A model generated the notes under the pieces. That model worked only from the letters and a program-made list of their open reading frames with translations. It was not told the origin of the DNA and made no database searches. The position numbers were made by a program, and so were the translations under genes. Shown here piece after piece: positions 1 to 64,000 of a stretch of 64,000 nucleotides of DNA. This DNA comes from Sulfolobus islandicus Y.N.15.51 (GTDB lineage Archaea; Thermoproteota; Thermoprotei_A; Sulfolobales; Sulfolobaceae), in the NCBI RefSeq assembly GCF_000022485.1, contig NC_012623.1:744001-808000 (forward strand), given 5' to 3'. The first letter of the stretch is position 1; each line of letters begins with the position of its first letter.

Positions 1-1
1 G

Positions 2-574
2 AAAATTCCAACTCCGGAATCAGAAGAACTTAAGCCAATTTCTAATTATGGATTATTTAAACTATTGTGTGAAAATGTGGTAAAGTATTACGCAGAACAA
101 TATGGCATAAAAAGCATAAGCGCAAGGCTGGCAAACATAACTGGAGGTAGGGTAAGTCATGGGGTAGTAGTTGATTTTGTCAAAAAACTCAGAAATAATC
201 CAAACTTGTTAGAAATCTTAGGAAATGGAAAACAAAGAAAAAGTTATCTGTATATTAATGATTTAATAGAGGCATTTATGATGTTAGAGGAAAAAGTAAA
301 CAAAATTTATGATGTTTTTAACATAGGTAATACTGACTGGATCTCTGTAGACGAGATTGCTAAAATCGTTATAGATGAAATGAGATTAAGCCCCAGAATC
401 ATTTATAAAGATTTGACAGCTGAGGGGAGGGGATGGCCGGGGGACGTGAGAGTAATGTTATTAGACATCTCAAAAATCTCAAAGGAAATAGGTTGGTCAC
501 CTAAAATGGGTTCTAGAGAAGTGATTAGGCAAGCCGTAAGAGACTTGTTATATGGATACAAGTCAGTCTATTAA
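2..574 (+). CDS. NAD-dependent sugar-nucleotide epimerase/dehydratase, 5' end outside window
   Basis: The reading frame is open from base 2, so the N-terminal Rossmann half lies upstream of the window. The visible 190 residues contain the extended short-chain dehydrogenase catalytic pair YxxxK (Tyr16 and Lys20 of the fragment). A substrate-domain sequence with GGR and a C-terminal segment of the UDP-glucose 4-epimerase/dTDP-glucose dehydratase type follow. Such enzymes epimerise or dehydrate nucleotide sugars in the cytosol for glycan synthesis. The exact substrate cannot be told from this half. A TTG at 65 is only an internal codon, because homology runs through it. Family call is firm; specific function is not. 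Confidence 0.85.
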
Positions 575-749
575 TAAAATGTTTCATATAATTAAACAGA
601 GTAAGGCACTTTCATATAAGAGCTATCTCTAAACTTCCTTGATAGATTATCAATGTCAGTTTATTATCTAATTATATTGACGCGACCACACAATCTTGCT
701 GCTTTTTTAATATTGCTCATTTTTACTGATCTCATACAAACCTATATAG
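575..749. other. Intergenic stretch, no gene seen
   Basis: AT-rich sequence between the epimerase and the first IS110 fragment. I see no plausible gene, RNA or repeat here. Confidence 0.5.
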
Positions 750-860
750 GTTGGTGATGTTAAGCGTTTTGGTGATAAGAAGAGGTTTGTTGCTTATTGT
801 GGTCTCGATCCTCTTGTTGAGTCTAGTGGTAAGAGTGTTGTATCGAGAGGCGTTCAGTAA
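750..860 (+). pseudogene. IS110-family transposase fragment
   Basis: The frame starting at 750 encodes about 36 residues matching the C-terminal Transposase_20 region of IS110 elements: a GDV-R-F start, then F-V-A-Y-C-G-L-D-P, then a Ser-Gly-Lys stretch. It ends in a stop at 858-860. It resembles the larger IS110 fragment at 953-1320 but lies on the opposite strand, so the two derive from separate copies. No start and no element ends are visible. Positions 861-952 between the two fragments hold nothing recognisable. Confidence 0.75.
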
Positions 861-952
861 TAAACCTTTCGGTCAAACTTCAAGCATAGTGTCAACTAAG
901 GTTGCCACGTGAGTCCTTTCAACCCACATGGCGATTCGAGGGAGGGATTCAC

Positions 953-1320
953 CTATTTAGGCTCATAAGGCCTATTATTATACCATACACTCCATATAAT
1001 CCTTGCCAACTTCCTAGCCAAAGCAGTGTACAACTTCTTACCTTTTAACCTATCCCTATGAGACTCATAAAACTTCAACAATGTTGGGTTCCTAGAATAA
1101 TTCCTCACTGCCAAAAAGTAGAACAAGCTACGCAAGTACTTATTACCCCTCTTGGAAATCCCCCTACTTATTACAGCTCTTCCACTCCTTTCCACAACTG
1201 GGTCTAGACCACAATAGGCAACAAATGATTCTGGCTTGGGAAAACGCCTAACATCACCAACAACACCAATAATAACCCCAGCTGCAAGCCTCCCAACACC
1301 CGGTATCGTCAATAGGACGT
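953..1320 (-). pseudogene. IS110-family transposase, C-terminal part
   Basis: About 120 residues of the IS110 C-terminal domain. They begin with L-L-T-I-P-G-V-G, the helix-hairpin-helix-like TIPGVG signature, then GDVRRF, FVAYCGLDPVVERSG and a basic C-terminus typical of Transposase_20. The N-terminal DEDD catalytic domain is missing. The frame runs without a stop into the border of the IS5-like element at 1321, so that insertion cut the gene. Sequence just beyond the far border (2248 onward, minus strand) continues in a compatible frame for about 20 codons, which fits an interrupted IS110 gene. Confidence 0.8.
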
Positions 1321-1492
1321 GAGAATGTCCGAAATGTAATTATCTGAATGAATATATAAATGAATGATAAATATTAATATTATCAGAAGTATAAAACCTG
1401 GTTAATCTGGAAAAACTTGATCATGGAAAAATATCAAGTTAAGAAGATTTATTTATCATGCATGGTGATGCTTGAGTGCGTGATGACGTTTC

Positions 1493-1795
1493 TTAGAGTT
1501 GAACTATTCGACGTCCTGGAGGGGTTCTTCGTTGGACGGCTAGGAACATCCTGATGTTGTAGAAGACTCCCAGGACGTGGAGGAAGGCTTCGTTCCTCCA
1601 CACCGTGGTCCCATAGGGCCTCCAGAACTTGTACAGGAAGGTACCGAAGAACTCCACGTGAGCCCTCAGAGTCGTGAAAGGTTTCTCCATAGCTATGAGC
1701 TGGGTTGGGGAGGGCGAGAAACCCCTGTCAGCTATCTTAATCCCCTTGAGCGGGGACTTAAATCTCGGGGCTACTGGGTAGGCACTTCTCCTCAA
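1493..1795 (-). pseudogene. IS5-family transposase, C-terminal remnant
   Basis: The aligned part starts near GIKIADRGF and continues with HVEFFGTFLYKFWRPYGT and a final helix. It corresponds residue by residue to YKVVDRGF and YVEFFGIFLKRYWRPYA in the intact element at 49552-50490, so it carries the third-acidic-residue region of the DDE fold. The first residues before GIKI are read-through from the deletion scar. Confidence 0.75.
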
Positions 1796-2051
1796 ACTTG
1801 AAGGAAATTTCCAGCAACTTCTTCCTCACTTCGTATACTCTTCCCACGAAATCGTGTAACGTGCTCTTGCCCACTTTCCTCCCAACGAACCACGCCACAA
1901 CGACGTTCACGTTGACCATCTTTACTGCGTCTCTATAGGAACAAGAGTAGAGTACCATGACGATTAGTAACTTCAGGTAAACCAGAGTGCCTTCTCCTAG
2001 AACTCTTTCTAAATCTAGGGTGTCTAGCACGGGTTTGATATCCGTTACCAT
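1758..2051 (-). pseudogene. IS5-family transposase, N-terminal remnant
   Basis: 97 codons whose middle (LLIVMVLYSCSYRDAV, then VVAWFVG) matches the N-terminal helical region of the intact IS5-family transposase at 49552-50490. The latter has LIVMMIWQCSYRDVEAYY and then VVRWFLG. The frame stops at the internal deletion point and overlaps the C-terminal remnant by 38 bases in another frame. Not functional alone. Confidence 0.75.
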
Positions 2052-2357
2052 TTTTCCCTCTACGGCATATCCTCTCTTGGGGGGAGAGAATAGTACACTA
2101 AGTTTGGGATGCGTCTTAGTGTACGTGCCATGGTACTACTCTCTCCTCCCATAACTTAAGTATTACTACAATTTAATCCAAGATAATGCTAAGAATCAAT
2201 TTATTCTCAAAAATTAAAATTCAGTTTTTTACATTCCGGACACTCTCACCTATCTAATCTTCTCCACTACATATTGAATTCCGAATTGATTAGAAAACCC
2301 TCCCAAGAGGAAAGTTGAAAATGTTTCTTAATCATTCTTTTTGAGGAAATTTAGTGC

Positions 2358-2454
<97 letters not shown>

Positions 2455-2505
2455 ATCAATAAAAACTACTATAAATAATATATAAAGTAAACGGTTTCTA
2501 GCTAT

Positions 2506-3630
2506 TTAATCTATAACTATGCGTGTGTCACATAGATTCATTATATCTTTATCATGCGTAGCGAGAATTAAGCCTCGTCTTTGCTCCTTAAGAACTTTCA
2601 CCATTTCGTAGAACGAAAGTAATGCTTCTCCATCCATTCCTATACTAGGCTCATCTAAGCCTATTACTTTAGAGTTTGAAGAAAAGGCTGATGCTATCAG
2701 AACCCTCATTTTTTGACCGAAACTTAGAGCATAGGGACTTCTATCTGCCAAACTTTCTATATTAAATAAAGATAAAGCATATTTACTTCCTACAATCTCC
2801 TTTACGGTAAAATCAAAGAATTGTAAGTCTACTTCTTGAAAAATTACGAAGATTTTCCTAAATAGTTTTCTGAGAATAGTAGTTTTACCACTTCCGTTTC
2901 TGCCTAATAAACACAAAATTTCCCTTTCTCTTATTTTTATCGTATAATTATTAACATTTACATTAAATATTTCATTACCCAATTCACTGTTAATCTTAGG
3001 TAAACTAAATCCTCTTAATCCTTCTTTCCTCAAGAATTCCGTATCGAAAAGTTTTTCCTTGGATATTTCATTTATTTCCGTATTATTCTTAATCATGTAG
3101 ACCCTATCTACTAATTTGCGCAATTCGTCAATACGATGTTCAGCAATCAAACTGTTTTTAGGAATTATTTCACTAACCAACCTTACTCCTTCATCATCTA
3201 AGTTTGCAAATGGCTCGTCCAGTAAGATATATTCGGGATTTGAAGCTAAAACTGAAGCGATAGCGTACCTCTTTTTATATCCGTCCGACAATTTATTGAA
3301 CTCGCCCTCATAGTAATTACCCATTAACTTTCTAGCTATTTTATCATCTACCCTATGGAATCTTTTCATTAACTCGATTTCATCCTTGCACGTCGAAGCC
3401 AATATTTGAGAAGAAACGTCTTGTAAAACTGCTGAGATTCTTGAATAATCCTTCTCTTTGCAGAAGTCCATATCATCAACTATAACGTTATTAAAGGTAG
3501 TCTGATCTATGCATAATGTGGATAATATTAATGTAGTTTTTCCGCTTCCGTTCTTACCTACTAAACCTACTCTTTCTCCTTTTTCAATCTCTATCTTTCC
3601 GTTTAAATATTTAGGACTACTGATAAGCAT
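2506..3630 (-). CDS. ECF transporter ATPase with two fused ABC domains
   Basis: Cytosolic ATPase of an energy-coupling-factor vitamin importer. Two ABC cassettes are fused in one 374-residue chain. The first has Walker A GKNGSGKT near residue 25 and a [10 protein letters not shown] Walker B/D-loop. The second has GRNGSGKT near 243, a signature-like SFGQKMR and [10 protein letters not shown]. This EcfA1-A2 fusion replaces the usual heterodimer. It overlaps the EcfT gene upstream by 28 bases and is the last gene of an S-T-A operon. The start chosen leaves a short N-terminus, but the Walker A spacing is still acceptable. The transported substrate is unknown. Confidence 0.88.
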
Positions 3631-4184
3631 AATGCGGCTACACCTATAAGTAGAAGTATTAAATCTTCCCTTGAAGGTTTTAAATTTCTCTTATAATTAT
3701 ACTTACCGAACAACTTAACAGTATATGCAACATATAAATTATCAGCTACTTTCACGGTTTCTACTATTATTGGAACTAATAATCTTTTAAGATCTAATAA
3801 ATTTATTTTTCGAATTCTTGCATAAAATGCAACGTTTTGCATTAAATCATAAAACCTAGGATAATATGTAAGAGCGATTACAAGAGGAACCCCCTTAGAA
3901 CCAAGTAAGTCAATTATTGAAGACTTATCAGTATAGTCGCTTGAAATTAGGAAAACGTTAACAATTGAGAAAGCTCTAAGCGTATACTCATAAATGAAAA
4001 TTTTCCCAAGAAAACCCAATATAAGATAAGATAGAATACCAATTATAGCCTCTATTACAATAATCCATTTTCTTCTATATAATACGATCGATGTAACTAG
4101 AAATGGTATGACAGAATTAAAAAATATACTATTTGCATAGATTAGGACTGAAAAAACTAAAATATAAAGAAACTTTACCTTCAT
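3603..4184 (-). CDS. ECF transporter transmembrane component EcfT
   Basis: 193 residues with about four to five hydrophobic helices and a cytoplasmic segment containing [17 protein letters not shown]. This fits the EcfT coupling helices, whose Ala-Arg-Gly-like motif docks on the ABC subunits. It overlaps the upstream S-component gene by four bases (ATGA) and the ATPase gene by 28 bases, so all three are translated from one message. In the membrane it would transmit ATP-driven motion to the substrate-binding subunit. Confidence 0.8.
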
Positions 4185-4735
4185 TTGATAACCCCTGCTC
4201 TGATTAAATATGAGACAATATAGAAAGATATCAATCCCATTAATGCACTTTCGGCAAACATTCCAACTGATACTCCAGTCCAGATATATAATGAAGTTAT
4301 TATAGGTGCAGGGACTTTCACCATGTAAAGAGCAAGTAAAGTACTTAATATCCCCTCTAGACCTCCCGCAATTGTAGTATAAGTTATTACTGCCTTCAAA
4401 GACCTATATCCCATGACTCTTGTTATGCCCTCTACAATTAGTGCTATAATAGTTAAAGGTATTGCAATAAATGGTAAGAAGCTAATTGCATACAATCCAG
4501 CGTTAATTAACCCTATAAAAATAGGACCTAACTTTCTATTAATAACTTGTATGCCAATGGAAAGAAGTATTAGAGGAACAGTGAGATTCAATATTGGATC
4601 CGCAAATATATTTACAGCAAAAAGACTAGTAGATAGTGCTAATCCCGCAGCAACAACATATGATGCCACTGAGAAAACTGCTGCATAAACTAAGGCCTTC
4701 TTAACTGAAATTTGATCTGAAGACTTATCGTTCAT
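4181..4735 (-). CDS. ECF transporter substrate-binding membrane subunit (S component)
   Basis: 184 residues with six predicted hydrophobic helices and no charged catalytic motifs, preceding EcfT and the double ATPase in one operon. Size, topology and position are those of an S component, which binds a vitamin or similar small molecule in the membrane. The neighbouring ThDP-type enzyme gene (4798-6429, same strand, upstream) makes thiamine a conceivable substrate. I see no specific ThiT or other signature, so that is only a guess. First gene of the operon. Confidence 0.72.
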   Translation of the reverse strand: MNDKSSDQISVKKALVYAAVFSVASYVVAAGLALSTSLFAVNIFADPILNLTVPLILLSIGIQVINRKLGPIFIGLINAGLYAISFLPFIAIPLTIIALIVEGITRVMGYRSLKAVITYTTIAGGLEGILSTLLALYMVKVPAPIITSLYIWTGVSVGMFAESALMGLISFYIVSYLIRAGVIK

Positions 4736-4797
4736 ATTTTAAACTTCAGAATAAGACAAAATAAAATTTTAGTCTTAATAAGTACTTTACCTTTATA

Positions 4798-6429
4798 TTA
4801 AATTCTTGAAACTACAACTGACTCGAAATTAGGATCTATCTTTACATTTACGATTTTCTTATCTGCAGATTTTAAAGCCTCCTCTAACTCAGTTAGCGTT
4901 TCAACAGTTACACCACCTAGGGTTCTTTTTACAATCTCATTGAAATTAACGTTGATACTAGTTTGTGATCTAGTAATGGTCGGTAAATCAGAGCTTGAAA
5001 CTTCAATATAATTTGCACCACCATCGTTTAACACAATTATTTTTCCCTTAATCTTATCCACTTTGTATTCTAGTAATGACAAATATGGTAATATTCCTTC
5101 TAGGTCAGTAATTCCATATGCAACGTATTTAGAAGCTATAGCACCACCCACTGCAATACCCCTCTCAAGCAAAGATTCTGCAGTATACCAGCTCTTCTTA
5201 GCGTTTATTGGTAATCTAACGAAATCTATTGTGGTAGCTGACATATCTACATACACTTTTTCAAAACCACCTACTGTGCTTAGCATTTTCACTACGTCAA
5301 TTGGCCATAATCCGCTATAAGATTTAACTGAATGTACTTCACGCTGATTCTTATAAATAATGTCACTAGCTCCTCTATTTACTTTCTCCTTTATCTTAGC
5401 TTTCAATTGTGTTAAGAGCTCCCTTAAGAATAGCCCAGTATCAGCTACTACTGGAACATGAGGCATGAAGACCTTGCCTATGTCTTCACCATCAACATTA
5501 TTATGTGCTAATATGCCCTTGTACTTTAATGACCAGCCAGCCGTACTTAACTGAGTAAACCTAGTGCCTAAAGCTAATATTACGTCAGCATTCTCTATCA
5601 AATAATTTGCAGCATCAGTACCAAAGGCGCCTAATCCTTCTCCAGCAAATAATTTATGGTTAGATGGTATTGAACCTTTCGCCTTAAATGTAGTAACCAC
5701 CGGCGAATCTAATAACTCAGCCAATTCAACTAACATGTCTTCTGCATCGCTTAAAACTATCCCATATCCCGCGATTATAACTGGTAATTTAGCATTAGTC
5801 AGAAGTTCAGCCACTTTAGCCACAGTATTTTTATCTGGAGTCCTCTTCTCGGGCTTTTGACCCGCAGTGGATAACGGATAAGCTTTTGCCCTAAATAAGT
5901 CTTCAGATATTTCAACATAAGAAGGCCTTGGTCTATTACTAACCGCTTCCTTGTAGGCTTTCTCTATTGTAACAGTTATTTCTTCTATACTGATAACTCT
6001 TTCTTTTGTCTTGGTTATTGGAGATAAAATATTTGATAAGTCATCAATCGTTCTAAATTCGCCAATTCTAGCCCTTCCCGTATCCCTATGTGATCTTACG
6101 CTAGATATAATAAGAAGAGGAACCGATTCCATATATGCTTGAGCTATGACATTTACCGCATCAGTTAGCTTAGAACCAGGTATCTGAATTATAGTTCCGA
6201 CTGAGTTATTTTCCATTGCATAAGCGTATGCCAACCAACTTGCGTCTTTTACTGCCATAGAAAATTCTACTTCAATATTATACTTCTTTAGCATTTCCTT
6301 AACCATATTCGGTAGGAAGTAAGTCGAAAACACTTTGGTTATCCCAATGTCATTAAGAACATATGCAAGTGCTTCCTCACCTTTCATTTCTACGCCTACA
6401 GTCTCCTCTTTCCTTTTGGGCTGACTCAT
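4798..6429 (-). CDS. Thiamine-diphosphate-enzyme-fold protein (acetolactate synthase large-subunit-like), probably degenerate
   Basis: 543 residues with the three-domain layout of acetohydroxyacid synthase/pyruvate oxidase: an N-terminal PYR domain, a middle Rossmann domain (PVIIAGYGIVLSDAE, then ILALGTRFTQ) and a C-terminal PP-like domain. The PYR domain normally has a His-Glu pair that activates ThDP. Here the aligned place reads FSMAVKDAS, so the glutamate is absent. The C-terminal part has VLNDGGANY rather than a clear GDG...NN metal/diphosphate motif. It may have lost catalysis or changed cofactor. It stands alone, 62 bases upstream of the ECF operon, and follows a tRNA gene. Confidence 0.75.
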   Translation of the reverse strand: MSQPKRKEETVGVEMKGEEALAYVLNDIGITKVFSTYFLPNMVKEMLKKYNIEVEFSMAVKDASWLAYAYAMENNSVGTIIQIPGSKLTDAVNVIAQAYMESVPLLIISSVRSHRDTGRARIGEFRTIDDLSNILSPITKTKERVISIEEITVTIEKAYKEAVSNRPRPSYVEISEDLFRAKAYPLSTAGQKPEKRTPDKNTVAKVAELLTNAKLPVIIAGYGIVLSDAEDMLVELAELLDSPVVTTFKAKGSIPSNHKLFAGEGLGAFGTDAANYLIENADVILALGTRFTQLSTAGWSLKYKGILAHNNVDGEDIGKVFMPHVPVVADTGLFLRELLTQLKAKIKEKVNRGASDIIYKNQREVHSVKSYSGLWPIDVVKMLSTVGGFEKVYVDMSATTIDFVRLPINAKKSWYTAESLLERGIAVGGAIASKYVAYGITDLEGILPYLSLLEYKVDKIKGKIIVLNDGGANYIEVSSSDLPTITRSQTSINVNFNEIVKRTLGGVTVETLTELEEALKSADKKIVNVKIDPNFESVVVSRI

Positions 6430-6469
6430 ACTAACATTATAATTAAGACTACTTTTTAAATCTTCTAAA

Positions 6470-6583
6470 AGCCGGGGGCGGGATTTGAACCCGCGAAATA
6501 ACGGGTGTCAACTAATACCACTGCGGCCCCTAGCGCTACCGATGGGCTGGTAGTGCCGCCTTAGACCGCTCGGCCACCCCGGC
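6470..6583 (-). tRNA. Type II tRNA (Leu/Ser-like), probable intron, anticodon unresolved
   Basis: On the minus strand the acceptor GCCGGGG pairs with CCCCGGC. The D region GGCCGAGCGGTCTAAGGC is typical of Leu/Ser tRNAs. A perfect T arm GCGGG-TTCAAAT-CCCGC is present. Between them are about 63 bases, more than an ordinary anticodon and long variable arm, so an intron is likely. CACT can pair with AGTG as part of the anticodon stem, but I cannot find a loop with a proper U33 and anticodon by eye. The base after the acceptor is T, unusual for Leu or Ser. It is clearly a tRNA gene; isotype is left open. Confidence 0.8.
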
Positions 6584-6634
6584 AACAATAATAACTTATT
6601 AAAAGCTACTTAAAAACTATATGGGTGCATATGC

Positions 6635-7195
6635 TTGATACCTTTTAGCAAGGTAGGAGAAGTTCTTCATGAATTACAAGATCTTACAAAATTCATAATA
6701 ATTGGAGATACAATAGTCGATATTTCTCTAAAGAGAAAAGGAACTGAGAGTGATGTGGACTTGTTTGCTCTAGATATAAGCGTCTTAGTAGATGACGATA
6801 AAATCAGAAACTTCGCATATGAGAGAGGATGGGATTATGGTAGAACTCCAATTGATACTCCAAGATTATTAGCTCCAGTTGATGATGACCAACTCCAAGT
6901 AGATTTGTATGAAAATATACAAGATTTCTTTGTTCCTAAAGAAATTCTAGATAGTGCAGTTAATATAAAAATAGGAGCTTATGAGTTTAAAAGCATAAGA
7001 TTAGAAGATTACATTTTGCTCAAAGCCAACGCGTTTAGAGAGGAAGACGAAGATGAACTAAAAACACTAGTGTACTTACTTGGAGAAGGTAAGATCAGTA
7101 TCGATAAGGAATATTTGAAAACGCATGTGAACGCATTTGAGGAAAATAGTGAAAGTATAAAGGAACGTTTATCAGCAATTGGAATAAAAATTTAG
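6635..7195 (+). CDS. Nucleotidyltransferase-fold protein, function unknown
   Basis: 186 residues. FIIIGDTIVDISLKRKGTESDVDLFALD resembles a nucleotidyltransferase core (hG-x..-D-hDhh, Asp pair in ESDVDLF), and an acidic second part (DDDQLQVDLYEN) offers a third acidic residue. Archaeal proteins of this kind are annotated as minimal nucleotidyltransferases of unknown substrate. The TTG at 6635 is the first in-frame start and follows a short leaderless-type gap after the tRNA promoter. It is transcribed toward L40e, which is convergent. Confidence 0.6.
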   Translation: MIPFSKVGEVLHELQDLTKFIIIGDTIVDISLKRKGTESDVDLFALDISVLVDDDKIRNFAYERGWDYGRTPIDTPRLLAPVDDDQLQVDLYENIQDFFVPKEILDSAVNIKIGAYEFKSIRLEDYILLKANAFREEDEDELKTLVYLLGEGKISIDKEYLKTHVNAFEENSESIKERLSAIGIKI

Positions 7196-7210
7196 TTAAG
7201 TAAAAAAATG

Positions 7211-7381
7211 TTAGCCTTTCTTAGTTGGTAATTCCTTCTTCTTCAATCTTAAGTTTGTACTATGACATCGCCTACATTTGGTTGCCCTTATAGGATTAAG
7301 AGCTCCGCATTTTCTGCATACCTTTTTCAAAAATACCCTTTGTTGCACTATCTGTAATTTCGCGGGATCGGTTAGCGGCAT
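7211..7381 (-). CDS. rpl40e: Ribosomal protein L40e
   Basis: A 56-residue basic protein. It starts [20 protein letters not shown] and carries a zinc-binding CxxC...CxxC set ([10 protein letters not shown] and KCRRCHS), exactly the archaeal/eukaryotic L40e (without the ubiquitin fusion of eukaryotes). It binds the large ribosomal subunit. The gene lies in the 250-base space between the nucleotidyltransferase-like gene and the NusA-like gene, on the opposite strand to both. Its length matches the family. Confidence 0.95.
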
Positions 7382-7443
7382 TTATTTATCCCGGCTATAA
7401 TTATTTTATCTCGCATTCATAAGTATTGCGGTAAACGGAGTGA

Positions 7444-7956
7444 ATGAAGATGAAGATCCCCCTAGATTATGTTTGCGTTAGAAGTGGACTTCTGTGCAAT
7501 AGATGCCAGTCTCTTATAGATAGTGGTGAGGTATTTGAATATGAAGTTGAAATAATAAAAGTACTATTAGATTTAGAGGAAACGCAGTTCAAAGAGCTTA
7601 AGGATTCCATATATCATAAGGCCTACAAAGTGGACGATCTACTAATATTATTAGTTACAAGTGGACCCGAGATGACTCAACAGAAGTGGATCAAAATAGC
7701 AAGAATCTTGCAAGATAAATTGAACATGAAAGTTAGAGTCTTAGAAAAAACTAATAGCATAAAGAATAGTGCAGTACAATTACTCTCGCCTGCTAGAGTA
7801 CTTGGTGTAAATACTGTATGGATGCCGGATGGTTCTGTGCAATATGTAATTCGTGTGTCTAGATCAGAAAGAAGATTATTACCAGCTGAAGCACAACTTT
7901 TAGAGTCAGCATTAACTAAAATACATTCAACGCCAGTAAGAATAAGGGTCGAGTAA
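7444..7956 (+). CDS. NusA-like KH-domain RNA-binding protein
   Basis: 170 residues with an N-terminal [14 protein letters not shown] segment, whose three cysteines may bind zinc, and a KH-like core. A C-terminal [18 protein letters not shown] helix region is typical of the archaeal NusA-related protein encoded beside aspS. It probably binds RNA during transcription or ribosome assembly. ATG at 7444 follows a GGAG-like purine run. One base separates its stop from the TTG of aspS, so the two are co-transcribed. Confidence 0.7.
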
Positions 7957-7957
7957 G

Positions 7958-9247
7958 TTGTTTAGGACACATCTAGTTTCAGAATTAAATCCTAAATTAG
8001 ATGGAGCAGAAGTAAAAGTAGCTGGATGGGTTCATAATATAAGGAATCTAGGTGGAAAGGTATTTATTTTATTAAGAGATAAGAGTGGAATAGGACAGAT
8101 AGTAGTTGAGAAAGGTAATAGTGCTTATGATAAAATCATGAATATAGGATTAGAATCAACGCTAGTTGTAAATGGCATAGTGAAGGCTGATCCGAGAGCT
8201 CCTAATGGTATTGAAGTACACGCAAAAGACGTAGAAATACTCTCATATGCGAAGTCTCCATTGCCGTTAGACGTAACGGGCAAGGTTAAAGCTGATATAG
8301 ATACTAGACTTAGAGAAAGATTACTAGATTTAAGAAGATTGGAAATGCAAGCAGTATTGAAAATCCAGTCAGTAGCGGTAAAATCGTTTAGGGAAACATT
8401 ATATAAATACGGATTTGTAGAAGTCTTTACTCCAAAAATAATTGCTAGTGCGACAGAGGGAGGAGCCCAATTATTTCCAGTATTATACTTTGGAAAAGAA
8501 GCATTTCTAGCTCAGAGCCCACAATTATACAAAGAATTATTAGCTGGTGCTATAGAAAGAGTATTTGAGATAGCTCCTGCATGGAGAGCAGAAGAGTCAG
8601 ATACACCGTATCATCTCTCAGAGTTCATTAGTATGGATGTAGAAATGGCCTTTGCAGATTATAACGATATAATGGCTCTAATCGAACAAATAATCTATAA
8701 CATGATAAATGATGTAAGGAGAGAATGTGAAAATGAATTAAAAATTTTAAATTATACTCCACCAGATGTTAAAATACCTATGAAGAAAATTTCCTATTCA
8801 GAGGCAATAGAGATTCTGAAAAGTAAGGGCGTAAATATTAAATTTGGCGATGATGTAGGAACACCTGAACTGAGAGTATTATATAGTGAATTAAAAGAAG
8901 ATCTTTACTTCGTAACTGATTGGCCTTGGCTAAGTAGACCATTTTATACAAAGCAGAAAAAGGACAATCCGCAGCTGAGTGAAAGCTTCGATTTAATTTT
9001 CAGATGGTTGGAGATTGTTTCTGGAAGTTCGAGAAATCATGTGAAAGAAGTCCTAGAGAATTCACTTAAAGTAAGAGGATTAAATCCAGAAAGTTTTGAG
9101 TTCTTCCTAAAATGGTTTGATTATGGGATGCCACCACACGCTGGTTTTGGCATGGGATTAGCAAGAGTAATGTTAATGTTAACTGGACTTCAGAGCGTAA
9201 AGGAAGTAGTACCATTCCCTAGAGATAAGAAGAGACTAACACCATAA
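7958..9247 (+). CDS. aspS: Aspartyl-tRNA synthetase
   Basis: 429 residues, class II synthetase of the archaeal (often non-discriminating) AspRS type. An OB-fold anticodon-binding domain ([22 protein letters not shown]) occupies about residues 1-105. The catalytic domain carries motif 2 ([18 protein letters not shown]) and motif 3 ([15 protein letters not shown]). It charges tRNA-Asp in the cytosol. The start is TTG directly after the previous stop, and the N-terminal [12 protein letters not shown] is family-like. The gene is convergent with truD, three bases away. Confidence 0.95.
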
Positions 9248-9250
9248 AAG

Positions 9251-10384
9251 TTAAGTGAATTTTCTTGGATCTCCTCTTAAAATTTCCCTAAGTAATACTG
9301 TAGCGTACATCCCCCTATCTAATACAAAAGATATTGTTCTTGTTTCCTCGTTAATTTTTAAATTTCTTATATTCATAAATGCCTTTCTATTGAGGCTTTT
9401 TAGTGAAATTTTAAATTCTGGTAATTTAAAAAAATTCTTTTCTATTTCTTCATTCAGATAAATCTCCTTGCAAATATCATCACAGTCATTAAAATAGATA
9501 GGAATTCTTATAAATAAATTATCCTTATCATCTGAGTTCTTATACTTGTCTAACCTTCTGGATAAATACATGTTAAATAAATAACTTTGATATGCATCTA
9601 AATATAACGAGATTGGAATGAAACTATTTTTAAGAGCTAGGTAATAAGAATTAAATTTCATGTAGTTTTTCAATAATAGTTTCTCTTGTTTAAACTTAGA
9701 CGGAATCAATCTAACTGCTTCATTAAAATCACCTTTTATTATTAGCTTTCTAATTTCAATAATCTCTTTTGATTCAGAAAGAAAAGGATACGTCAAAATC
9801 AAATAGAATGCTTTTTCCCAGTCTCTTTTCAATAGATATTTACCTATTAAATGTGTGACAGGCCTACGAGTACCAAAACGTTGATAACCTATAAAAGCGG
9901 GGAGATATGGATTTTTCTCAATTTGTCTCACTCTTTCTACGACTAAATCGAAATTTGACGTTGACAAAGATATTTCAAATATATTCCCGGTATGATTAAA
10001 CTTCATTGAAGAATATCCAAGAAACTTTAGAATAAAACTATTAGATTTATACTCATTAATCAATTCTTGTTTTTTGGTTAACGTTATATACACTAACTGA
10101 GAGGTTATGGCGCTAGCATCCTTAATACCCATATAATTCACTTTCGAATGTAGTACTTTCTGAATTTCAGATAAAACGGAAAAATGATCTATTCCCCATT
10201 TTGTGAGCAAGTAAACTGCATATTTACCTTTTTCCTCACCTTTCCACTCGTGAGCTGGCTTAAAGTCAATCTCTTCTACAACTTTAAATCCATTTGGTCT
10301 TTCGATTGTTCCGTCTATCTCGTTCCAATCTTCATAGTAATATCTTTCCATACCTAACGCAATGTCTATTTCATGAGGGATCAC
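9251..10384 (-). CDS. truD: tRNA pseudouridine(13) synthase TruD
   Basis: 377 residues with the TruD signature NYMGIKDASAITSQ; Asp89 would be the catalytic aspartate that attacks the target uridine. The KYAVYLLTKWGIDHF segment and the TruD insertion domain with GYQRFGTRRPVTHLIGKYLL are also present. It isomerises U13 in tRNA. The ATG overlaps the pth2 stop by four bases (ATGA), so the two tRNA-biology genes are translationally coupled, pth2 first. Confidence 0.93.
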   Translation of the reverse strand: MIPHEIDIALGMERYYYEDWNEIDGTIERPNGFKVVEEIDFKPAHEWKGEEKGKYAVYLLTKWGIDHFSVLSEIQKVLHSKVNYMGIKDASAITSQLVYITLTKKQELINEYKSNSFILKFLGYSSMKFNHTGNIFEISLSTSNFDLVVERVRQIEKNPYLPAFIGYQRFGTRRPVTHLIGKYLLKRDWEKAFYLILTYPFLSESKEIIEIRKLIIKGDFNEAVRLIPSKFKQEKLLLKNYMKFNSYYLALKNSFIPISLYLDAYQSYLFNMYLSRRLDKYKNSDDKDNLFIRIPIYFNDCDDICKEIYLNEEIEKNFFKLPEFKISLKSLNRKAFMNIRNLKINEETRTISFVLDRGMYATVLLREILRGDPRKFT

Positions 10385-10743
10385 AGTAATTTTAGATCAC
10401 CCGTGATAGGATCTATCAAATTCTCTGGAGCTGGTCCAATACCTAGACAAGTTATGGTTCCAGGCTCTAATTGGGTCTTTCCTGCATCTTCAATAATGGA
10501 GAAAGGTAAGTTCATTGTTTCAGCCTTTTTAGATCGTAAAATAATTTCATCTAATGAGTTTGCCTTGACGACTATTTTTGGTTGTCCTTGCTGTAACCAC
10601 TCATTTAACCACTCCTTCCAACGTGAGTTATTAGAATTAATAATACTTATTACTAAAGTTACGGCAGCGTGTGCAACCTGAGCAGCCATCTTACCTTTAC
10701 CCATTTTAATATCACTTCTTACAACAATAACCATCTTAACCAT
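10381..10743 (-). CDS. pth2: Peptidyl-tRNA hydrolase, archaeal/eukaryotic type (Pth2)
   Basis: 120 residues of the Pth2 fold. It has the N-terminal strand VIVVRSDIKMGKGKMAAQVAHA with the conserved Lys and Gln-x-x-His-Ala, and the TCLGIGPAPENLIDPITGDLKLL end. It releases peptides from tRNA after premature drop-off. Full family length. First gene of a two-gene operon with truD and divergent from the zinc ribbon/EF-1beta operon; the 67-base gap must hold both promoters. Confidence 0.95.
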   Translation of the reverse strand: MVKMVIVVRSDIKMGKGKMAAQVAHAAVTLVISIINSNNSRWKEWLNEWLQQGQPKIVVKANSLDEIILRSKKAETMNLPFSIIEDAGKTQLEPGTITCLGIGPAPENLIDPITGDLKLL

Positions 10744-10810
10744 AATGTAACTAGGAAAACAACAAATACTTTTAAACTTTTATTGAGGTTAAATAAAGGG
10801 GAAGATAGAT

Positions 10811-11008
10811 ATGTCAGTTAAGCTAAGTATTAGGGAAGAAGTAGAACCACCAATATGTTCAAGTTGTGGGAAAATAATACATCCAAGAGAGAAGGGAGTG
10901 GAATTTTACTGTCCCAACTGCGGTGAAGTGATAATAAGAAGAGATCACATGTGTAGAAAACAAGGAGTAGAATATATTTGTCCGAACTGCGGATTTAAGG
11001 GACCTTAA
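10811..11008 (+). CDS. Small zinc-ribbon protein
   Basis: 65 residues with four cysteine pairs: CSSCGK, CPNCGE, a single Cys at MCRKQG and CPNCGFKGP. It looks like a duplicated rubredoxin-type zinc ribbon (DUF1610-like). It always neighbours EF-1beta in Sulfolobales as far as I recall, which suggests a translation-related role. A TATA-like TTTTAAAC lies about 40 bases upstream and a purine-rich AGGGGAAGATAGAT precedes the ATG. 13 bases separate it from the EF-1beta gene. Confidence 0.75.
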   Translation: MSVKLSIREEVEPPICSSCGKIIHPREKGVEFYCPNCGEVIIRRDHMCRKQGVEYICPNCGFKGP

Positions 11009-11021
11009 GAGGTAGCTTAAA

Positions 11022-11297
11022 ATGACAGACGTGTTAGTAGTCCTTAAAGTATTTCCGGACAGTGATGAAGTTAATTTAGATAATTTGTACACAGATATAA
11101 GCAATAAATTACCTAAAGAATATAGAATTATTAGAAAGGAAACCGAACCTATAGCTTTTGGCCTAAATGCATTGATTCTATATGTTCAAATGCCTGAGCA
11201 GACTGAAGGAGGGACAGACAATTTAGAAGAAGTAGTAAATAATATACAAGGAGTTAGTCATGCCGAAGTAGTAGGGATAACAAGATTAGGATTCTAA
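11022..11297 (+). CDS. ef1b: Translation elongation factor 1-beta (aEF-1beta)
   Basis: 91 residues, the guanine-exchange domain that recycles EF-1alpha-GDP during elongation. The features match: MTDVLVVLKVFPDSDEVNLD start, FGLNALILYVQMPE middle, and the VSHAEVVGITRLGF end. Typical archaeal length. Second gene after the zinc-ribbon gene. Confidence 0.95.
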   Translation: MTDVLVVLKVFPDSDEVNLDNLYTDISNKLPKEYRIIRKETEPIAFGLNALILYVQMPEQTEGGTDNLEEVVNNIQGVSHAEVVGITRLGF

Positions 11298-11361
11298 TAA
11301 ACTCTTTGGTACGTTAGTTCTTATATATCCTTTATACGCTAAAATATTTTGGAGATAAAAA

Positions 11362-13671
11362 TTGAGCGCTAGTTCTGGTGAGGAACAGAAACCGCAAAGA
11401 AAGGAGTTAACACTTAGAGTAATGGAAGCTAGACAGAAAGATGTCGGAAGAGGAAAAGTGCGAATTGATATTGATTTACTATCGCAAATTGATGTAAGCC
11501 CAGGTGACGTTGTTGAAATTGAAGGAACCAGAAAGACTGCTGCACTTGCATGGCCTTTATCGCCTGAGGATACAACAACTGGAGAAAAGGATATAATAAG
11601 AATGGATGGAATAACCAGGAAAAACGCTGGAGTCTCAATTGGAGATAAGGTTATAGTAAGAAAAGCAGTTGTAAAGCCAGCTAGCACAGTAAAATTAGCA
11701 CCATCTAACTTCTCAATTACTGTAGACCCAGGGTTCATTAGTTATGTTAAGAAACGATTAAAAGAATTCCCCCTAGTTGAAGGAGATACGGTATTGATTC
11801 CTGTCCTAGGGCAAGCCATACCGTTTACTGTAGTCCAAGTCAAACCAGCAGGTATAGTTCTAGTGAATGACGATACGATAATAAGCATATCTGATAAGCC
11901 AGTAGAACCTTCCAGATATCCTAGAGTCACATATGAGGATATAGGTGGAATGAAAAATATTATAGAAAAAGTCAGAGAGTTAGTTGAATTGCCTTTAAGA
12001 CATCCAGAACTATTTAAGAGATTAGGAATAGAACCACCTAAGGGTATATTATTATATGGTCCTCCTGGAGTGGGAAAGACGTTACTAGCGAAAGCAATAG
12101 CTAATGAAACTGATGCATACTTTACTTCAATTAATGGACCGGAAATAATGAGCAAATTCTACGGAGAGAGTGAGCAAAGATTAAGGGAAATATTTGAAGA
12201 CGCTAAAAAACATGCTCCTGCAATTATTTTCGTAGATGAAATAGACGCAATAGCACCGAAAAGAGACGAAGTGATAGGAGAAGTAGAAAGAAGAGTTGTC
12301 GCACAGTTACTCACTCTAATGGATGGTCTTGAAAATAGAGGAAACGTAATAGTAATAGCTGCAACCAATAGACCAAGTGCTGTTGATCCAGCCCTGAGAA
12401 GGCCAGGGAGATTTGATAGAGAGATAGAAATACCGTTACCAGATAAACAAGGAAGATTGGAAATATTACAAATCCATACAAGGAATATGCCTTTATCTAA
12501 AGATGTTGACCTAGAGAAGCTTGCAGATATGACACATGGATATACTGGTGCTGACTTATCTGCATTAGTAAGAGAAGCTGCAATGAATTCCTTAAGAAGA
12601 TACTTGCCAAAGATAGATTTGAATCAAGATAAGATACCTCCAGAAATATTAGAGTCTATGGAAGTTAAGATGGAAGATTTCATAAACGCATTCAAAGAAA
12701 TAGTACCAAGTGGCTTAAGAGAAATTTACATAGAAGTTCCAGAGGTTAAATGGACAGATATAGGTGGCCTCGAAGAAATAAAAGAGGAGTTAAAAGAAGT
12801 AGTTGAATATCCTCTGAAATACTCGGAGCTATACCAAAATTCTGGTATAGAACCACCTAAGGGTATATTATTATTTGGTCCACCAGGAACTGGAAAGACG
12901 ATGCTTGCAAAGGCTGTTGCAACTGAAAGCGGAGCAAACTTCATAGCAGTGAGAGGACCAGAAATATTATCCAAATGGGTAGGTGAAAGTGAAAAAGCAG
13001 TTAGGGAAATATTTAGAAAAGCTAGAATGTACGCGCCGGCTGTAATATTCTTTGACGAAATAGATTCAATAGCTCCAATAAGAGGAATCTCTTACGATTC
13101 TGGAGTAACGGAGAGAATAGTAAATCAACTATTAGCGGAAATGGATGGAATTGAAAAATTAGAAAACGTAGTAGTAATAGCTGCAACCAATAGACCAGAT
13201 ATCTTAGATCCAGCACTATTAAGACCAGGAAGGTTTGAGAAATTAATTTACGTACCTCCACCAGACAAGAGAGCAAGAATAGAAATATTAAAGGTTCATA
13301 CTAGGAACATAGTGTTAGGGGAGGACATCAGCTTAGAGGATGTAGCTGAAAAGACTGAAGGTTATACCGGAGCTGATTTAGCTGCACTGGTAAGAGAAGC
13401 TACAATGAGAGCTATAAGGGAGAGTATGAAAATATGTATAGAGAAAACCAACGAGAGTTGTAAATCCACTGACACTGAGTGCAAAGATAAAACTATGAAA
13501 GAGTGTATGAAGGTTAACGGGGTTAAGGTTTCCTTGAGACATTTCGAAGAAGCTATGAGGAAAGTTAAGCCATCAGTTACGCAAGATATGCTGCAATTCT
13601 ATCAAAATTGGGTAGAAAAAGCTAGGCAGCAATTGCCCAAAACTACCGTTAAACCAAGTACATATGCGTGA
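11362..13671 (+). CDS. cdc48: AAA+ ATPase, CDC48/VAT subfamily
   Basis: 769 residues. An N-terminal double-psi barrel/substrate domain (about 1-200) precedes two AAA modules: D1 with Walker A GPPGVGKT at 233-240 and [12 protein letters not shown], and D2 with GPPGTGKT at 506-513 and [13 protein letters not shown] arginines are present in both. The hexamer unfolds proteins for the proteasome and may remodel complexes. TTG start, with a TATA-like run (TTATATA) about 40 bases upstream. D2 ends with an unusual Cys-rich loop (Cys692, 700, 707, 715). The next gene overlaps by four bases and leads into fen1. Confidence 0.96.
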
Positions 13672-13904
13672 AATCAATGTGGAGAAGCGTACCATTATAT
13701 AATATTATTTTGGATAAAATAAGGAATAATAATAATATAAGAGATGATGATCTTTTTAAAGAAGTGAAAAATTCAACAAATTATGAGGTATCTTATGATG
13801 ATTTCTTAAAAGCGTTAATGGCATTGGAGATTAGAGGTTATATATCGGTTTCACTAATTAAAGAAAATGTAAGAATGATAACATACTTAGGTGATAAGGA
13901 ATAG
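13668..13904 (+). CDS. Small winged-helix-like protein between cdc48 and fen1
   Basis: 78 residues with no catalytic motif. The pattern of helices and a final beta-like pair ([24 protein letters not shown]) suggests a winged-helix domain. The GTG start overlaps the cdc48 stop (GTGA). Its own stop TAG overlaps the ATA start proposed for fen1. The operon position hints at a DNA-repair or replication accessory role, but nothing in the protein proves it. Confidence 0.6.
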
Positions 13905-14956
13905 GAGTAGATTTAGCAGATCTAGTAAAAGACGTAAAAAGAGAACTTTCATTTTCTGAGCTTAAAGGGAAGAAGGTAAGTATTGACGGATATAATGCAT
14001 TATATCAATTTTTAGCAGCGATAAGACAACCAGATGGAACTCCCTTAATGGATTCCCATGGAAGGATAACCAGCCACCTAAGTGGATTATTTTATAGAAC
14101 GATAAATATCCTAGAAGAGGGTGTTATACCGATCTACGTCTTTGACGGCAAACCACCAGAGCAAAAAAGTGAAGAGTTAGAAAGAAGGAGAAAAATAAAA
14201 GAAGAAGCTGAGAGAAAGCTAGAGAGAGCTAAGAGTGAAGGGAAAATAGAAGAGCTAAGGAAATATTCGCAAGCTATACTTAGACTATCCAATATGATGG
14301 TAGAGGAAAGTAAAAACTTGTTGAGAGCTATGGGAATACCTATAGTTCAAGCACCTTCCGAAGGAGAAGCTGAGGCTGCATATTTAAATATATTAGGATT
14401 TAGCTGGGCAGCGGCGAGTCAAGATTACGATTCGATTCTTTTTGGAGCTAAGAGATTAGTAAGAAATTTGACAATCACTGGTAAAAGAAAACTTCCTAAC
14501 AAGGACGTATATATAGATATAAAACCAGAATTAATAGAAACTGAATTATTACTTAAGAAATTAGGAATAACAAGAGAACAATTAATTGATATAAGTATAT
14601 TAATTGGGACTGATTATAATCCTGATGGAATTAAGGGAATAGGGCCAGAAAGAGCACTAAAGATAATTAAAAAATACGGCAAGATAGAGAAGGCAATAGA
14701 ATATGGAGAAATTTCAAAAAGAGATATTACTTTCAATATTGATGAGATAAGAAGTTTATTTTTGAAACCACAAATAGTGAAACCAGAAGAAACCTTGGAT
14801 TTAAATGAACCCAATGAGAAGGATATAGTTAACATATTAGTAAATGAACATAACTTCAGTGAGGAAAGAGTTAAGAATGGAATTGAAAGATTAATTAAAG
14901 CAATAAGAGAAGCTAAAGGAGCTTCTAGACAAACCGGATTAGATAGGTGGTTTTAG
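13901..14956 (+). CDS. fen1: Flap endonuclease 1, probably started at an ATA codon
   Basis: A 351-residue 5'-flap nuclease of Okazaki-fragment maturation and repair. N region VSIDGYNALYQFL, internal region FDGKPPEQK and EGEAEAAYLN carry the metal-binding Asp/Glu residues. A helix-hairpin-helix GIKGIGPERALKI follows, and the C-terminal PCNA-binding box QTGLDRWF ends the protein. The family begins Met-Gly-Val; Gly2 is needed at the active site. Here [11 protein letters not shown] is preceded by ATA at 13901, and an in-frame stop lies two codons before it (13895-13897). No ATG, GTG or TTG is available before conserved sequence. ATA overlaps the preceding TAG as ATAG. Confidence 0.93.
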   Translation: MGVDLADLVKDVKRELSFSELKGKKVSIDGYNALYQFLAAIRQPDGTPLMDSHGRITSHLSGLFYRTINILEEGVIPIYVFDGKPPEQKSEELERRRKIKEEAERKLERAKSEGKIEELRKYSQAILRLSNMMVEESKNLLRAMGIPIVQAPSEGEAEAAYLNILGFSWAAASQDYDSILFGAKRLVRNLTITGKRKLPNKDVYIDIKPELIETELLLKKLGITREQLIDISILIGTDYNPDGIKGIGPERALKIIKKYGKIEKAIEYGEISKRDITFNIDEIRSLFLKPQIVKPEETLDLNEPNEKDIVNILVNEHNFSEERVKNGIERLIKAIREAKGASRQTGLDRWF

Positions 14957-15002
14957 AAGTTTAAAGTTAAACTTAAAGTTATCTATTTATATCTATTACC
15001 TT

Positions 15003-15647
15003 GTGGTCAAAAAGGAGTATTATCCAATTTTTATTGATCTTTCTAATTTTCGTGTACTTGTAATCGGTGGAGGCAAAGTAGGTACAAAAAGAGCACTAGC
15101 TTTTAAGAAATATGGGGCTAATGTATGCGTCATAAGTTTAGATTTCTCCCAAGATCTTCTCAACTCAGATATAAGACTAATTAAGGAAGATGCAAATAAA
15201 ATAGATGGTAGTATAATAGAAAAATACGATATAATTTTGACTTGTACGAATAACTTTGAGCTCAATGAGAAACTTTGTAATATAGCTAAAAATTTAAGAA
15301 AACTTTGTAATAATCCCACTAATCCTGAAAACTCCAACTTTATAGTGCCAATATTCTATTCTGACGATGATATGGAAATAGCTATAACTACTAAAGGAAA
15401 ATCTAGTATCGTAGCTAAAGAAATCTTGTCGAAAACAATTAGTATTGCTAATAGTCCAGAAATGAGAAATTTATTGAGTGCAATGTATGATGTAAAAACT
15501 CTATTAAAGAAAAAAGTAGCTGATCCATCTGTTAGATATTCCTTTTATCATAAAATATATAATGATGAAAAATTCAAATATTATGCTACTAATGGATTAA
15601 TAGAAAAAGCCTTACATAGAGCGGAGGAGATAATTAATGACCAGTAA
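15003..15647 (+). CDS. Precorrin-2 dehydrogenase/siroheme synthase-like protein (Met8/CysG-N type)
   Basis: 214 residues. An NAD-binding Rossmann start ([27 protein letters not shown]) is followed by [12 protein letters not shown] and a central [15 protein letters not shown] segment. That segment corresponds to the C-N-x-x-D/P-NFI-P motif of Met8 enzymes that oxidise precorrin-2 to sirohydrochlorin. The C-terminal helical domain is short. Leaderless or near-leaderless GTG start. First gene of the tetrapyrrole operon and overlaps hemA by 11 bases, so it probably links this operon to siroheme or to the siroheme-dependent archaeal heme route. Confidence 0.85.
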
Positions 15648-16917
15648 TGAGGAGTTACTACAAAACTATTGTTCGATTTTATTTACATACAAAACTATAG
15701 GGATAAGTAATCTTCACTTATATTATTTTAGAGAAACGGAAATAAAGTCCTTAAGGCAATTAATCAATGCTGAATTTGCTATTCTACAAACATGTAATAG
15801 AGTTGAGATATACTTATATTCAAATACAAATACAATAAGTGAGATAAATAAGATGATCCAATATTTAAATAATGTGCATAATGAACCAATTGGAAATCAA
15901 GCTAGAGTGATCTGCGGTAAAGATAGTATAAAACATCTATTTCTAGTAGCCAGTGGCGCTGATTCTCTGTCTATTGGAGAGTATGAAATCTTATCTCAAA
16001 TTAGATCAACTATTGATATGTTTAAAAAATTAGGATTTAGTGGAAAGTATCTACAAATACTCTTTGAAAGAGCAATTAAAGTAGGTAGAAAAGTTAGAGA
16101 AGAGACTAGTATTTCCAAGGGGAAAGTTGGTATATATTCCCTTGCTATTGATGAGGCTAAAAGGCAATTTAATAACTTCTATGATAGAAAAATTGTAATA
16201 GTAGGCGCTGGCGAAATGGGACAGAAAATAGCTAATATGTTATACAATGAAGGAGTCAAGAATGTTACCATTATGAATAGAACAGTAGAAAAGGCAAAAC
16301 AACTTGCCCTAAAATTTGGCTACAATTACGAGAAATTAGATTTAGACAAGTTAGGTAGCTTCGATATTGCTTTTATATCAATTTCTCATGAGAATCTTAG
16401 ACTGGAAAACAAATGGAACACACTAATTGTTGATATAACTGTCCCTCCCTTATTTACTGGGAATAATGTAATTACCCTAGAAGAATTAGAAAAAATATCA
16501 AAACTTAACTTTAAAGCTAGAGAAGAGGAGTTAGTTAAAATTAATAAATTAGTAGAAGATGGAATAGACGAATTGATATATGATTACAAAAAAGAAATTT
16601 ATAGTGAATTTATGTCAAAGATAATGAAACGTGTAGAAACTATAAGGGAAAATGAAATAGTAAGAGCCTATAAAGAACTTGAAAAACTTGGAATAAACAA
16701 TCAACAAGTTAAGGAAATATTAGATTTGATGACAAGATCAATAATAAAAAAATCGTTTCAACCCCTTTTTGACAATGTAAGATCTCTAGTATTTGACGGG
16801 GAAAATTCAATCAACTACATTAACTTTCTAATCGATATTTTTAAAGATGGTAACATTCCCATTTTTGAGACCAAGAAGATTAAGAAAAAACAAATTAGTA
16901 AGAGATCTAGTAGCTGA
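15637..16917 (+). CDS. hemA: Glutamyl-tRNA reductase
   Basis: 426 residues. Catalytic Cys53 in [10 protein letters not shown] attacks glutamyl-tRNA. [19 protein letters not shown] is the conserved domain-I signature, and [15 protein letters not shown] the NADPH-binding Rossmann site. A helical dimerisation domain follows. It makes glutamate-1-semialdehyde for 5-aminolevulinate. Its last 71 bases overlap the hemB reading frame, so its basic tail ([14 protein letters not shown]) is written over the hemB N-terminal codons. Confidence 0.95.
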
Positions 16918-17857
16918 AACGACTCTTTTTCAAGACGATTTAGTACTTCCAATATTTATAAAGGAAAGTATAAATGAGCCAGAACAAATTACTTCAATGC
17001 CAGGAGTGTACAGATATCCACCAAATGATAAGTTAGTCAATTATGTACAAGATAGCTATGAAAATGGTATTCGAAGTATTATATTGTTTGGAATTCCATC
17101 TTATAAAGACGAGATAGCATCATCAGCCTACGATAAAAATGGTGTAATACAGAGGGCAGTTAAAATAATAAAAGATAGTTTTAAGGATAAGATTATAGTA
17201 ATCACAGACGAGTGTACTGATGAGTATACGTCTCATGGTCATTGCGGTCTTGTGAACTATAATAACGGATGTTATGTAATAGATAATGATGAAAGCCTAA
17301 AGATTCATGCAAAGATTGCATTAAGCCAAGCTGAAGCTGGAGCAGATATTATAGCCCCATCAAGCATGATGGACGGTGTTGTTAAGGCTATAAGAGATGC
17401 GCTAGATGGAGCTGGTTACAATGATACATTGATAATGTCATACAGTGTAAAGTACGCTTCAATAATGTATGGTCCTTTTAGGGATGCGGCTTACTCTAAA
17501 CCAGCGTTTGGAGATAGGAGAGGGTATCAGATGGATCCTAGGAACGCATTTGAAGCATTAAAAGAAGCTAGATTAGATATAGAGGAAGGAGCTGATATTT
17601 TGATGGTCAAACCTGCCCATACATATTTAGATGTAATAAGATTAGTAAAAGATCACTTCCCAGAATATCCCCTAGCGGCATATCATGTCAGTGGTGAATA
17701 TAGCATGATAAAAGCAGCAGCAATTAATGGATGGATAGATGAAAGGACTGCCGTATTGGAAATTACTACCGCAATAAAAAGAGCAGGGGCTGATTTAATT
17801 ATTACTTATTATGCTAACGATATTGTAAGATGGATAAAGGAAGGTGTACCATTTTGA
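16847..17857 (+). CDS. hemB: Delta-aminolevulinic acid dehydratase (porphobilinogen synthase)
   Basis: 336 residues. Lys202 (MSYSVKYAS) and Lys255 ([11 protein letters not shown]) are the Schiff-base lysines that join two 5-aminolevulinate molecules. The metal loop [14 protein letters not shown] keeps Cys123 and Cys133 but has Asp125 where zinc enzymes have a middle cysteine, so the metal may differ. The start ATG is supported by [18 protein letters not shown], the usual beginning of the family, even though it lies 71 bases inside hemA. Overlaps hemL by four bases. Confidence 0.95.
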
Positions 17858-19110
17858 ATAGCGAGGAACTATGGGCTCAAGCTAGGCAATTATTTGCGGG
17901 AGGAGTAAATAGCCCAGTTAGAGCAGCAGTAAAACCATTCCCATTTTATGTAGAAAGGGGAAAAGGAGCTTATATTTACACGGTCGAGGGTAACAAGTTC
18001 ATTGACTATGTATTGGGTTACGGACCTCTAATTTTAGGTCACTCTCCAGAATCCGTAAAGAGAAAAATAATTGAGCAATTAGAAAAAGGTTGGCTTTTCG
18101 GAACTCCTAGCAAATTAGAAATAGAATTAGCTAAAAAAATTAGTTCACATATACCATCAGCCCAGAAAATAAGATTTGTAAATAGTGGAACTGAGGCTAC
18201 AATGGCTGCTATAAGATTAGCCAGAGGCTATTCAAAAAGGAGTAAAATACTGAAGTTTAGCGGAAATTATCATGGAGCTCACGATTACACACTTGTGGAA
18301 GCTGGAAGTGCTGCTACAGAATATAACGTTACAACTTCTGATGGTATCCCAATGGAAATAATGAAAACGGTAGAAATATGCGAATTTAATGATCTTGATT
18401 GTGTAGATAAAAAATTAAGAAATGAGGACATCGCTGCAGCACTCTTAGAACCTATTATGGGAAATGCTGGTGTAATCTTACCTGAAAAGGGCTTCTTATC
18501 TGGATTAAGGGAACTTACAAAGTCCTACAATTCATTATTAATCTTCGATGAAGTTATAACTGGTTTTAGAATCGATATAGGTGGAGCGCAATCTTACTAT
18601 CAAATTTATCCAGACATAACAACACTAGGTAAAATCATAGGTGGTGGTTTCCCTATAGGCGCAGTAGCAGGTAAAGCAGAAATTATTGATAACTTTACTC
18701 CCGCTGGTAGAGTATTTAATGCTGGCACATTTAACGCTAACCCCATATCTATGATAGCTGGAATTGCTACAATAGAAGAACTTGAAAAAGAATACCCATA
18801 TAATATTGCAAACAAAGCCTCTAAGACTCTTGTAGAGGAATTAGAAAGGTTGCTAAAAATAAAACATACAATAAATCATATTGGGAGTATGTTCCAAGTA
18901 TTTTTCGGAATAGACAAGGTTAGAAACTATTCAGATGCCAAAAGGGCTAATAAAGAATATTACATAAAATTTCATGAAAGGCTATTAAAAGAGAGAGTCT
19001 TCATTCCGCCAAGTCAATATGAGACAATTTTCACTTCAGCTGCGCATGAAGATGATGTAGTTAACGATACTATAGATAAACTTGCAAAAGTAATAGGCGA
19101 ATTAAGTTGA
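17854..19110 (+). CDS. hemL: Glutamate-1-semialdehyde 2,1-aminomutase
   Basis: 418 residues of the class-III aminotransferase fold. [19 protein letters not shown] is the typical start, [15 protein letters not shown] binds PLP phosphate, FDEVITGFR holds the cofactor Asp, and Lys260 in [14 protein letters not shown] is the PLP lysine. It converts glutamate-1-semialdehyde to 5-aminolevulinate. I chose TTG at 17854, which overlaps the hemB stop as TTGA. An alternative ATG at 17830 would add eight residues with no family support. It overlaps hemC by four bases. Confidence 0.94.
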
Positions 19111-19988
19111 AAATCCGAATAGCTGCAAGAGGAAGTAAACTAAGTAGAATACAAGTTGATATGTTAGGAGAAAAATTAAAGAAAATTGGAATAGAGTACG
19201 AAATAATAGATATAAAGACAAAAGCTGACTTATTTTCAACTGAACCATTAAGTAAATTAGGAAAAGGAGTTTTTGAAAAAGAAGTTAATGAGGCTGTATT
19301 AGAGGGAAAAGCTGATATTGCAGTGCACAGTATGAAAGATATCTTATCAGAAATAAATCCTAGCCTTGAAATATTTGCGGTACTGAAAAGAGATCCTCCC
19401 TATGATATATTAATTGCAGAGAAGAATCTAGATAAGTTGGATTCAAATATCACTATAGGTACTAGTAGCATAAGAAGGAAAAACTTTCTTAAATACATCA
19501 AGCCAGAAATAAATACGAAAGATATTAGAGGCAACGTAGATACTAGAATAAGAAAATATCTCTCAAAAGAATATCAAGGCTTAATTTTAGCTGAGGCCTC
19601 CTTAAAAAGGCTCAATATGACTATGAACTATCATAGACTTAATGTTTATGATTTTACTCCAGAAGCAAATCAAGGTATTATAGTAGCCTTGGGAAGAAAA
19701 AAAGATGAGAAGATAAAAGAGATATTCAAAGAAATTAATCATAAAGACACATTAGATGAGGCGTTAGCAGAAAGAGCAGTAATCAGTTTAGTTGGAGGAG
19801 GTTGTCATTCTCCAATTGGGGTGTTATTTAAAAAAGAAGGAAAAGAGTTCTATGGTATTGCAAGTTATAGTGATGGAAAGAAAAAAATTACTGTATCCAT
19901 TAGCAAGCCAGGGGACCCATATACTATAGGATCTGAATTAGGCTTGTTACTAAAGAAGGAGATGAAGAATGAGGATATTATTCCTTAG
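19107..19988 (+). CDS. hemC: Porphobilinogen deaminase (hydroxymethylbilane synthase)
   Basis: 293 residues. [18 protein letters not shown] is the conserved start, VHSMKDI and GTSSIRRK are substrate-binding loops, and Cys233 in GGGCHSPIG attaches the dipyrromethane cofactor. It polymerises four porphobilinogens. The TTG start overlaps hemL (TTGA) and its 3' end overlaps hemD by 20 bases. Confidence 0.95.
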
Positions 19989-20673
19989 GCCCGATAACGA
20001 AGACACGGAGCTCAATGAAAAGCTTATGCTCCTTCAGAAAAATGGAATTGAGGTTCTAAACATACCCATTTTTAAAATAAAATGTATCCCGTATTCATTA
20101 CCGAACTATGATTATGAGGCCCTTGCATTTACAAGTAGAAATTCAGTTATTTGTTTTAAAGAACATTTCCTCATTAAAAATCGTAAGATATACGCCATAG
20201 GAGAAGAAACTTCAGAGTTACTAATGAGAATGTACAATACAAATCCAATAACTCCAGAGAAATTTACAAGCGTAGAACTAGCTAGAAGAATCTTGGAAGA
20301 TAAGGTAAATAGTGTGCTCAGCATAAGGAGTAAAAAAGCTTCTGAAGATATGAAAAATCTTCTTAATGGCAAAATTAAATATGATGAGATCTATGTATAT
20401 GATTCGGAAATAATTGGAGATAATATAAATAAAGTGTCAAAAATCCTAGCTAAATGTGAAGTCGATGCCATAGCATTTACTAGCTCATTGATGGCAAGGC
20501 TAATTGGCCCTTATATTAGTAGAAAGTGTAAGATTATAGTATATAGCATAGGTCCGATTACGACGGAAACTTTGAAACGGGTTAATAATGAGGTAAAAAT
20601 AATAGAAAGTAAGACACATTCTATCAAAGGCATTATAGAAACTATTTTGGTGGAGATGAAACGAAATGGATGA
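19969..20673 (+). CDS. hemD: Uroporphyrinogen-III synthase
   Basis: 234 residues with the two-lobed HemD layout: [18 protein letters not shown] in the first lobe and [19 protein letters not shown], with the Thr-Ser substrate contacts, in the second, then [13 protein letters not shown]. It closes and inverts the linear tetrapyrrole. Sequence conservation in HemD is low, but the position directly after hemC makes the call secure. The next gene overlaps by eight bases. Confidence 0.9.
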
Positions 20674-20923
20674 AATTAAAGATTTGACGCTTAAAGTTCT
20701 TAAAAAGATTGATAATACAATAGTTGATAGTAGTCTTCAAATTAAGTATTATCAAGGCTTTAAAGATAGATACGATGTGTTCGGTGAATATGAAAATCAA
20801 ATAGGTATTTATGAATTCGCGATAAGTTTTGATAAAAAGGGTAATTTAAAAAGATCTCATATTAATATGATTTCTCCAAAAAATATAAGAAAAGACCTAG
20901 AAAAGAAAATATACAAAGAATAG
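20666..20923 (+). CDS. Small conserved-looking protein after hemD, function unknown
   Basis: 85 residues, mixed alpha/beta and charged, with no motif I recognise and no membrane segment. It overlaps hemD by eight bases and abuts the following phosphodiesterase gene with no gap, so it is clearly an operon member. Confidence 0.5.
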   Translation: MDEIKDLTLKVLKKIDNTIVDSSLQIKYYQGFKDRYDVFGEYENQIGIYEFAISFDKKGNLKRSHINMISPKNIRKDLEKKIYKE

Positions 20924-22570
20924 GTGCGTGATTTGAAGACATTACTAATAGTCATTGATGGGGTTAGTTATTCTGTTTTTAACCAATTTAGATATAATTT
21001 AGATACTATGAATAATCTTGTTGAAAATGGGAGCTTTGGTAAACTAGAGAGTGTTTTCCCCACAATAACCCCAGTAGCTTTGGCATCTTTATTCACGGGA
21101 TACTTACCAGCAAGTCATGGAATAACTTCCACAAAGATCTTCATAAAAGGCTATAGTCTAAGTAAACCTCTATCAGCACATAGTAGTATACCATTAAAGG
21201 TTGATCCAATATGGTACCTCTTAGCGAAAAAAGAATATAAAGTAATAGTAACCTCAGCACCGCAAGCCTTACCGGATAAATGGAAACTAAAAAATCTTAT
21301 CTTGTTTGATCCCTATAAATCCAAAATTAAAGAGTGTAGCGAGGGAGCTTTTCTTAAGATTGGCAATACAACTATAAATGAAGTTAATTTTAGTATCGAG
21401 AGTAATAATGAGGAGTATACTATAAAAATAACTGATATCGAGAATAATACGTTGTCATTAAATTTGAAGCAAAATGAATGGACAGCTCCACTTGAGGTAA
21501 TTATGAGATGTAAAGGAAAGGAAATGAAAGGAACGTTTAGATTAAAGGGCCTAAGTAATGGGATTTATCTCACACCAATATCGTTTCTAATTCCTAGTTG
21601 GTCAAATAATCAAGAGTTACAAAACGAAGTATGGGAGAACGTTGTTAAGAAATACGGAATGATACTAGATGGTGATTACGTTTCTCTAAAGTCTAATATA
21701 ATCGGTTTTAATGAATATTATGAAACTTTAAAATTTGCATATGACTTTTTCTATAACTATTCGTTATTTCTGCTTAAACGTGAAGAATGGGATTTCGCAA
21801 TAACATACTTACCGATAGTAGATAATATACAACACCTACTTTATGGTATAGACGATTCAAGATCATTAGATTATATTTTCCAAGTATATAGGATGGCAGA
21901 TAACTTTGTGAAAGCCCATGTCGAATTAGCTGATAATATTATTATTTGTTCAGATCATGGAATAAATAAGGTAAAAAAGAGGCTGTATCTTAATAAATTT
22001 TTAGAAAAGCTTAATGTACTAAAAATAGTCGATGATAAGAAAATAGATTGGAAGAGAACTAAGGCGTATTATGGTGGTGGAGGAATTATTAGAATTAACC
22101 TAAAAGAGAGGGAGAAATTTGGAATAGTGAGCAAAAAGGAATTTAATAAATTAATTAAATATTTGACTATTAACTTAGAAAGATTAGAAGATCCCGAAAC
22201 TGGAGAAAGGATATTTACCGTGATTTATTCTAATGAGACACCAGCAAGTGATAGACAAGGCGATATAATAATCAATGGCGTTAATCCAAAATACTCCATC
22301 TCAAGCAATATAGAAAAAAATACAATATTTGAAAACGTCATCCCTTATAATACAACTACTGCGGATCATGGGTATTATAGAAATGATGATATTAATGGGA
22401 TTGTAATATTATATGGCAAAAATTTCACTAAGAAACGAATAGACATGAAAATAGTTGACGTTACGCCTACAATATTGAAATTGTATGGAATAAATTATAA
22501 ATCTGATGGTAAAATTATAAATGAGGTCCTTAAAAATGGATATGCCGATAATACTAAGCAAAAGGCATAG
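20924..22570 (+). CDS. Alkaline-phosphatase-superfamily phosphodiesterase/nucleotide pyrophosphatase
   Basis: 548 residues. LLIVIDGVS supplies the first metal Asp. PTITPVALASLFTGYLPASHGI carries the nucleophile Thr. The metal-binding SDHGI and ADHGYY sets stand later in the chain. This is the type I phosphodiesterase/nucleotide pyrophosphatase arrangement, with a beta-rich insert of about 150 residues after residue 140. The substrate is unknown. GTG start directly after the previous stop. No signal peptide, so cytosolic. Confidence 0.8.
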   Translation: MRDLKTLLIVIDGVSYSVFNQFRYNLDTMNNLVENGSFGKLESVFPTITPVALASLFTGYLPASHGITSTKIFIKGYSLSKPLSAHSSIPLKVDPIWYLLAKKEYKVIVTSAPQALPDKWKLKNLILFDPYKSKIKECSEGAFLKIGNTTINEVNFSIESNNEEYTIKITDIENNTLSLNLKQNEWTAPLEVIMRCKGKEMKGTFRLKGLSNGIYLTPISFLIPSWSNNQELQNEVWENVVKKYGMILDGDYVSLKSNIIGFNEYYETLKFAYDFFYNYSLFLLKREEWDFAITYLPIVDNIQHLLYGIDDSRSLDYIFQVYRMADNFVKAHVELADNIIICSDHGINKVKKRLYLNKFLEKLNVLKIVDDKKIDWKRTKAYYGGGGIIRINLKEREKFGIVSKKEFNKLIKYLTINLERLEDPETGERIFTVIYSNETPASDRQGDIIINGVNPKYSISSNIEKNTIFENVIPYNTTTADHGYYRNDDINGIVILYGKNFTKKRIDMKIVDVTPTILKLYGINYKSDGKIINEVLKNGYADNTKQKA

Positions 22571-23972
22571 AAGACCTAGAAGCATGAAAGATTGTGAGCC
22601 AGGCTTACCATATAACGAGATAATAGAGAACGGAAAAAGAATTGACTTATGCCATGATACACAGACTAAAAAATATGTGAAGAAAATTGAGATACCAATT
22701 GATACCAGTATCCTACATAGCAAATTATTACGAATATTTCCAAGCCTAGTAAAAACTTACTCTAAACACCTCATTAATTTACCAGATTCAATAACAAGCA
22801 ATAATGACCAAAAAGAGTTGGAATTCCTTGAAGTACAGAATATAATTATAGGAGGAGGGACTTCTGGGTTAGGAGTCTTATCAGAAATAAATAAGGAAGA
22901 GAAAACGATCTTAATATCATCTGATATCGAATGGAACACTCATATACCCTATCCATTACCACAAACTAATAAAGATGAGTTCTCTAAGTTATTAAAGGAT
23001 ATCATTAACGAAAATAAGGATAAAATTCTAGAGGGAGTTTTATTAGGTAAATTTGATGAAGGAATAGGATTTCTTACGAAGAGTAAGATATTAATGATAA
23101 AGACTAAAAGAATCTTTTTAGCAAGTGGCGGAAGATATATTCCACCAATTTTCGATGGAAATGACGTACCCGGTGTAATATCAAAGAATCTTTACTTAAG
23201 ATACGGAAATCAACTTACGAACGTAATTGCTTTAGGGAATACTGATGACATAGTAAAAGTGCTATTTAAAGTTGAAAAGAGAATTGTAATCAATAACGGT
23301 ATACTGTTCCTGTCAAAATATTATAGGGAACTAATAGATGAGCTAGGTGTTGAAATAATAAATAGTAATAACTTGCAAGTAAAAAGGGAAAAAGGTGGGA
23401 TGTTAAAGATAACAACTGACGAAAGAACATTTAGTTCAAATATTTTAGTTTATGCAATAATTAAGCAACCAAAAATAGATCACTCGTATAATATTGGGAT
23501 CCCATATGATTTTAATGAGTATTTCCATGTTTATATGCCAATACACTCTATGGATGGAAAGGCTTATGAAAACGTTTACATAGTTGGAGGAATGCGTGGA
23601 ATTTCAGACGAGTATACCTCATTTCTGAGTGGTAAAACAGCTGTTAATGAGAAATACTTGGATGAATTCATAAATAATTTAAAAGATTATACATATATTT
23701 ATAATTATTATCAACAAAAAAATCCCAAAAGAAATACCTCTCCATACATTTATGGAAGTAAAGGATATGTGTGTGAATGCGAGGATATTACCCTAAGCGA
23801 AGTTAAGATACAAGTAAGTAGAGGATTTAGCAAAGTAGAAGAAATAAAACGAACTACAGGTTTGGGTACAGGAGATTGCCAAGGAAAATTATGTACATAT
23901 TCCCTAGGAAGTTTTCTAGGCGATAGGCAACTTATAACGTTTAGAACTCCTCTGTATAGAATGGTGATCTGA
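22536..23972 (+). CDS. FAD-dependent oxidoreductase, sarcosine oxidase/L-proline dehydrogenase alpha-subunit-like
   Basis: 478 residues from ATG 22536 (ATG 22521 is also possible and overlaps the previous gene by 50 bases). After an N-terminal segment (RHRRPRSMKDCEPGLPY), a Rossmann NNIIIGGGTSGLG-type site binds FAD or NAD. IFLASGGRYIPPIF and VYIVGGMRG are the second signature. The C-terminus has a BFD-type [2Fe-2S] set, CECEDIT then CQGKLC. This is the alpha/HcnB-type subunit of heteromeric amine dehydrogenases. The next gene encodes the matching beta-type subunit. Confidence 0.78.
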   Translation: MDMPIILSKRHRRPRSMKDCEPGLPYNEIIENGKRIDLCHDTQTKKYVKKIEIPIDTSILHSKLLRIFPSLVKTYSKHLINLPDSITSNNDQKELEFLEVQNIIIGGGTSGLGVLSEINKEEKTILISSDIEWNTHIPYPLPQTNKDEFSKLLKDIINENKDKILEGVLLGKFDEGIGFLTKSKILMIKTKRIFLASGGRYIPPIFDGNDVPGVISKNLYLRYGNQLTNVIALGNTDDIVKVLFKVEKRIVINNGILFLSKYYRELIDELGVEIINSNNLQVKREKGGMLKITTDERTFSSNILVYAIIKQPKIDHSYNIGIPYDFNEYFHVYMPIHSMDGKAYENVYIVGGMRGISDEYTSFLSGKTAVNEKYLDEFINNLKDYTYIYNYYQQKNPKRNTSPYIYGSKGYVCECEDITLSEVKIQVSRGFSKVEEIKRTTGLGTGDCQGKLCTYSLGSFLGDRQLITFRTPLYRMVI

Positions 23973-25091
23973 ATGATAATTATTGTTGGAGCTGGTTCTC
24001 ACGGTTTAAGTTTAGCATACCATCTAGTAAAAAAGGGCTATGATAAAAAAGATCTAACACTAATAGAGTGGAAAAGAATTGGTTATGGATCGAGCAGTAG
24101 GAACGCATCTAGATATAGATATCATTTTTACAGTAAGGAAAACGTAGAGTATGCCATTAATGCGATAAATTATTTAAAGAAACAATCAAAGGAACTTGAG
24201 TATAATTCGTTACTATTGAGAACTGGATATCTATGGATAATTAACGAAGAAAAAGAGTATAGTTCATTCAAAAAACTAGATAGTTTTTGGAGCTCATATA
24301 ATATAGGAGGGAAATTTACAGAATGTAAAGATCGGTATTCTTACATAAAATTTGAAGGACAATGTTACTTGGCACCTCAAGATGGCGCGTTTCATCATGA
24401 TTACATATTGTACAGCTACTATTATTCAATCAAGGATAGGGTTTCAATGATTTATGATAAAGTGGTCTCGCTAATAAAAGATGATAACAAGATAAAAGGC
24501 GTAAAACTAAGTAGTGGAAAAGAGTTGTATGGCGATAAGGTTATAGTTACTGCAGGGGCGTGGAGTAGTGAAATACTATCCAGTATCGGAATAAAAATAC
24601 CTATATTTCCAGAGAAAAAAGAGATATATATAACAGAACCATTAAGATATTTTATCGAACCATTAATTATAAACTCTAAGCTTCAAATCTATTTCTCACA
24701 GACATTAAAAGGAGAGATCATAGGTGGAATAGAAGATAAAAGGGAATATAAATTTGAGGAGTTCACAATATCAATATCTAACACCATAAAATTTCTCAAA
24801 GGTATAAGACAATTAATAAAGGGAATAGAGGGTATAGGAGTATTGAGAGGATGGTCAGGTTATTATGAGATGACTCCAGACAGTTCTCAAATTATGGGGT
24901 ATTCTGATGATTGGCCAGAAGGTCTATTTATTGACGCAGGCTATAGTGGCCACGGCATGATGTTCGCTCCTTACTCTGGAAAAATAATGGCTGATCTAAT
25001 CGCAGATAACTACAAGAATAAATTTATAGATATTTTCTCGCCTTCCAGATTTAAGTTAAATAAGTTAATTAACGAGACACTTGTAATTTGA
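23973..25091 (+). CDS. FAD-dependent oxidoreductase, sarcosine oxidase beta-subunit-like (DAO family)
   Basis: 372 residues. The start IIIVGAGSHGLSLAYHL is a dinucleotide-binding GxGxxG, GSSSRNASRYR follows as in sarcosine oxidase beta/glycine oxidase, and the C-terminal GLFIDAGYSGHGMMFAPYSGKIMADLI is the FAD-contacting end of the family. It oxidises a secondary amine or amino acid; the real substrate is not evident. It starts immediately after the alpha-like gene and probably ends the long hem operon transcript. Confidence 0.82.
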   Translation: MIIIVGAGSHGLSLAYHLVKKGYDKKDLTLIEWKRIGYGSSSRNASRYRYHFYSKENVEYAINAINYLKKQSKELEYNSLLLRTGYLWIINEEKEYSSFKKLDSFWSSYNIGGKFTECKDRYSYIKFEGQCYLAPQDGAFHHDYILYSYYYSIKDRVSMIYDKVVSLIKDDNKIKGVKLSSGKELYGDKVIVTAGAWSSEILSSIGIKIPIFPEKKEIYITEPLRYFIEPLIINSKLQIYFSQTLKGEIIGGIEDKREYKFEEFTISISNTIKFLKGIRQLIKGIEGIGVLRGWSGYYEMTPDSSQIMGYSDDWPEGLFIDAGYSGHGMMFAPYSGKIMADLIADNYKNKFIDIFSPSRFKLNKLINETLVI

Positions 25092-25092
25092 T

Positions 25093-26079
25093 CTACGGCA
25101 TACTAACCGCTACTTTACCTAATTTTTTGGAAATGTATTCAGCTAGCTCTTTACCATAGCTTCTCCTTCCGCCATCAGTTATGATATACTTAGCAGAAGT
25201 TCTTTCCACGTAATATATGAGATCGTCGAAATCAGCATGGTCGCTAAAGGATACTGCATACGACTTTTCATCAATCTTTTTCACCACATCCTTAAATTCC
25301 CACCCACTTAACAAGAAATTAAAATATTTACCATTTCTTCGTTTGAATTCATTATAATGAGAAAAAGAAATATACCAGTCGTCACGCATTATTTCTCTAG
25401 CCTCACTTTGACTCTCATCAAAAACTTGGCTTATGTTATAGCCGTACTTTATTGCAATATTGGTCATCTTGGAAATTTTGCCACCTACTATAAAAGGAGC
25501 GTCAATACCCATTTTTCTCAAGCTAAGCATTATCTCTTGTAATTTCCCATGATAACCGTAGATTCTCACTGGACTATTCATAAGCGCGTCTCTAACGTAA
25601 TCTGCAAATAAACTCTCCACATCATCTTTAAATGGCCTTCTGAAATCCGGTTTGCCATATGTAGCTTCAATTATTAAAATATCTGGATGGAGTATAGGAG
25701 TACCTTTATCTGGATTCTTAAAATCACCAGTATACCCTATTTCTAAACCGTTTTTAAGTGTAATAAGAACTTGCGCAGAACCTATTACATGATCTGACTT
25801 CTTTAGCACAATAGTCTCGTCATCAAAAGTCATTTTTATATCGTAATTTAAACCAAACGCCTTTCTTGGTGGTATGGCATAATCTAGCTTTAATATGTCT
25901 AACGTAATGGGTGTTGCAATTATACTATCACAGATGGAAATACTTTTCTCAAGACCCATTATATGATCAGCATGAAAATGCGTCACAACCCTGAATGGAC
26001 GTTCATAATGTCCATCAATAGTAAATTTTTCACCGATTAAAATAGCCCCATTAGGAAGTATCTTTACAAGATTCTGCAC
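25093..26079 (-). CDS. Metallo-beta-lactamase-fold exonuclease-like protein
   Basis: 328 residues. HFHADHIMG is the HxHxDH zinc motif, SAQVLITLKNGLEIGYTGDFKNPDKG and ILIIEATYG are later motifs, and VSFSDHADFDDLIYYVE is the C-terminal His region. It belongs to the group related to Artemis/SNM1 and CPSF73 but lacks an evident beta-CASP insert of full length. The DNA ligase gene lies 31 bases upstream on the same strand, so a DNA- or RNA-end processing role is plausible. Convergent with the FAD oxidoreductase gene, one base apart. Confidence 0.75.
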   Translation of the reverse strand: MQNLVKILPNGAILIGEKFTIDGHYERPFRVVTHFHADHIMGLEKSISICDSIIATPITLDILKLDYAIPPRKAFGLNYDIKMTFDDETIVLKKSDHVIGSAQVLITLKNGLEIGYTGDFKNPDKGTPILHPDILIIEATYGKPDFRRPFKDDVESLFADYVRDALMNSPVRIYGYHGKLQEIMLSLRKMGIDAPFIVGGKISKMTNIAIKYGYNISQVFDESQSEAREIMRDDWYISFSHYNEFKRRNGKYFNFLLSGWEFKDVVKKIDEKSYAVSFSDHADFDDLIYYVERTSAKYIITDGGRRSYGKELAEYISKKLGKVAVSMP

Positions 26080-26110
26080 ATTAGTACCATATGTAGAGCC
26101 CCGATATATT

Positions 26111-27916
26111 TTAAACGCTCTCGTCTATAGGTGGTGATTCGATCTTCTTCTTAGGCTGCTTGTTGTACATTTCAAGTATCTCATCAGTGGTTGTAGCATC
26201 TTCTGGACTTTTATCATCTCTCCATCTTATAAATCGAGGAAATCTTATAGATAAACCAGCATCCTTCTCTACGACGTCTTGACAACAAGTATGTAAAGGA
26301 GATATTGTTATCTCCGCTCCAATTATTTCCGCTACATAAACTGGCTCTACCCATATATCTGGTTCCATCTTAGAATTAACTCTAGGATGTTTTATATCCC
26401 TCTTTATTTCCATTAACTTCTTCTGTAACTCATCAAGTTGCTCATCTGAGAAGCCACTAGCCACCTTGCAAACAGATTCGAAAGTATCAGTCTTAGGATT
26501 ATATGCGGCCATTAATAGTGAGCTTATCTTGCCGCCTCTTTTACCCTTCCCATAGAAACCACCAACAACTACTAAGTCTACTGTATCAGCCATCTCGCTT
26601 TGATAATCACGTTTAAGCTTTATCCATAACCAACCCCTAGCACCAGCTTGATATATTGCATCTTTTCCAATTGCCTTCACCATTACTCCCTCTCCACCCT
26701 CAGATATTGCTCGATAGAAGAACGATTTAAGATCCTCTACATTATTAACTTGAATATGATGAGCTATTTTTACATAGTCGTTTGGTTTTACAATACTTTC
26801 TAACAATTTTCTCCTAACTTCTAATGGCTTTGTAGTATAATCTACATCTTCATAATACATTAAATCAAAGAGAAATACGTTTACTGGGTACTCTTTAATT
26901 GCTTCGTAAATATCTGACTTCCTCTTTCTGTGCATTAATTCTTGAAATGATCTTATCTCACCGCTTTCTGGATCTACAGCCACTATTTCTCCTTCTATAA
27001 TGAACTCTTTGCCTTCAGTGTATTTACTAATATACTCTACTACATCTGGATACTGAGAAGTAATGTTCTCTAATCTTCGAGAAAATATAAAAATTTTGTC
27101 ATCTTTTTTGTGTATTTGGGCCCTCTCTCCATCGTATTTATAATCGACTAATGCACTTCCACCTACTTTCTTTAATATTTCTTCAGGATTTGATAACCTT
27201 TCAGCTAGCATCGGTCTAATTGGTATTCCAACTTCAGGTTTTAGAGTCTTTAAGGCTTCAATTCCCTTCTCTACTATAATTTTTGCAATGTTTCCTAGAT
27301 CCGCCCTAAGATTATAAGCTCTTTCAACTATTTCTGATGCTGATTGCCCCCCGCCAAAAGCTATTGCCATAGCATCTAAAACTGTCGCATCTCCTATACC
27401 AACTCTAAGTCGACCTTCAACAAACCTAACTAGGAACTTGGCCTCTAACGGATCTGCCTTTTTTAACAATCCTGCCAGTAATCTTATCTTTAAATCTCTA
27501 CTACCCTCTCCCGTAGTTAATGCCACCTTAGATAACGTAGAGTAAACTTTATCCACTTTTAAGCTCTCTTTACTTGATGTACCCAAAAAACCTAAAATTC
27601 CTGTACTTTGTTGCTTACTTTTCAACCTTCGAGCTACTTCTCCAAGATCACCTATTGACTTATAGAGATTTTCTACTGAATTTTCATCTGTGTTCGTAGC
27701 TATACTAATTGCTTTTATTAAGAATTTCTCTCCAATTCCAAGCTCTGGATAACCTAGAAAATCAGGCCATAATTTGCCTTGTATAATATAAACTACCTTA
27801 TCTATAATTGCCTTATCACTTTTGCTTAAAAGATCAGCCAGTAAAGCTGTAAGCTGGAGCCTTGAAGATATCTTCTCTAATTTATCAAAGTATTCGGCAA
27901 TAACTTTAAACTCCAT
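26111..27916 (-). CDS. lig: ATP-dependent DNA ligase I type
   Basis: 601 residues. A helical DNA-binding domain fills about the first 230 residues. The adenylation domain has [10 protein letters not shown], whose lysine near residue 260 takes AMP, and [10 protein letters not shown]. An OB-fold with [11 protein letters not shown] (motif V) follows. It seals Okazaki fragments with PCNA. Length and order match crenarchaeal Lig1. The extreme C-terminus [13 protein letters not shown] is charged and flexible. Confidence 0.97.
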
Positions 27917-27952
27917 AGATTAATTTATATTATCTGCAGTTATTTATAATCA

Positions 27953-28018
27953 TTTCATGGATGATGAATACTCGGCAATTACCGACTTCAGATGAAGAGT
28001 CAGAGTTACTCTGAACAC
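27953..28018 (+). ncRNA. C/D box sRNA, predicted dual guide for 23S rRNA
   Basis: In the 165-base gap between lig and dcd: box C ATGATGA at 27961-27967, a D'-like CCGA at 27982-27985, C'-like AGATGAA at 27990-27996, and box D CTGA at 28011-28014. Both guide spaces are 14 nt, the usual archaeal size. A TATA-like TTTATATTA lies about 30 bases before box C. The D guide complements AGTAACTCTGACTC, very close to the conserved 23S rRNA sequence around E. coli A1913 as I remember it. The D' guide complements TTGCCGAGTA, near a motif about 35 nt further on. The rRNA comparison is from memory. Confidence 0.65.
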
Positions 28019-28081
28019 CTATGCAATATGAATATAGGAAGGTACTGGTTTTTAACCCTTTATAACTACAATATTTTTAAT

Positions 28082-28636
28082 ATGATTCTATCTGATAGGG
28101 ATTTGAAGTATTATTTAGAGAAGAGCTGGATAAAAATCCAGCCCTTAAGGGAGGATACAGTAAGAGAAAACGGAGTTGACCTAAGAGTAGGTAATGAAAT
28201 AGCTAGATTCAAAAAAACTGATAAAGTGTTTGATCCAGATAATCCCGATCCTTCATTCTTCCAAACGGAGAAAGGAGAGGAATTTATAATCCAGCCCTAC
28301 GAACATGTGCTGTTAACAACTGAAGAGTATATAGAATTGAATAATGATGTTATGGCTTTCGTAAATCTAAGGTCAACGTTCGCTAGATTAGGTCTATTTA
28401 TCCCACCTACAATAGTTGATGCAGGATTTAAAGGACAAGTTACAATAGAAGTTGTAGGCTCATCTTTTCCTGTAAAATTAAAGAGAAGTACAAGATTTAT
28501 CCACTTGATCTTTGCCAGAACGCTTACGCCAGTGGAATACCCATATCAAGGAAAATACCAAGGACAAAAAGGAGTTACATTACCTAGATTTAACTCACAA
28601 ATTTCCAGCTTTTACTATCAGCATCAAAGTATATAA
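28082..28636 (+). CDS. dcd: dCTP deaminase
   Basis: 184 residues from ATG 28082, matching [13 protein letters not shown] at the family start; the open frame upstream of it runs through the sRNA and is not used. [46 protein letters not shown] and QYQGQKGV-type end ([13 protein letters not shown]) are dUTPase/dCTP deaminase motifs. It deaminates dCTP to dUTP for dTTP synthesis. Its 3' end overlaps the opposite-strand coiled-coil gene by 47 bases. Confidence 0.92.
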
Positions 28637-29279
28637 CACTATATTGTCTAAGTTTTTGGAACAACTTGTATTCTTGTTTTGTCAAATATTTTTGAACTTC
28701 TATCTCATCTGAAGTAGAAATACTAGCTATTTTCTTCTTAAATTCCTCATAGAAATTAGAATCTATAGCTATCCTCTCGGGGTCAGTTGTTATTACTATT
28801 GCTCCTTGAGTTTCTAATTTATCAAAAAATGCATCTGGGTTATTTAACTTTAATTCAGATTCATATATCACACCTTGGTCTCTTAGTATATCTATTGCAG
28901 TCTTCTTATGCTGAGGTTCAGATTTTATGTTAACAGATTTAGATTCAAAACTCTTTTTTGGTTTTTTATTCATATCTTTCGTAGTGTCCTTAATTTCACC
29001 TAATTTTTCCTCTAATATCTCTATTCTTTCCGTTAATATTGCTATTTTTTGTTTAAGTTCATCAATCTGAGAAGTAAAAGGATTGATCATGTCTTGCATC
29101 TTTTTTTCTATTCTTGATACAACTTGCGTATTATCTACTTGAGAATCATGAGAATAAGATGAAGTAGAGAAAATAAGTGATTTAACGAAATCGCTTAATA
29201 AAACGAAACCTTCTTTTCTAGCTCGTTCTTCTAACTCCTTATACTCCTCCTCTGTTAGCTTTATTGAAATCATCCTCAT
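28590..29279 (-). CDS. Ribbon-helix-helix/coiled-coil protein, function unknown
   Basis: 229 residues. The first 35 ([20 protein letters not shown]) look like a ribbon-helix-helix DNA-binding unit. About 65-125 form a coiled coil ([26 protein letters not shown]). A C-terminal region from about 135 has two possible winged-helix-like halves ([20 protein letters not shown] and [22 protein letters not shown]). Nothing shows a catalytic site. Convergent with dcd, overlapping it by 47 bases. Confidence 0.6.
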
Positions 29280-29323
29280 TACTCTCTACTATACTATTTA
29301 ATAGATACTGTGATAAAAGAGTT

Positions 29324-30025
29324 TTAGCTTATCTTTTGCTTTTCTAAAATTGCATTGATAAAGTTCTCTTCGTATGGTACTCCTATAAATTCTACAGATT
29401 CATTTATAGCTATAGATGGTACTGACATTACTTGATATTTCTCAGCAATATCTTGATTTTCATAAGCTTCTACTACATCAGATACAACATTACACTTCCC
29501 TGCTCTGCAAGCCTCAAAAGCAACCATATGTGCCATTAACGCTGCATATGGACAATATGGACAAGATGGCGTGACAACAGTTTCTATCTTTACTTTACCG
29601 TTCAGTTTAGATTTTATAGCTTCTACAGTTTCTTGACTTAAACCGCTCTCGCCTTGTGAAAGCCTTACTATAGTCTCAACTAATGCTCTTATTTCCTCAC
29701 CTAACGGAGCTCCTGTCCATCTAATATATCCATTATAAAATGCCACAGTAGGAACTCTCTCCACGTTGAACTCTTCGAAAATCTTTCTGTCATTTTGATT
29801 TACTCTATCAACTATATGAACCTTTAATAAACTACCATTACCATCTTTTGGTGCTGCACTAGCTATAAATTCCAGAAATTTAGTAGTGACACTACAATAT
29901 TGGCAATTGGAGTCTTCACTGTCTACGAATACATAAACATCTACGGGATTTCTCATATCTTTTAATGCGTCTTGTAATGCGTTTTTAACTTCATCACTAA
30001 ATAGTTCGGCATATTCTTGTTCCAT
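29324..30025 (-). CDS. pdo: Protein disulfide oxidoreductase (two-thioredoxin-fold PDO)
   Basis: 233 residues made of two thioredoxin/glutaredoxin folds. The N-half has CQYC at 41-44 and the C-half has CPYC near 155, each followed by a cis-proline loop (ERVPTVAFYNGY and MSVPSIAINE). PDO catalyses disulfide formation and reduction in the cytosol of hyperthermophiles, whose proteins are rich in disulfides. Full length for the family. Confidence 0.93.
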   Translation of the reverse strand: MEQEYAELFSDEVKNALQDALKDMRNPVDVYVFVDSEDSNCQYCSVTTKFLEFIASAAPKDGNGSLLKVHIVDRVNQNDRKIFEEFNVERVPTVAFYNGYIRWTGAPLGEEIRALVETIVRLSQGESGLSQETVEAIKSKLNGKVKIETVVTPSCPYCPYAALMAHMVAFEACRAGKCNVVSDVVEAYENQDIAEKYQVMSVPSIAINESVEFIGVPYEENFINAILEKQKIS

Positions 30026-30217
30026 TCTTTAACACCGTATATACAACATCTCATTACTGGCATAAAAAAGTATTTCTGAGCTTTTTATCTAAATCTCGTT
30101 CGTCCTACTTTATAATTATTATATTTTTTAAGTATTTATTCGAGAAGAAAGAGTTTTATTCTCGAGGATTATTGTATAAGTCATAATCGAAGTTCATCTT
30201 CTTAGCTTATAATATCC

Positions 30218-30901
30218 TCAAAAATTATTTAGTAACTCGTTCAATTTACATTTAATATCACTTGGTTTTACTACTATAATATCACTTCCATCTGGTCTAG
30301 TCTCTCTAAATATTATTCCATGGAATCTTTTAATTCTGACCGAATTATCTAACCAACAATCTGGTTCTAAAGAAGCTTTAATACAAGTTTCTGCCAAGAA
30401 TGTTTCTTCATCCCAACAATATTCCATGGGAACCTGAGGTAGTAAAAGGCCACTATGGAGAATACCTTTTTCAACTATTAAACCATCCTCTCCAACTTTT
30501 ATGATCTTAGGTAAATCCCACCTATCTTTTACCTTTATCTCTTCGGGTTTTGTTAACACTGTAACCTCAATAATAATTTCTGATAATTCATCCTTTTGTA
30601 GAGGATTAAATCTTGGATCTGAAAAAGCAGCAGCTTTAGCTGCAGATGCTACTATCTGTTTTAAAGGAGCAACTGCTTCAACATAACCTATGCAACCTCT
30701 TAAGGAACTCGTGTTATACGTAATTTTCTCCAAAGTTACAAAGGCTAGGCCTTTTTTGTCTAAAATGGGATTATTATAGTTACTCAAATCTAACTTGTCT
30801 AACTTGAATTCTTCTTTAATGGCTTTTCTAGCTATTTCTATTAGAAACCGTCCTATCTCGTTGTTTAACTCTTGTATCTGTACTAGATCCCCTTGAATCA
30901 T
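30218..30901 (-). CDS. AMMECR1-family protein
   Basis: 227 residues. [31 protein letters not shown] contains the LRGCIG and DPRF motifs that define AMMECR1. [17 protein letters not shown], then [22 protein letters not shown], is also typical. The biochemical role is unsettled; a conserved Cys and Arg suggest enzymatic or radical-SAM-partner activity. Its 5' end overlaps the Mut7-C gene by 74 bases in a different frame, so the two form an operon. Confidence 0.88.
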
Positions 30902-31358
30902 TTTTAGCTTCCAATTTTATTAGCTCAGAATTAGCTTTAATTATTACCTCTTCAATTGTTTTCCAATGCCTACCTTTCCAATACTCTTTCTTACATTTAG
31001 GGCAAGTCCACCTACTTTCTGACAACTTACTCAAAACTGAATTGCACTGAGGACATCTAGTGGCGTTTATATTTACAGATAAATCAATTTTAGATCTAAA
31101 TGCAATAAAAGCCAAATCTTGTATTATATCGGAATCCGGTGAAAGTAGAATACAATTTAATCCCCTTTTGAGAGAACGGTTATAAATACCCCTATCTCTA
31201 GTTACAATAATTCTTTTTTGTGTCTCAGCAATTTTCAGAATCTTCCAATCTTCAAGATCATTACTGTATAGTGTATCATAACCCATAATTCTTAGCCATC
31301 TTGCAATTTTACCAAGCATACTATCTACAACGAATTTTTGCGTTAGCATGATCCTCAT
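30828..31358 (-). CDS. Mut7-C RNase-domain protein with zinc ribbon
   Basis: 176 residues from ATG 31358. [26 protein letters not shown] is the PIN-like Mut7-C core with its Asp. [11 protein letters not shown] gives the second acidic site ([10 protein letters not shown]). [11 protein letters not shown]...[14 protein letters not shown] forms the C-terminal zinc ribbon. It is presumed to be an RNase. I chose 31358 because ATG overlaps the stop of the upstream membrane gene as ATGA; a longer frame to 31400 runs into that gene. Confidence 0.82.
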
Positions 31359-31579
31359 CTCAATGAGAGATTGTAAATTAATAGTAAACTTACAAACCAT
31401 GAAGAAAGATATATTCCGATACCTTTGCCAAAGACATTTCTTGCCTTTTTTTCCCTAAATAAGAAAAGTGAAAGCATCGCTGAGAAGACATAAAAGGAGA
31501 TTACTACTACAAGTATATAAATCGATGAATAAAATATTGTTGAGATACCTCCGGCTACGATTCCTAAAATGCCTCGCAT
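31355..31579 (-). CDS. Small membrane protein, function unknown
   Basis: 74 residues from ATG 31579. Two strongly hydrophobic stretches (IVAGGISTIFYSSIYILVVV and YLSSWFVSLLLIYNL) flank a basic loop, RREKKARN-like. It overlaps the Mut7-C gene by four bases. It is divergent from rqcH, whose ATG lies 39 bases away, so the promoters must be tightly packed or leaderless. Confidence 0.5.
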   Translation of the reverse strand: MRGILGIVAGGISTIFYSSIYILVVVISFYVFSAMLSLFLFREKKARNVFGKGIGIYLSSWFVSLLLIYNLSLR

Positions 31580-31617
31580 AATTAATATTTTATCTTCTAT
31601 TTCCACATGTCTAATGA

Positions 31618-33447
31618 ATGAGCTCTCAGAATATAAAATTACAGAGAAAAAACAGTATGACATACTTCGATTTAATAGCATGGATTACAGAAAATAGAAA
31701 AGCGGTAGAAGGATGTATAATAGATAATGTTTTCTTAGTACAAAATACTGAAAATACATATATTCTGAAATTATATTGTGGTGGAAGAGACCAAGAATTA
31801 ATTATAGAGCCAAGTAAAAGAATAAACATAACGAAATATAATTATCCAAAAATTTCTTCAACGAAAATAACTACACTAAGAGGATTAATTAGGGGAGATA
31901 TAATTACAAATATACATATATTAAATCAAGAAAGGATATTAATTCTAGAACTTAAAAGGGGTGAGAAAAAGATAATAGTAGAACTACTACCTAGAGGAGT
32001 TTTGGTAATATTAGATAAAAATGATAAAATATTATTTGCAAATGAATATAAAGAATTCAAAGATAGGCTCATAAGAATAGGGGAAACATATAAACCTCCA
32101 CCTACGGTCGAACCTAATAAAGAGGAATTAGAAAAGTTAATTAAGAAAGGGAGCATAGCAAAAGCCTTAGGAATCCCACAAGAAGTAGTAAACTATCTTA
32201 GTTTGCAAAGCACTACACCAGATATTAACTTGATAAGAGAAAAAATAAAAAACTTAGAGATTTCACTCATTAATGGAGAAATAAAACCATGTCTTATAGA
32301 AGATACAACTGTAGTTCCTTTTCCTCTTGATGGGTGCAAGGAATACCAAAGATTCAATGATGCAATAGACGATTATTTCTATACCATATCTCAAAAGGAG
32401 TTATCTGAAAAATCCTCCAGAAAAATCTTAGAAGAGAAGCAGAAGATCATAACCACAATTAAACAAATAGAGGACAGTATAAAAGAATATGAAAACAAAG
32501 AAAAAAGTTATAGACAATTAGGCAATATTATACTTTCCAAAGCATACGAAATAGATCAGTTATTATTAGACAATAGACCAAAAAGTAAAAAGATAAAACT
32601 TAATCTAGATGGAGTTGAAATTGAATTAGATACTTTACTTTCAGCTACTAAAAACGCAATGAGATTTTTTGACGAAGCTAAGGAATATAAAAGAAAAATT
32701 GAAAGGGCTCTTGAAAGTTTAGATGAATTAAAAGAAAAATTAAAGAAAATCGAGAAGCAAGAAATAGAAAAGCAAAATGAGATAAAACTGGTGCTAAGGA
32801 AAAAGGAATGGTATGAAAAATACAGATGGAGCATTTCAAGAAACGGATATTTAATAATTGCAGGAAAAGATGCAAGTCAAAATGAAAGTATAGTTAAAAA
32901 ATACCTAAGGGATAAGGATATATTTCTCCATGCGGATATCGCAGGTGCTCCAGCGACAATTATCATAGCACAAGAAAATAATACAATCCTTGAAGATGAT
33001 ATCTATGATGCAGCAGTAATTGCTGCAAGTTACTCAAAAGCATGGAAAGTAGGTTTAGCCTCTGTTGATGTATTCTGGGTTCTAGGTAATCAAGTCTCTA
33101 AATCACCGCCAAGTGGAGAATATCTGAATAAAGGTTCATTCATGATTTATGGAAAAAAGAATTTCGTAAAGAACGTTAAACTACAATTGGCAATAGGCCT
33201 TATACTAAGTGAAAACAGTGTATCAGTGATAGTGGGAAGCGAAGAAACCGTTTCAGCTAAGACTAAATACTATGCTATCATAGCTCCAGGTGATGACGAT
33301 AAAGAGAGAATAGCACAAAAGATTATAAAAGTATTTAGTAGGGCTTTACCAGACATAAAAGGGCTAAATGCATTAAAAACAGATATTGAAGATAAAATTC
33401 CAGGTAAGAGTAAGATAGTTAAGACAAGTATAACATATAATAGTTAA
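31618..33447 (+). CDS. rqcH: RqcH/NEMF-family ribosome quality control factor
   Basis: 609 residues. NFACT-N with TYFDLIAWITENR start lies at about 10-180, a coiled coil (KIITTIKQIEDSIKEYENKEK and KRKIERALESLDELKEKLKK) at about 270-400, and NFACT-R with DIFLHADIAGAPATIIIAQE near 440. In bacteria and eukaryotes the protein binds peptidyl-tRNA on split large subunits and adds C-terminal tails. An alternative start at ATG 31657 would remove 13 leading residues. Followed by rio2 after 19 bases. Confidence 0.92.
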   Translation: MSSQNIKLQRKNSMTYFDLIAWITENRKAVEGCIIDNVFLVQNTENTYILKLYCGGRDQELIIEPSKRINITKYNYPKISSTKITTLRGLIRGDIITNIHILNQERILILELKRGEKKIIVELLPRGVLVILDKNDKILFANEYKEFKDRLIRIGETYKPPPTVEPNKEELEKLIKKGSIAKALGIPQEVVNYLSLQSTTPDINLIREKIKNLEISLINGEIKPCLIEDTTVVPFPLDGCKEYQRFNDAIDDYFYTISQKELSEKSSRKILEEKQKIITTIKQIEDSIKEYENKEKSYRQLGNIILSKAYEIDQLLLDNRPKSKKIKLNLDGVEIELDTLLSATKNAMRFFDEAKEYKRKIERALESLDELKEKLKKIEKQEIEKQNEIKLVLRKKEWYEKYRWSISRNGYLIIAGKDASQNESIVKKYLRDKDIFLHADIAGAPATIIIAQENNTILEDDIYDAAVIAASYSKAWKVGLASVDVFWVLGNQVSKSPPSGEYLNKGSFMIYGKKNFVKNVKLQLAIGLILSENSVSVIVGSEETVSAKTKYYAIIAPGDDDKERIAQKIIKVFSRALPDIKGLNALKTDIEDKIPGKSKIVKTSITYNS

Positions 33448-33466
33448 AAACTAATATAAAATAGGA

Positions 33467-34330
33467 ATGAGACTTTCACTGGCGGAGAAAGCATCACTAG
33501 TGGGACCCTTTGATTATATATTGTTAAAAACAATATATAGTCTTAGAGATAAAAATGAATTTGTTAGTTTCAATTCCTTAAAAAGGAGATTAGATATTAA
33601 AGACGATGAAGAACTTAAAGTATCTTTAATGAAATTATCTGAGCTTAGACTTATTTTCAAAAATCCAACAGACTTATCTTTTAGGTTAACCTTTTCTGGC
33701 TTAGATATTTTGGGAATAAAACTGTTATTTGTGGATAAAATCTTGAATAGATTAGCAGAGATAGTAGGAATAGGAAAAGAAAGCGTAGTATATTATGGGT
33801 ATGATTTTAATGATAATAAAATAATAGTTAAGTTTCATCGAGTTGGTACGGATAGTTATAAGAAAGTTACGTTTAGAAAAAGCCTGAAAAAGAAAAGTTG
33901 GCTTTCAATTACCGTGGAAAATGCTAAAAGGGAGTATGAAGCTCTTACATGTTTAAGTAATGAAGGGGGCTATGTCCCTAAGCCATTAGGAGCAGAGTAT
34001 AACGCAGTGACAATGGAATATATCGATGGAATAGAGCTTTACAAAGTACCTGTTAATAATCTAGATCTAAACTTAGATGAGATCCTTGAAAAGATTTTAC
34101 AAACCATGAGGATAGCTTACACTATTTGCAACATAACACATGGAGATCTAAGCCCGTATAATGTACTTATAGACAAAAATGGAAATCCGTATCTTATTGA
34201 TTGGCCACAAGCAACAAAATCTGAGGAAAGATTAGAAAAAGATCTATCAAATCTTATAATATTTTTTAGAAAATATGGAATAAATGTAGATATCCGTAAG
34301 ATTTTCGATTATGTAAGAGGGGTATCATGA
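33467..34330 (+). CDS. rio2: RIO-type atypical serine kinase Rio2
   Basis: 287 residues. An N-terminal winged-helix domain (about 1-90), then a GKESVVYYGYD nucleotide loop, the catalytic loop THGDLSPYNVLID and a metal loop YLIDWPQA, which together are the RIO2 set. In eukaryotes Rio2 matures the small ribosomal subunit. It overlaps the following DUF460 gene by four bases (ATGA). Confidence 0.93.
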   Translation: MRLSLAEKASLVGPFDYILLKTIYSLRDKNEFVSFNSLKRRLDIKDDEELKVSLMKLSELRLIFKNPTDLSFRLTFSGLDILGIKLLFVDKILNRLAEIVGIGKESVVYYGYDFNDNKIIVKFHRVGTDSYKKVTFRKSLKKKSWLSITVENAKREYEALTCLSNEGGYVPKPLGAEYNAVTMEYIDGIELYKVPVNNLDLNLDEILEKILQTMRIAYTICNITHGDLSPYNVLIDKNGNPYLIDWPQATKSEERLEKDLSNLIIFFRKYGINVDIRKIFDYVRGVS

Positions 34331-36168
34331 AAATTATGGGAATTGACATAGAGGCGATGGAAAGCCCTTCCTCTAAGTCACAGCCACTATACTCAGTTAT
34401 TATTGTTAACGAGAACGAGAAAATAGTCTATAAAGCAGAAAACGTAAGTTTAAGTAGAGTTATTAGATTATGTTGGGAATACAACGTTGATATATTAGCG
34501 ACTGACAATATTTACGAATTAGGAGAAAGTGATAAAGAGATCATTAATATCGTGAAACTATTACCCCAAAATACTAACATCGTTCAGGTCACATATCATA
34601 ATGGAGAATTTAAACAAATAAAGGAATTAGCTAGGGAAATGGGGTACGAAGTGCAAGGAAAATTATCACCACAAAAAACTGCATATTTAGATGCGTTATT
34701 AGCTTTAAAAGGATATGGAACTAGTATAAAAATTGAAGAGAAACGTACTAAAATAGTAGTGTCAAGGGGAAGAGCATTAGGCCCAGGAGGAATGAGCCAA
34801 AATAGATATAAAAGATATATAAGAGGAACCCTTCTTCGAGTAGCTAAGGAGATAAAGGAAAAACTTGACATGAAAGGATTTGATTACGATATGATAGTGA
34901 GGAGGTCTAGGGCTGGAATTGAGGGAGCAGTATTCATAGTTTATACTCCTAGAGAGAGACTCTATGGAATTATAAGAAAAATGAAAGGCCATGACGTAGT
35001 AGTAGATATTAAACCAATATATAAAAATAAGATTGAATTTAAAGACAAAAGAACTGAAAGAAGATTAATTGTTGGAATAGATCCTGGTACAGAAGTTGGC
35101 CTATCAATAATTGATATTTATGGCAGACCAATTCTATTAATATCAAGAAGAAACATCGACAGAGATGAAATCGTCTCCTTAATCTCTAAAGAGGGAAAAG
35201 CAATAATAGTAGCGACTGATGTCAATCCATTGCCAGACACTGTAAAAAAGATCGCTAGTAAATTTAACGCTAAAATATTTATCCCGGAAAAAAGTCTAAG
35301 CATAGATGAAAAACAAAGACTTATTGACGAGTACTCTAAGCTACATAAGCTAAAAATAGATAATCCTCATATTAGGGACTCATTAGCTGCTGCTTTAAAG
35401 GCATATAATGAGATAGAAAGCAAATTAAGGCAAATTGAGAGTTTCATCAGTAGATTAGATATTGACGTAATAGACGAAAATCGTATTTATGATTGCGTAA
35501 TATTTGGTACTACGGTATCTGAATGTATAGAAAAGGAAATTGAAAAAATTATCAGAAAAGATGATAATGGTAAAATAGAGGAGAAACAAAAAGAAAAAGA
35601 TACTACTCAAAATGTAAATAAATTAACTAAATTAGAAGAGGAAAATAAAAGGCTAAAGTCGGAACTAATGCATTATAAGAGGATAATTTATAATCTCATT
35701 AATGAAAGGGATTCATTAATAAGAAAGATTGATGAGATTAAACTGCATATTAATAAAGAAGTAGAGAGGGACAGGAAGATTTACGAGCTAAATCTAAACC
35801 TACAGAATGCATACAAGGTGATAAATGAACTTGAGAATAAATTACGTTATGACGAGAAACAAATTGAGAAACTAAAGGAAGTGCTATATAATCTATTAAA
35901 TGGAAAAGTAATAGTCGTTAAGGGGAATAGTAAAGTTAATGATATAACCTTTGATGGAAATAACATTTACATTGGGAAGGAAAAAGTTAACAATGAGATA
36001 GCAGAATATGTAGATAAGGAGATTATAATATTAGATAAACAAGTCTTAAATGATCTGGAAGTATTACGGAAAGAACTACAAATAGAAAGATCTAAGGATA
36101 TTGATATAAAAAGAATAATTGATGAATATAGAAATAGAAGGTTAAAAGAGAGTAGCTTTTCCTTCTAA
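34327..36168 (+). CDS. DUF460 protein with RNase H-like fold and coiled coil
   Basis: 613 residues. The first half contains a repeated RNase H-like layout, with MGIDIEAM at the start and [22 protein letters not shown] near 245. It also has a conserved [25 protein letters not shown] segment. A long coiled coil follows from about 430 to 520, then a short beta domain. DUF460 proteins are archaeal, of unproven function; the fold and the Rio2 neighbour hint at RNA processing. Its last 27 bases overlap the convergent SAM synthetase gene. Confidence 0.82.
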
Positions 36169-37356
36169 TATTAGTTCAGTTAACTTATTAAATGAACTTA
36201 ACATTTCGTCTACAATTCCGCTTATTTCATTTTTAGTCTCATCATTAAGTTTTCCGTCATAAGTAATTACATCAACATTAGCTATTAAAGGATCGTCTAT
36301 TGGTCTTCCTATTTGTCCAAGAACTTGAACTTGCGAGAATTTCACATCCTTTACTTCTTGAGCTATTTTATTAGCTATAAGATTAGCTAAAACGTTATAC
36401 AATTTACCAACATGATTAACGGGATTCTTTCCAGCAGTAGCTTCTAATGACATAGGCCTCATTGGTGTTATTAACCCAACACCTCTATTTCCTCTTCCTG
36501 TCATTCCGTCGTCACCATGTTCAGCAGAAGTACCAGTCACTGTTAAATAAAGTATATTCTTATCTATCTTATCCCCAGTGTTAACATAAATTCTTACATC
36601 ATAGTCTGGTGCTATCTTTGATGCTAGATCTAGGATTTTATTCTTTGCTTGTTCTTTTACATTAATATAATGATTAACGTCTTCTATTAGTTCACTAATT
36701 GTTGCCATTGCTATCGTAAGGTCAACTTCATTCCCTCTCCTTAACCCCATGACCTTTATGTCCTCTCCTACCTCAGGTAATTTTGCTTTAAATTGTTTTG
36801 AGTTCAAATGTCTCTCCGTTTCATAGACTAGTTTTTCTAATTTAGTGAATGGAGCGAAACCTACTCCAAAACTCGTATCATTGGATAGCGGAACTCTCTT
36901 GCCAGCTTCAAATATGCCTACTAAATCAGTTGACCCTTTACCTATCTTATAGTCAACTATGAGGTGTTTTTCTGCATCAAGATATCTAAAGTTATTTCTT
37001 ATCCACTCTTTTACGCTCTCTATAATGATAGTACCTACAGGTATTTGCTCTATCCCACTTTCCGTTTTTACCTCTGTTGTAGCTCTACCTGCTACTACAA
37101 TATATATTGGCTGTATTACATCCCCACCTTTAAAACGAGGCGTAGCTTGTCCTCCAACTACTAATGTTTTATCCAGATTATGATGTAAAATTACACCATA
37201 TTTTTTGAGATAATACAATGAAAGCTTTCTGCTAGCCTCTTCAGCAACCGCATCTGCAATATAATCTGGATGTCCTAGTCCTTTTCTCTCTACTAATTCT
37301 ACTTGAAGTTTCTCTATATCTGAGAGGGGATTTAACTGGACATTTATGTTTCTCAT
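36142..37356 (-). CDS. mat: S-adenosylmethionine synthetase, archaeal type
   Basis: 404 residues of the archaeal MAT family, which differs strongly from bacterial Met[26 protein letters not shown] near the start and [47 protein letters not shown] in the second half are diagnostic. It makes SAM from methionine and ATP. 35 bases separate it from the LSm gene upstream on the same strand. Confidence 0.95.
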
Positions 37357-37391
37357 TATAGGTTCCTCAAATAAGTATACTAATTTAAATC

Positions 37392-37655
37392 TTATTTCTC
37401 ACTATTCATAACTGTCTCATAGTCAACACTAATGAATAATATATTGCTACCCCTTATAAGTACCCTACCATATTTTGCTACTGGTTCAGAAGTGCCTTCT
37501 CTAATTTCAGTACAATCTCTTAATACTAAATTCATAGTTCCGTCAGTTTGTTCTAGTTTTCCAATGTACTCTGAGCCATCTTTAAGTTTTACCAGCACGA
37601 TCCTATTTATTGCCGTTCTTAAACTCTTCAACGGATTTTCTACTTTTGCTTGCAC
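37392..37655 (-). CDS. LSm/Sm-like archaeal protein (SmAP)
   Basis: 87 residues. Sm1 ([26 protein letters not shown]-type: [19 protein letters not shown] and MNLVLRD) and Sm2 ([14 protein letters not shown]) motifs are both present. These rings of seven bind U-rich RNA and may act in RNA turnover. First gene of a likely pair with mat. Confidence 0.93.
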
Positions 37656-37761
37656 AATAACATCCCTCTATTTTCTAATTTAAATTTTATCTTGTAAGCT
37701 TTAACTTGCTTGCATATATGCATTATTGTTTATTAAAGTTAGCAATTAGAAGCTAATATTT

Positions 37762-38061
37762 ATGGAGCTAGTAATCGATGATCCAGAGAAAATCTACGAA
37801 ATTTCTAAGGCGTTATCTACAATGACTAGAATAAATATACTGCAACTAGTTTCAATAATGCCAATGAGCATATCAGAGCTCACTGAAAAACTTAATATGA
37901 GTAAGGGAAACATAAGCTCACATATTTCTGAACTTGAAAATCTAGGTCTAGTTGAAGTCGAGTATCAGAATGGAATAAAAGGAATAAAAAAGATTATAAA
38001 AGCTAAATATGATAAAATTGTAATAGTTTTAAAGACTAGCAACAGCCCTAATGAACCCTAA
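37762..38061 (+). CDS. ArsR-like winged helix-turn-helix regulator
   Basis: 99 residues. [51 protein letters not shown] is a complete wHTH with recognition helix at about 50-62. No metal-binding cysteines are seen. Leaderless ATG after a TATA-like region. Its tail overlaps the convergent pyrG by 33 bases. The regulated genes are unknown. Confidence 0.8.
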
Positions 38062-39636
38062 ATATATAGGAGATGGATTTGTTGGTCTGCTCTTGAATTC
38101 TGGATGAGCTTGAGTGGCCACAAAGAACTTATTAGAAGGTAGCTCTATAATTTCGACCAAGCCGTTTTCACTAATACCAGAAACTACTAATCCTGCATCT
38201 TCTAGTAAATCGACATATTTAGGATTCACTTCATATCTATGTCTATGCCTTTCATATACAACCTTTTTACCATATAATTGATAGGCAATTGTTCCTTCTT
38301 TTATTATAATCTTTTGTGATCCTAATCTCATAGTCCCCCCAAGTTGAGTTACATTTTTTTGTTCATCCAGTAAAGTAATAACTGGATCCTTAGTATTTGG
38401 ATTAATTTCAGTCGAATTAGCATCATTGAGACCTAAAACATTCCTAGCGAATTCTACAATAGATAATTGAAAACCAAAGCATATACCCAAGAACGGTACA
38501 TTATGTTCTCTAGCATATTTAATAGCCTTAATCTTACCTTCAGCTCCTCTACTTCCAAATCCAGGCAAAACTATGATTCCATTTACATTCCCTAATACCT
38601 CATCTAAATTCTTGGAATCCTTTTCCAAATCAGTTGATTCTATCCATATAAGATTAGGCCTTACTCCTAAGTAAGCTGAAGCGTGATAAATCGCTTCCTT
38701 GATACTTATGTAACTATCCTTTAGCTTTGTGTACTTTCCAACTAGTGCAATATTAATGGTCTTTTTACTATTTATTCCTTTTATGTTATTAACGAAGCTT
38801 ATCCAATCTGTCAAATCTACTTGCCTATCCTCTAATTTAAGCCTAGTAAGTATCTTAGAAACTAATTTCTGGTTTTCTAGGATAATGGGTACTTCGTAGG
38901 ATGTTTCTACATCATAGCTAGAGACTATATGATCTACCTTAACGTTAGTGAACAGAGCAATTTTGCGCCTAGTTTCATCATCTAAGGCTAATGTAGCTCT
39001 GCCAACAATAAAATCTGGTTGTATTCCAATTCTTCTTAATTCTTGCACACTATGCTGCAATGGTTTAGTTTTCAGTTCTCCAGTTACAGATAAATATTCT
39101 ACTAAAGCTATATGCACAAAAACAACATTATCTTCGCCTTCTTCTAGTTTGAGTTGTCTAGCTGCTTCTAGAAATGGTAGACTTTCTATGTCGCCTACAG
39201 TGCCACCTATTTCCACTAAGGTAATCTCGGCGTTATTTATCTTACTTGCATATCTTATCATATCCTTTATCTGATCAGTAACGTGGGGGATAATTTGAAC
39301 GGTTTGACCTAGATATTTGCCTTCTCTTTCCTTCTTTATAACCTCAAAATATACCTTACCTGCTGTTATATTATTATACTTTGTCATATTAATATCCATA
39401 AATCTCTCATAATGACCTAAATCTAAATCTGTCTCTGCACCGTCCTCAGTTACAAATACTTCACCATGCATATAAGGATTCATTGTACCCGCATCAACAT
39501 TAATATATGGATCTACTTTTACTGCAGTTACATTATATCCTCTTCTTTTAAGTAGCATACCAATAGAGGCAACTAACGTACCTTTACCAACACTTGATAA
39601 AACTCCACCTGTAACGATTATGTACTTGTTGGACAC
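38029..39636 (-). CDS. pyrG: CTP synthase
   Basis: 535 residues. The amidoligase domain starts [22 protein letters not shown] and has the [28 protein letters not shown] motif. The class-I glutamine amidotransferase domain has nucleophile Cys in [15 protein letters not shown] and the His-Glu pair near [11 protein letters not shown]. It converts UTP to CTP. Full length. Confidence 0.97.
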
Positions 39637-39726
39637 TAATATCCACAGTAATTTGCATTCACTGCTATAAAATAAAAAGTCACTGTCAATTACTTTAAGT
39701 ACTTTTAAAGCACATATTTACCTTAA

Positions 39727-40404
39727 ATGAGAGAGGTACTACTTGAAAAACTTCGTACTGAAAAATTTTTACAGATAGCCCTAGATTTTATAGATATCAA
39801 TAATGCAATAAAAGTAGTTAATGAAGTTAAAGATCTAGAAAATGAAATCATTGAAATAGGAACACCATTACTAAAATCATTCGGGATAGAAGGAATAAGA
39901 AAAATAAAATCAATAGTTCCAGATAAAATAATTGTGGCTGATACTAAAACTGCAGATGCAGGAGACGTTGAAGTTGAAATAGCTAAACTAGGCGGAGCTA
40001 ACATAATGACAGTTTTAGGAATAATGGACGATTCCACTATTCATTCAGCGGTAATAAAGGCTAGAGAATTAGATATACTAGTCCAAGCTGATTTAATCAA
40101 CGTTAAAAACGTATATGAAAGAGCAAAAGAGCTTAAGCAATTAGGAGTAGATATCATAGGTTTCCATGTAGGTTTGGATGTACAAAAGAGTAGAGGCATA
40201 AGTGTAGCAGATTTAAAGAGTGAAATCAGAAAGGTATCTGAGCTAGACTTATTAATATCAATAGCTGGAGGCTTAAATAAAGATAGAATTTTAGAACTCA
40301 TAGATCTACCGGTAAGCATATATGTAGTAGGAGGAGCCATAACTCGAAGTAAGGAACCTAAGAACGTATCTAAAGAGATAGTTAACATATTAAAGGGGAG
40401 ATAA
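39727..40404 (+). CDS. 3-hexulose-6-phosphate synthase-like TIM-barrel protein
   Basis: 225 residues of the orotidine-phosphate decarboxylase/KGPDC/HPS superfamily. [24 protein letters not shown] and the metal motif [11 protein letters not shown] are those of HPS, followed by [10 protein letters not shown] and [11 protein letters not shown]. In archaea HPS makes ribulose-5-phosphate for nucleotide pentoses. No partner PHI isomerase gene is adjacent here. ATG is close to a TATA-like ATATTTA. Confidence 0.85.
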
Positions 40405-40427
40405 TAAGTATATATGGGGGTTTAAAT

Positions 40428-40895
40428 TTGTCACAACCAGGACAACAAAAGTCTAAAGACGTAAAGATGGTATCTAAACAAGTTATAAGTACCAATATAA
40501 TAAATGAGGATAAAAGAAAATTACAGTTATTATATATAATAAGACAAATAGGTAAATTGACTGAAAAATCTATAATAATGTTGCTATATGAATTGAAGCA
40601 GAAAGGTGTTGATATAGGATATCAATTCAATGTAATAGGAAACAATGTATTTAGTTTAATGGCAAAAGAGGATTTAACTTCGCTCTTATATCTAGGGCTA
40701 ATAGAAAATGATCCAGTATCTAAGAAAATAGGTATCTCGAACAATGGTATAGAAATATTAGATAAAACTCAAATAGAAGAGGACTTCAAAAATAAAGTAG
40801 CTCAAGCTCTAAACGAAATAAAAACAAAAATACTCGCATATGATGAGGAGTATAACCTAAAGATAAAAAATGAGATGAAATTAAGAAGGAGATAA
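40428..40895 (+). CDS. Winged-helix-like protein, function unknown
   Basis: 155 residues. After a Gln/Ser/Lys-rich flexible start, the region LQLLYIIRQIGKLTEKSIIMLLYELKQKG and the next 50 residues look like a wHTH, with a basic C-terminal helix ending KNEMKLRRR. TTG start. Convergent with the DUF2153 gene, 10 bases apart. Nothing catalytic seen. Confidence 0.55.
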   Translation: MSQPGQQKSKDVKMVSKQVISTNIINEDKRKLQLLYIIRQIGKLTEKSIIMLLYELKQKGVDIGYQFNVIGNNVFSLMAKEDLTSLLYLGLIENDPVSKKIGISNNGIEILDKTQIEEDFKNKVAQALNEIKTKILAYDEEYNLKIKNEMKLRRR

Positions 40896-40905
40896 TTAAA
40901 AATTT

Positions 40906-41328
40906 TTAAATCGTAGATAATGGACCTCTTCTTTCTCTTTCTGGATGTTCTTCAGTTATTGGTCTAGTCCATATTAATGGATCCAATTTGCCTTCTTTGC
41001 TCATTTTCGAGATCATTTCTCTAAATTGGCTCGTATGTCTAATATCTAACTCTAATAATCTCTGAAGCAACTCCCAACTGGTATTCTTTACATCCTCCAA
41101 CATTTCTCTAGGCATATGTTTTATAACCATTGGATCTTGTAACCATTGATCAAAGGCCTTTAACGTTCTCATCATATGCTGAAATGCAGTTCTAGACGCT
41201 AATATCAAGTCTAATCTATCCATATCCTCAGTTTTCTCCTTTTTCTCCATATCTTTTAAAGTACTCAATAAATTCTTCTGCAATTTTATCCATTCATCTA
41301 AATTTCCTATAAATGAACTTTCCATCAC
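40906..41328 (-). CDS. DUF2153-family archaeal protein
   Basis: 140 residues, all-helical, with [35 protein letters not shown] and a C-terminal [16 protein letters not shown]. This matches my memory of DUF2153, a family confined to Crenarchaeota. No function is known. 39 bases downstream of the Trm112-like gene on the same strand. Confidence 0.7.
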
Positions 41329-41367
41329 TTACACCATATTATACACTCACCAAACAAATTAATAAGC

Positions 41368-41757
41368 TCATTTTAAACGAAAAGGAACACCGTTACTTAG
41401 TATGGTCTTCGGAATCTTGTCTTTATGTTTCTCCAAAAATTTGATATCCTCTTCTTCTTTTCTCAGTTTATCTGGTAACATTCTTGGAATTTCATCAATT
41501 ATTGGATACCATCTATTACAAGATTCACAATAAAGCACCCCTTCTACTATTTCGTTTCTAATACACTCCTCACAAGGAGGCAGAGAGTTTAAATCCTTAA
41601 TAAAGGCGGATTTATATGCACAATATAATTCGCACAACGGTTTTTTATCTTCTTGACTTAATTTTCTGTCTATTTCCTTTTCTGAGAAAACAAAAAGTTT
41701 TAATGGAAAATGTTTGCACATAGGGCACGCGAGTAAATCCATTAACCTATATTTCAC
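41368..41757 (-). CDS. Trm112-like zinc-binding protein
   Basis: 129 residues. A zinc domain is formed by [12 protein letters not shown] at the start and [21 protein letters not shown] later, the Trm112 pattern, with a helical insert containing CEECIRNE between. Trm112 activates methyltransferases that modify tRNA, rRNA and release factors. It overlaps the phosphoglucosamine mutase gene by four bases (ATGA). Confidence 0.82.
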
Positions 41758-43121
41758 GCTAACTCACTCACCAACTTTTCTAACTCTTTAGCTAATTCTT
41801 TTGATTTATTCTCATCTTTTGCCTCGACTAATATTCTTATTATTGGCTCTGTACCACTCTTCCTAACTAGGAGCCAGAAATCGTTGCTAATAATCTTAAC
41901 ACCATCTATTGTAACTATATTCCCGTACTTTCCGTACTTATCTATTATTTCGTCATAAATCTTATTTATATTACTCTTTTCCGTAATTCTTACTTTTGTT
42001 TTCACTAAATAATAAACAGGGAGTCTATTAAATAGTTCAGTAGAGTTTTCATTCTCAGATGCCATCATTTCCAGCATTAAAGCGAATGACATTGCACCGT
42101 CTCTTACTGCTTGATGAGGAGGATACATAAATCCACCATTTTCCTCAAATCCCGCTACTCCTTTTTCCTTAAATAGCGTATGTGCAATGTCTACACTACC
42201 TACCTTAGTCCACTTAACCTCTATATTGTACTGTTTTAGATATTCTTCAACTAAGCTAGAGCTAGAAACTGCAGTAAATATACGCTTAGGTAGATTTGGA
42301 GCTTTTATCGAAGCCCAATATGACAATAAAGTACCGCTTCTATCACCCCATTGAACTCTCCCCATGGAGTCTATGAAAATTGCCCTATCCGCGTCACCAT
42401 CATGAGCTACTGCCAAATCCACGCCTAGTTGTTTAGCAACTTTTGCAGTCTCACTAAGACTCTCAAATGTGGGTTCTGGTGTTCTAGCTGAAAATAGAGG
42501 ATCTAAATTCCCATTGATAGTAAAAACTTTACATCCCAACTCCCTCGCAACAATTGGTGTTGCCAATGTACCTACACTATTAGCAGGGTCTATGAGAACC
42601 TTATACTTTTTACTCCTAATTTTATCAGCATCAACATGAGAGAGTATCCCTTGCACGTAAGTTTCAATAACTTTATCTTCTCTTTTTACATCATTTACTA
42701 AACCATTCCATTCCACTACATGAAATTTATTATTAAAGTATATATCTTCTATTTTATCCTCGTCTTCCCTAGCTATCTCAATACCATGTGGAGAAAGGAC
42801 TTTGATACCATTATATTCAGCTGGATTATGACTAGCGGTTATTATAATACCACCGTCATATCCTAAAGTTTTCACACCGTACTGGAAAGCTGGAGTAGGA
42901 GCCATCCCAGCTTCATAGACCAATACGCCACTACTTAACAATCCACTCTCAACGGCTTTAAGTAACATATCTCCTCCAGCTCTTACATCCCTGCCTATTA
43001 GAATTCTAGCACCTTTACCGAAATATGTTCCTATAGCTTTTCCTAATTTTAACGCAAATTCTGGTTGCAATTCAGTATTAGTAACTCCTCTTATTCCATC
43101 CGTCCCAAATAACTTACCCAT
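41754..43121 (-). CDS. glmM: Phosphoglucosamine/phosphomannomutase
   Basis: 455 residues. The start is [11 protein letters not shown]. Phosphoserine Ser97 sits in [11 protein letters not shown], the metal loop DGDADRAIF near 243, a sugar loop EENGGF and the phosphate-binding [15 protein letters not shown] at the end. It interconverts hexosamine or hexose 1- and 6-phosphates for nucleotide sugars. Last core gene before the tRNA-His fragment. Confidence 0.93.
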
Positions 43122-43186
43122 ATACTACTATATAATTCCATGAAATATAAAAATAAGCCTAGATAAGTCAATATAGTTAATGGAAG

Positions 43187-43228
43187 GGCTCGGGCCGGGA
43201 TTTGAACCCGGGACTTCCGGGTCCACAG
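43187..43228 (-). other. 3' half of tRNA-His (GTG): probable attachment site of an integrated element
   Basis: On the minus strand the sequence runs from the anticodon loop (CT-GTG-GA), through anticodon 3' stem CCCGG, variable AAGTC, T arm CCGGG-TTCAAAT-CCCGG, acceptor CCCGAGC to discriminator C73, the base typical of tRNA-His. Upstream of the loop no matching stem, D arm or acceptor 5' half is present. A 42-nt half beginning in the anticodon loop is what SSV-type integrases leave at the chromosome/element junction. The remnant faces glmM, so the element lies to the right, and the intact tRNA should be beyond the window. Confidence 0.82.
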
Positions 43229-43259
43229 TACTCAGATATATAACAAAAACGGATGCTAA

Positions 43260-43273
43260 TTGTTATATAACAA
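43260..43273. repeat. Perfect palindrome next to the att-like site
   Basis: TTGTTATATAACAA reads the same on both strands. A related TATATAACAA stands about 20 bases closer to the tRNA fragment (43235-43244). The position, 32 bases inside the junction, suits a binding site for a recombination or regulatory protein. That role is inference. Confidence 0.4.
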
Positions 43274-43351
43274 CGATATCCCGAACTGAATTCAGATAAC
43301 TAAATTAGAAAATGTTTAAGATGAAGTAACGGCTAGCGTTTCAAAACGTTA

Positions 43352-43367
43352 AACTCCCCAGTTTACC
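43352..43367 (-). repeat. Stop-codon hairpin motif, copy 1
   Basis: GGTAAACTGGGGAGTT on the minus strand, extended to the perfect hairpin TAAACT-GGGG-AGTTTA. Its TAA is the stop codon of the 146-residue membrane protein gene. Three more copies lie within 2 kb. Confidence 0.6.
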
Positions 43368-43803
43368 ACCATTCATTATATTCTGAAAACACCTTAATAA
43401 GATACATAATCATGACACCTAGTACCGATAATATCAGCCCCCAGACAAACCCATTGATAAAGTTTAACCCAGTTATTAAGCTTATTAAAACCATGCCTAT
43501 GAAGAAAGAACCTAAGAAGAATTTTGCAGGGCTTTCTATTTCTCCTTTTTCCGTTATAACTATAGTCATGGATAGGAATCCTATAAACCAACCTATGAAG
43601 AAAAAGATTCCTATTGAATTTAAGATTGATTCGAACGGATACGGTAGATTTAGGGCACTGTAAGCTGGTTGGAATATGACATACGGTACTCCAAAAAACA
43701 TATACGCTAACCCTAGTGCTACAATTCCTAAAAAAATTGAGAAAAATTGAACTAAGACCCCATCTATGAGGTCTGAGTCCCATGAGGATAAGTCCAAGTC
43801 CAT
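43363..43803 (-). CDS. Four-helix membrane protein, accessory
   Basis: 146 residues. Four hydrophobic helices lie at about 17-45, 62-83, 95-112 and 118-137, and the protein starts with an acidic MDLDLSSWDSD. It has no signature I know. Its stop codon is inside hairpin motif copy 1. It follows the wHTH gene on the same strand by eight bases, so both form a two-gene unit at the edge of the integrated region. Confidence 0.6.
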   Translation of the reverse strand: MDLDLSSWDSDLIDGVLVQFFSIFLGIVALGLAYMFFGVPYVIFQPAYSALNLPYPFESILNSIGIFFFIGWFIGFLSMTIVITEKGEIESPAKFFLGSFFIGMVLISLITGLNFINGFVWGLILSVLGVMIMYLIKVFSEYNEWW

Positions 43804-43811
43804 TTTATCAC

Positions 43812-44054
43812 CTACATTAAGTTAAGCTCCTCCAAAATCTTCGTTTTGATACAATATTTCCTATATTTCTTTCCAGCTATATGCCCCCACCCCCTGGAAA
43901 TCTTGCCTTCTTTCGCTAACTTACTTAAATATACCTTTAACTCTTCCTTCTTTATCTTAGTATACTGCTCTAACTCCTCAATACTACAGCAGTGCTTCTT
44001 ACTCAAAACTAGTAGGATTTTCGTTTCATTTGTAATTTTACCAACGTAACCCAC
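43812..44054 (-). CDS. Small winged-helix regulator
   Basis: 80 residues. KILLVLSKKHCCSIEELEQYTKIKKEELKVYLSKLAKEGKISRGWGHIAGKKYRKYCI is a wHTH with recognition helix at about 32-45. GTG start at 44054. Two dyads with TTTAAC half-sites stand 20-105 bases upstream and are good candidates for its own operators. Confidence 0.65.
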   Translation of the reverse strand: MGYVGKITNETKILLVLSKKHCCSIEELEQYTKIKKEELKVYLSKLAKEGKISRGWGHIAGKKYRKYCIKTKILEELNLM

Positions 44055-44073
44055 ATGTTAATTTTTCGTAAGT

Positions 44074-44098
44074 AGGGTTAAAAAGTCTTTAACTACCT
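44074..44098. promoter_or_regulatory. Inverted repeat upstream of the wHTH gene, operator candidate 1
   Basis: GTTAAA-aagtc-TTTAAC with flanking GTAG/CTAC matches broken by one bulged G. The 5-base spacer and half-sites are the same as in candidate 2 at 44141-44159. Confidence 0.45.
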
Positions 44099-44140
44099 TA
44101 AAGCGCTAAAAGAATTAGTTTTCTAACTCATACCCCGCAG

Positions 44141-44159
44141 GGTTAAAATTTCTTTAACC
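44141..44159. promoter_or_regulatory. Inverted repeat, operator candidate 2
   Basis: GGTTAAA-atttc-TTTAACC, a perfect 7-bp dyad with a 5-base spacer, between the minus-strand wHTH gene and the plus-strand toxin-module gene. The repeated half-site suggests one dimeric regulator bound twice. Confidence 0.45.
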
Positions 44160-44242
44160 TTATTTTCATTATCGCATTACCTTGCTCTCACAGCTAAAAA
44201 ATGCGGGATCCAGGCAGGATTAATTACCTTGAATTTTTACTA

Positions 44243-44258
44243 GGTAAACTGGGGAGTT
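44243..44258 (+). repeat. Stop-codon hairpin motif, copy 2
   Basis: Exact GGTAAACTGGGGAGTT. It marks the left border of the first toxin module, 156 bases before the small ORF. Confidence 0.6.
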
Positions 44259-44398
44259 TTTACAATTTTTCTAACGAGAGTAGAAAGCTTGGATCCAAAG
44301 ATAAGTGCTTATACTGCTTACTTAACAATTTTCCAAAATTCAATAAGAGAATTAGATTAGCATATCGTTTTAATAACCTCTTTGCGGAGTTTATACAT

Positions 44399-44542
44399 AT
44401 GAAGACTGGTAAGGATGGAGAATATTATTATGCGGAGTTAAGTAAAGATGAAGTAATTAAGCTTAAGGAGATTGTGGAAAAGAAAGCTAAGGAGAGAACT
44501 AACGTCCGTAAACCTTCTTATGAGACCCGATCTCCCAAATGA
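44399..44542 (+). CDS. Small charged protein, convergent partner of RelE-like toxin (module A)
   Basis: 47 residues from ATG 44399: MKTGKDGEYYYAELSKDEVIKLKEIVEKK then a Lys/Arg-rich end TNVRKPSYETRSPK. The start is fixed by comparison with module B (45433), where ATACACATATG is conserved and the upstream frame is closed; a longer frame to 44201 is therefore not used. The last 44 bases overlap the 3' end of the RelE-like gene on the other strand. It may be an antitoxin, but that is inferred only from pairing and duplication. Confidence 0.55.
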   Translation: MKTGKDGEYYYAELSKDEVIKLKEIVEKKAKERTNVRKPSYETRSPK

Positions 44543-44810
44543 AAACTATACAATTTTTCGGATCAACGCTATAAAGTATCCTTATATCTCCAGTTACTTC
44601 TATGGAGAACATTGAATTGCCATGCTTATCCTTTCCTAACTTTTCCCTGGAATATTTGAAGGGATTATCTAGCAATAATAAAACCTTATCTAAGATAAGC
44701 ATAACTAACTTATCACTTGCAAAACTATCTAGAAGGTAATCAGCTAACTCATCAAGGTTACTTATCCTCTTACTGAACATTATCCTTAATTTCCATTCCT
44801 TACAAACCAC
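44499..44810 (-). CDS. RelE/ParE-superfamily toxin-like protein (module A)
   Basis: 103 residues. The C-terminal half KYSREKLGKDKHGNSMFSIEVTGDIRILYSV, then CIVFIWEIGSHKKVYGR, is the RelE/ParE beta-sheet core with the usual final H-x-x-VY. Arg in GDIRILY and the terminal His/Tyr are candidate catalytic residues for mRNA cleavage. GTG start. Promoter shared with module B: a GAAAATTTTTAAAT TATA/BRE-like run about 25-35 bases upstream. No antitoxin gene precedes it on its own strand, which is unusual for the family. Confidence 0.78.
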   Translation of the reverse strand: MVCKEWKLRIMFSKRISNLDELADYLLDSFASDKLVMLILDKVLLLLDNPFKYSREKLGKDKHGNSMFSIEVTGDIRILYSVDPKNCIVFIWEIGSHKKVYGR

Positions 44811-44855
44811 ATTAAAAGATTTAGGAAACGGATTTAAAAATTTTCTCTTTTCGTA

Positions 44856-44897
44856 TATTAGCTTAAATATAAGCTAAATACTAAGCTAATATATAAG
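44856..44897. promoter_or_regulatory. TTAGCTTA-type inverted repeats upstream of toxin A
   Basis: The stretch contains TTAGCTTAAATATAAGCTAA and then TAAGCTAATATATAAGC, alternating copies of TAAGCT(A) and its complement. Lying 45-90 bases upstream of the GTG of toxin A, it looks like a multi-site operator. Module B lacks this stretch. Confidence 0.4.
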
Positions 44898-44955
44898 CAA
44901 AAATATTAAGCAACCCTAGACCGGAGAGCGTAGAGCTTGGGGTTGAATTTTTTGC

Positions 44956-44971
44956 GGTAAACTGGGGAGTT
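44956..44971 (+). repeat. Stop-codon hairpin motif, copy 3
   Basis: Exact GGTAAACTGGGGAGTT, 38 bases before the start of the 95-residue membrane protein gene. Confidence 0.6.
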
Positions 44972-45008
44972 AATTCAATAAGAGGTTTTTAAATAAATTT
45001 ATAATATT

Positions 45009-45296
45009 ATGAGTAAGAAAACTCTTCTCATCATTTCTTTTATTTTAACAAGTATTATGATAACTATTTCTGCAATAATTACGCACACTTATATTTGTGT
45101 TATACAAATTTGCCTAATTATAAAGATGCTTAATTCAATTCGAATAAATTATCATATTTCAGTTTATTATAACGAATGCATAGTGTACTTATGTTGCATT
45201 ATATCACTCCTCAGCTGTATTTATTGTACATTATTAGCTAATAATACAAAATTAGATGAGATTAAGAAATTAGAAGAAAGAATTTTTGTAAAGTAA
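45009..45296 (+). CDS. Small membrane protein between toxin modules
   Basis: 95 residues with two or three hydrophobic helices (TLLIISFILTSIMITISAII, then a Cys-rich IVYLCCIISLLSCIYCTLLA) and a charged end LDEIKKLEERIFVK. ATG preceded by AT-rich promoter-like DNA. Its stop codon is part of hairpin motif copy 4. Flanked by motif copies 3 and 4, it looks like a separate cassette. Function unknown. Confidence 0.5.
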   Translation: MSKKTLLIISFILTSIMITISAIITHTYICVIQICLIIKMLNSIRINYHISVYYNECIVYLCCIISLLSCIYCTLLANNTKLDEIKKLEERIFVK

Positions 45297-45307
45297 GCTA
45301 GGGAGTT
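45292..45307 (+). repeat. Stop-codon hairpin motif, copy 4 (variant)
   Basis: AGTAAGCTAGGGAGTT, three changes from copies 1-3. The A-to-G change in TAAGCT still pairs with AGTTTA through a G-U pair, so the hairpin is kept. Its TAA ends the upstream membrane protein gene. It marks the left border of module B. Confidence 0.55.
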
Positions 45308-45432
45308 TATTCAGTTTTTGCATGGCGTAAGTTTAACGTTAGGATCCAACCTCATTCTTTGCTCAATTTTTCAAAATTCAATGAGAGTAATCAGCATATC
45401 CTTTTTTAATGCCTAGTAGCAAATATACACAT

Positions 45433-45585
45433 ATGAGAATTGAAGATAAGGATGAAAAGGGAGAAGGTTACTTAGTAATTGAAAGTAAGGAGGACTTAGA
45501 AGAGTTTAGGAAGATGTTGATTGAGGCTTATTATGAGCTTAATCCCGACTGTAAACGTCCTTGTGAGACCCGATCTCCCAAATGA
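45433..45585 (+). CDS. Small charged protein, convergent partner of RelE-like toxin (module B)
   Basis: 50 residues: MRIEDKDEKGEGYLVIESKEDLEEFRKMLIEAYYEL and a tail PCETRSPK. The ETRSPK ending is shared with module A because it is written over the conserved 3' end of the toxin gene. Overlaps the toxin by 47 bases. The region upstream (GGATCCAA, TTCAAAATTCAAT, ACACATATG) aligns with module A, so the pair was duplicated as a unit. Confidence 0.55.
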   Translation: MRIEDKDEKGEGYLVIESKEDLEEFRKMLIEAYYELNPDCKRPCETRSPK

Positions 45586-45850
45586 AAACTATACAGTTTT
45601 TTGAGTCCACACTGTAAAGTATCCTTATATCTCCAGTTACTTCTATGGAAAACATTGGATTACCGTATACATCTTTTCCTAATTTCTCTCTGGAGTATTT
45701 AACAGGATTTTCTTTTAACAATTCAAGTTTATCGACAATTAACATGAGATATTCCAAATTGGAAAATTCTCTGGCAACAAATCTAGCCAAATCTCTAGCT
45801 TCCTTAACTTTCTTCATCATGAACTTCAATTCCCACTTCTCACAAACCAC
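45539..45850 (-). CDS. RelE/ParE-superfamily toxin-like protein (module B)
   Basis: 103 residues, paralogous to toxin A. The region from KYSREKLGKDVYGNPMFSIEV to SHKDVYSRD is almost identical to A. The N-terminal helices differ more (KKVKEARDLARFVAREFSNLEYLMLIVDKLELL). The GTG start context AATGTGGTTTG and the upstream TTTTTAAATA promoter are conserved with A. Strong 3' conservation coincides with the stretch overlapped by the small ORF. Confidence 0.78.
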   Translation of the reverse strand: MVCEKWELKFMMKKVKEARDLARFVAREFSNLEYLMLIVDKLELLKENPVKYSREKLGKDVYGNPMFSIEVTGDIRILYSVDSKNCIVFIWEIGSHKDVYSRD

Positions 45851-45906
45851 ATTAAAAGATATAGAAAACTTATTTAAAAATTTTTCTCTTTTCGTATATT
45901 ATCCCA

Positions 45907-46206
45907 TTAGGAATAATAGTTGTAATAATGATAGTAATGAATGCCGTGAATTGATGCTAAGAGCATGAATATCCCAGCCAGCGTTGCTAGTCCGTTAGCG
46001 AAGGGATCGTTATATCTGAAGTGAGCTAATGCATATCTCCTCCACTTCCCTCCTTTTTTCACGTATACCCCTGCCTCAGTGAACATATCTAAGAACATGT
46101 GGGAAGGACTAACCAAGACTGAAGTCATAGCCAACCACCACAAGTAGTACCCTAAAAAGTAACCCAACAGCAGAAAAGGTATTGAAGGTAGTAATCCCCA
46201 TACCAC
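45907..46206 (-). pseudogene. DUF1286-like membrane protein, N-terminus cut by MITE-like insertion
   Basis: 99 residues with hydrophobic segments and the motif SPSHMFLDMFTEAGVYVKKGGKWRRYALAHFRYNDPFANG. This is the His-Asp region of membrane-bound metal-dependent hydrolase relatives (DUF1286/YdjM type) common in Sulfolobus plasmids. The frame begins one base inside the border of the inverted-repeat element at 46207. The family's usual N-terminal His-containing segment is missing, and no continuation is found past the element. Confidence 0.6.
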
Positions 46207-46554
46207 TCGGTAGACCCAAAATCATATTACAAATATAAATTCAACATTAAACCTCATATTTTTTCTTAATAAATAAAAGAATATATTTTATTATACTCAT
46301 AATCAAGAGCATTAAGAATAATGTATTAAATAATCAATGTAAATAAAACAGATTCTATCATATACATCTTTATCATTTTCTAATATTATAATAATATTCC
46401 TCAGTTAATTGTGTGGAAATATAAAAAATCTAATATGGTACTTGGAAATTTATAAAAATTATCATATAATTATCTAACTAATTACATTAAATCGTTACGA
46501 ACTACTAATAATGAATAAAAATTATTTTTACTAATTAGATTTTGGGTCTACCGA
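46207..46554. mobile_element. MITE-like element with 23-bp terminal inverted repeats
   Basis: The left end TCGGTAGACCCAAAATCATA and the complement of the right end TCGGTAGACCCAAAATCTAA match over the first 17 bases and continue similarly (ATTA). The 348-bp interior is very AT-rich and holds no open frame of note. No target duplication is clear. It separates a truncated DUF1286-like gene from a 3' gene fragment, so it inserted into or deleted coding DNA. Confidence 0.65.
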
Positions 46555-46652
46555 CCAGGAAGGACCACATTCTTGGCATAACTGTAAAAAACAACTACCT
46601 TATCGTGGCATATGATAACGGAGACACCTCTAAGATCCAGATCCTCTCCTGA
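46554..46652 (+). pseudogene. 3' fragment of an unknown gene after the MITE-like element
   Basis: Frame from 46554 reads TRKDHILGITVKNNYLIVAY followed by DNGDTSKIQILS and a stop at 46650-46652. The amino-acid pattern looks like a real beta-rich C-terminus. No start is available because the element border lies at its first codon. The last 23 bases overlap the 3' end of the minus-strand gene at 46630. Confidence 0.4.
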
Positions 46653-47127
46653 AACCCTCCACGTGTTCCGGGAGTATGTAGTAGGTCGCCTTCCTCTTGT
46701 CTGGGTCCTTAACTTTCACTACTTTCTTTTCCCTGAACAGCTTGGATAGCGCAAAGCTGAACACAGCTACGGCGTCCTCTTTACTCTCCTCGTAAAACTT
46801 CGCCAACCTCTCATCGTAACCAAAAACTAACTCCTGCAACTTGTTCCTCCTTATGGGCTTAACGTAGTTCTTCACGTATTCATCGATTATCTTCGGTACC
46901 ACTCGTTTTATGTGGATATGTATTGGTTCGTTTTCATCCTCTACCGTAAGGTACAACACGTTCTCATCCTTCTTAATACGCTTCGACTTTTCTCTACTTT
47001 TCTTCATGTCACTGGATTTGCTTTCATTATTTCTGTTGTTTATTGATCCGTATGGATTAGTGCTAGTGTTTATCGGGCTGTCTTGATTTATATCATTACT
47101 ATTTGGAGTATATTGATCTGAAGACAT
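46630..47127 (-). CDS. Plasmid-type basic protein with disordered N-terminus, function unknown
   Basis: 165 residues. The first 55 are Asn/Ser/Pro-rich and probably disordered (TPNSNDINQDSPINTSTNPY), then a Lys/Arg run (KKSREKSKRIKKDE). A folded alpha/beta part from about 58 has VEDENEPIHIHIKRVVPKIIDEYV and a KKVVKVKDPDKRKATYYILPEHV end. Its composition suggests nucleic-acid binding. It reads away from the repeat-rich region at 47150-48060, so it could be a replication or partition protein; that is a guess. Confidence 0.5.
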   Translation of the reverse strand: MSSDQYTPNSNDINQDSPINTSTNPYGSINNRNNESKSSDMKKSREKSKRIKKDENVLYLTVEDENEPIHIHIKRVVPKIIDEYVKNYVKPIRRNKLQELVFGYDERLAKFYEESKEDAVAVFSFALSKLFREKKVVKVKDPDKRKATYYILPEHVEGFRRGSGS

Positions 47128-47159
47128 ACCTCTTCAAATATATCAGTATTTAAAAACCC

Positions 47160-47330
47160 CCATCCATACATATGCGTTCTATCAGACAAGAAACAGTAGG
47201 TATGTTATAATATCGATACGATTTCATACGATACAGATTTATTATAAGCATAATATTAGCGAAAGATAGGCGTAAAATAAGCGTTAAATAAGTGAAGCCT
47301 AAGCGTTGATGCGTACGGATTTCATCTCTA
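47160..47330. repeat. Short direct repeats, possible origin or regulatory region
   Basis: AT-rich DNA with ATACGAT twice (47216-47240), TAAGCG-type repeats (AAATAAGCGTTAAATAAG, then CCTAAGCGTTGATGCG) and TATAAGCATAATATTAGCG. It lies upstream of the 165-residue gene. The spacing of GCGTTA/GCGTTGA elements recalls iterons, but they are few. Confidence 0.3.
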
Positions 47331-47399
47331 TACCCCCTTCTCTAATTTTTTTCAAACTTCTTAAACAAATTTCTATACCCCAAATTTCGGGCCCCTGCC

Positions 47400-47790
47400 C
47401 GCCCCTTTTCTAGCTTTCTTTTACTGCTTTAACTATCAAACTCTTTTTTACTACTCTCTTCTTCTCTTTCTTTGCTTCTTTCTAACTTTTGCAGCTTTGC
47501 TATTCTCTCTGCTTTTCTAACTAACACTTCTTTTCTACTTTTGATGCTTTGCTTTCTGCTTTTACTCTTAATCTGCAGCTTTGCTCACTTTACTAATTCT
47601 CTCTGCTTCTGCTTTGCTTATAACAAACACTTCTACTACTCTTTTTTGCTCTGCAAATCTTACTATTCTCTCTTCTTCTCTTTTTGCTAAATCTACACTG
47701 CTTATTACTTACTCTCTTTCTGCTTCTACTATTCTTCTAAAGCAGCTTTTCATTCTCTTTTTTGCTTCTTACTAAGCAGCTCTCTTCTTT
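47400..47790 (-). repeat. Purine/pyrimidine-skewed degenerate tandem repeats; decayed coiled-coil coding?
   Basis: The plus strand is almost only C and T with recurring TTTGCTT, CTGCTTTT and TTCTTCTC. Read on the minus strand, short frames recur with the same theme: VLVRKAERIAKLQKLERSKE and, about 130 bases away, VFVISKAEAERISKVSKAAD. Both follow an AGTAGAAAAGAAGTGTT-like sequence and are broken by stops and shifts. I read it as imperfect tandem repeats of a Lys/Glu-rich coiled-coil gene in decay. An alternative is a plasmid origin with strand asymmetry. Confidence 0.5.
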
Positions 47791-48095
47791 TAGCCCAAGG
47801 TACTAATACTAAATATTCTAACTAACTCTTCTAACCATTTTACATAGTCTAGCTATTATAACCTGCCTTCTAACCTAGGATCCTATAGCCTTACTATTCT
47901 TTCTCTACATCATAAATAATAGTACATAAACACTACAAAAATACAACTGCGCTAATCCTTATTACTCCTCTCTTTAGTCTCTACTCTTCTCTTTTTTAAG
48001 AATTTACATAGAACATTTTTCATTAGAGTTCTACTTTTGACTATAAAATTAGTATAAGGGGTGCTTACGGGGAAAAGGCGGATATAAGCAAGGCT
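47791..48095. other. Non-coding stretch upstream of the split gene
   Basis: AT-rich and still pyrimidine-biased on the plus strand. No gene seen. It holds the promoter region of the split gene; a possible TATA-like TATAAAAT lies near 48042. Confidence 0.4.
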
Positions 48096-48304
48096 TTGAA
48101 AGTATTGATAAGGTCACTTACTGAAGACCAGCTCAAGGTAATTAAAGGGTTGAAGGTAGAGGGTAAGGAAGTTGAGGTAAGCAGTGAAGTTATTGAGGAG
48201 ATGAAGAAGAAAGGGATAAATGAGGAGGATATTCCGAAAATAGTTAGGGTAGCTATCGATAGTGACCTTCTTCTGGAAAGGCCTCCAGAGTTGTTAGAGC
48301 TTCT
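48096..48304 (+). pseudogene. 5' part of a 178-codon gene split by an IS256-family element
   Basis: 70 codons from TTG 48096 (MKVLIRSLTEDQLKVIKGLK, then SEVIEEMKKKGINEEDIPKIVRVA), helical and charged. The frame is cut within ...ELL by the element that starts at 48305. It then runs eight codons into the terminal repeat to a stop at 48327-48329. Removing the element and one GAGCTTCT copy joins it in frame to 50945-51272. No known family. Confidence 0.65.
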
Positions 48305-48349
48305 GGGGCTACTGGGTATAGTTGTGTAAGAAAATATGTAAGCAGAAGG

Positions 48350-49347
48350 TTAAAAGTCTTCATCAAGACTCACCTGGAACCTTGAAGCGTGGAGTTGTTT
48401 GAGATGATATGAGTAATGCCTTATCACCGACATGGGCCTGAACTTCCAACGCGAATTACTTTCATGGATCGAAACGTAGAGATAGACCTCCAAGGAGCGA
48501 AGAGAGGGAAAGTAACCTCCGAGCTCCTCCTCGAACCTAGCCAGGGTCGAGTTGAAACTCTCCGACGTGTTATTAGTGTAGAGGTAGTGTCTAATCTCCC
48601 TGGGGAAGTTGAGAAAGGAACAATACTTGTCAGCAGCGTCAAGAAGCCTCTTGGCTCGGGCTGGAGAAAAGGGTTGGACAAGTTGGCTGAGGGACAATAT
48701 AGCCTTCCTTCCCTCCTCCACGTTCCTGGAGGACTTTAGATCCCTAACTCTAATCATTAGTTCCTCCTTCTCCTTGTCTGGGAGGACCCTCATGAGGTTC
48801 CTAACCATGTGTGTTATACAGAGCTGGTGTTGAGAGGAGGGAAAGAGCGTGGACACGACGCGATCGAGTCCAGAGAAGTCATCGCTCACGATTACGTCAA
48901 CCCTGCTGACTCCCCTGCTTACGAGTCCGCTCAAGAAGGACTTCCAACCGTCCAAGTCCTCCCTATCCCTAACTTCGTAGTCCAAGACGAACTTATTCCC
49001 TTCTAAGTCAACTCCTATGGCAATGTAAATGGCTCTCTCCATGATCGACTCGCTGATTCTGACCTTTACGATCTTCACATCGATGTAAAGGGCTAGGAGA
49101 TCGTGAGGTAGTTCGCGGCTCTTGTATTCCTTGAGTTTGTTGGATATTCTCTCGGCAACCCGATTCATTACGATCTCACTATACGGTATTCCCTTGGCTG
49201 CTAACACGGCCTTGACTTGACTTGGAGTCATGCCTGATAGAACGAGCTGCTGGAGGAAGTCCTCGTAATCTGGGCTGGTCCTCTCGTACTTCTCCGGAAG
49301 GATCTTAGGTCTGAAGCCACCCTTTCTGGTTCTCGGTACTCTGAGTC
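48350..49347 (-). pseudogene. IS256-family transposase, C-terminal part
   Basis: It begins at the inner element with LRVPRTRKGGFRPKILPEKYERTS. It then has the mutator-type DDE domain: LALYIDVKIVKVR (first Asp), VDVIVSDDFSGLDRVVSTLFP with QHQLCITHMVRNL (second Asp and its context), and NTSESFNSTLARFEEE (Glu). It differs from the copy at 62898 by an extra Lys-Glu in PDKEKEELMIRV. Without the N-terminal part it is inactive unless the inner element excises precisely. Confidence 0.92.
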
Positions 49348-49351
49348 TTAA

Positions 49352-50647
49352 GAGAGTGTCCAGAATGCAAATAATTCAATAAATATAATGTGATAGAAAA
49401 ACAATATTATAACTAGTTGAGAATAGAAGTCAATTATATCTTTCAATATGAGGGAAGATTAATATTTTATTGTAATATAAAATAACTTATAGTTGAGAAA
49501 AAATGAATTTCAAACATACCCCATATTATTCTAGTTAACCCTAGCCTAGGGTTAACTAGAGAGTTTGACAAATTCCTCTTGCGGAACTTTTGCTAACACG
49601 GAAGTGTAAATCAAGGAATTGTAAATTATTCCAATAACGTAAACAAAAACCTCAACCATATCCTTGTTAATAGCGTAAGGTCTCCAATACCTCTTCAAGA
49701 AAATACCAAAGAATTCAACATAACGTCTAAAACTAGAAAAACCAATTATCCAAGTTGAGGGCATTCCCAAGAAACCCCTATCAACAACCTTATAACCACT
49801 CATACCAAAACCAACCTTATTATCGGGAAAGTTTGCAAACTCAACTTGAATTGCGTGAAGAATCATGGTTGGGGAAATAGCATATAAAACCTTGAAGCCG
49901 AAGAAACTCCTACCCCTCTTCTTCGCAAACTCACCCTTAAATCTACGATGAATCTTAGCCCTCATATAGTAGTAAATTAAGTTTGCTGCTTCCCTAAACT
50001 TTCCTTGTCTCAAGTTGAGTTCTAGCTTTTTCTTTAATGTCTCCTTGTTTCTCTTTCCGAAGGGTACTTCGATTATGTTGGAATCTATTGCCCAGAGTTT
50101 GTTAACTTTGCCGTATAAGGCACTACTTGGCAAGTAGTTTTCTAGTTTGCTTAGCTTTTCCTCAAGTTCTTTTGCGTATTCCTTGAATGCTTTCTTTATT
50201 TCTCCCCTAAGTTTCTTTGCCCTTCTGTGGTTTTCGGATTTTGACTTGCGTTCTCCTAGAAACCATCTTACTACAATGTCCGTGTAATAGTATGCTTCTA
50301 CATCTCTGTAGGAGCATTGCCATATCATCATGACGATGAGTACTCTAAGTATGTATAGGTCTAGTGATGATAGTGCTTTTGAGGTGATTAGTATGTAGTG
50401 CATTTTCAAAAGAGTTTTATGCCTTGATGATAGTTTATCATAGGGGACCGGGAGATTGTAGTATTCTATCCAAGGTTTCATATCTCCCAATCCTTGTACT
50501 ACGTCTTCCCGGTCCCCTTTAAGTATTACTCAAGATTTTACTCCAAGTGAAAATTCAAAATTTCTCAAGAGTTTATGCTTTCTTTTGAGTTATTATCTAT
50601 AAACTTATACATAGATTTATTGAATTATTTACACTTGGGATGCTCTC
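49352..50647 (-). mobile_element. IS5-family element, 1296 bp, complete
   Basis: Inverted repeats start GAGAGTGTCCAGAATGCAAA on the left and GAGAGCATCCCAAGTGTAAA on the complement of the right end, followed on both by TAATTCAATAAAT. Flanking TTAA occurs at 49348-49351 and 50648-50651, a 4-bp target duplication, single in the uninterrupted IS256-family copy. Length is near the ISC1234/ISC1290 group. The intact transposase and duplicated target suggest recent movement. Confidence 0.92.
49552..50490 (-). CDS. IS5-family transposase
   Basis: 312 residues. An N-terminal helical domain is followed by the DDE region: LWAIDSNIIEVPFGKRN (first Asp), YKVVDRGFLGMPSTW (second Asp) and a final RRYVEFFGIFLKRYWRPYAINKDMVEV segment with the Glu. 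FAKKRGRSFFGFKVLYAISP is basic and probably contacts DNA. Full length and uninterrupted, so it could be active. The homologous remnants at 1493-2051 and 62201-62849 are damaged. Confidence 0.9.
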   Translation of the reverse strand: MGDMKPWIEYYNLPVPYDKLSSRHKTLLKMHYILITSKALSSLDLYILRVLIVMMIWQCSYRDVEAYYYTDIVVRWFLGERKSKSENHRRAKKLRGEIKKAFKEYAKELEEKLSKLENYLPSSALYGKVNKLWAIDSNIIEVPFGKRNKETLKKKLELNLRQGKFREAANLIYYYMRAKIHRRFKGEFAKKRGRSFFGFKVLYAISPTMILHAIQVEFANFPDNKVGFGMSGYKVVDRGFLGMPSTWIIGFSSFRRYVEFFGIFLKRYWRPYAINKDMVEVFVYVIGIIYNSLIYTSVLAKVPQEEFVKLSS

Positions 50648-50651
50648 TTAA

Positions 50652-50894
50652 TACTCCGTCTCCGGTTCCCAGATATCTGAAGTAGGTCCCGTTCTTGTGG
50701 TCGTCCTCAACTTCTAGGTAGGCTTCCCTCTCTTCCATCATGGCCTCTTGCAAGATTATCTCCTCTATTTCCCTTAGGCTAACTCCTTCTTTGATTGCCT
50801 TTCTTATCTTTTCTCTTATTTCTTCCATTACCTTCATGGTATTACTCTCCCTTATGGTATTACCCCTTCCGGGGTTATTTTTACTTTTTGTCAT
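50652..50894 (-). pseudogene. IS256-family transposase, N-terminal part
   Basis: 81 codons: MTKSKNNPGRGNTIRESNTM, then KVMEEIREKIRKAIKEGVSLREIEEIILQEAMMEEREAYL and NGTYFRYLGTGDGVLR. It stops matching at the TTAA where the IS5-family element begins and reads a few foreign codons (EHPKCK). It joins 48350-49347 to make one transposase of about 413 residues. Confidence 0.9.
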
Positions 50895-50944
50895 TATTTT
50901 TCACCTTTTGCTACCACAACTATAACTGGTAGCCCCGAGCTTCT

Positions 50945-51272
50945 AAAGAAGAAGATGACCAGGGAGGAAGTTATTGATTTTTATAAGAAATACGGATATA
51001 CGGAGAAGGCAGTAAATAAGATGGTTGATAAGGCTATAGAGAAGGGTGATGTTGAAGAGGTTATTGAGTTTGTAAAGGATAAAGACGTTGGAGGAAAGGC
51101 TGGTGAAATACTTAGGGTAATTAAGGATCACGGAAAAATAGGTAGGAAGGAATTAAGAGAGATGATAGGAGAAGAAGGTTTAAGCGGTTTATTAAATTAC
51201 CTAAAGAAAGAGGGAACAATTAAGATTTATCTTAACAAGGGGTTCAAAGGGGGCGGAAGACTCCATCCGTAA
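50945..51272 (+). pseudogene. 3' part of the gene split by the IS256-family element
   Basis: 109 codons continuing the frame of 48096-48304: LKKKMTREEVIDFYKKYGYT, then VNKMVDKAIEKGDVEEVIEFV, and a winged-helix-like GEILRVIKDHGKIGRKELREMIGEEGLSGLLNYLKKEGTIKIYL with a Gly-rich end. An ATG at 50955 could give a 105-residue protein, so this half may still be made. The stop codon lies in the loop of a hairpin (see 51250-51350). Confidence 0.6.
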
Positions 51273-51350
51273 GGGTGGAGATGGATAGGCTCCACATGCT
51301 TTGCCTCTAACATGGCTAGGCGATAGCTTGAAGAGCCGAAGGAGTCCACA
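51250..51350 (+). ncRNA. Structured RNA candidate overlapping a stop codon
   Basis: CTCCATCC-GTAA-GGGTGGAG (51261-51280) is an 8-bp stem closed by a GNRA tetraloop that contains the stop TAA. GACTCC (51260-51265) can alternatively pair with GGAGTC (51341-51346), enclosing further stems such as GCT-AGGCGAT-AGC. The stretch is more GC-rich than its surroundings. It could be a terminator, an RNA gene or the end of a mobile element. I do not recognise the family. Confidence 0.4.
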
Positions 51351-51542
51351 AGAGGAAGAAACAGTGACGTTAGGTTAAAATGATAAAAAAAGTAAGTAGC
51401 AATTTCTTATTAATAATGAATAGTAGCATTAACTGGAAAAACGTATGCATCAAGACTAGGTAACCACAAGTATTATTGCATATGTAGAGAAAGTAGATCA
51501 CTCTAATTTATGCACTATATCCTTAACTTATGATTAATATAC

Positions 51543-51794
51543 CTACTGACTTTCGAATATTGTATGTACAAACTCGTTTAATGTGCTTCTATATTTTTCA
51601 TAAATTTTAGGAAATATTCTATACACCTTAATATTTTCATTATAAGTAATTTTATTCTCTCTAATCAATTTATCTATTTCACTTTTGTTTAATATATAAT
51701 ATTCTGATGTCATAGGATTAGTAATTCGCAAAATTATAAAATAATCAAAACCATCTAGTTCATGTAAGATTGCAGTTTTATTATCTAATACCAT
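51543..51794 (-). CDS. Small protein, function unknown
   Basis: 83 residues: MVLDNKTAILHELDGFDYFI, then TSEYYILNKSEIDKLIRENKITYNENIKVYRIFPKIYEKY. Mixed alpha/beta with no signature. The composition looks coding, with an AT-rich promoter-like upstream region. Isolated between the split gene and the 2H/metallophosphoesterase gene. Confidence 0.4.
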   Translation of the reverse strand: MVLDNKTAILHELDGFDYFIILRITNPMTSEYYILNKSEIDKLIRENKITYNENIKVYRIFPKIYEKYRSTLNEFVHTIFESQ

Positions 51795-52188
51795 TCCTTG
51801 AATAACTACTTTTACTTATTACCAGCTTTTGTATTATTATAATATAAGCTATAATACATAGAATAATATAATTTAAAAATAATAAAGTTCTACTCCTTAG
51901 AGCTATAATCTTTTTCTTATCCTACGTAAAATAGAGCCTGCGATGAAAGACGACTAGTGAAATAGAATGGCCAATAGTGCTAACTTAAAGTACGCTGACT
52001 GCAACAGTAATATTTACCATTTTTCCCATAAATGGACTAATACTTCAAGTAAGTTTTTGTCTCATTATTTCCATTTATACTGTCAAAATGAATAAGAACT
52101 TTATGAGACTATTAATATACACTATTTCTAAAAGCTACTAAGTTATAATTCATTTTAGTTTGTGCAACCCATGATGACTTTCTTTCCC
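51795..52188. other. 394-base intergenic region, nothing firm
   Basis: Mostly AT-rich. A GC-richer part near 51930-52005 has GCGATGA (51940-51946) and CTGA (51995-51998) spaced like C/D boxes, but no convincing inner boxes. No gene seen. Confidence 0.4.
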
Positions 52189-53349
52189 TTAAATAATTTT
52201 AGGTGGTAAATATAAATAGTCACTCTTAGTTTCTATTAGATTTAGTATCCATTTCAGGTTTACAGGGTAAAATTTTGTTACGTCAACGCCAACATTAATT
52301 GTCTTTATTTTAGAGTTAATGAATGGGTACTTTCTCAGTCTGTTATTATGCACATGACCATGGATTAGCCACGCATTATAAGAATTCAAATTAGTTGGAT
52401 AGTGTGAGAGTATGAATTTATAATTGTTTAGTTGTAGTTCTAATTGCTTTACTCCTATCGCTGGAGGATCATGATTACCTTGTATAAAGATCTTTTTCCC
52501 ATTTAGGAAATTAACGTAATTTTTAAAATCTCTTCTAGCAAAATCCCCTACTATATAAACTATATCGTCATTAGATATCATCTCATTCCACTTATTTTTT
52601 ATGTGTTCGTTCATTGTAGTAACGTCTACGAAAGGCCTTGCAGAATATTTAATTATATTTTTATGTCCAAAGTGTGTGTCAGCTATGAACCATATTTTAT
52701 CTAAACTTTTAGGATTTACTTCTATTTTTAGGTACTTTTCCCTATATTTCTCATATGTTTTCTCTAGTTCAACTAATGATAAGGCCTCTGCTCTATTGAG
52801 AATTTTCTTATTTAATATATCGTACTCATAGACTATTTTACCCGTATTTACGAGTGTTATCCTTAATACCTTAGCTTCATACAAAAAACGAGATAAAATT
52901 TGGAGCATTTCTTTATTGTTTGAAATATTTTTTACTACTTTACATGATAAATGAAAAGAAATGCCAGCATGAAACCAGAAGTTCTCGTTATAGAATTTAG
53001 CGTCAGACCTTTCTTTTATATAATTTTTTAGGCTCTTATAAAGGTCTTCCCTAAATTGAAGAAGTTCATTATTAGGCCTTATACCTAAGGCTATCGTATA
53101 TCCTTCTTTCCCATTTTTTATCTCGTATTTATCGTAATAAAATTCTAAATTGCCATATCTATTAGATACTTCTTTAATAACTTCCATTATTTTAAGCGGA
53201 GCTACTAATGGTCGGAAATTATATACGAGAGTAATATGAGGTACTCTATGTACTTTCAAATAACTTATAGATCTAATCTTTCGCATTATTTGTTTTAATT
53301 TATATTTCTCTAGAATTGGTCTTATTTCTATGATATAGCTATTTCTCAT
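52189..53349 (-). CDS. 2H phosphoesterase (LigT-like) fused to calcineurin-like metallophosphoesterase
   Basis: 386 residues in two domains. The N-part (1-180) resembles the 2H/LigT family, which opens or makes 2'-5' and 2',3'-cyclic phosphates. His38-Ile-Thr40 in HRVPHITLVYN is the first HxT; His127 in WFHAGISFHL is in the place of the second but with altered spacing. The C-part (about 215-370) has the metallophosphoesterase set IADTHFGHKNI, VGDFARRD, QGNHDPP, SHYP and IHGHVHNN, all metal ligands present. The substrate is unknown; the neighbours (McrBC-like, HEPN/MNT, Doc) suggest nucleotide-signal or RNA-end turnover in defence. Confidence 0.75.
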   Translation of the reverse strand: MRNSYIIEIRPILEKYKLKQIMRKIRSISYLKVHRVPHITLVYNFRPLVAPLKIMEVIKEVSNRYGNLEFYYDKYEIKNGKEGYTIALGIRPNNELLQFREDLYKSLKNYIKERSDAKFYNENFWFHAGISFHLSCKVVKNISNNKEMLQILSRFLYEAKVLRITLVNTGKIVYEYDILNKKILNRAEALSLVELEKTYEKYREKYLKIEVNPKSLDKIWFIADTHFGHKNIIKYSARPFVDVTTMNEHIKNKWNEMISNDDIVYIVGDFARRDFKNYVNFLNGKKIFIQGNHDPPAIGVKQLELQLNNYKFILSHYPTNLNSYNAWLIHGHVHNNRLRKYPFINSKIKTINVGVDVTKFYPVNLKWILNLIETKSDYLYLPPKII

Positions 53350-53378
53350 TATATTTTTATATTTCTCCTATTATTATA

Positions 53379-54552
53379 GTCTTTTTCATAATAGCTGCAA
53401 CGGGGGCTAAAAGGGAGTTAAATCTAGTGTTAGTAATGGGAGCTGTTGGGCTGAGTGTGCTAAGGACCTTAAAAAGGGAGATAAGGAAGCTAATTAGCAA
53501 GAAGCCCAAGAACCTAAACGAGACAAAAGCTAGGGCAATACTACTACACTCGGAACGAATGAAAATTAGCGAAATAGCAAAAATACTACAAGTTCACAAG
53601 AGCACAGTATATAGATGGATCAACGAATTCGAAAAGGAGGGAGAAAAATGCCTATTCCACAAGCAAAGAGAAGGAAGAAAAAAGAAGGTAAACGAGAGGG
53701 AAATAAAGGTAGAAGAAATACAAGGAAAAACCATATGGAAAGCAAAAACATAGAGGAGAAGTTCAACGTAAAAATAAGTTACAGCTTGGAGAATAGCGAG
53801 AAAAAGACTGAAAATTCCCTACATAAAACCCTACAAGATCGACAAGCCAATAGATGCCGACTTAGGGAGAGGTTGAAGGGCGTTATTAAGAAGGGCGTAA
53901 AAGTGTTTTTCATGGACGAGTCTGGTATTCGTCATGATCCCTCTAGGGTTAGGAGGTTGGGTTTGTATGTTGTTAGGGTTGATTATCCAAGTGTTAAGGT
54001 TAATATTCTAGCTTGTATTCCCTTGTTTGATGGTAAGCCTTGTTTTATGCTCACAATGTTGATTCTAGGGTTTTCGCTAATTTTCTTTACTTGCTTAGGG
54101 TTAGGAATTCTGGTAATGTCGTGTTGATTCTTGATAATGCTAAGTTTCACAAGTCTTCTTATGTTTTCGCTACTGCTTCTAGGCTTAACATTACTTTGCT
54201 TTTCTTGCCTCCCTATTCTCCGGATTTAAACCCAATTGAGTTGGTTTGGAAGGATTTGAAGCGTTGGGTTAATACTTATTATTACTCGTGTTATGCTCTA
54301 GAATTGAGGATGAGTTCTATTATTTGGTTTCTAAGGGTAATTATACTAGGTATTGGATTAATAAGTTTCGTGACGTGCTTGGGGATCTTGAGGAAGGTAT
54401 AAGTATGGGAAAATTTTTCTCATATTTGATTTATTATCTGTTAACAAGTTTTATCAAGTTTTATCTCACAATAATACAAGCTTTTCTCAATGTTTTTCTA
54501 TATTTTGTATTGAGAGAAGTTAAAAGCCTGTTGCAACTATTATGAAAAAGAC
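53379..54552 (+). mobile_element. IS630-family element with decayed transposase
   Basis: The ends GTCTTTTTCATAATAGCTGC and, complementing the right end, GTCTTTTTCATAATAGTTGC match in 19 of the first 20 bases. Flanking TA dinucleotides at 53377-53378 and 54553-54554 are the target duplication expected for IS630/Tc1-mariner. 1174 bp. The transposase inside has at least two frameshifts. Confidence 0.85.
53427..54402 (+). pseudogene. IS630-family transposase, frameshifted
   Basis: Three frames cover one protein. The N-terminal HTH (ISEIAKILQVHKSTVYRWINEFEKEG) lies at 53427-53700. A second frame (53880-54060) has FFMDESGIRHDPSRVRRLG with the first catalytic Asp. A third frame (54040-54300) has VVLILDNAKFHKS, the second Asp, and LPPYSPDLNPIELVWKDLKRW, with the final Glu of the DDE triad. 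All motifs remain but no single frame spans them. Confidence 0.88.
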
Positions 54553-54570
54553 TATATAACTCTTACTGTA

Positions 54571-54747
54571 GGGCTCATTTGGCTAGGTTGGCTAGGGACA
54601 CTAGGGCTGTCAATAGGAGTCAGAGAATGGTTGATTATAGTCTTGCCTTACTTAATGTCATGTATCCAGTAATTTATTCAAGGGAGAAGACTCCCTTGAA
54701 CGAGGCTTACTTGAGAGGAGTGCAGAATATTAGAGAAAATCTGATAT
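54571..54747 (+). pseudogene. Transposase C-terminal fragment, IS1-like
   Basis: 59 codons (RAHLARLARDTRAVNRSQRM, then VDYSLALLNVMYPVIYSREK) ending in TAA. The R-L-x-R-x-T ... S-x-x-M-V-x-x-S-L pattern resembles the end of Sulfolobus IS1-family transposases. It lies 18 bases beyond the IS630 element. No other part of that element is seen. Confidence 0.45.
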
Positions 54748-54754
54748 AATTTTA

Positions 54755-55366
54755 CTATTCAATATCGAATAAGATGACTGCATGAGAACACTCCCCTACC
54801 TCTACTCCTTTGTGTAAAGCCTCAAAGAACTTTTCTGAGAATTTCTTATCAGTTCTCTCATTAGGATAAAAACATTTAGCATCGTCTCTCATTACCAATA
54901 CTAATAACTTAGCGTTGTATCCTTTTTCCTTAAGTTTTATTAATTCTTCTAGATGTCTTCTCCCCCTTTCAGTTGGAGCGTCTGGAAACATTGCCACACC
55001 GTTTTCCACAAGACTGCATCCCTTAACTTCAATGAAAGTGTTTCCGTCTTGAAAGTCAATTCTACTGTTCCCTACTTTAACCTCAGCTTTGGCGTTAGGT
55101 AGGAATTTCCTTGTAATATCATTATGAATACTTGAATCAACAATTACCCACAAACCGTTCCATGCTGCAGTAACTTGATAAGAAGTTTTCCTCTTATTAC
55201 CGTCTACTTCTCTAACTAAAATCTTGTTCCCTGGATAAATTAACTCCTTCAATCTGCCTGGATCATGATGATGGCAAAGTTTTCCTGATTGAGTTGAAAC
55301 CATAAATCTGTTTAATCTTTCTTTAACTGTCTCTTCCTCTAATTTGGGAAATTGATAGACTATCAT
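54755..55366 (-). CDS. sfsA: SfsA-family nuclease-like protein
   Basis: 203 residues. An N-terminal OB-like domain ([28 protein letters not shown]) is followed by a PD-(D/E)xK-like C-domain: [20 protein letters not shown] supplies Asp, Glu and Lys, and [16 protein letters not shown] is the SfsA signature. Called sugar fermentation stimulation protein in E. coli; structurally a DNA-binding nuclease relative. Usually a chromosomal gene, so it may mark native DNA between acquired pieces. Confidence 0.9.
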
Positions 55367-55613
55367 AGTAGTGTGATGTTTTTATTTTAAAATAAGTCTT
55401 TATATTATCCTTTTGATTTTATATTTTTAATGAGTAAAGGATTTTTATGAAATTATTATACTTCCTTACACTCTAGAAGCCAAGGAAACGACTTACTATG
55501 ATTGATGCAGATTATTAACCAATTATGGAACCATGCACTTTAAGGTCTAAGAAAGTATGACAACTATAAATAGCTCACTCTTTATCTGAGGAATAGTATA
55601 CTAACAGTAGAAA

Positions 55614-57179
55614 TTATTGCCCTTTACTATTCCTAGATCTAAGATTTTCTATTATTTCTCTTTGATATTCCCTGAATTTTCGTAGAATTTTATCGTCAGT
55701 GGTTCCAAGAGACTTTTCCAAGACTAATAAGAATTTTTCACTAATAGTATCTGGTGTATCGTTGGGTTCTATTAACTCCTTAAGAAGACTTAATGCTAAC
55801 TTTATACTAGCAGTCGAAATATTATATTCATACTGCGATTTTTTCTGCTTATCTGAACAGCCGAACTTCTCTCTTAGGTATTTAACTTCACTGATAATTA
55901 CCTCCTTAAATGGAATAGTAGAATCGTTCAAGAACATTTTTACATCTTCAGTACCACACGTATAATCTAAATGAAAAATTAGAAATCTTCTCGTTAGAGC
56001 CTCACCAATTGGAAATAAATTATTAGAGTCAATTAAATTCATAGTTCCCACGAACCTTATTTTCTTCAGGACTTCGTCTTTTTTATCTCCTAGTCTTTTT
56101 AGATTGGCAAGAAATTCCTTGGCTTCATTATCAATTTCGCTAAACTTCTCTATTTCTTTCTCTATCTCCTCTAAGATCTTTTTCCCTACAGAACTACTAC
56201 CTACGTCGGACATTAAAGTTAGGATTTCACCAAAGGCCTTATCCACGTCTGCTCTATTTATCTCATCTATTATAACGTAATAATTCCCATTATTAATCTT
56301 CACAGCGCTATTATATGCTCTTATAAGTAAACCGCTATTCCATATAATACTTCCTTTCTCCATACTTTCACCACCAATTAAGTCCCTTCTGAACCAAAGA
56401 GAGTTTGCTGTAGTGACTTCGTAACAATTGGTATTTTCTCCAGTTAGTTTATCTATAACACTTACTGCCAAACTGGTTTTGCCAGTACCTGGAGGGCCTA
56501 CTAAGAGAACATTATAGATCTTAAGACTAGCTCCTAGCATTTTAAAGAATTCTTCAACGTTGGGAACTTCAACGTAAAATCTATTTGTCAAACTCATTAC
56601 ATCGGAAATATTTCCTTTACCACAATCAATTTCGATGTTGGAAACCTCAACCCTATTACTATCATCTCTTTGTAGAGATCCAGTAAATAAGGAGTCCCAT
56701 TTCTCTAAGAATTCGTCTTTATCTCTTCCATCTTCATACATGAGATAACCTAGTACTTTTTTACCATTTATCAAGCTATCCTTCTTTTCAATCCAATAGG
56801 AAGTTATTCTGCCATTACGTTCTACTATATTATTTTTTACAAATTCTAACGGTAAAACATAAGCTTTAGGAGAATCCGTATCAGCGTACGTTACTGCTAT
56901 TAAAAAGTCACATAAAACATAGTTAGGAATAGCGCCTATTGGATTTCTGCCCTTGACACCAGAAACACGAATATAGACTTTACTTCCATTCGGCTTCTGT
57001 AATACTAAATGAGGTTTACAACTTAATAATTTCTGATCATCTTTAGGTGGTTTAAAATCTTCGGGTATTTGTGATATTTTATACCCTGAATATTTTGAAT
57101 TTATCAGTTCATTAATTTTACTTAAAGTATATTTCATGGCTCTTTCATGAACTTCTTTCTTTGGATCACTATTTTTCAT
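55614..57179 (-). CDS. McrB-like AAA+ NTPase
   Basis: 521 residues. The AAA domain spans about 205-460: Walker A GPPGTGKT at 228-235, Walker B YVIIDEINRADVDKAFGE with Asp305-Glu306, sensor GTMNLIDSN at 378-386 and arginines in ALTRRFLIF. The GTMN-x-x-D sequence is the McrB GTPase-type marker. The N-terminal 170 residues (HLVLQKPNGSKVYIRVSGVKG, then CDFLIAVTYAD) are a separate beta-rich domain, perhaps for recognising modified DNA. It pairs with the divergent McrC-like gene, 139 bases away, as a type IV restriction-like system. Confidence 0.82.
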   Translation of the reverse strand: MKNSDPKKEVHERAMKYTLSKINELINSKYSGYKISQIPEDFKPPKDDQKLLSCKPHLVLQKPNGSKVYIRVSGVKGRNPIGAIPNYVLCDFLIAVTYADTDSPKAYVLPLEFVKNNIVERNGRITSYWIEKKDSLINGKKVLGYLMYEDGRDKDEFLEKWDSLFTGSLQRDDSNRVEVSNIEIDCGKGNISDVMSLTNRFYVEVPNVEEFFKMLGASLKIYNVLLVGPPGTGKTSLAVSVIDKLTGENTNCYEVTTANSLWFRRDLIGGESMEKGSIIWNSGLLIRAYNSAVKINNGNYYVIIDEINRADVDKAFGEILTLMSDVGSSSVGKKILEEIEKEIEKFSEIDNEAKEFLANLKRLGDKKDEVLKKIRFVGTMNLIDSNNLFPIGEALTRRFLIFHLDYTCGTEDVKMFLNDSTIPFKEVIISEVKYLREKFGCSDKQKKSQYEYNISTASIKLALSLLKELIEPNDTPDTISEKFLLVLEKSLGTTDDKILRKFREYQREIIENLRSRNSKGQ

Positions 57180-57318
57180 GTATATTACTAAAGAATCTTA
57201 AATTTATATATTCTCTTCATTCTCATCTGGTCGACATTATAATTTAAATTTTCTAAGATATTTGTTATGTTGATATTCTTAGCATAGTTTATTACCATTG
57301 TAATCCCAAATAAAGTAA

Positions 57319-58584
57319 ATGAAAGACTATAGACTAACTGTTAGAGACTTACAATTAATTAAAAAGGTAGGAAAATATTACTTACAATATATACGTGTTA
57401 TAGATATGGATACTCTTTTAAAGAAAATGAAAAGGAATTCAGAGTATGAGAACACAATAGCATTACGAAATGCACTAAACGGAATTTATTATTACGTTCT
57501 TTACATACTTACAATAGACGTAGTTAAGTCTGCGAAAGAGGCTTATAAAGATAAACTCGTGAGAAAAGAATTTAGCAATGAATTTGCGTCAGAAATCCAT
57601 GGAGCATTAGATATCCCTAGATCTTTAATGACTTATCCTTCAAAGATATATTCATATTATACGTATCAAAGAGGAGCAGACTCTTCAACATTCGCAGTTT
57701 TAGGGGCACTCCTAAGGGAAATATACAGAAATATATTTAAATTAAAAAACGAATTAGAGAAATATTATGAAGAATCTCACGTTATTAATTACTTTCAATT
57801 AAATGATTTTAATGATTACGTTAATTTGCTATATGAATATAAGGATAGATTCAGAAAAGGTAAGATTAGAGCGCCTATAGAAAAAGATCCATCATGGTTA
57901 AAGCGTGCTTTTAAGATATATATTACATTGGAAAAAATGATAGGAAATGAAATATCTTTAGGAAACGAAAACTCTATACTCCCTAAAGATAAGGATATAA
58001 TAAAAATGTTATTATGGAAACTTTATGAACTTTACGTATTTTACTTATTAATTAAGTATTTCGAGAAAAAAGGGTACAAAGTTAAGGTATCTAAAAAAGA
58101 TAAGTTTGACGTAGTTATGGAAAAAGATGGAAAAAAGAAATTTATAACACTGAATTCATCACTTGATTTTTCCTCACTATTTAGCATAGATAACTCTCAA
58201 AAAATAGAGGATTTTATGGGAAGACCAGATATCGCTTTAATTAACGAAAAGAAAATTATATTCGAATGTAAATATTCAACGTCGGCTTCTTACATTTCAC
58301 AAGGAAGGTTCAAGGTTATGGCCTATATGTATGAATACGATCCTAATATAGCTATTCTTATTTATCCTGGAATTGAGAGGATAAATAAATTGAATTCTGA
58401 TAATATATTGAGTGAGAAAATAGATGAGAGTATAAGAAACAAAGAGAAAGATAAAAAGTATGTAAAGCTCATATTTAAGTCTAGAAATAATAAACCTAGA
58501 CAAATGTATATAGTAACTATTGATCCATTAACGGAAGAAAATAAACAGGTCATGGAAAGCATAATGAATGAAATATTCGTTTAA
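57319..58584 (+). CDS. McrC-like nuclease subunit
   Basis: 421 residues. The middle segment FASEIHGALDIPRSLMTYPSKIYSYYTYQRGADSSTFA is typical of McrC/DUF2357 linkers. LWKLYELYVFYLLIKYFEKKGY opens the nuclease domain, and GRPDIALINEKKIIFECKYS gives Asp304, Glu316 and Lys318 of a PD-(D/E)xK site. With the divergent McrB-like NTPase it should cleave foreign or modified DNA. The divergent rather than operonic layout is unusual for McrBC. Confidence 0.8.
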   Translation: MKDYRLTVRDLQLIKKVGKYYLQYIRVIDMDTLLKKMKRNSEYENTIALRNALNGIYYYVLYILTIDVVKSAKEAYKDKLVRKEFSNEFASEIHGALDIPRSLMTYPSKIYSYYTYQRGADSSTFAVLGALLREIYRNIFKLKNELEKYYEESHVINYFQLNDFNDYVNLLYEYKDRFRKGKIRAPIEKDPSWLKRAFKIYITLEKMIGNEISLGNENSILPKDKDIIKMLLWKLYELYVFYLLIKYFEKKGYKVKVSKKDKFDVVMEKDGKKKFITLNSSLDFSSLFSIDNSQKIEDFMGRPDIALINEKKIIFECKYSTSASYISQGRFKVMAYMYEYDPNIAILIYPGIERINKLNSDNILSEKIDESIRNKEKDKKYVKLIFKSRNNKPRQMYIVTIDPLTEENKQVMESIMNEIFV

Positions 58585-58605
58585 TATTTTTAACTATAAG
58601 CTAAT

Positions 58606-59032
58606 ATGGAATTATCGCTTAATGGCCTCTATACTAATGTCGAGAAAGGCTGGTATGATTTTACAGTTTTTGTTAGTACTCTCAGAAAGTTCTTAGCCAA
58701 AGAGTACAAATGAGAGATAATAATTACAAAGACTTAATGGAACTATCAGTACTGAACAATCTTTACAGTTAGCATTAAAGGCGACGCTCCTTGAGAATAA
58801 GGGTAATTATCCTTTTACTCATGAAATTGATGAACTAATAAGTTCTTTAAAAAATATGAAACCTGAACTGGTTGAATTAGAAAATAAGAATAAAGAATTG
58901 ATAGCATTGTTAAAACTATCCTATACAGGGTCAAGATACTTTCCTAGTTCTTACGATAAAGATACTGCTAATAAGTTAATTAGTTTGGTAAAACAATTTT
59001 TAGAGGTAATAGACTTATGGCAGAAAGAATAG
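58606..59032 (+). pseudogene. HEPN-domain gene broken by a 73-bp insertion
   Basis: The first 25 codons (MELSLNGLYTNVEKGWYDFT then VFVST) and the segment from 58754 (EQSLQLALKATLLENKGNYP, then ending at 59030) make one HEPN protein, YDFTVFVST-EQSLQLALKATLL, if bases 58681-58753 are removed. The insertion is flanked by AGTACT repeats and shifts the frame. HEPN toxins are RNases controlled by an MNT nucleotidyltransferase; the MNT gene follows, overlapping by 16 bases. Toxin probably inactive. Confidence 0.75.
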
Positions 59033-59343
59033 AGTATTTTAATAATTGGAGAAAATACGCTTATGAGATCTGTGCTTCGCTAAAGAAGGTCTTACAAGAT
59101 GTAATGGTAGTAGTCTTCGGTAGCGTAGTTAGCGGGAATTATGTGCCTTCTTTAAGTGATATAGATATTCTAATTGTAAGTGATAAGGTTGGCGATATTT
59201 TATGGCAGGCTAAGATAAACCTTTACATATTATCTGAACTTAAGAGTGATATAACTCCTTTTGAATTTCATTATTCAAATTGGAAGGATTATGAGGAATT
59301 CTATAAGGAATTTTTCAATCCTAGGGTTGAAATTAGATGCTAA
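59017..59343 (+). CDS. MNT-type nucleotidyltransferase (HEPN antitoxin)
   Basis: 108 residues. VVVFGSVVSGNYVPSLSDIDILIVS is the minimal nucleotidyltransferase motif GS-x10-DxD. The C-terminus FEFHYSNWKDYEEFYKEFFNP is common in HEPN-linked MNT proteins. In such pairs MNT neutralises HEPN, in known cases by adenylylating it. Intact here although its HEPN partner is broken. Start ATG 59017 overlaps HEPN. Confidence 0.85.
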   Translation: MAERIEYFNNWRKYAYEICASLKKVLQDVMVVVFGSVVSGNYVPSLSDIDILIVSDKVGDILWQAKINLYILSELKSDITPFEFHYSNWKDYEEFYKEFFNPRVEIRC

Positions 59344-59469
59344 TTTGTGAAATTCTTCAGTTTTTCTCAATAGAAACGTATAGCTAACTTTTAACTCAAC
59401 AGAAGATTTAGAATCTATTTTACTTCTAGCTTAAGGCCTAAAAAATTCAATCAACAAGACAGATGTTAA

Positions 59470-59946
59470 TTAAAAAATTACATATGTTCTTGTTTCTTTC
59501 TCATAGTCTATATGATCTCGTGGACCTACTCCTTCAATTCTTATATTATAGCCTCCAAATTTAGACGTTGAACGCTTTGTGTTAATCGATATCCGTGCTG
59601 CCCGTGCAAATACATATACCGAATATGTAATATAAGGATTCAAATACTCAATTAGCTCATAAGCAGAAATTATCTCCTCTTTATCGTTTTTAGCCTCTAT
59701 TACTAAAAACTGTTTACCTAATGCTTCAATAGATACTAACCTTATTATAGTGAAGACATGGTGCATTTTAGCACTCAAATCTAGAAAGTATTTATATGCT
59801 GGTATTTCCGTAAATTCGTTATTTATGAATTTATTGCGAACTTCTACTACTTTGTCCAAGAAATCATCTTTGTCTGAATTAAGAGTACTAACATATGTGC
59901 AATTCGGTGCTAATTTTTCACATGGACACAATGCAATTATAGGCAC
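59470..59946 (-). CDS. Protein of unknown function in the defence-like island
   Basis: 158 residues, alpha/beta. A Cys-containing start (MPIIALCPCEKLAPNCTYVS) is followed by a helical middle and a C-terminal basic stretch (RAARISINTKRSTSKFGGYNIRIEGVG). No motif recognised. A TATA-like TATATAT lies about 25 bases upstream. It stands alone. Confidence 0.45.
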   Translation of the reverse strand: MPIIALCPCEKLAPNCTYVSTLNSDKDDFLDKVVEVRNKFINNEFTEIPAYKYFLDLSAKMHHVFTIIRLVSIEALGKQFLVIEAKNDKEEIISAYELIEYLNPYITYSVYVFARAARISINTKRSTSKFGGYNIRIEGVGPRDHIDYEKETRTYVIF

Positions 59947-60324
59947 TCTATACTATGGATAAAAACTGCATATATATTTGTTTCCTAAAAATTTATGCTT
60001 AAAATGCTAATATTTTTATGACTATTATCCCAAATCATTTATAGAATTAATTTATATTTTTCATGACTTTAAAGAGCTAGGGAATTTCCTTCAAGAAGTC
60101 CACTGTTAATCATCTAATAAGGTAATCCAATCTCTTTACAATCAAATTCTAAAACCTCTTAGCGTTTTTAGATCATTAAAATTAACGTAAAAATGGAGTA
60201 TTATCTAATCCGCCAACTGCTTGAGTGCTATATCATTAATATAAAAACATCATTTTCTTAGCTACGTTGTGGATCGCTTCAGAATTATACAAAAATTTTT
60301 AAGTAATTATGCAGAGTATTACCC
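59947..60324. other. 378-base intergenic region
   Basis: AT-rich sequence with scattered short frames and no recognisable gene or repeat. Promoter-like ATATATTTG near 59970 probably serves the minus-strand gene. Confidence 0.4.
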
Positions 60325-60886
60325 ATGAAAAAGAAGAACACTAGGGATTGGAGTACGATGAGAACGTGGTAACTAGATACAAGCTAATGTTCCCCTTCTA
60401 CGTCTTCGAACACTGGTGGGAATTACTCCAGGAAGAGAACAGGTATGCTAAGACCAAGTACAAGGCACCAAAGGAGTTCAACGACTTCCTAGCATTCCTA
60501 CACTTATTCTTACCTTACAGAGCAATAGAAGGAGTACTAAGCACACTAGCAGAAATGAAGATAATACCGACAAGCCTAGATTATTCAACAATATGGGAAA
60601 GGGTAAGAAACATGAATATTAATTTCCCTGAAGCGAGTGACGAACTTGAAGTAATAGCTGATGGTACTGGAATAAGCACAACAAGAGGAGGACAGTAGTA
60701 GCAAAGTGGGGCAAAAGGAGGGATTCAAAATTCCTTAAGATTGAAGTAGTTATGGAGAAAGACGAGTTCAAGATAGTAAGCGCTGAGGTGACGAGTAATG
60801 AGGCCGAATCTGCTTCAAATACTGTAAAGGACTTGAAGGAAAAGGGTAAGGAAGTTAAGAGGTTCTAGGTAAGGCTTATGATGGCT
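60325..60886 (+). pseudogene. DDE transposase remnant, frameshifted and truncated
   Basis: Starts MKKKNTRDW at 60325 and shifts into the frame of YDENVVTRYKLMFPFYVFEHWWELLQEENRYAKTKYKAP. It continues to VIADGTGISTTRGGQ, with a likely first catalytic Asp, shifts again into VAKWGKRRDSKFLKIEVVMEKDEF, and is lost after ...KGKEVKRF/LGKAYDG. Three frameshifts are visible and the C-terminal third is missing. Sulfolobus IS transposase of the IS4/IS5 type; exact family not assigned. Confidence 0.7.
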
Positions 60887-61359
60887 AGATTTATAATCTT
60901 GGTGTTATTGTTGTTGTTACTCCTAGGCAGTTTCCTGAGAAGTTTATTCCAAAGGCCATTATTAGAACTTTGCTCGGTTTGCACGTTCCCGTTTACGGTG
61001 ACGGGAAGGCAGAGAGAGATTGGATATTCGTAGAAGATACTGCGAGGATAATAGCTGACTTACTAGATAGGGCTGAGTGGAAGGGGGAAGTTTATAATAT
61101 TCCTGGGAAACAGAGGGTTACCAATCTTGATTTGCTTAAATTGTTAGAGGAAGTCATGGGTAAGGAGATTAAAATAAAGTTTGTTTCCGATAGGCCGGGG
61201 CATGATAGGAGGTATTGTATGAATACTAGGCTTTCTTACGAAACGACTCCTCTGAAGGATGGATTGAGGAAGACTTATGAGTGGTACTTGGAGAATGAGT
61301 GGTGGTGGAGGCCACTAATTGCAGATAAGTTCTTTAAGGAAGATGAGCCGTGGAAGTGA
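60887..61359 (+). pseudogene. dTDP-glucose 4,6-dehydratase-like gene, C-terminal half
   Basis: Open from the transposase junction: PRQFPEKFIPKAIIRTLLGLHVPVYGDGKAERDWIFVEDTARII is the RmlB region after the catalytic Tyr. DRPGHDRRYCMNTRL and the end YEWYLENEWWWRPLI are also RmlB-like. The NAD-binding half with GxxGxxG and YxxxK is missing, so it cannot function. In an intact gene it would make 4-keto-6-deoxyglucose for surface glycans. Confidence 0.8.
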
Positions 61360-61503
61360 ATTACTTTTTATGAAAGACTAATAATATAATAGATTAACGC
61401 CTTTTATAAGATCCTTTTTAAATCCTAAGATCTTCACAATATTAGATCACAAAAAGTATCTACATGTCTGTGTTAATCATATTAGTGAAAATTATATAAC
61501 ACT

Positions 61504-61872
61504 ATGTATTTTAACAAGATACTTTGGCACTGTAGAGATAAGAAATTGGACTTCATAAAGGGCGATGTGAGTATCGCAATATATTCTGCTATAGAAGATC
61601 TCATGCGTAATAACAATATTAGCAGGAGTCTAGCAGTATTAACGTACCACTTAATAACTTCTCATCCTTTCGTTGACGGCAATAAGAGAACTGCTTTAGG
61701 GTTGTTATTACATATTTTACATGAGTTATTTAATGATAAAATATCAATATTGCCAGATTTACTAGATTTACTTATAAAGACATTGACTGATGTTGCTGAC
61801 AACCCGCCAGAAGAAGACGAGCATGCAATAAACAAGATAAGAGGAATTATACAACGGATTATTGGAGATTGA
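61504..61872 (+). CDS. doc: Fic/Doc-family toxin
   Basis: 122 residues. HPFVDGNKRTALGLLLHIL is the Fic motif HxFx(D/E)GNxR, complete with catalytic His and the phosphate-binding GNKR. The size fits Doc, which phosphorylates EF-Tu in bacteria, rather than larger AMPylating Fic proteins. Its last 14 bases overlap a small minus-strand gene (61859-61998), the likely partner. Confidence 0.85.
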   Translation: MYFNKILWHCRDKKLDFIKGDVSIAIYSAIEDLMRNNNISRSLAVLTYHLITSHPFVDGNKRTALGLLLHILHELFNDKISILPDLLDLLIKTLTDVADNPPEEDEHAINKIRGIIQRIIGD

Positions 61873-61998
61873 GATATTTATCCTCGTTTTCTTTTTCATT
61901 CTCATATTTCCTTACATAGAGGACTTTTCCGTGAATTTTCAATACTCCAGTTCTGTCAAATTCAGCTAACGCGTCAAAGTATTCTCTATAGGTCTCGA
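61859..61998 (-). pseudogene. Small gene convergent with doc, N-terminus cut by an IS5-family element
   Basis: 45 visible codons (TYREYFDALAEFDRTGVLKI, then HGKVLYVRKYENEKENEDKY) ending in TAA. The frame runs straight into the terminal repeat of the IS5-family copy at 61999. It may be the antitoxin of Doc, but known Phd antitoxins normally lie upstream on the same strand, so this is only suggested by position. Confidence 0.5.
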
Positions 61999-62852
61999 GA
62001 GAGTGTCCCAAGCGCAAATAATTGAATAAATATAGTATGATAGAAAAACAATTTTATAATTAATTAAGAATAAAATATAATTATATCTTTCAGTATAACG
62101 AGAGATTAAGCTTATATTGTAATGGAAAATAATCACGTATAGAGAAAAACAGAATTTCCAACATAGTCCACACTACCTTGATCAACTCTCGCGGTATAAG
62201 TTAGTGGGCGAGTTGACTCTCCGGAACACGCGATAACACAGAAGTGTAGATGTAGGAGTTGTAAATCAACGCGATAACGTAGACAAAGAGCTCGACCATA
62301 CCCTTTTCAGTAGCGTAAGGCCTCCAATACCTCCTCAAGAAGATCCCAAAGAACTCCACATACCTCCTGAAACTAGAGAAACCTATCAACCAGGTCGAGG
62401 ACTTCCCCACGAAGCCCCTATCCACTACCTTATAACCGCTGCGAGAGAAGCCAACCTTATTGTCCAGAAAATTGGCCAGCTCCACCTGAATCTCGTGAAC
62501 TATCATTGTAGGCGACATGAGGTTGAAGACCTTGAAGCCGAAGTAACTCCTGTTCCTCTTCTTTGTAAACTCTCCCTTGAACCTCCTCCTCACTTTGCAC
62601 TTAATGTAAAAGAAGAGCGTGTTAGCCGCCTCCCTGTACTTCCTCTGCCTTAGGTCTAGCTCAAACTTCTTCTTCAATGTTTCCTTGTTCCTCTTCCCGA
62701 AGGGTACCTCGATTAGGAAGGAATCCACGATCCACAGCTTTCCAACCTTTCCGTATAACGCACTGCTAGGTAAGTAGTCAGCGGGGCTACTCATCTTCTC
62801 CTCCAACTCCTTGGCGTACTCCTTGAACAGAGTCTTTACCTCTCCCCTAACT
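61999..62852 (-). mobile_element. IS5-family element, second copy, cut by the IS256-family element
   Basis: The left inverted repeat GAGAGTGTCCCAAGCGCAAA followed by TAATTGAATAAATATA matches the complete element at 49352 closely. The first 4 bases outside are TCGA, a palindrome like the TTAA target of the other copy. The transposase begins 202 bases inside, as in the complete copy (200). The element is interrupted at 62853; its other end is outside the window. Confidence 0.88.
62201..62849 (-). pseudogene. IS5-family transposase, second copy, N-terminus displaced
   Basis: Reads from RGEVKTLFKEYAKELEEKMSS through LWIVDSFLIEVPFGKRNKE, YKVVDRGFVGKSSTW and RRYVEFFGIFLRRYWRPYA, so all DDE residues remain. 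The first ~95 residues lie beyond the IS256-family insertion. A frame to 62914 exists only by reading into the other element. Codon third positions are more GC-rich than in the 49552 copy, so these two copies are diverged subtypes. Confidence 0.88.
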
Positions 62853-64000
62853 GGGGCTACTGGGTATAGTTGTGTGAGAAAATATGTAAGCAGAAGGTTA
62901 AAAGTCTTCATCAAGACTCACCTGGAACCTTGAAGCGTGGAGTTGTTTGAGATGATATGAGTAATGCCTTATCACCGACATGGGCCTGAACTTCCAACGC
63001 GAATTACTTTCATGGATCGAAACGTAGAGATAGACCTCCAAGGAGCGAAGAGAGGGAAAGTAACCTCCGAGCTCCTCCTCGAACCTAGCCAGGATCGAGT
63101 TGAAACTCTCCGACGTGTTATTAGTGTAGAGGTAGTGTCTAATCTCCCTGGGGAAGTTGAGAAAGGAACAATACTTGTCAGCAGCGTCAAGAAGCCTCTT
63201 GGCTCGGGCTGGAGAAAAGGGTTGGACAAGTTGGCTGAGGGACAATATAGCCTTCCTTCCCTCCTCCACCTTCCTGGAGGACTTTAGATCCCTAACTCTA
63301 ATCATTAGTTCCTCCTTGTCTGGGAGGACCCTCATGAGGTTCCTAACCATGTGTGTTATACAGAGCTGGTGTTGAGAGGAGGGAAAGAGCGTGGACACGA
63401 CGCGATCGAGTCCAGAGAAGTCATCGCTCACGATTACGTCAACCCTGCTGACTCCCCTGCTTACGAGTCCGCTCAAGAAGGACTTCCAACCGTCCAAGTC
63501 CTCCCTATCCCTAACTTCGTAGTCCAAGACGAACTTATTCCCTTCTAAGTCAACTCCTATGGCAATGTAAATGGCTCTCTCCATGATCGACTCGCTGATT
63601 CTGACCTTTACGATCTTCACATCGATGTAAAGGGCTAGGAGATCGTGAGGTAGTTCGCGGCTCTTGTATTCCTTGAGTTTGTTGGATATTCTCTCGGCAA
63701 CCCGATTCATTACGATCTCACTATACGGTATTCCCTTGGCTGCTAACACGGCCTTGACTTGACTTGGAGTCATGCCTGATAGAACGAGCTGCTGGAGGAA
63801 GTCCTCGTAATCTGGGCTGGTCCTCTCGTACTTCTCCGGAAGGATCTTGGGTCTGAAGCCACCCTTTCTGGTTCTCGGTACTCTGAGTCTTAATACTCCG
63901 TCTCCGGTTCCCAGATATCTGAAGTAGGTCCCGTTCTTGTGGTCGTCCTCAACTTGCAAGTAGGCTTCCCTCTCTTCCATCATGGCCTCTTGCAAGATTA
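62853..64000 (-). mobile_element. IS256-family element (ISC1332-like), second copy, runs off the window
   Basis: Begins with the same terminal repeat GGGGCTACTGGGTATAGTTG as at 48305 and is nearly identical to it along 1.1 kb. It crosses the place where the first copy carries the IS5-family insertion (63890-63900 here reads straight through GAGTCTTAATACTCC). It is inserted in the IS5-family transposase gene at 62853; the left target would be the 8 bases before it (CCCTAACT). Confidence 0.93.
62898..64000 (-). CDS. IS256-family transposase, uninterrupted, 5' end outside window
   Basis: About 366 visible residues: EAMMEEREAYLQVEDDHKNG, LRVPRTRKGGFRPKI, LALYIDVKIVKVR, VIVSDDFSGLDRV, CITHMVRNL, NTSESFNSILARFEEE. 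The mutator-type DDE set is complete. Compared with the copy at 48350 it lacks one Lys-Glu pair. It is probably the functional source copy. The last ~45 N-terminal codons lie outside. Confidence 0.93.
   Translation of the reverse strand, partial: ILQEAMMEEREAYLQVEDDHKNGTYFRYLGTGDGVLRLRVPRTRKGGFRPKILPEKYERTSPDYEDFLQQLVLSGMTPSQVKAVLAAKGIPYSEIVMNRVAERISNKLKEYKSRELPHDLLALYIDVKIVKVRISESIMERAIYIAIGVDLEGNKFVLDYEVRDREDLDGWKSFLSGLVSRGVSRVDVIVSDDFSGLDRVVSTLFPSSQHQLCITHMVRNLMRVLPDKEELMIRVRDLKSSRKVEEGRKAILSLSQLVQPFSPARAKRLLDAADKYCSFLNFPREIRHYLYTNNTSESFNSILARFEEELGGYFPSLRSLEVYLYVSIHESNSRWKFRPMSVIRHYSYHLKQLHASRFQVSLDEDF

Follow-up and report, generated by a model that had tools for sequence, protein, structure and literature searches.

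RNAs with 2',3'-cyclic phosphate ends are constantly made by cells and viruses, and the known routes for cleaning up such ends are those of PNKP, the HAD phosphatases and KptA. The closest described enzymes to the protein presented here are the LigT/ThpR RNA 2',3'-cyclic phosphodiesterases and the PF13563 (YjcG-like) 2H family for its N-terminal half, and the AQ1665/COG4186-like metallophosphoesterases (1xm7, phrog_547) for its C-terminal half; 1xm7 has one domain only and no known function. The same enzyme classes are genomically linked in the phage sirtuin/2H/Nudix/calcineurin RNA-repair gene clusters (PMC9503650), and for phage RNA repair clusters a division of labor has been proposed in which the 2H enzyme opens cyclic ends and phosphatases follow (PMC9503650, PMC7824862). 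No paper evidently on a fusion of a 2H and a metallophosphoesterase (MPP) domain was found in the open-licence literature, and an earlier description may exist.

The window, a stretch of 64,000 nucleotides from Sulfolobus islandicus Y.N.15.51 (NC_012623.1, positions 744,001 to 808,000), contains a gene for such a fusion (Table 1). The plus strand opposite 52189-53349 is crowded with stops, and homologues that align over the full length of the 386-residue protein exist. Pfam PF13563 (2_5_RNA_ligase2) matches residues 30-152 with 28.9 bits (cut-off 27), the phosphoesterase family phrog_547 matches residues 207-377 (E 3.6e-42), and the metallophosphoesterase AQ1665 (1xm7) matches residues 219-316. 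The protein does not match the ThpR/LigT equivalog TIGR02258 at its curated cut-off; among the scanned relatives the sole match to this model is L141, with 34.9 bits against a cut-off of 65.7.

Table 1. Positions of the fusion gene, its domains and motifs, and the adjoining upstream features within the window
Feature	Position	Strand	Remarks
2H-metallophosphoesterase fusion gene	52189..53349	-	386 aa; ATG start, stop included
2H phosphoesterase domain, residues 1-180	52810..53349	-	PF13563 match and fold match
Calcineurin-like MPP domain, residues 215-373	52231..52707	-	phrog_547, 1xm7, fold match
First 2H motif	53227..53241	-	P-H38-I-T-L, canonical
Second 2H motif	52957..52974	-	F-H127-A-G-I-S; Gly replaces Thr/Ser at H+2, Ser at H+4
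IS630-like element	53375..54556	.	30-bp terminal inverted repeats; insertion site ~26 bp ahead of the ATG
sfsA 3' end	54744..54793	.	50 bp

The AlphaFold2 model of the full chain, built from a 44-sequence alignment, has a mean pLDDT of 93.1 and a pTM of 0.90, and replaced an earlier model from 9 sequences (pLDDT 76.8). In both models residues 1-180 form a 2H fold and residues from about 216 to 372 a calcineurin-like phosphoesterase. Residues 1-180 of the 44-sequence model match the archaeal LigT-like protein 1vdx (Z 14.6, rmsd 3.2, 170 aligned); the same segment matches Usb1 6d2z (Z 14.5, rmsd 3.1, 171 aligned) and E. coli LigT 5ldm (Z 14.4, rmsd 2.9, 161 aligned). Residues 216-372 match 1xm7 (Z 17.1, rmsd 2.6, 33% identity over 150 aligned residues). 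The fusion claimed in the original prediction is real, as judged from the reading frame, PF13563, phrog_547 and the fold matches to both halves, and the structure model proposed there as a check has the 2H fold in the expected place. The likeness to the LigT/ThpR and PF13563 families lies in the fold over residues 1-180 and in both catalytic histidines; the window protein differs from them in its C-terminal MPP domain and, within the Sulfolobaceae branch, in a second motif without Thr/Ser. The likeness to the AQ1665-type enzymes lies in the fold and in all conserved ligand residues, and many phage matches of the fusion span the MPP half alone.

In the MPP domain D224, H226, D269, N292, H293, H316, H330 and H332 are all present, and the metal-ligand motifs D-x-H, GD, GNHD, H and GHxH are complete. 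In the 2H domain H38 and H127 are invariant among the 44 fused homologues. An HxT/S pattern is found in the first motif (HIT) and is missing from the second (HAG). At position H+2 of the second motif Thr occurs in 68 and Ser in 13 of the 93 homologous sequences scored. All seven sequences from Sulfolobaceae and Nanobsidianus have Ala or Gly at H+2 and Ser at H+4, the latter being found in only one of the 81 sequences with Thr/Ser at H+2. L186, a stand-alone 2H protein from outside this clade, also has Ala at H+2 but lacks the Ser at H+4, and G081, the outgroup to the clade in the tree, retains Thr (HATIA). In the sequences compared, the HAGIS-type second motif is a mark of the Sulfolobaceae/Nanobsidianus clade, and the 2H-MPP family as a whole keeps HxT/S. 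As modeled, the window protein is 2H-derived by fold and descent, rather than a proven 2H enzyme.

The fusion was found in Methanomicrobiales (most of the carriers found), Methanosarcinia, Chloroflexota and Nanobdellota, with full-length relatives in Methanoregula, Methanosarcina, Methanolinea, Dehalococcoidia and another Chloroflexi MAG. Counted by a profile built from nine sequences, with either domain sufficing, the family is carried by 130 of 232 Methanomicrobia, 16 of 238 Methanosarcinia, 17 of 294 Dehalococcoidia and 24 of 237 members of the Nanobsidianus phylum; carriers in the window's own class are the window genome and six others of 229, one of these a weak 2H-only match. The distribution within Sulfolobales is patchy; the G012 copy is interrupted by an insertion and the G081 copy is split across two frames. 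The fusion is widespread and divergent, and no one-off. An origin in phages was considered and rejected: phage and plasmid records all cover less than 80% of the protein, and the retained viral-contig matches are confined to residues 159-386, short of the body of the 2H half. No viral structure model gave a convincing match to the full chain.

The two domains are also coupled in other arrangements, and this coupling is the best pointer to function. Three loci (L141, L223, L224) have separate overlapping genes in the order 2H then MPP, two (L221, L222) have a NUDIX-MPP fusion followed by a 2H gene with no gap, and the 2H-MPP fusions of L004 and L007 each overlap, at their start, with a NUDIX gene. 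Across 161 loci scanned with a NUDIX profile, 10 Dehalococcoidia genomes and one from the Nanobsidianus phylum have a NUDIX gene or domain that lies upstream of the 2H or MPP part, no more than 150 bp away; in Methanoregula NUDIX adjoins an MPP gene. The best solved match of the NUDIX partner is 3f13, a putative Nudix hydrolase, and no close characterized relative of it was found. Six loci have LemA in front of the set; the Dehalococcoidia operon consists of LemA, NUDIX and 2H, with or without MPP (L237, L238, L221, L222, L004), and is headed in several loci by a small basic ORF. Given fusion as well as adjacency in both gene orders, the coupling would be hard to explain unless the 2H and MPP enzymes act in one pathway. 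Compared with the phage clusters of PMC9503650, 2H-MPP sits in cellular genomes, the domains are fused in several permutations and, unlike in those clusters, no sirtuin, RNA ligase or cREC partner was noticed nearby.

The best explanation, held with middling confidence, is a two-step cyclic-phosphate processing enzyme in which 2H acts before MPP, with substrate, step order and NUDIX role inferred. Acting on an RNA end or on a nucleotide, the N-terminal 2H domain would open a 2',3'-cyclic phosphate and so produce a phosphomonoester; the C-terminal phosphatase, which is metal-dependent, would then strip that phosphate, leaving the 2',3'-diol free. Chloroflexota and a few others may complete the set with the NUDIX hydrolase, which would trim either the same RNA at its 5' end or a nucleotide diphosphate. 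In the branch of Sulfolobaceae to which the window belongs, HxTxA has changed to Hx[A/G]xS; slower catalysis or a shift of substrate is predicted there for the 2H step, the phosphatase remaining intact. The original prediction that the fusion could degrade cyclic-phosphate substrates in two steps is supported as a possibility by the folds, active-site residues and coupling, which are observed here along with the distribution and the constraint on both domains. Several points count against this explanation. The loss of the second-motif Thr in the Sulfolobaceae branch is likely to matter, the equivalent CNPase mutant T311A being without measurable activity (PMC4643303). Searches in Sulfolobaceae for close relatives of the NUDIX partner returned distant NUDIX proteins only. 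Neither an RNA ligase nor a polynucleotide kinase was noticed among the inspected neighbors. Sulfolobales possess RtcB, for which 2',3'-cyclic ends are direct substrates, and their opening could therefore hinder repair. The putative 2',3'-cyclic phosphate substrate is in line with the 2H, phosphatase and Nudix roles proposed for the phage clusters (PMC7824862, PMC9503650).

For the Sulfolobaceae proteins it is conceivable, if rather unlikely, that the 2H domain is a non-catalytic RNA- or nucleotide-binding module and that the phosphatase acts alone. The altered second motif had been pointed out in the original prediction and is as written there; the change probably matters, as Thr is lost at H+2 throughout the clade and the equivalent CNPase mutant T311A has no measurable activity (PMC4643303), both of which would suit a binding module. 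Set against this are the retention of both 2H histidines and the Ser at H+4 in all clade sequences, which by alternation falls on the same strand face. When the window copy is compared with that of Nanobsidianus, dN/dS is also equally low in the two halves, 0.21 for 2H and 0.23 for MPP (Nei-Gojobori counts); with values near 0.2 in each half, the 2H domain is altered yet still constrained, and the MPP domain is constrained as well. The Sulfolobaceae motif change offers a natural test of how much alteration a 2H active site can tolerate.

Catabolism of ADP-ribose 1'',2''-cyclic phosphate (Appr>p), in which the 2H domain would open the ring, the MPP domain take off the 1''-phosphate and NUDIX split ADP-ribose, would match the three activities step by step and account for NUDIX as a recurrent partner, and the Arabidopsis Appr>p cyclic phosphodiesterase 1jh6 is among the fold matches (Z 13.3, rmsd 3.0, 163 aligned). 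The known producer of Appr>p is KptA/Tpt1 (PF01885). It is absent from the window genome, from Nanobsidianus and from every Sulfolobaceae and Dehalococcoidia carrier tested. None of the 232 Methanomicrobia has it either, although 130 of these carry the family; among the 35 carriers checked it is present in four Methanosarcinia and G081 only. Attractive as NUDIX makes it, this pathway was rejected on the absence of KptA as the general function, and is improbable. Since that absence disfavors an ADP-ribose cyclic phosphate as the general substrate, the simplest common substrate would be RNA or nucleotides bearing a 2',3'-cyclic phosphate. If the two-step explanation is true, the 2H-MPP(-NUDIX) unit would constitute another complete clean-up route, present in many methanogens without KptA.

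That the fusion breaks down a 2'-5' or cyclic oligonucleotide signal, as a type III CRISPR off-switch or an anti-defense activity, had also been put forward; this reading is very unlikely, and a CRISPR or defense role is unsupported and was rejected. The fold matches do include 2H relatives that cut such signals (rotavirus VP3, MHV ns2, penguinpox cGAMP PDE and Acb1), and a McrB-like ATPase and a Doc toxin are encoded in the region. However, the PADLOC HMM search for known anti-phage defense systems gave no match, and the fusion was not found in phage or plasmid records; what viral contigs match is essentially the MPP half. Nor is the family associated with Csm1-type Cas10 in Methanomicrobia: it occurs in 10 of the 23 genomes with Csm1 and in 130 of all 232 (Fisher p 0.27, Csm1 model only). 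Gene contexts are not conserved and vary by lineage. Housekeeping contexts throughout had been named as evidence against a defense role, and homologues do lie largely, though not completely, in such contexts, mostly beside varied genes such as formate dehydrogenase-like, EF-1alpha, MCM, carB and rhodanese. The rhodanese/beta-lactamase-fold protein that neighbors the gene in six Methanomicrobia loci probably reflects lineage synteny.

The description of the window neighborhood as defense-like holds only in part: McrB-like ATPase, Doc, nucleotidyltransferase and transposase genes lie nearby, but the IS630-like element, whose transposase reading frame is fragmented, separates the fusion gene from the first three, and no examined homologue shares these neighbors. 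A local link to defense may still exist and would be peculiar to the window genome. The McrB-like AAA ATPase gene (55614-57179, minus strand) has a weak NCBIfam McrB match only; a divergent 421-aa gene on the plus strand, within 55614-58584, belongs to no recognized family and is possibly its nuclease partner. The Doc-type death-on-curing toxin homologue lies at 61504-61872 (TIGR01550, E 1e-18), and a small nucleotidyltransferase at 59017-59343 (PF01909) is possibly half of a toxin-antitoxin pair. The surroundings of the fusion gene are rich in insertion elements, with two near-identical transposase-like genes at 48350-49231 and 62898-63995. Rfam gave no match within 46000-60000.

A housekeeping step on a small-molecule cyclic phosphate, such as dihydroneopterin 2',3'-cyclic phosphate in methanopterin synthesis, is the least probable reading: that pathway passes through a 2',3'-cyclic phosphate and includes several steps listed as unassigned (PMC3087415), and over half of Methanomicrobia carry the family, but the family is patchy in Methanosarcinia and Sulfolobales and occurs in Chloroflexota, and some methanogens already have MptB for the phosphodiesterase step (PMC3087415).

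A broader and more tentative version of the two-step explanation is that a KptA-independent NUDIX-2H-MPP module for fully cleaning up cyclic-phosphate RNA or nucleotide ends is widespread in archaea and Chloroflexi. In its Sulfolobaceae branch the second catalytic hydroxyl would have shifted from H+2 to H+4 (HxT to Hx[A/G]xS), and nanoarchaeal symbionts would have received the enzyme from that branch. The gene is present in two Nanobsidianus stetteri records, with 89-91% protein identity to the window copy, which indicates host-symbiont transfer; one copy (L001) is intact and the other (L002) is frameshifted at an A-run. In the tree the Nanobsidianus copies and the window copy are nested within the Sulfolobaceae clade with support 100/100, and Sulfolobales have been reported as hosts of such Nanoarchaeota (PMC6142677). 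Within this trio the window sequence groups with L002, and the direction of the last transfer step is therefore unproven. The Nanobsidianus gene sits between an MFS transporter and EF-1alpha, and the 50-bp sfsA 3' piece adjoins it directly upstream, in relative orientation opposite to that in the window. This common piece and the 91% identical MFS neighbor support transfer from a Sulfolobales host. The MFS transporter (L001:6323-7759) is 91% identical to a copy from the window's genus and 78% identical to the window genome's own, and is likely a second host-derived gene.
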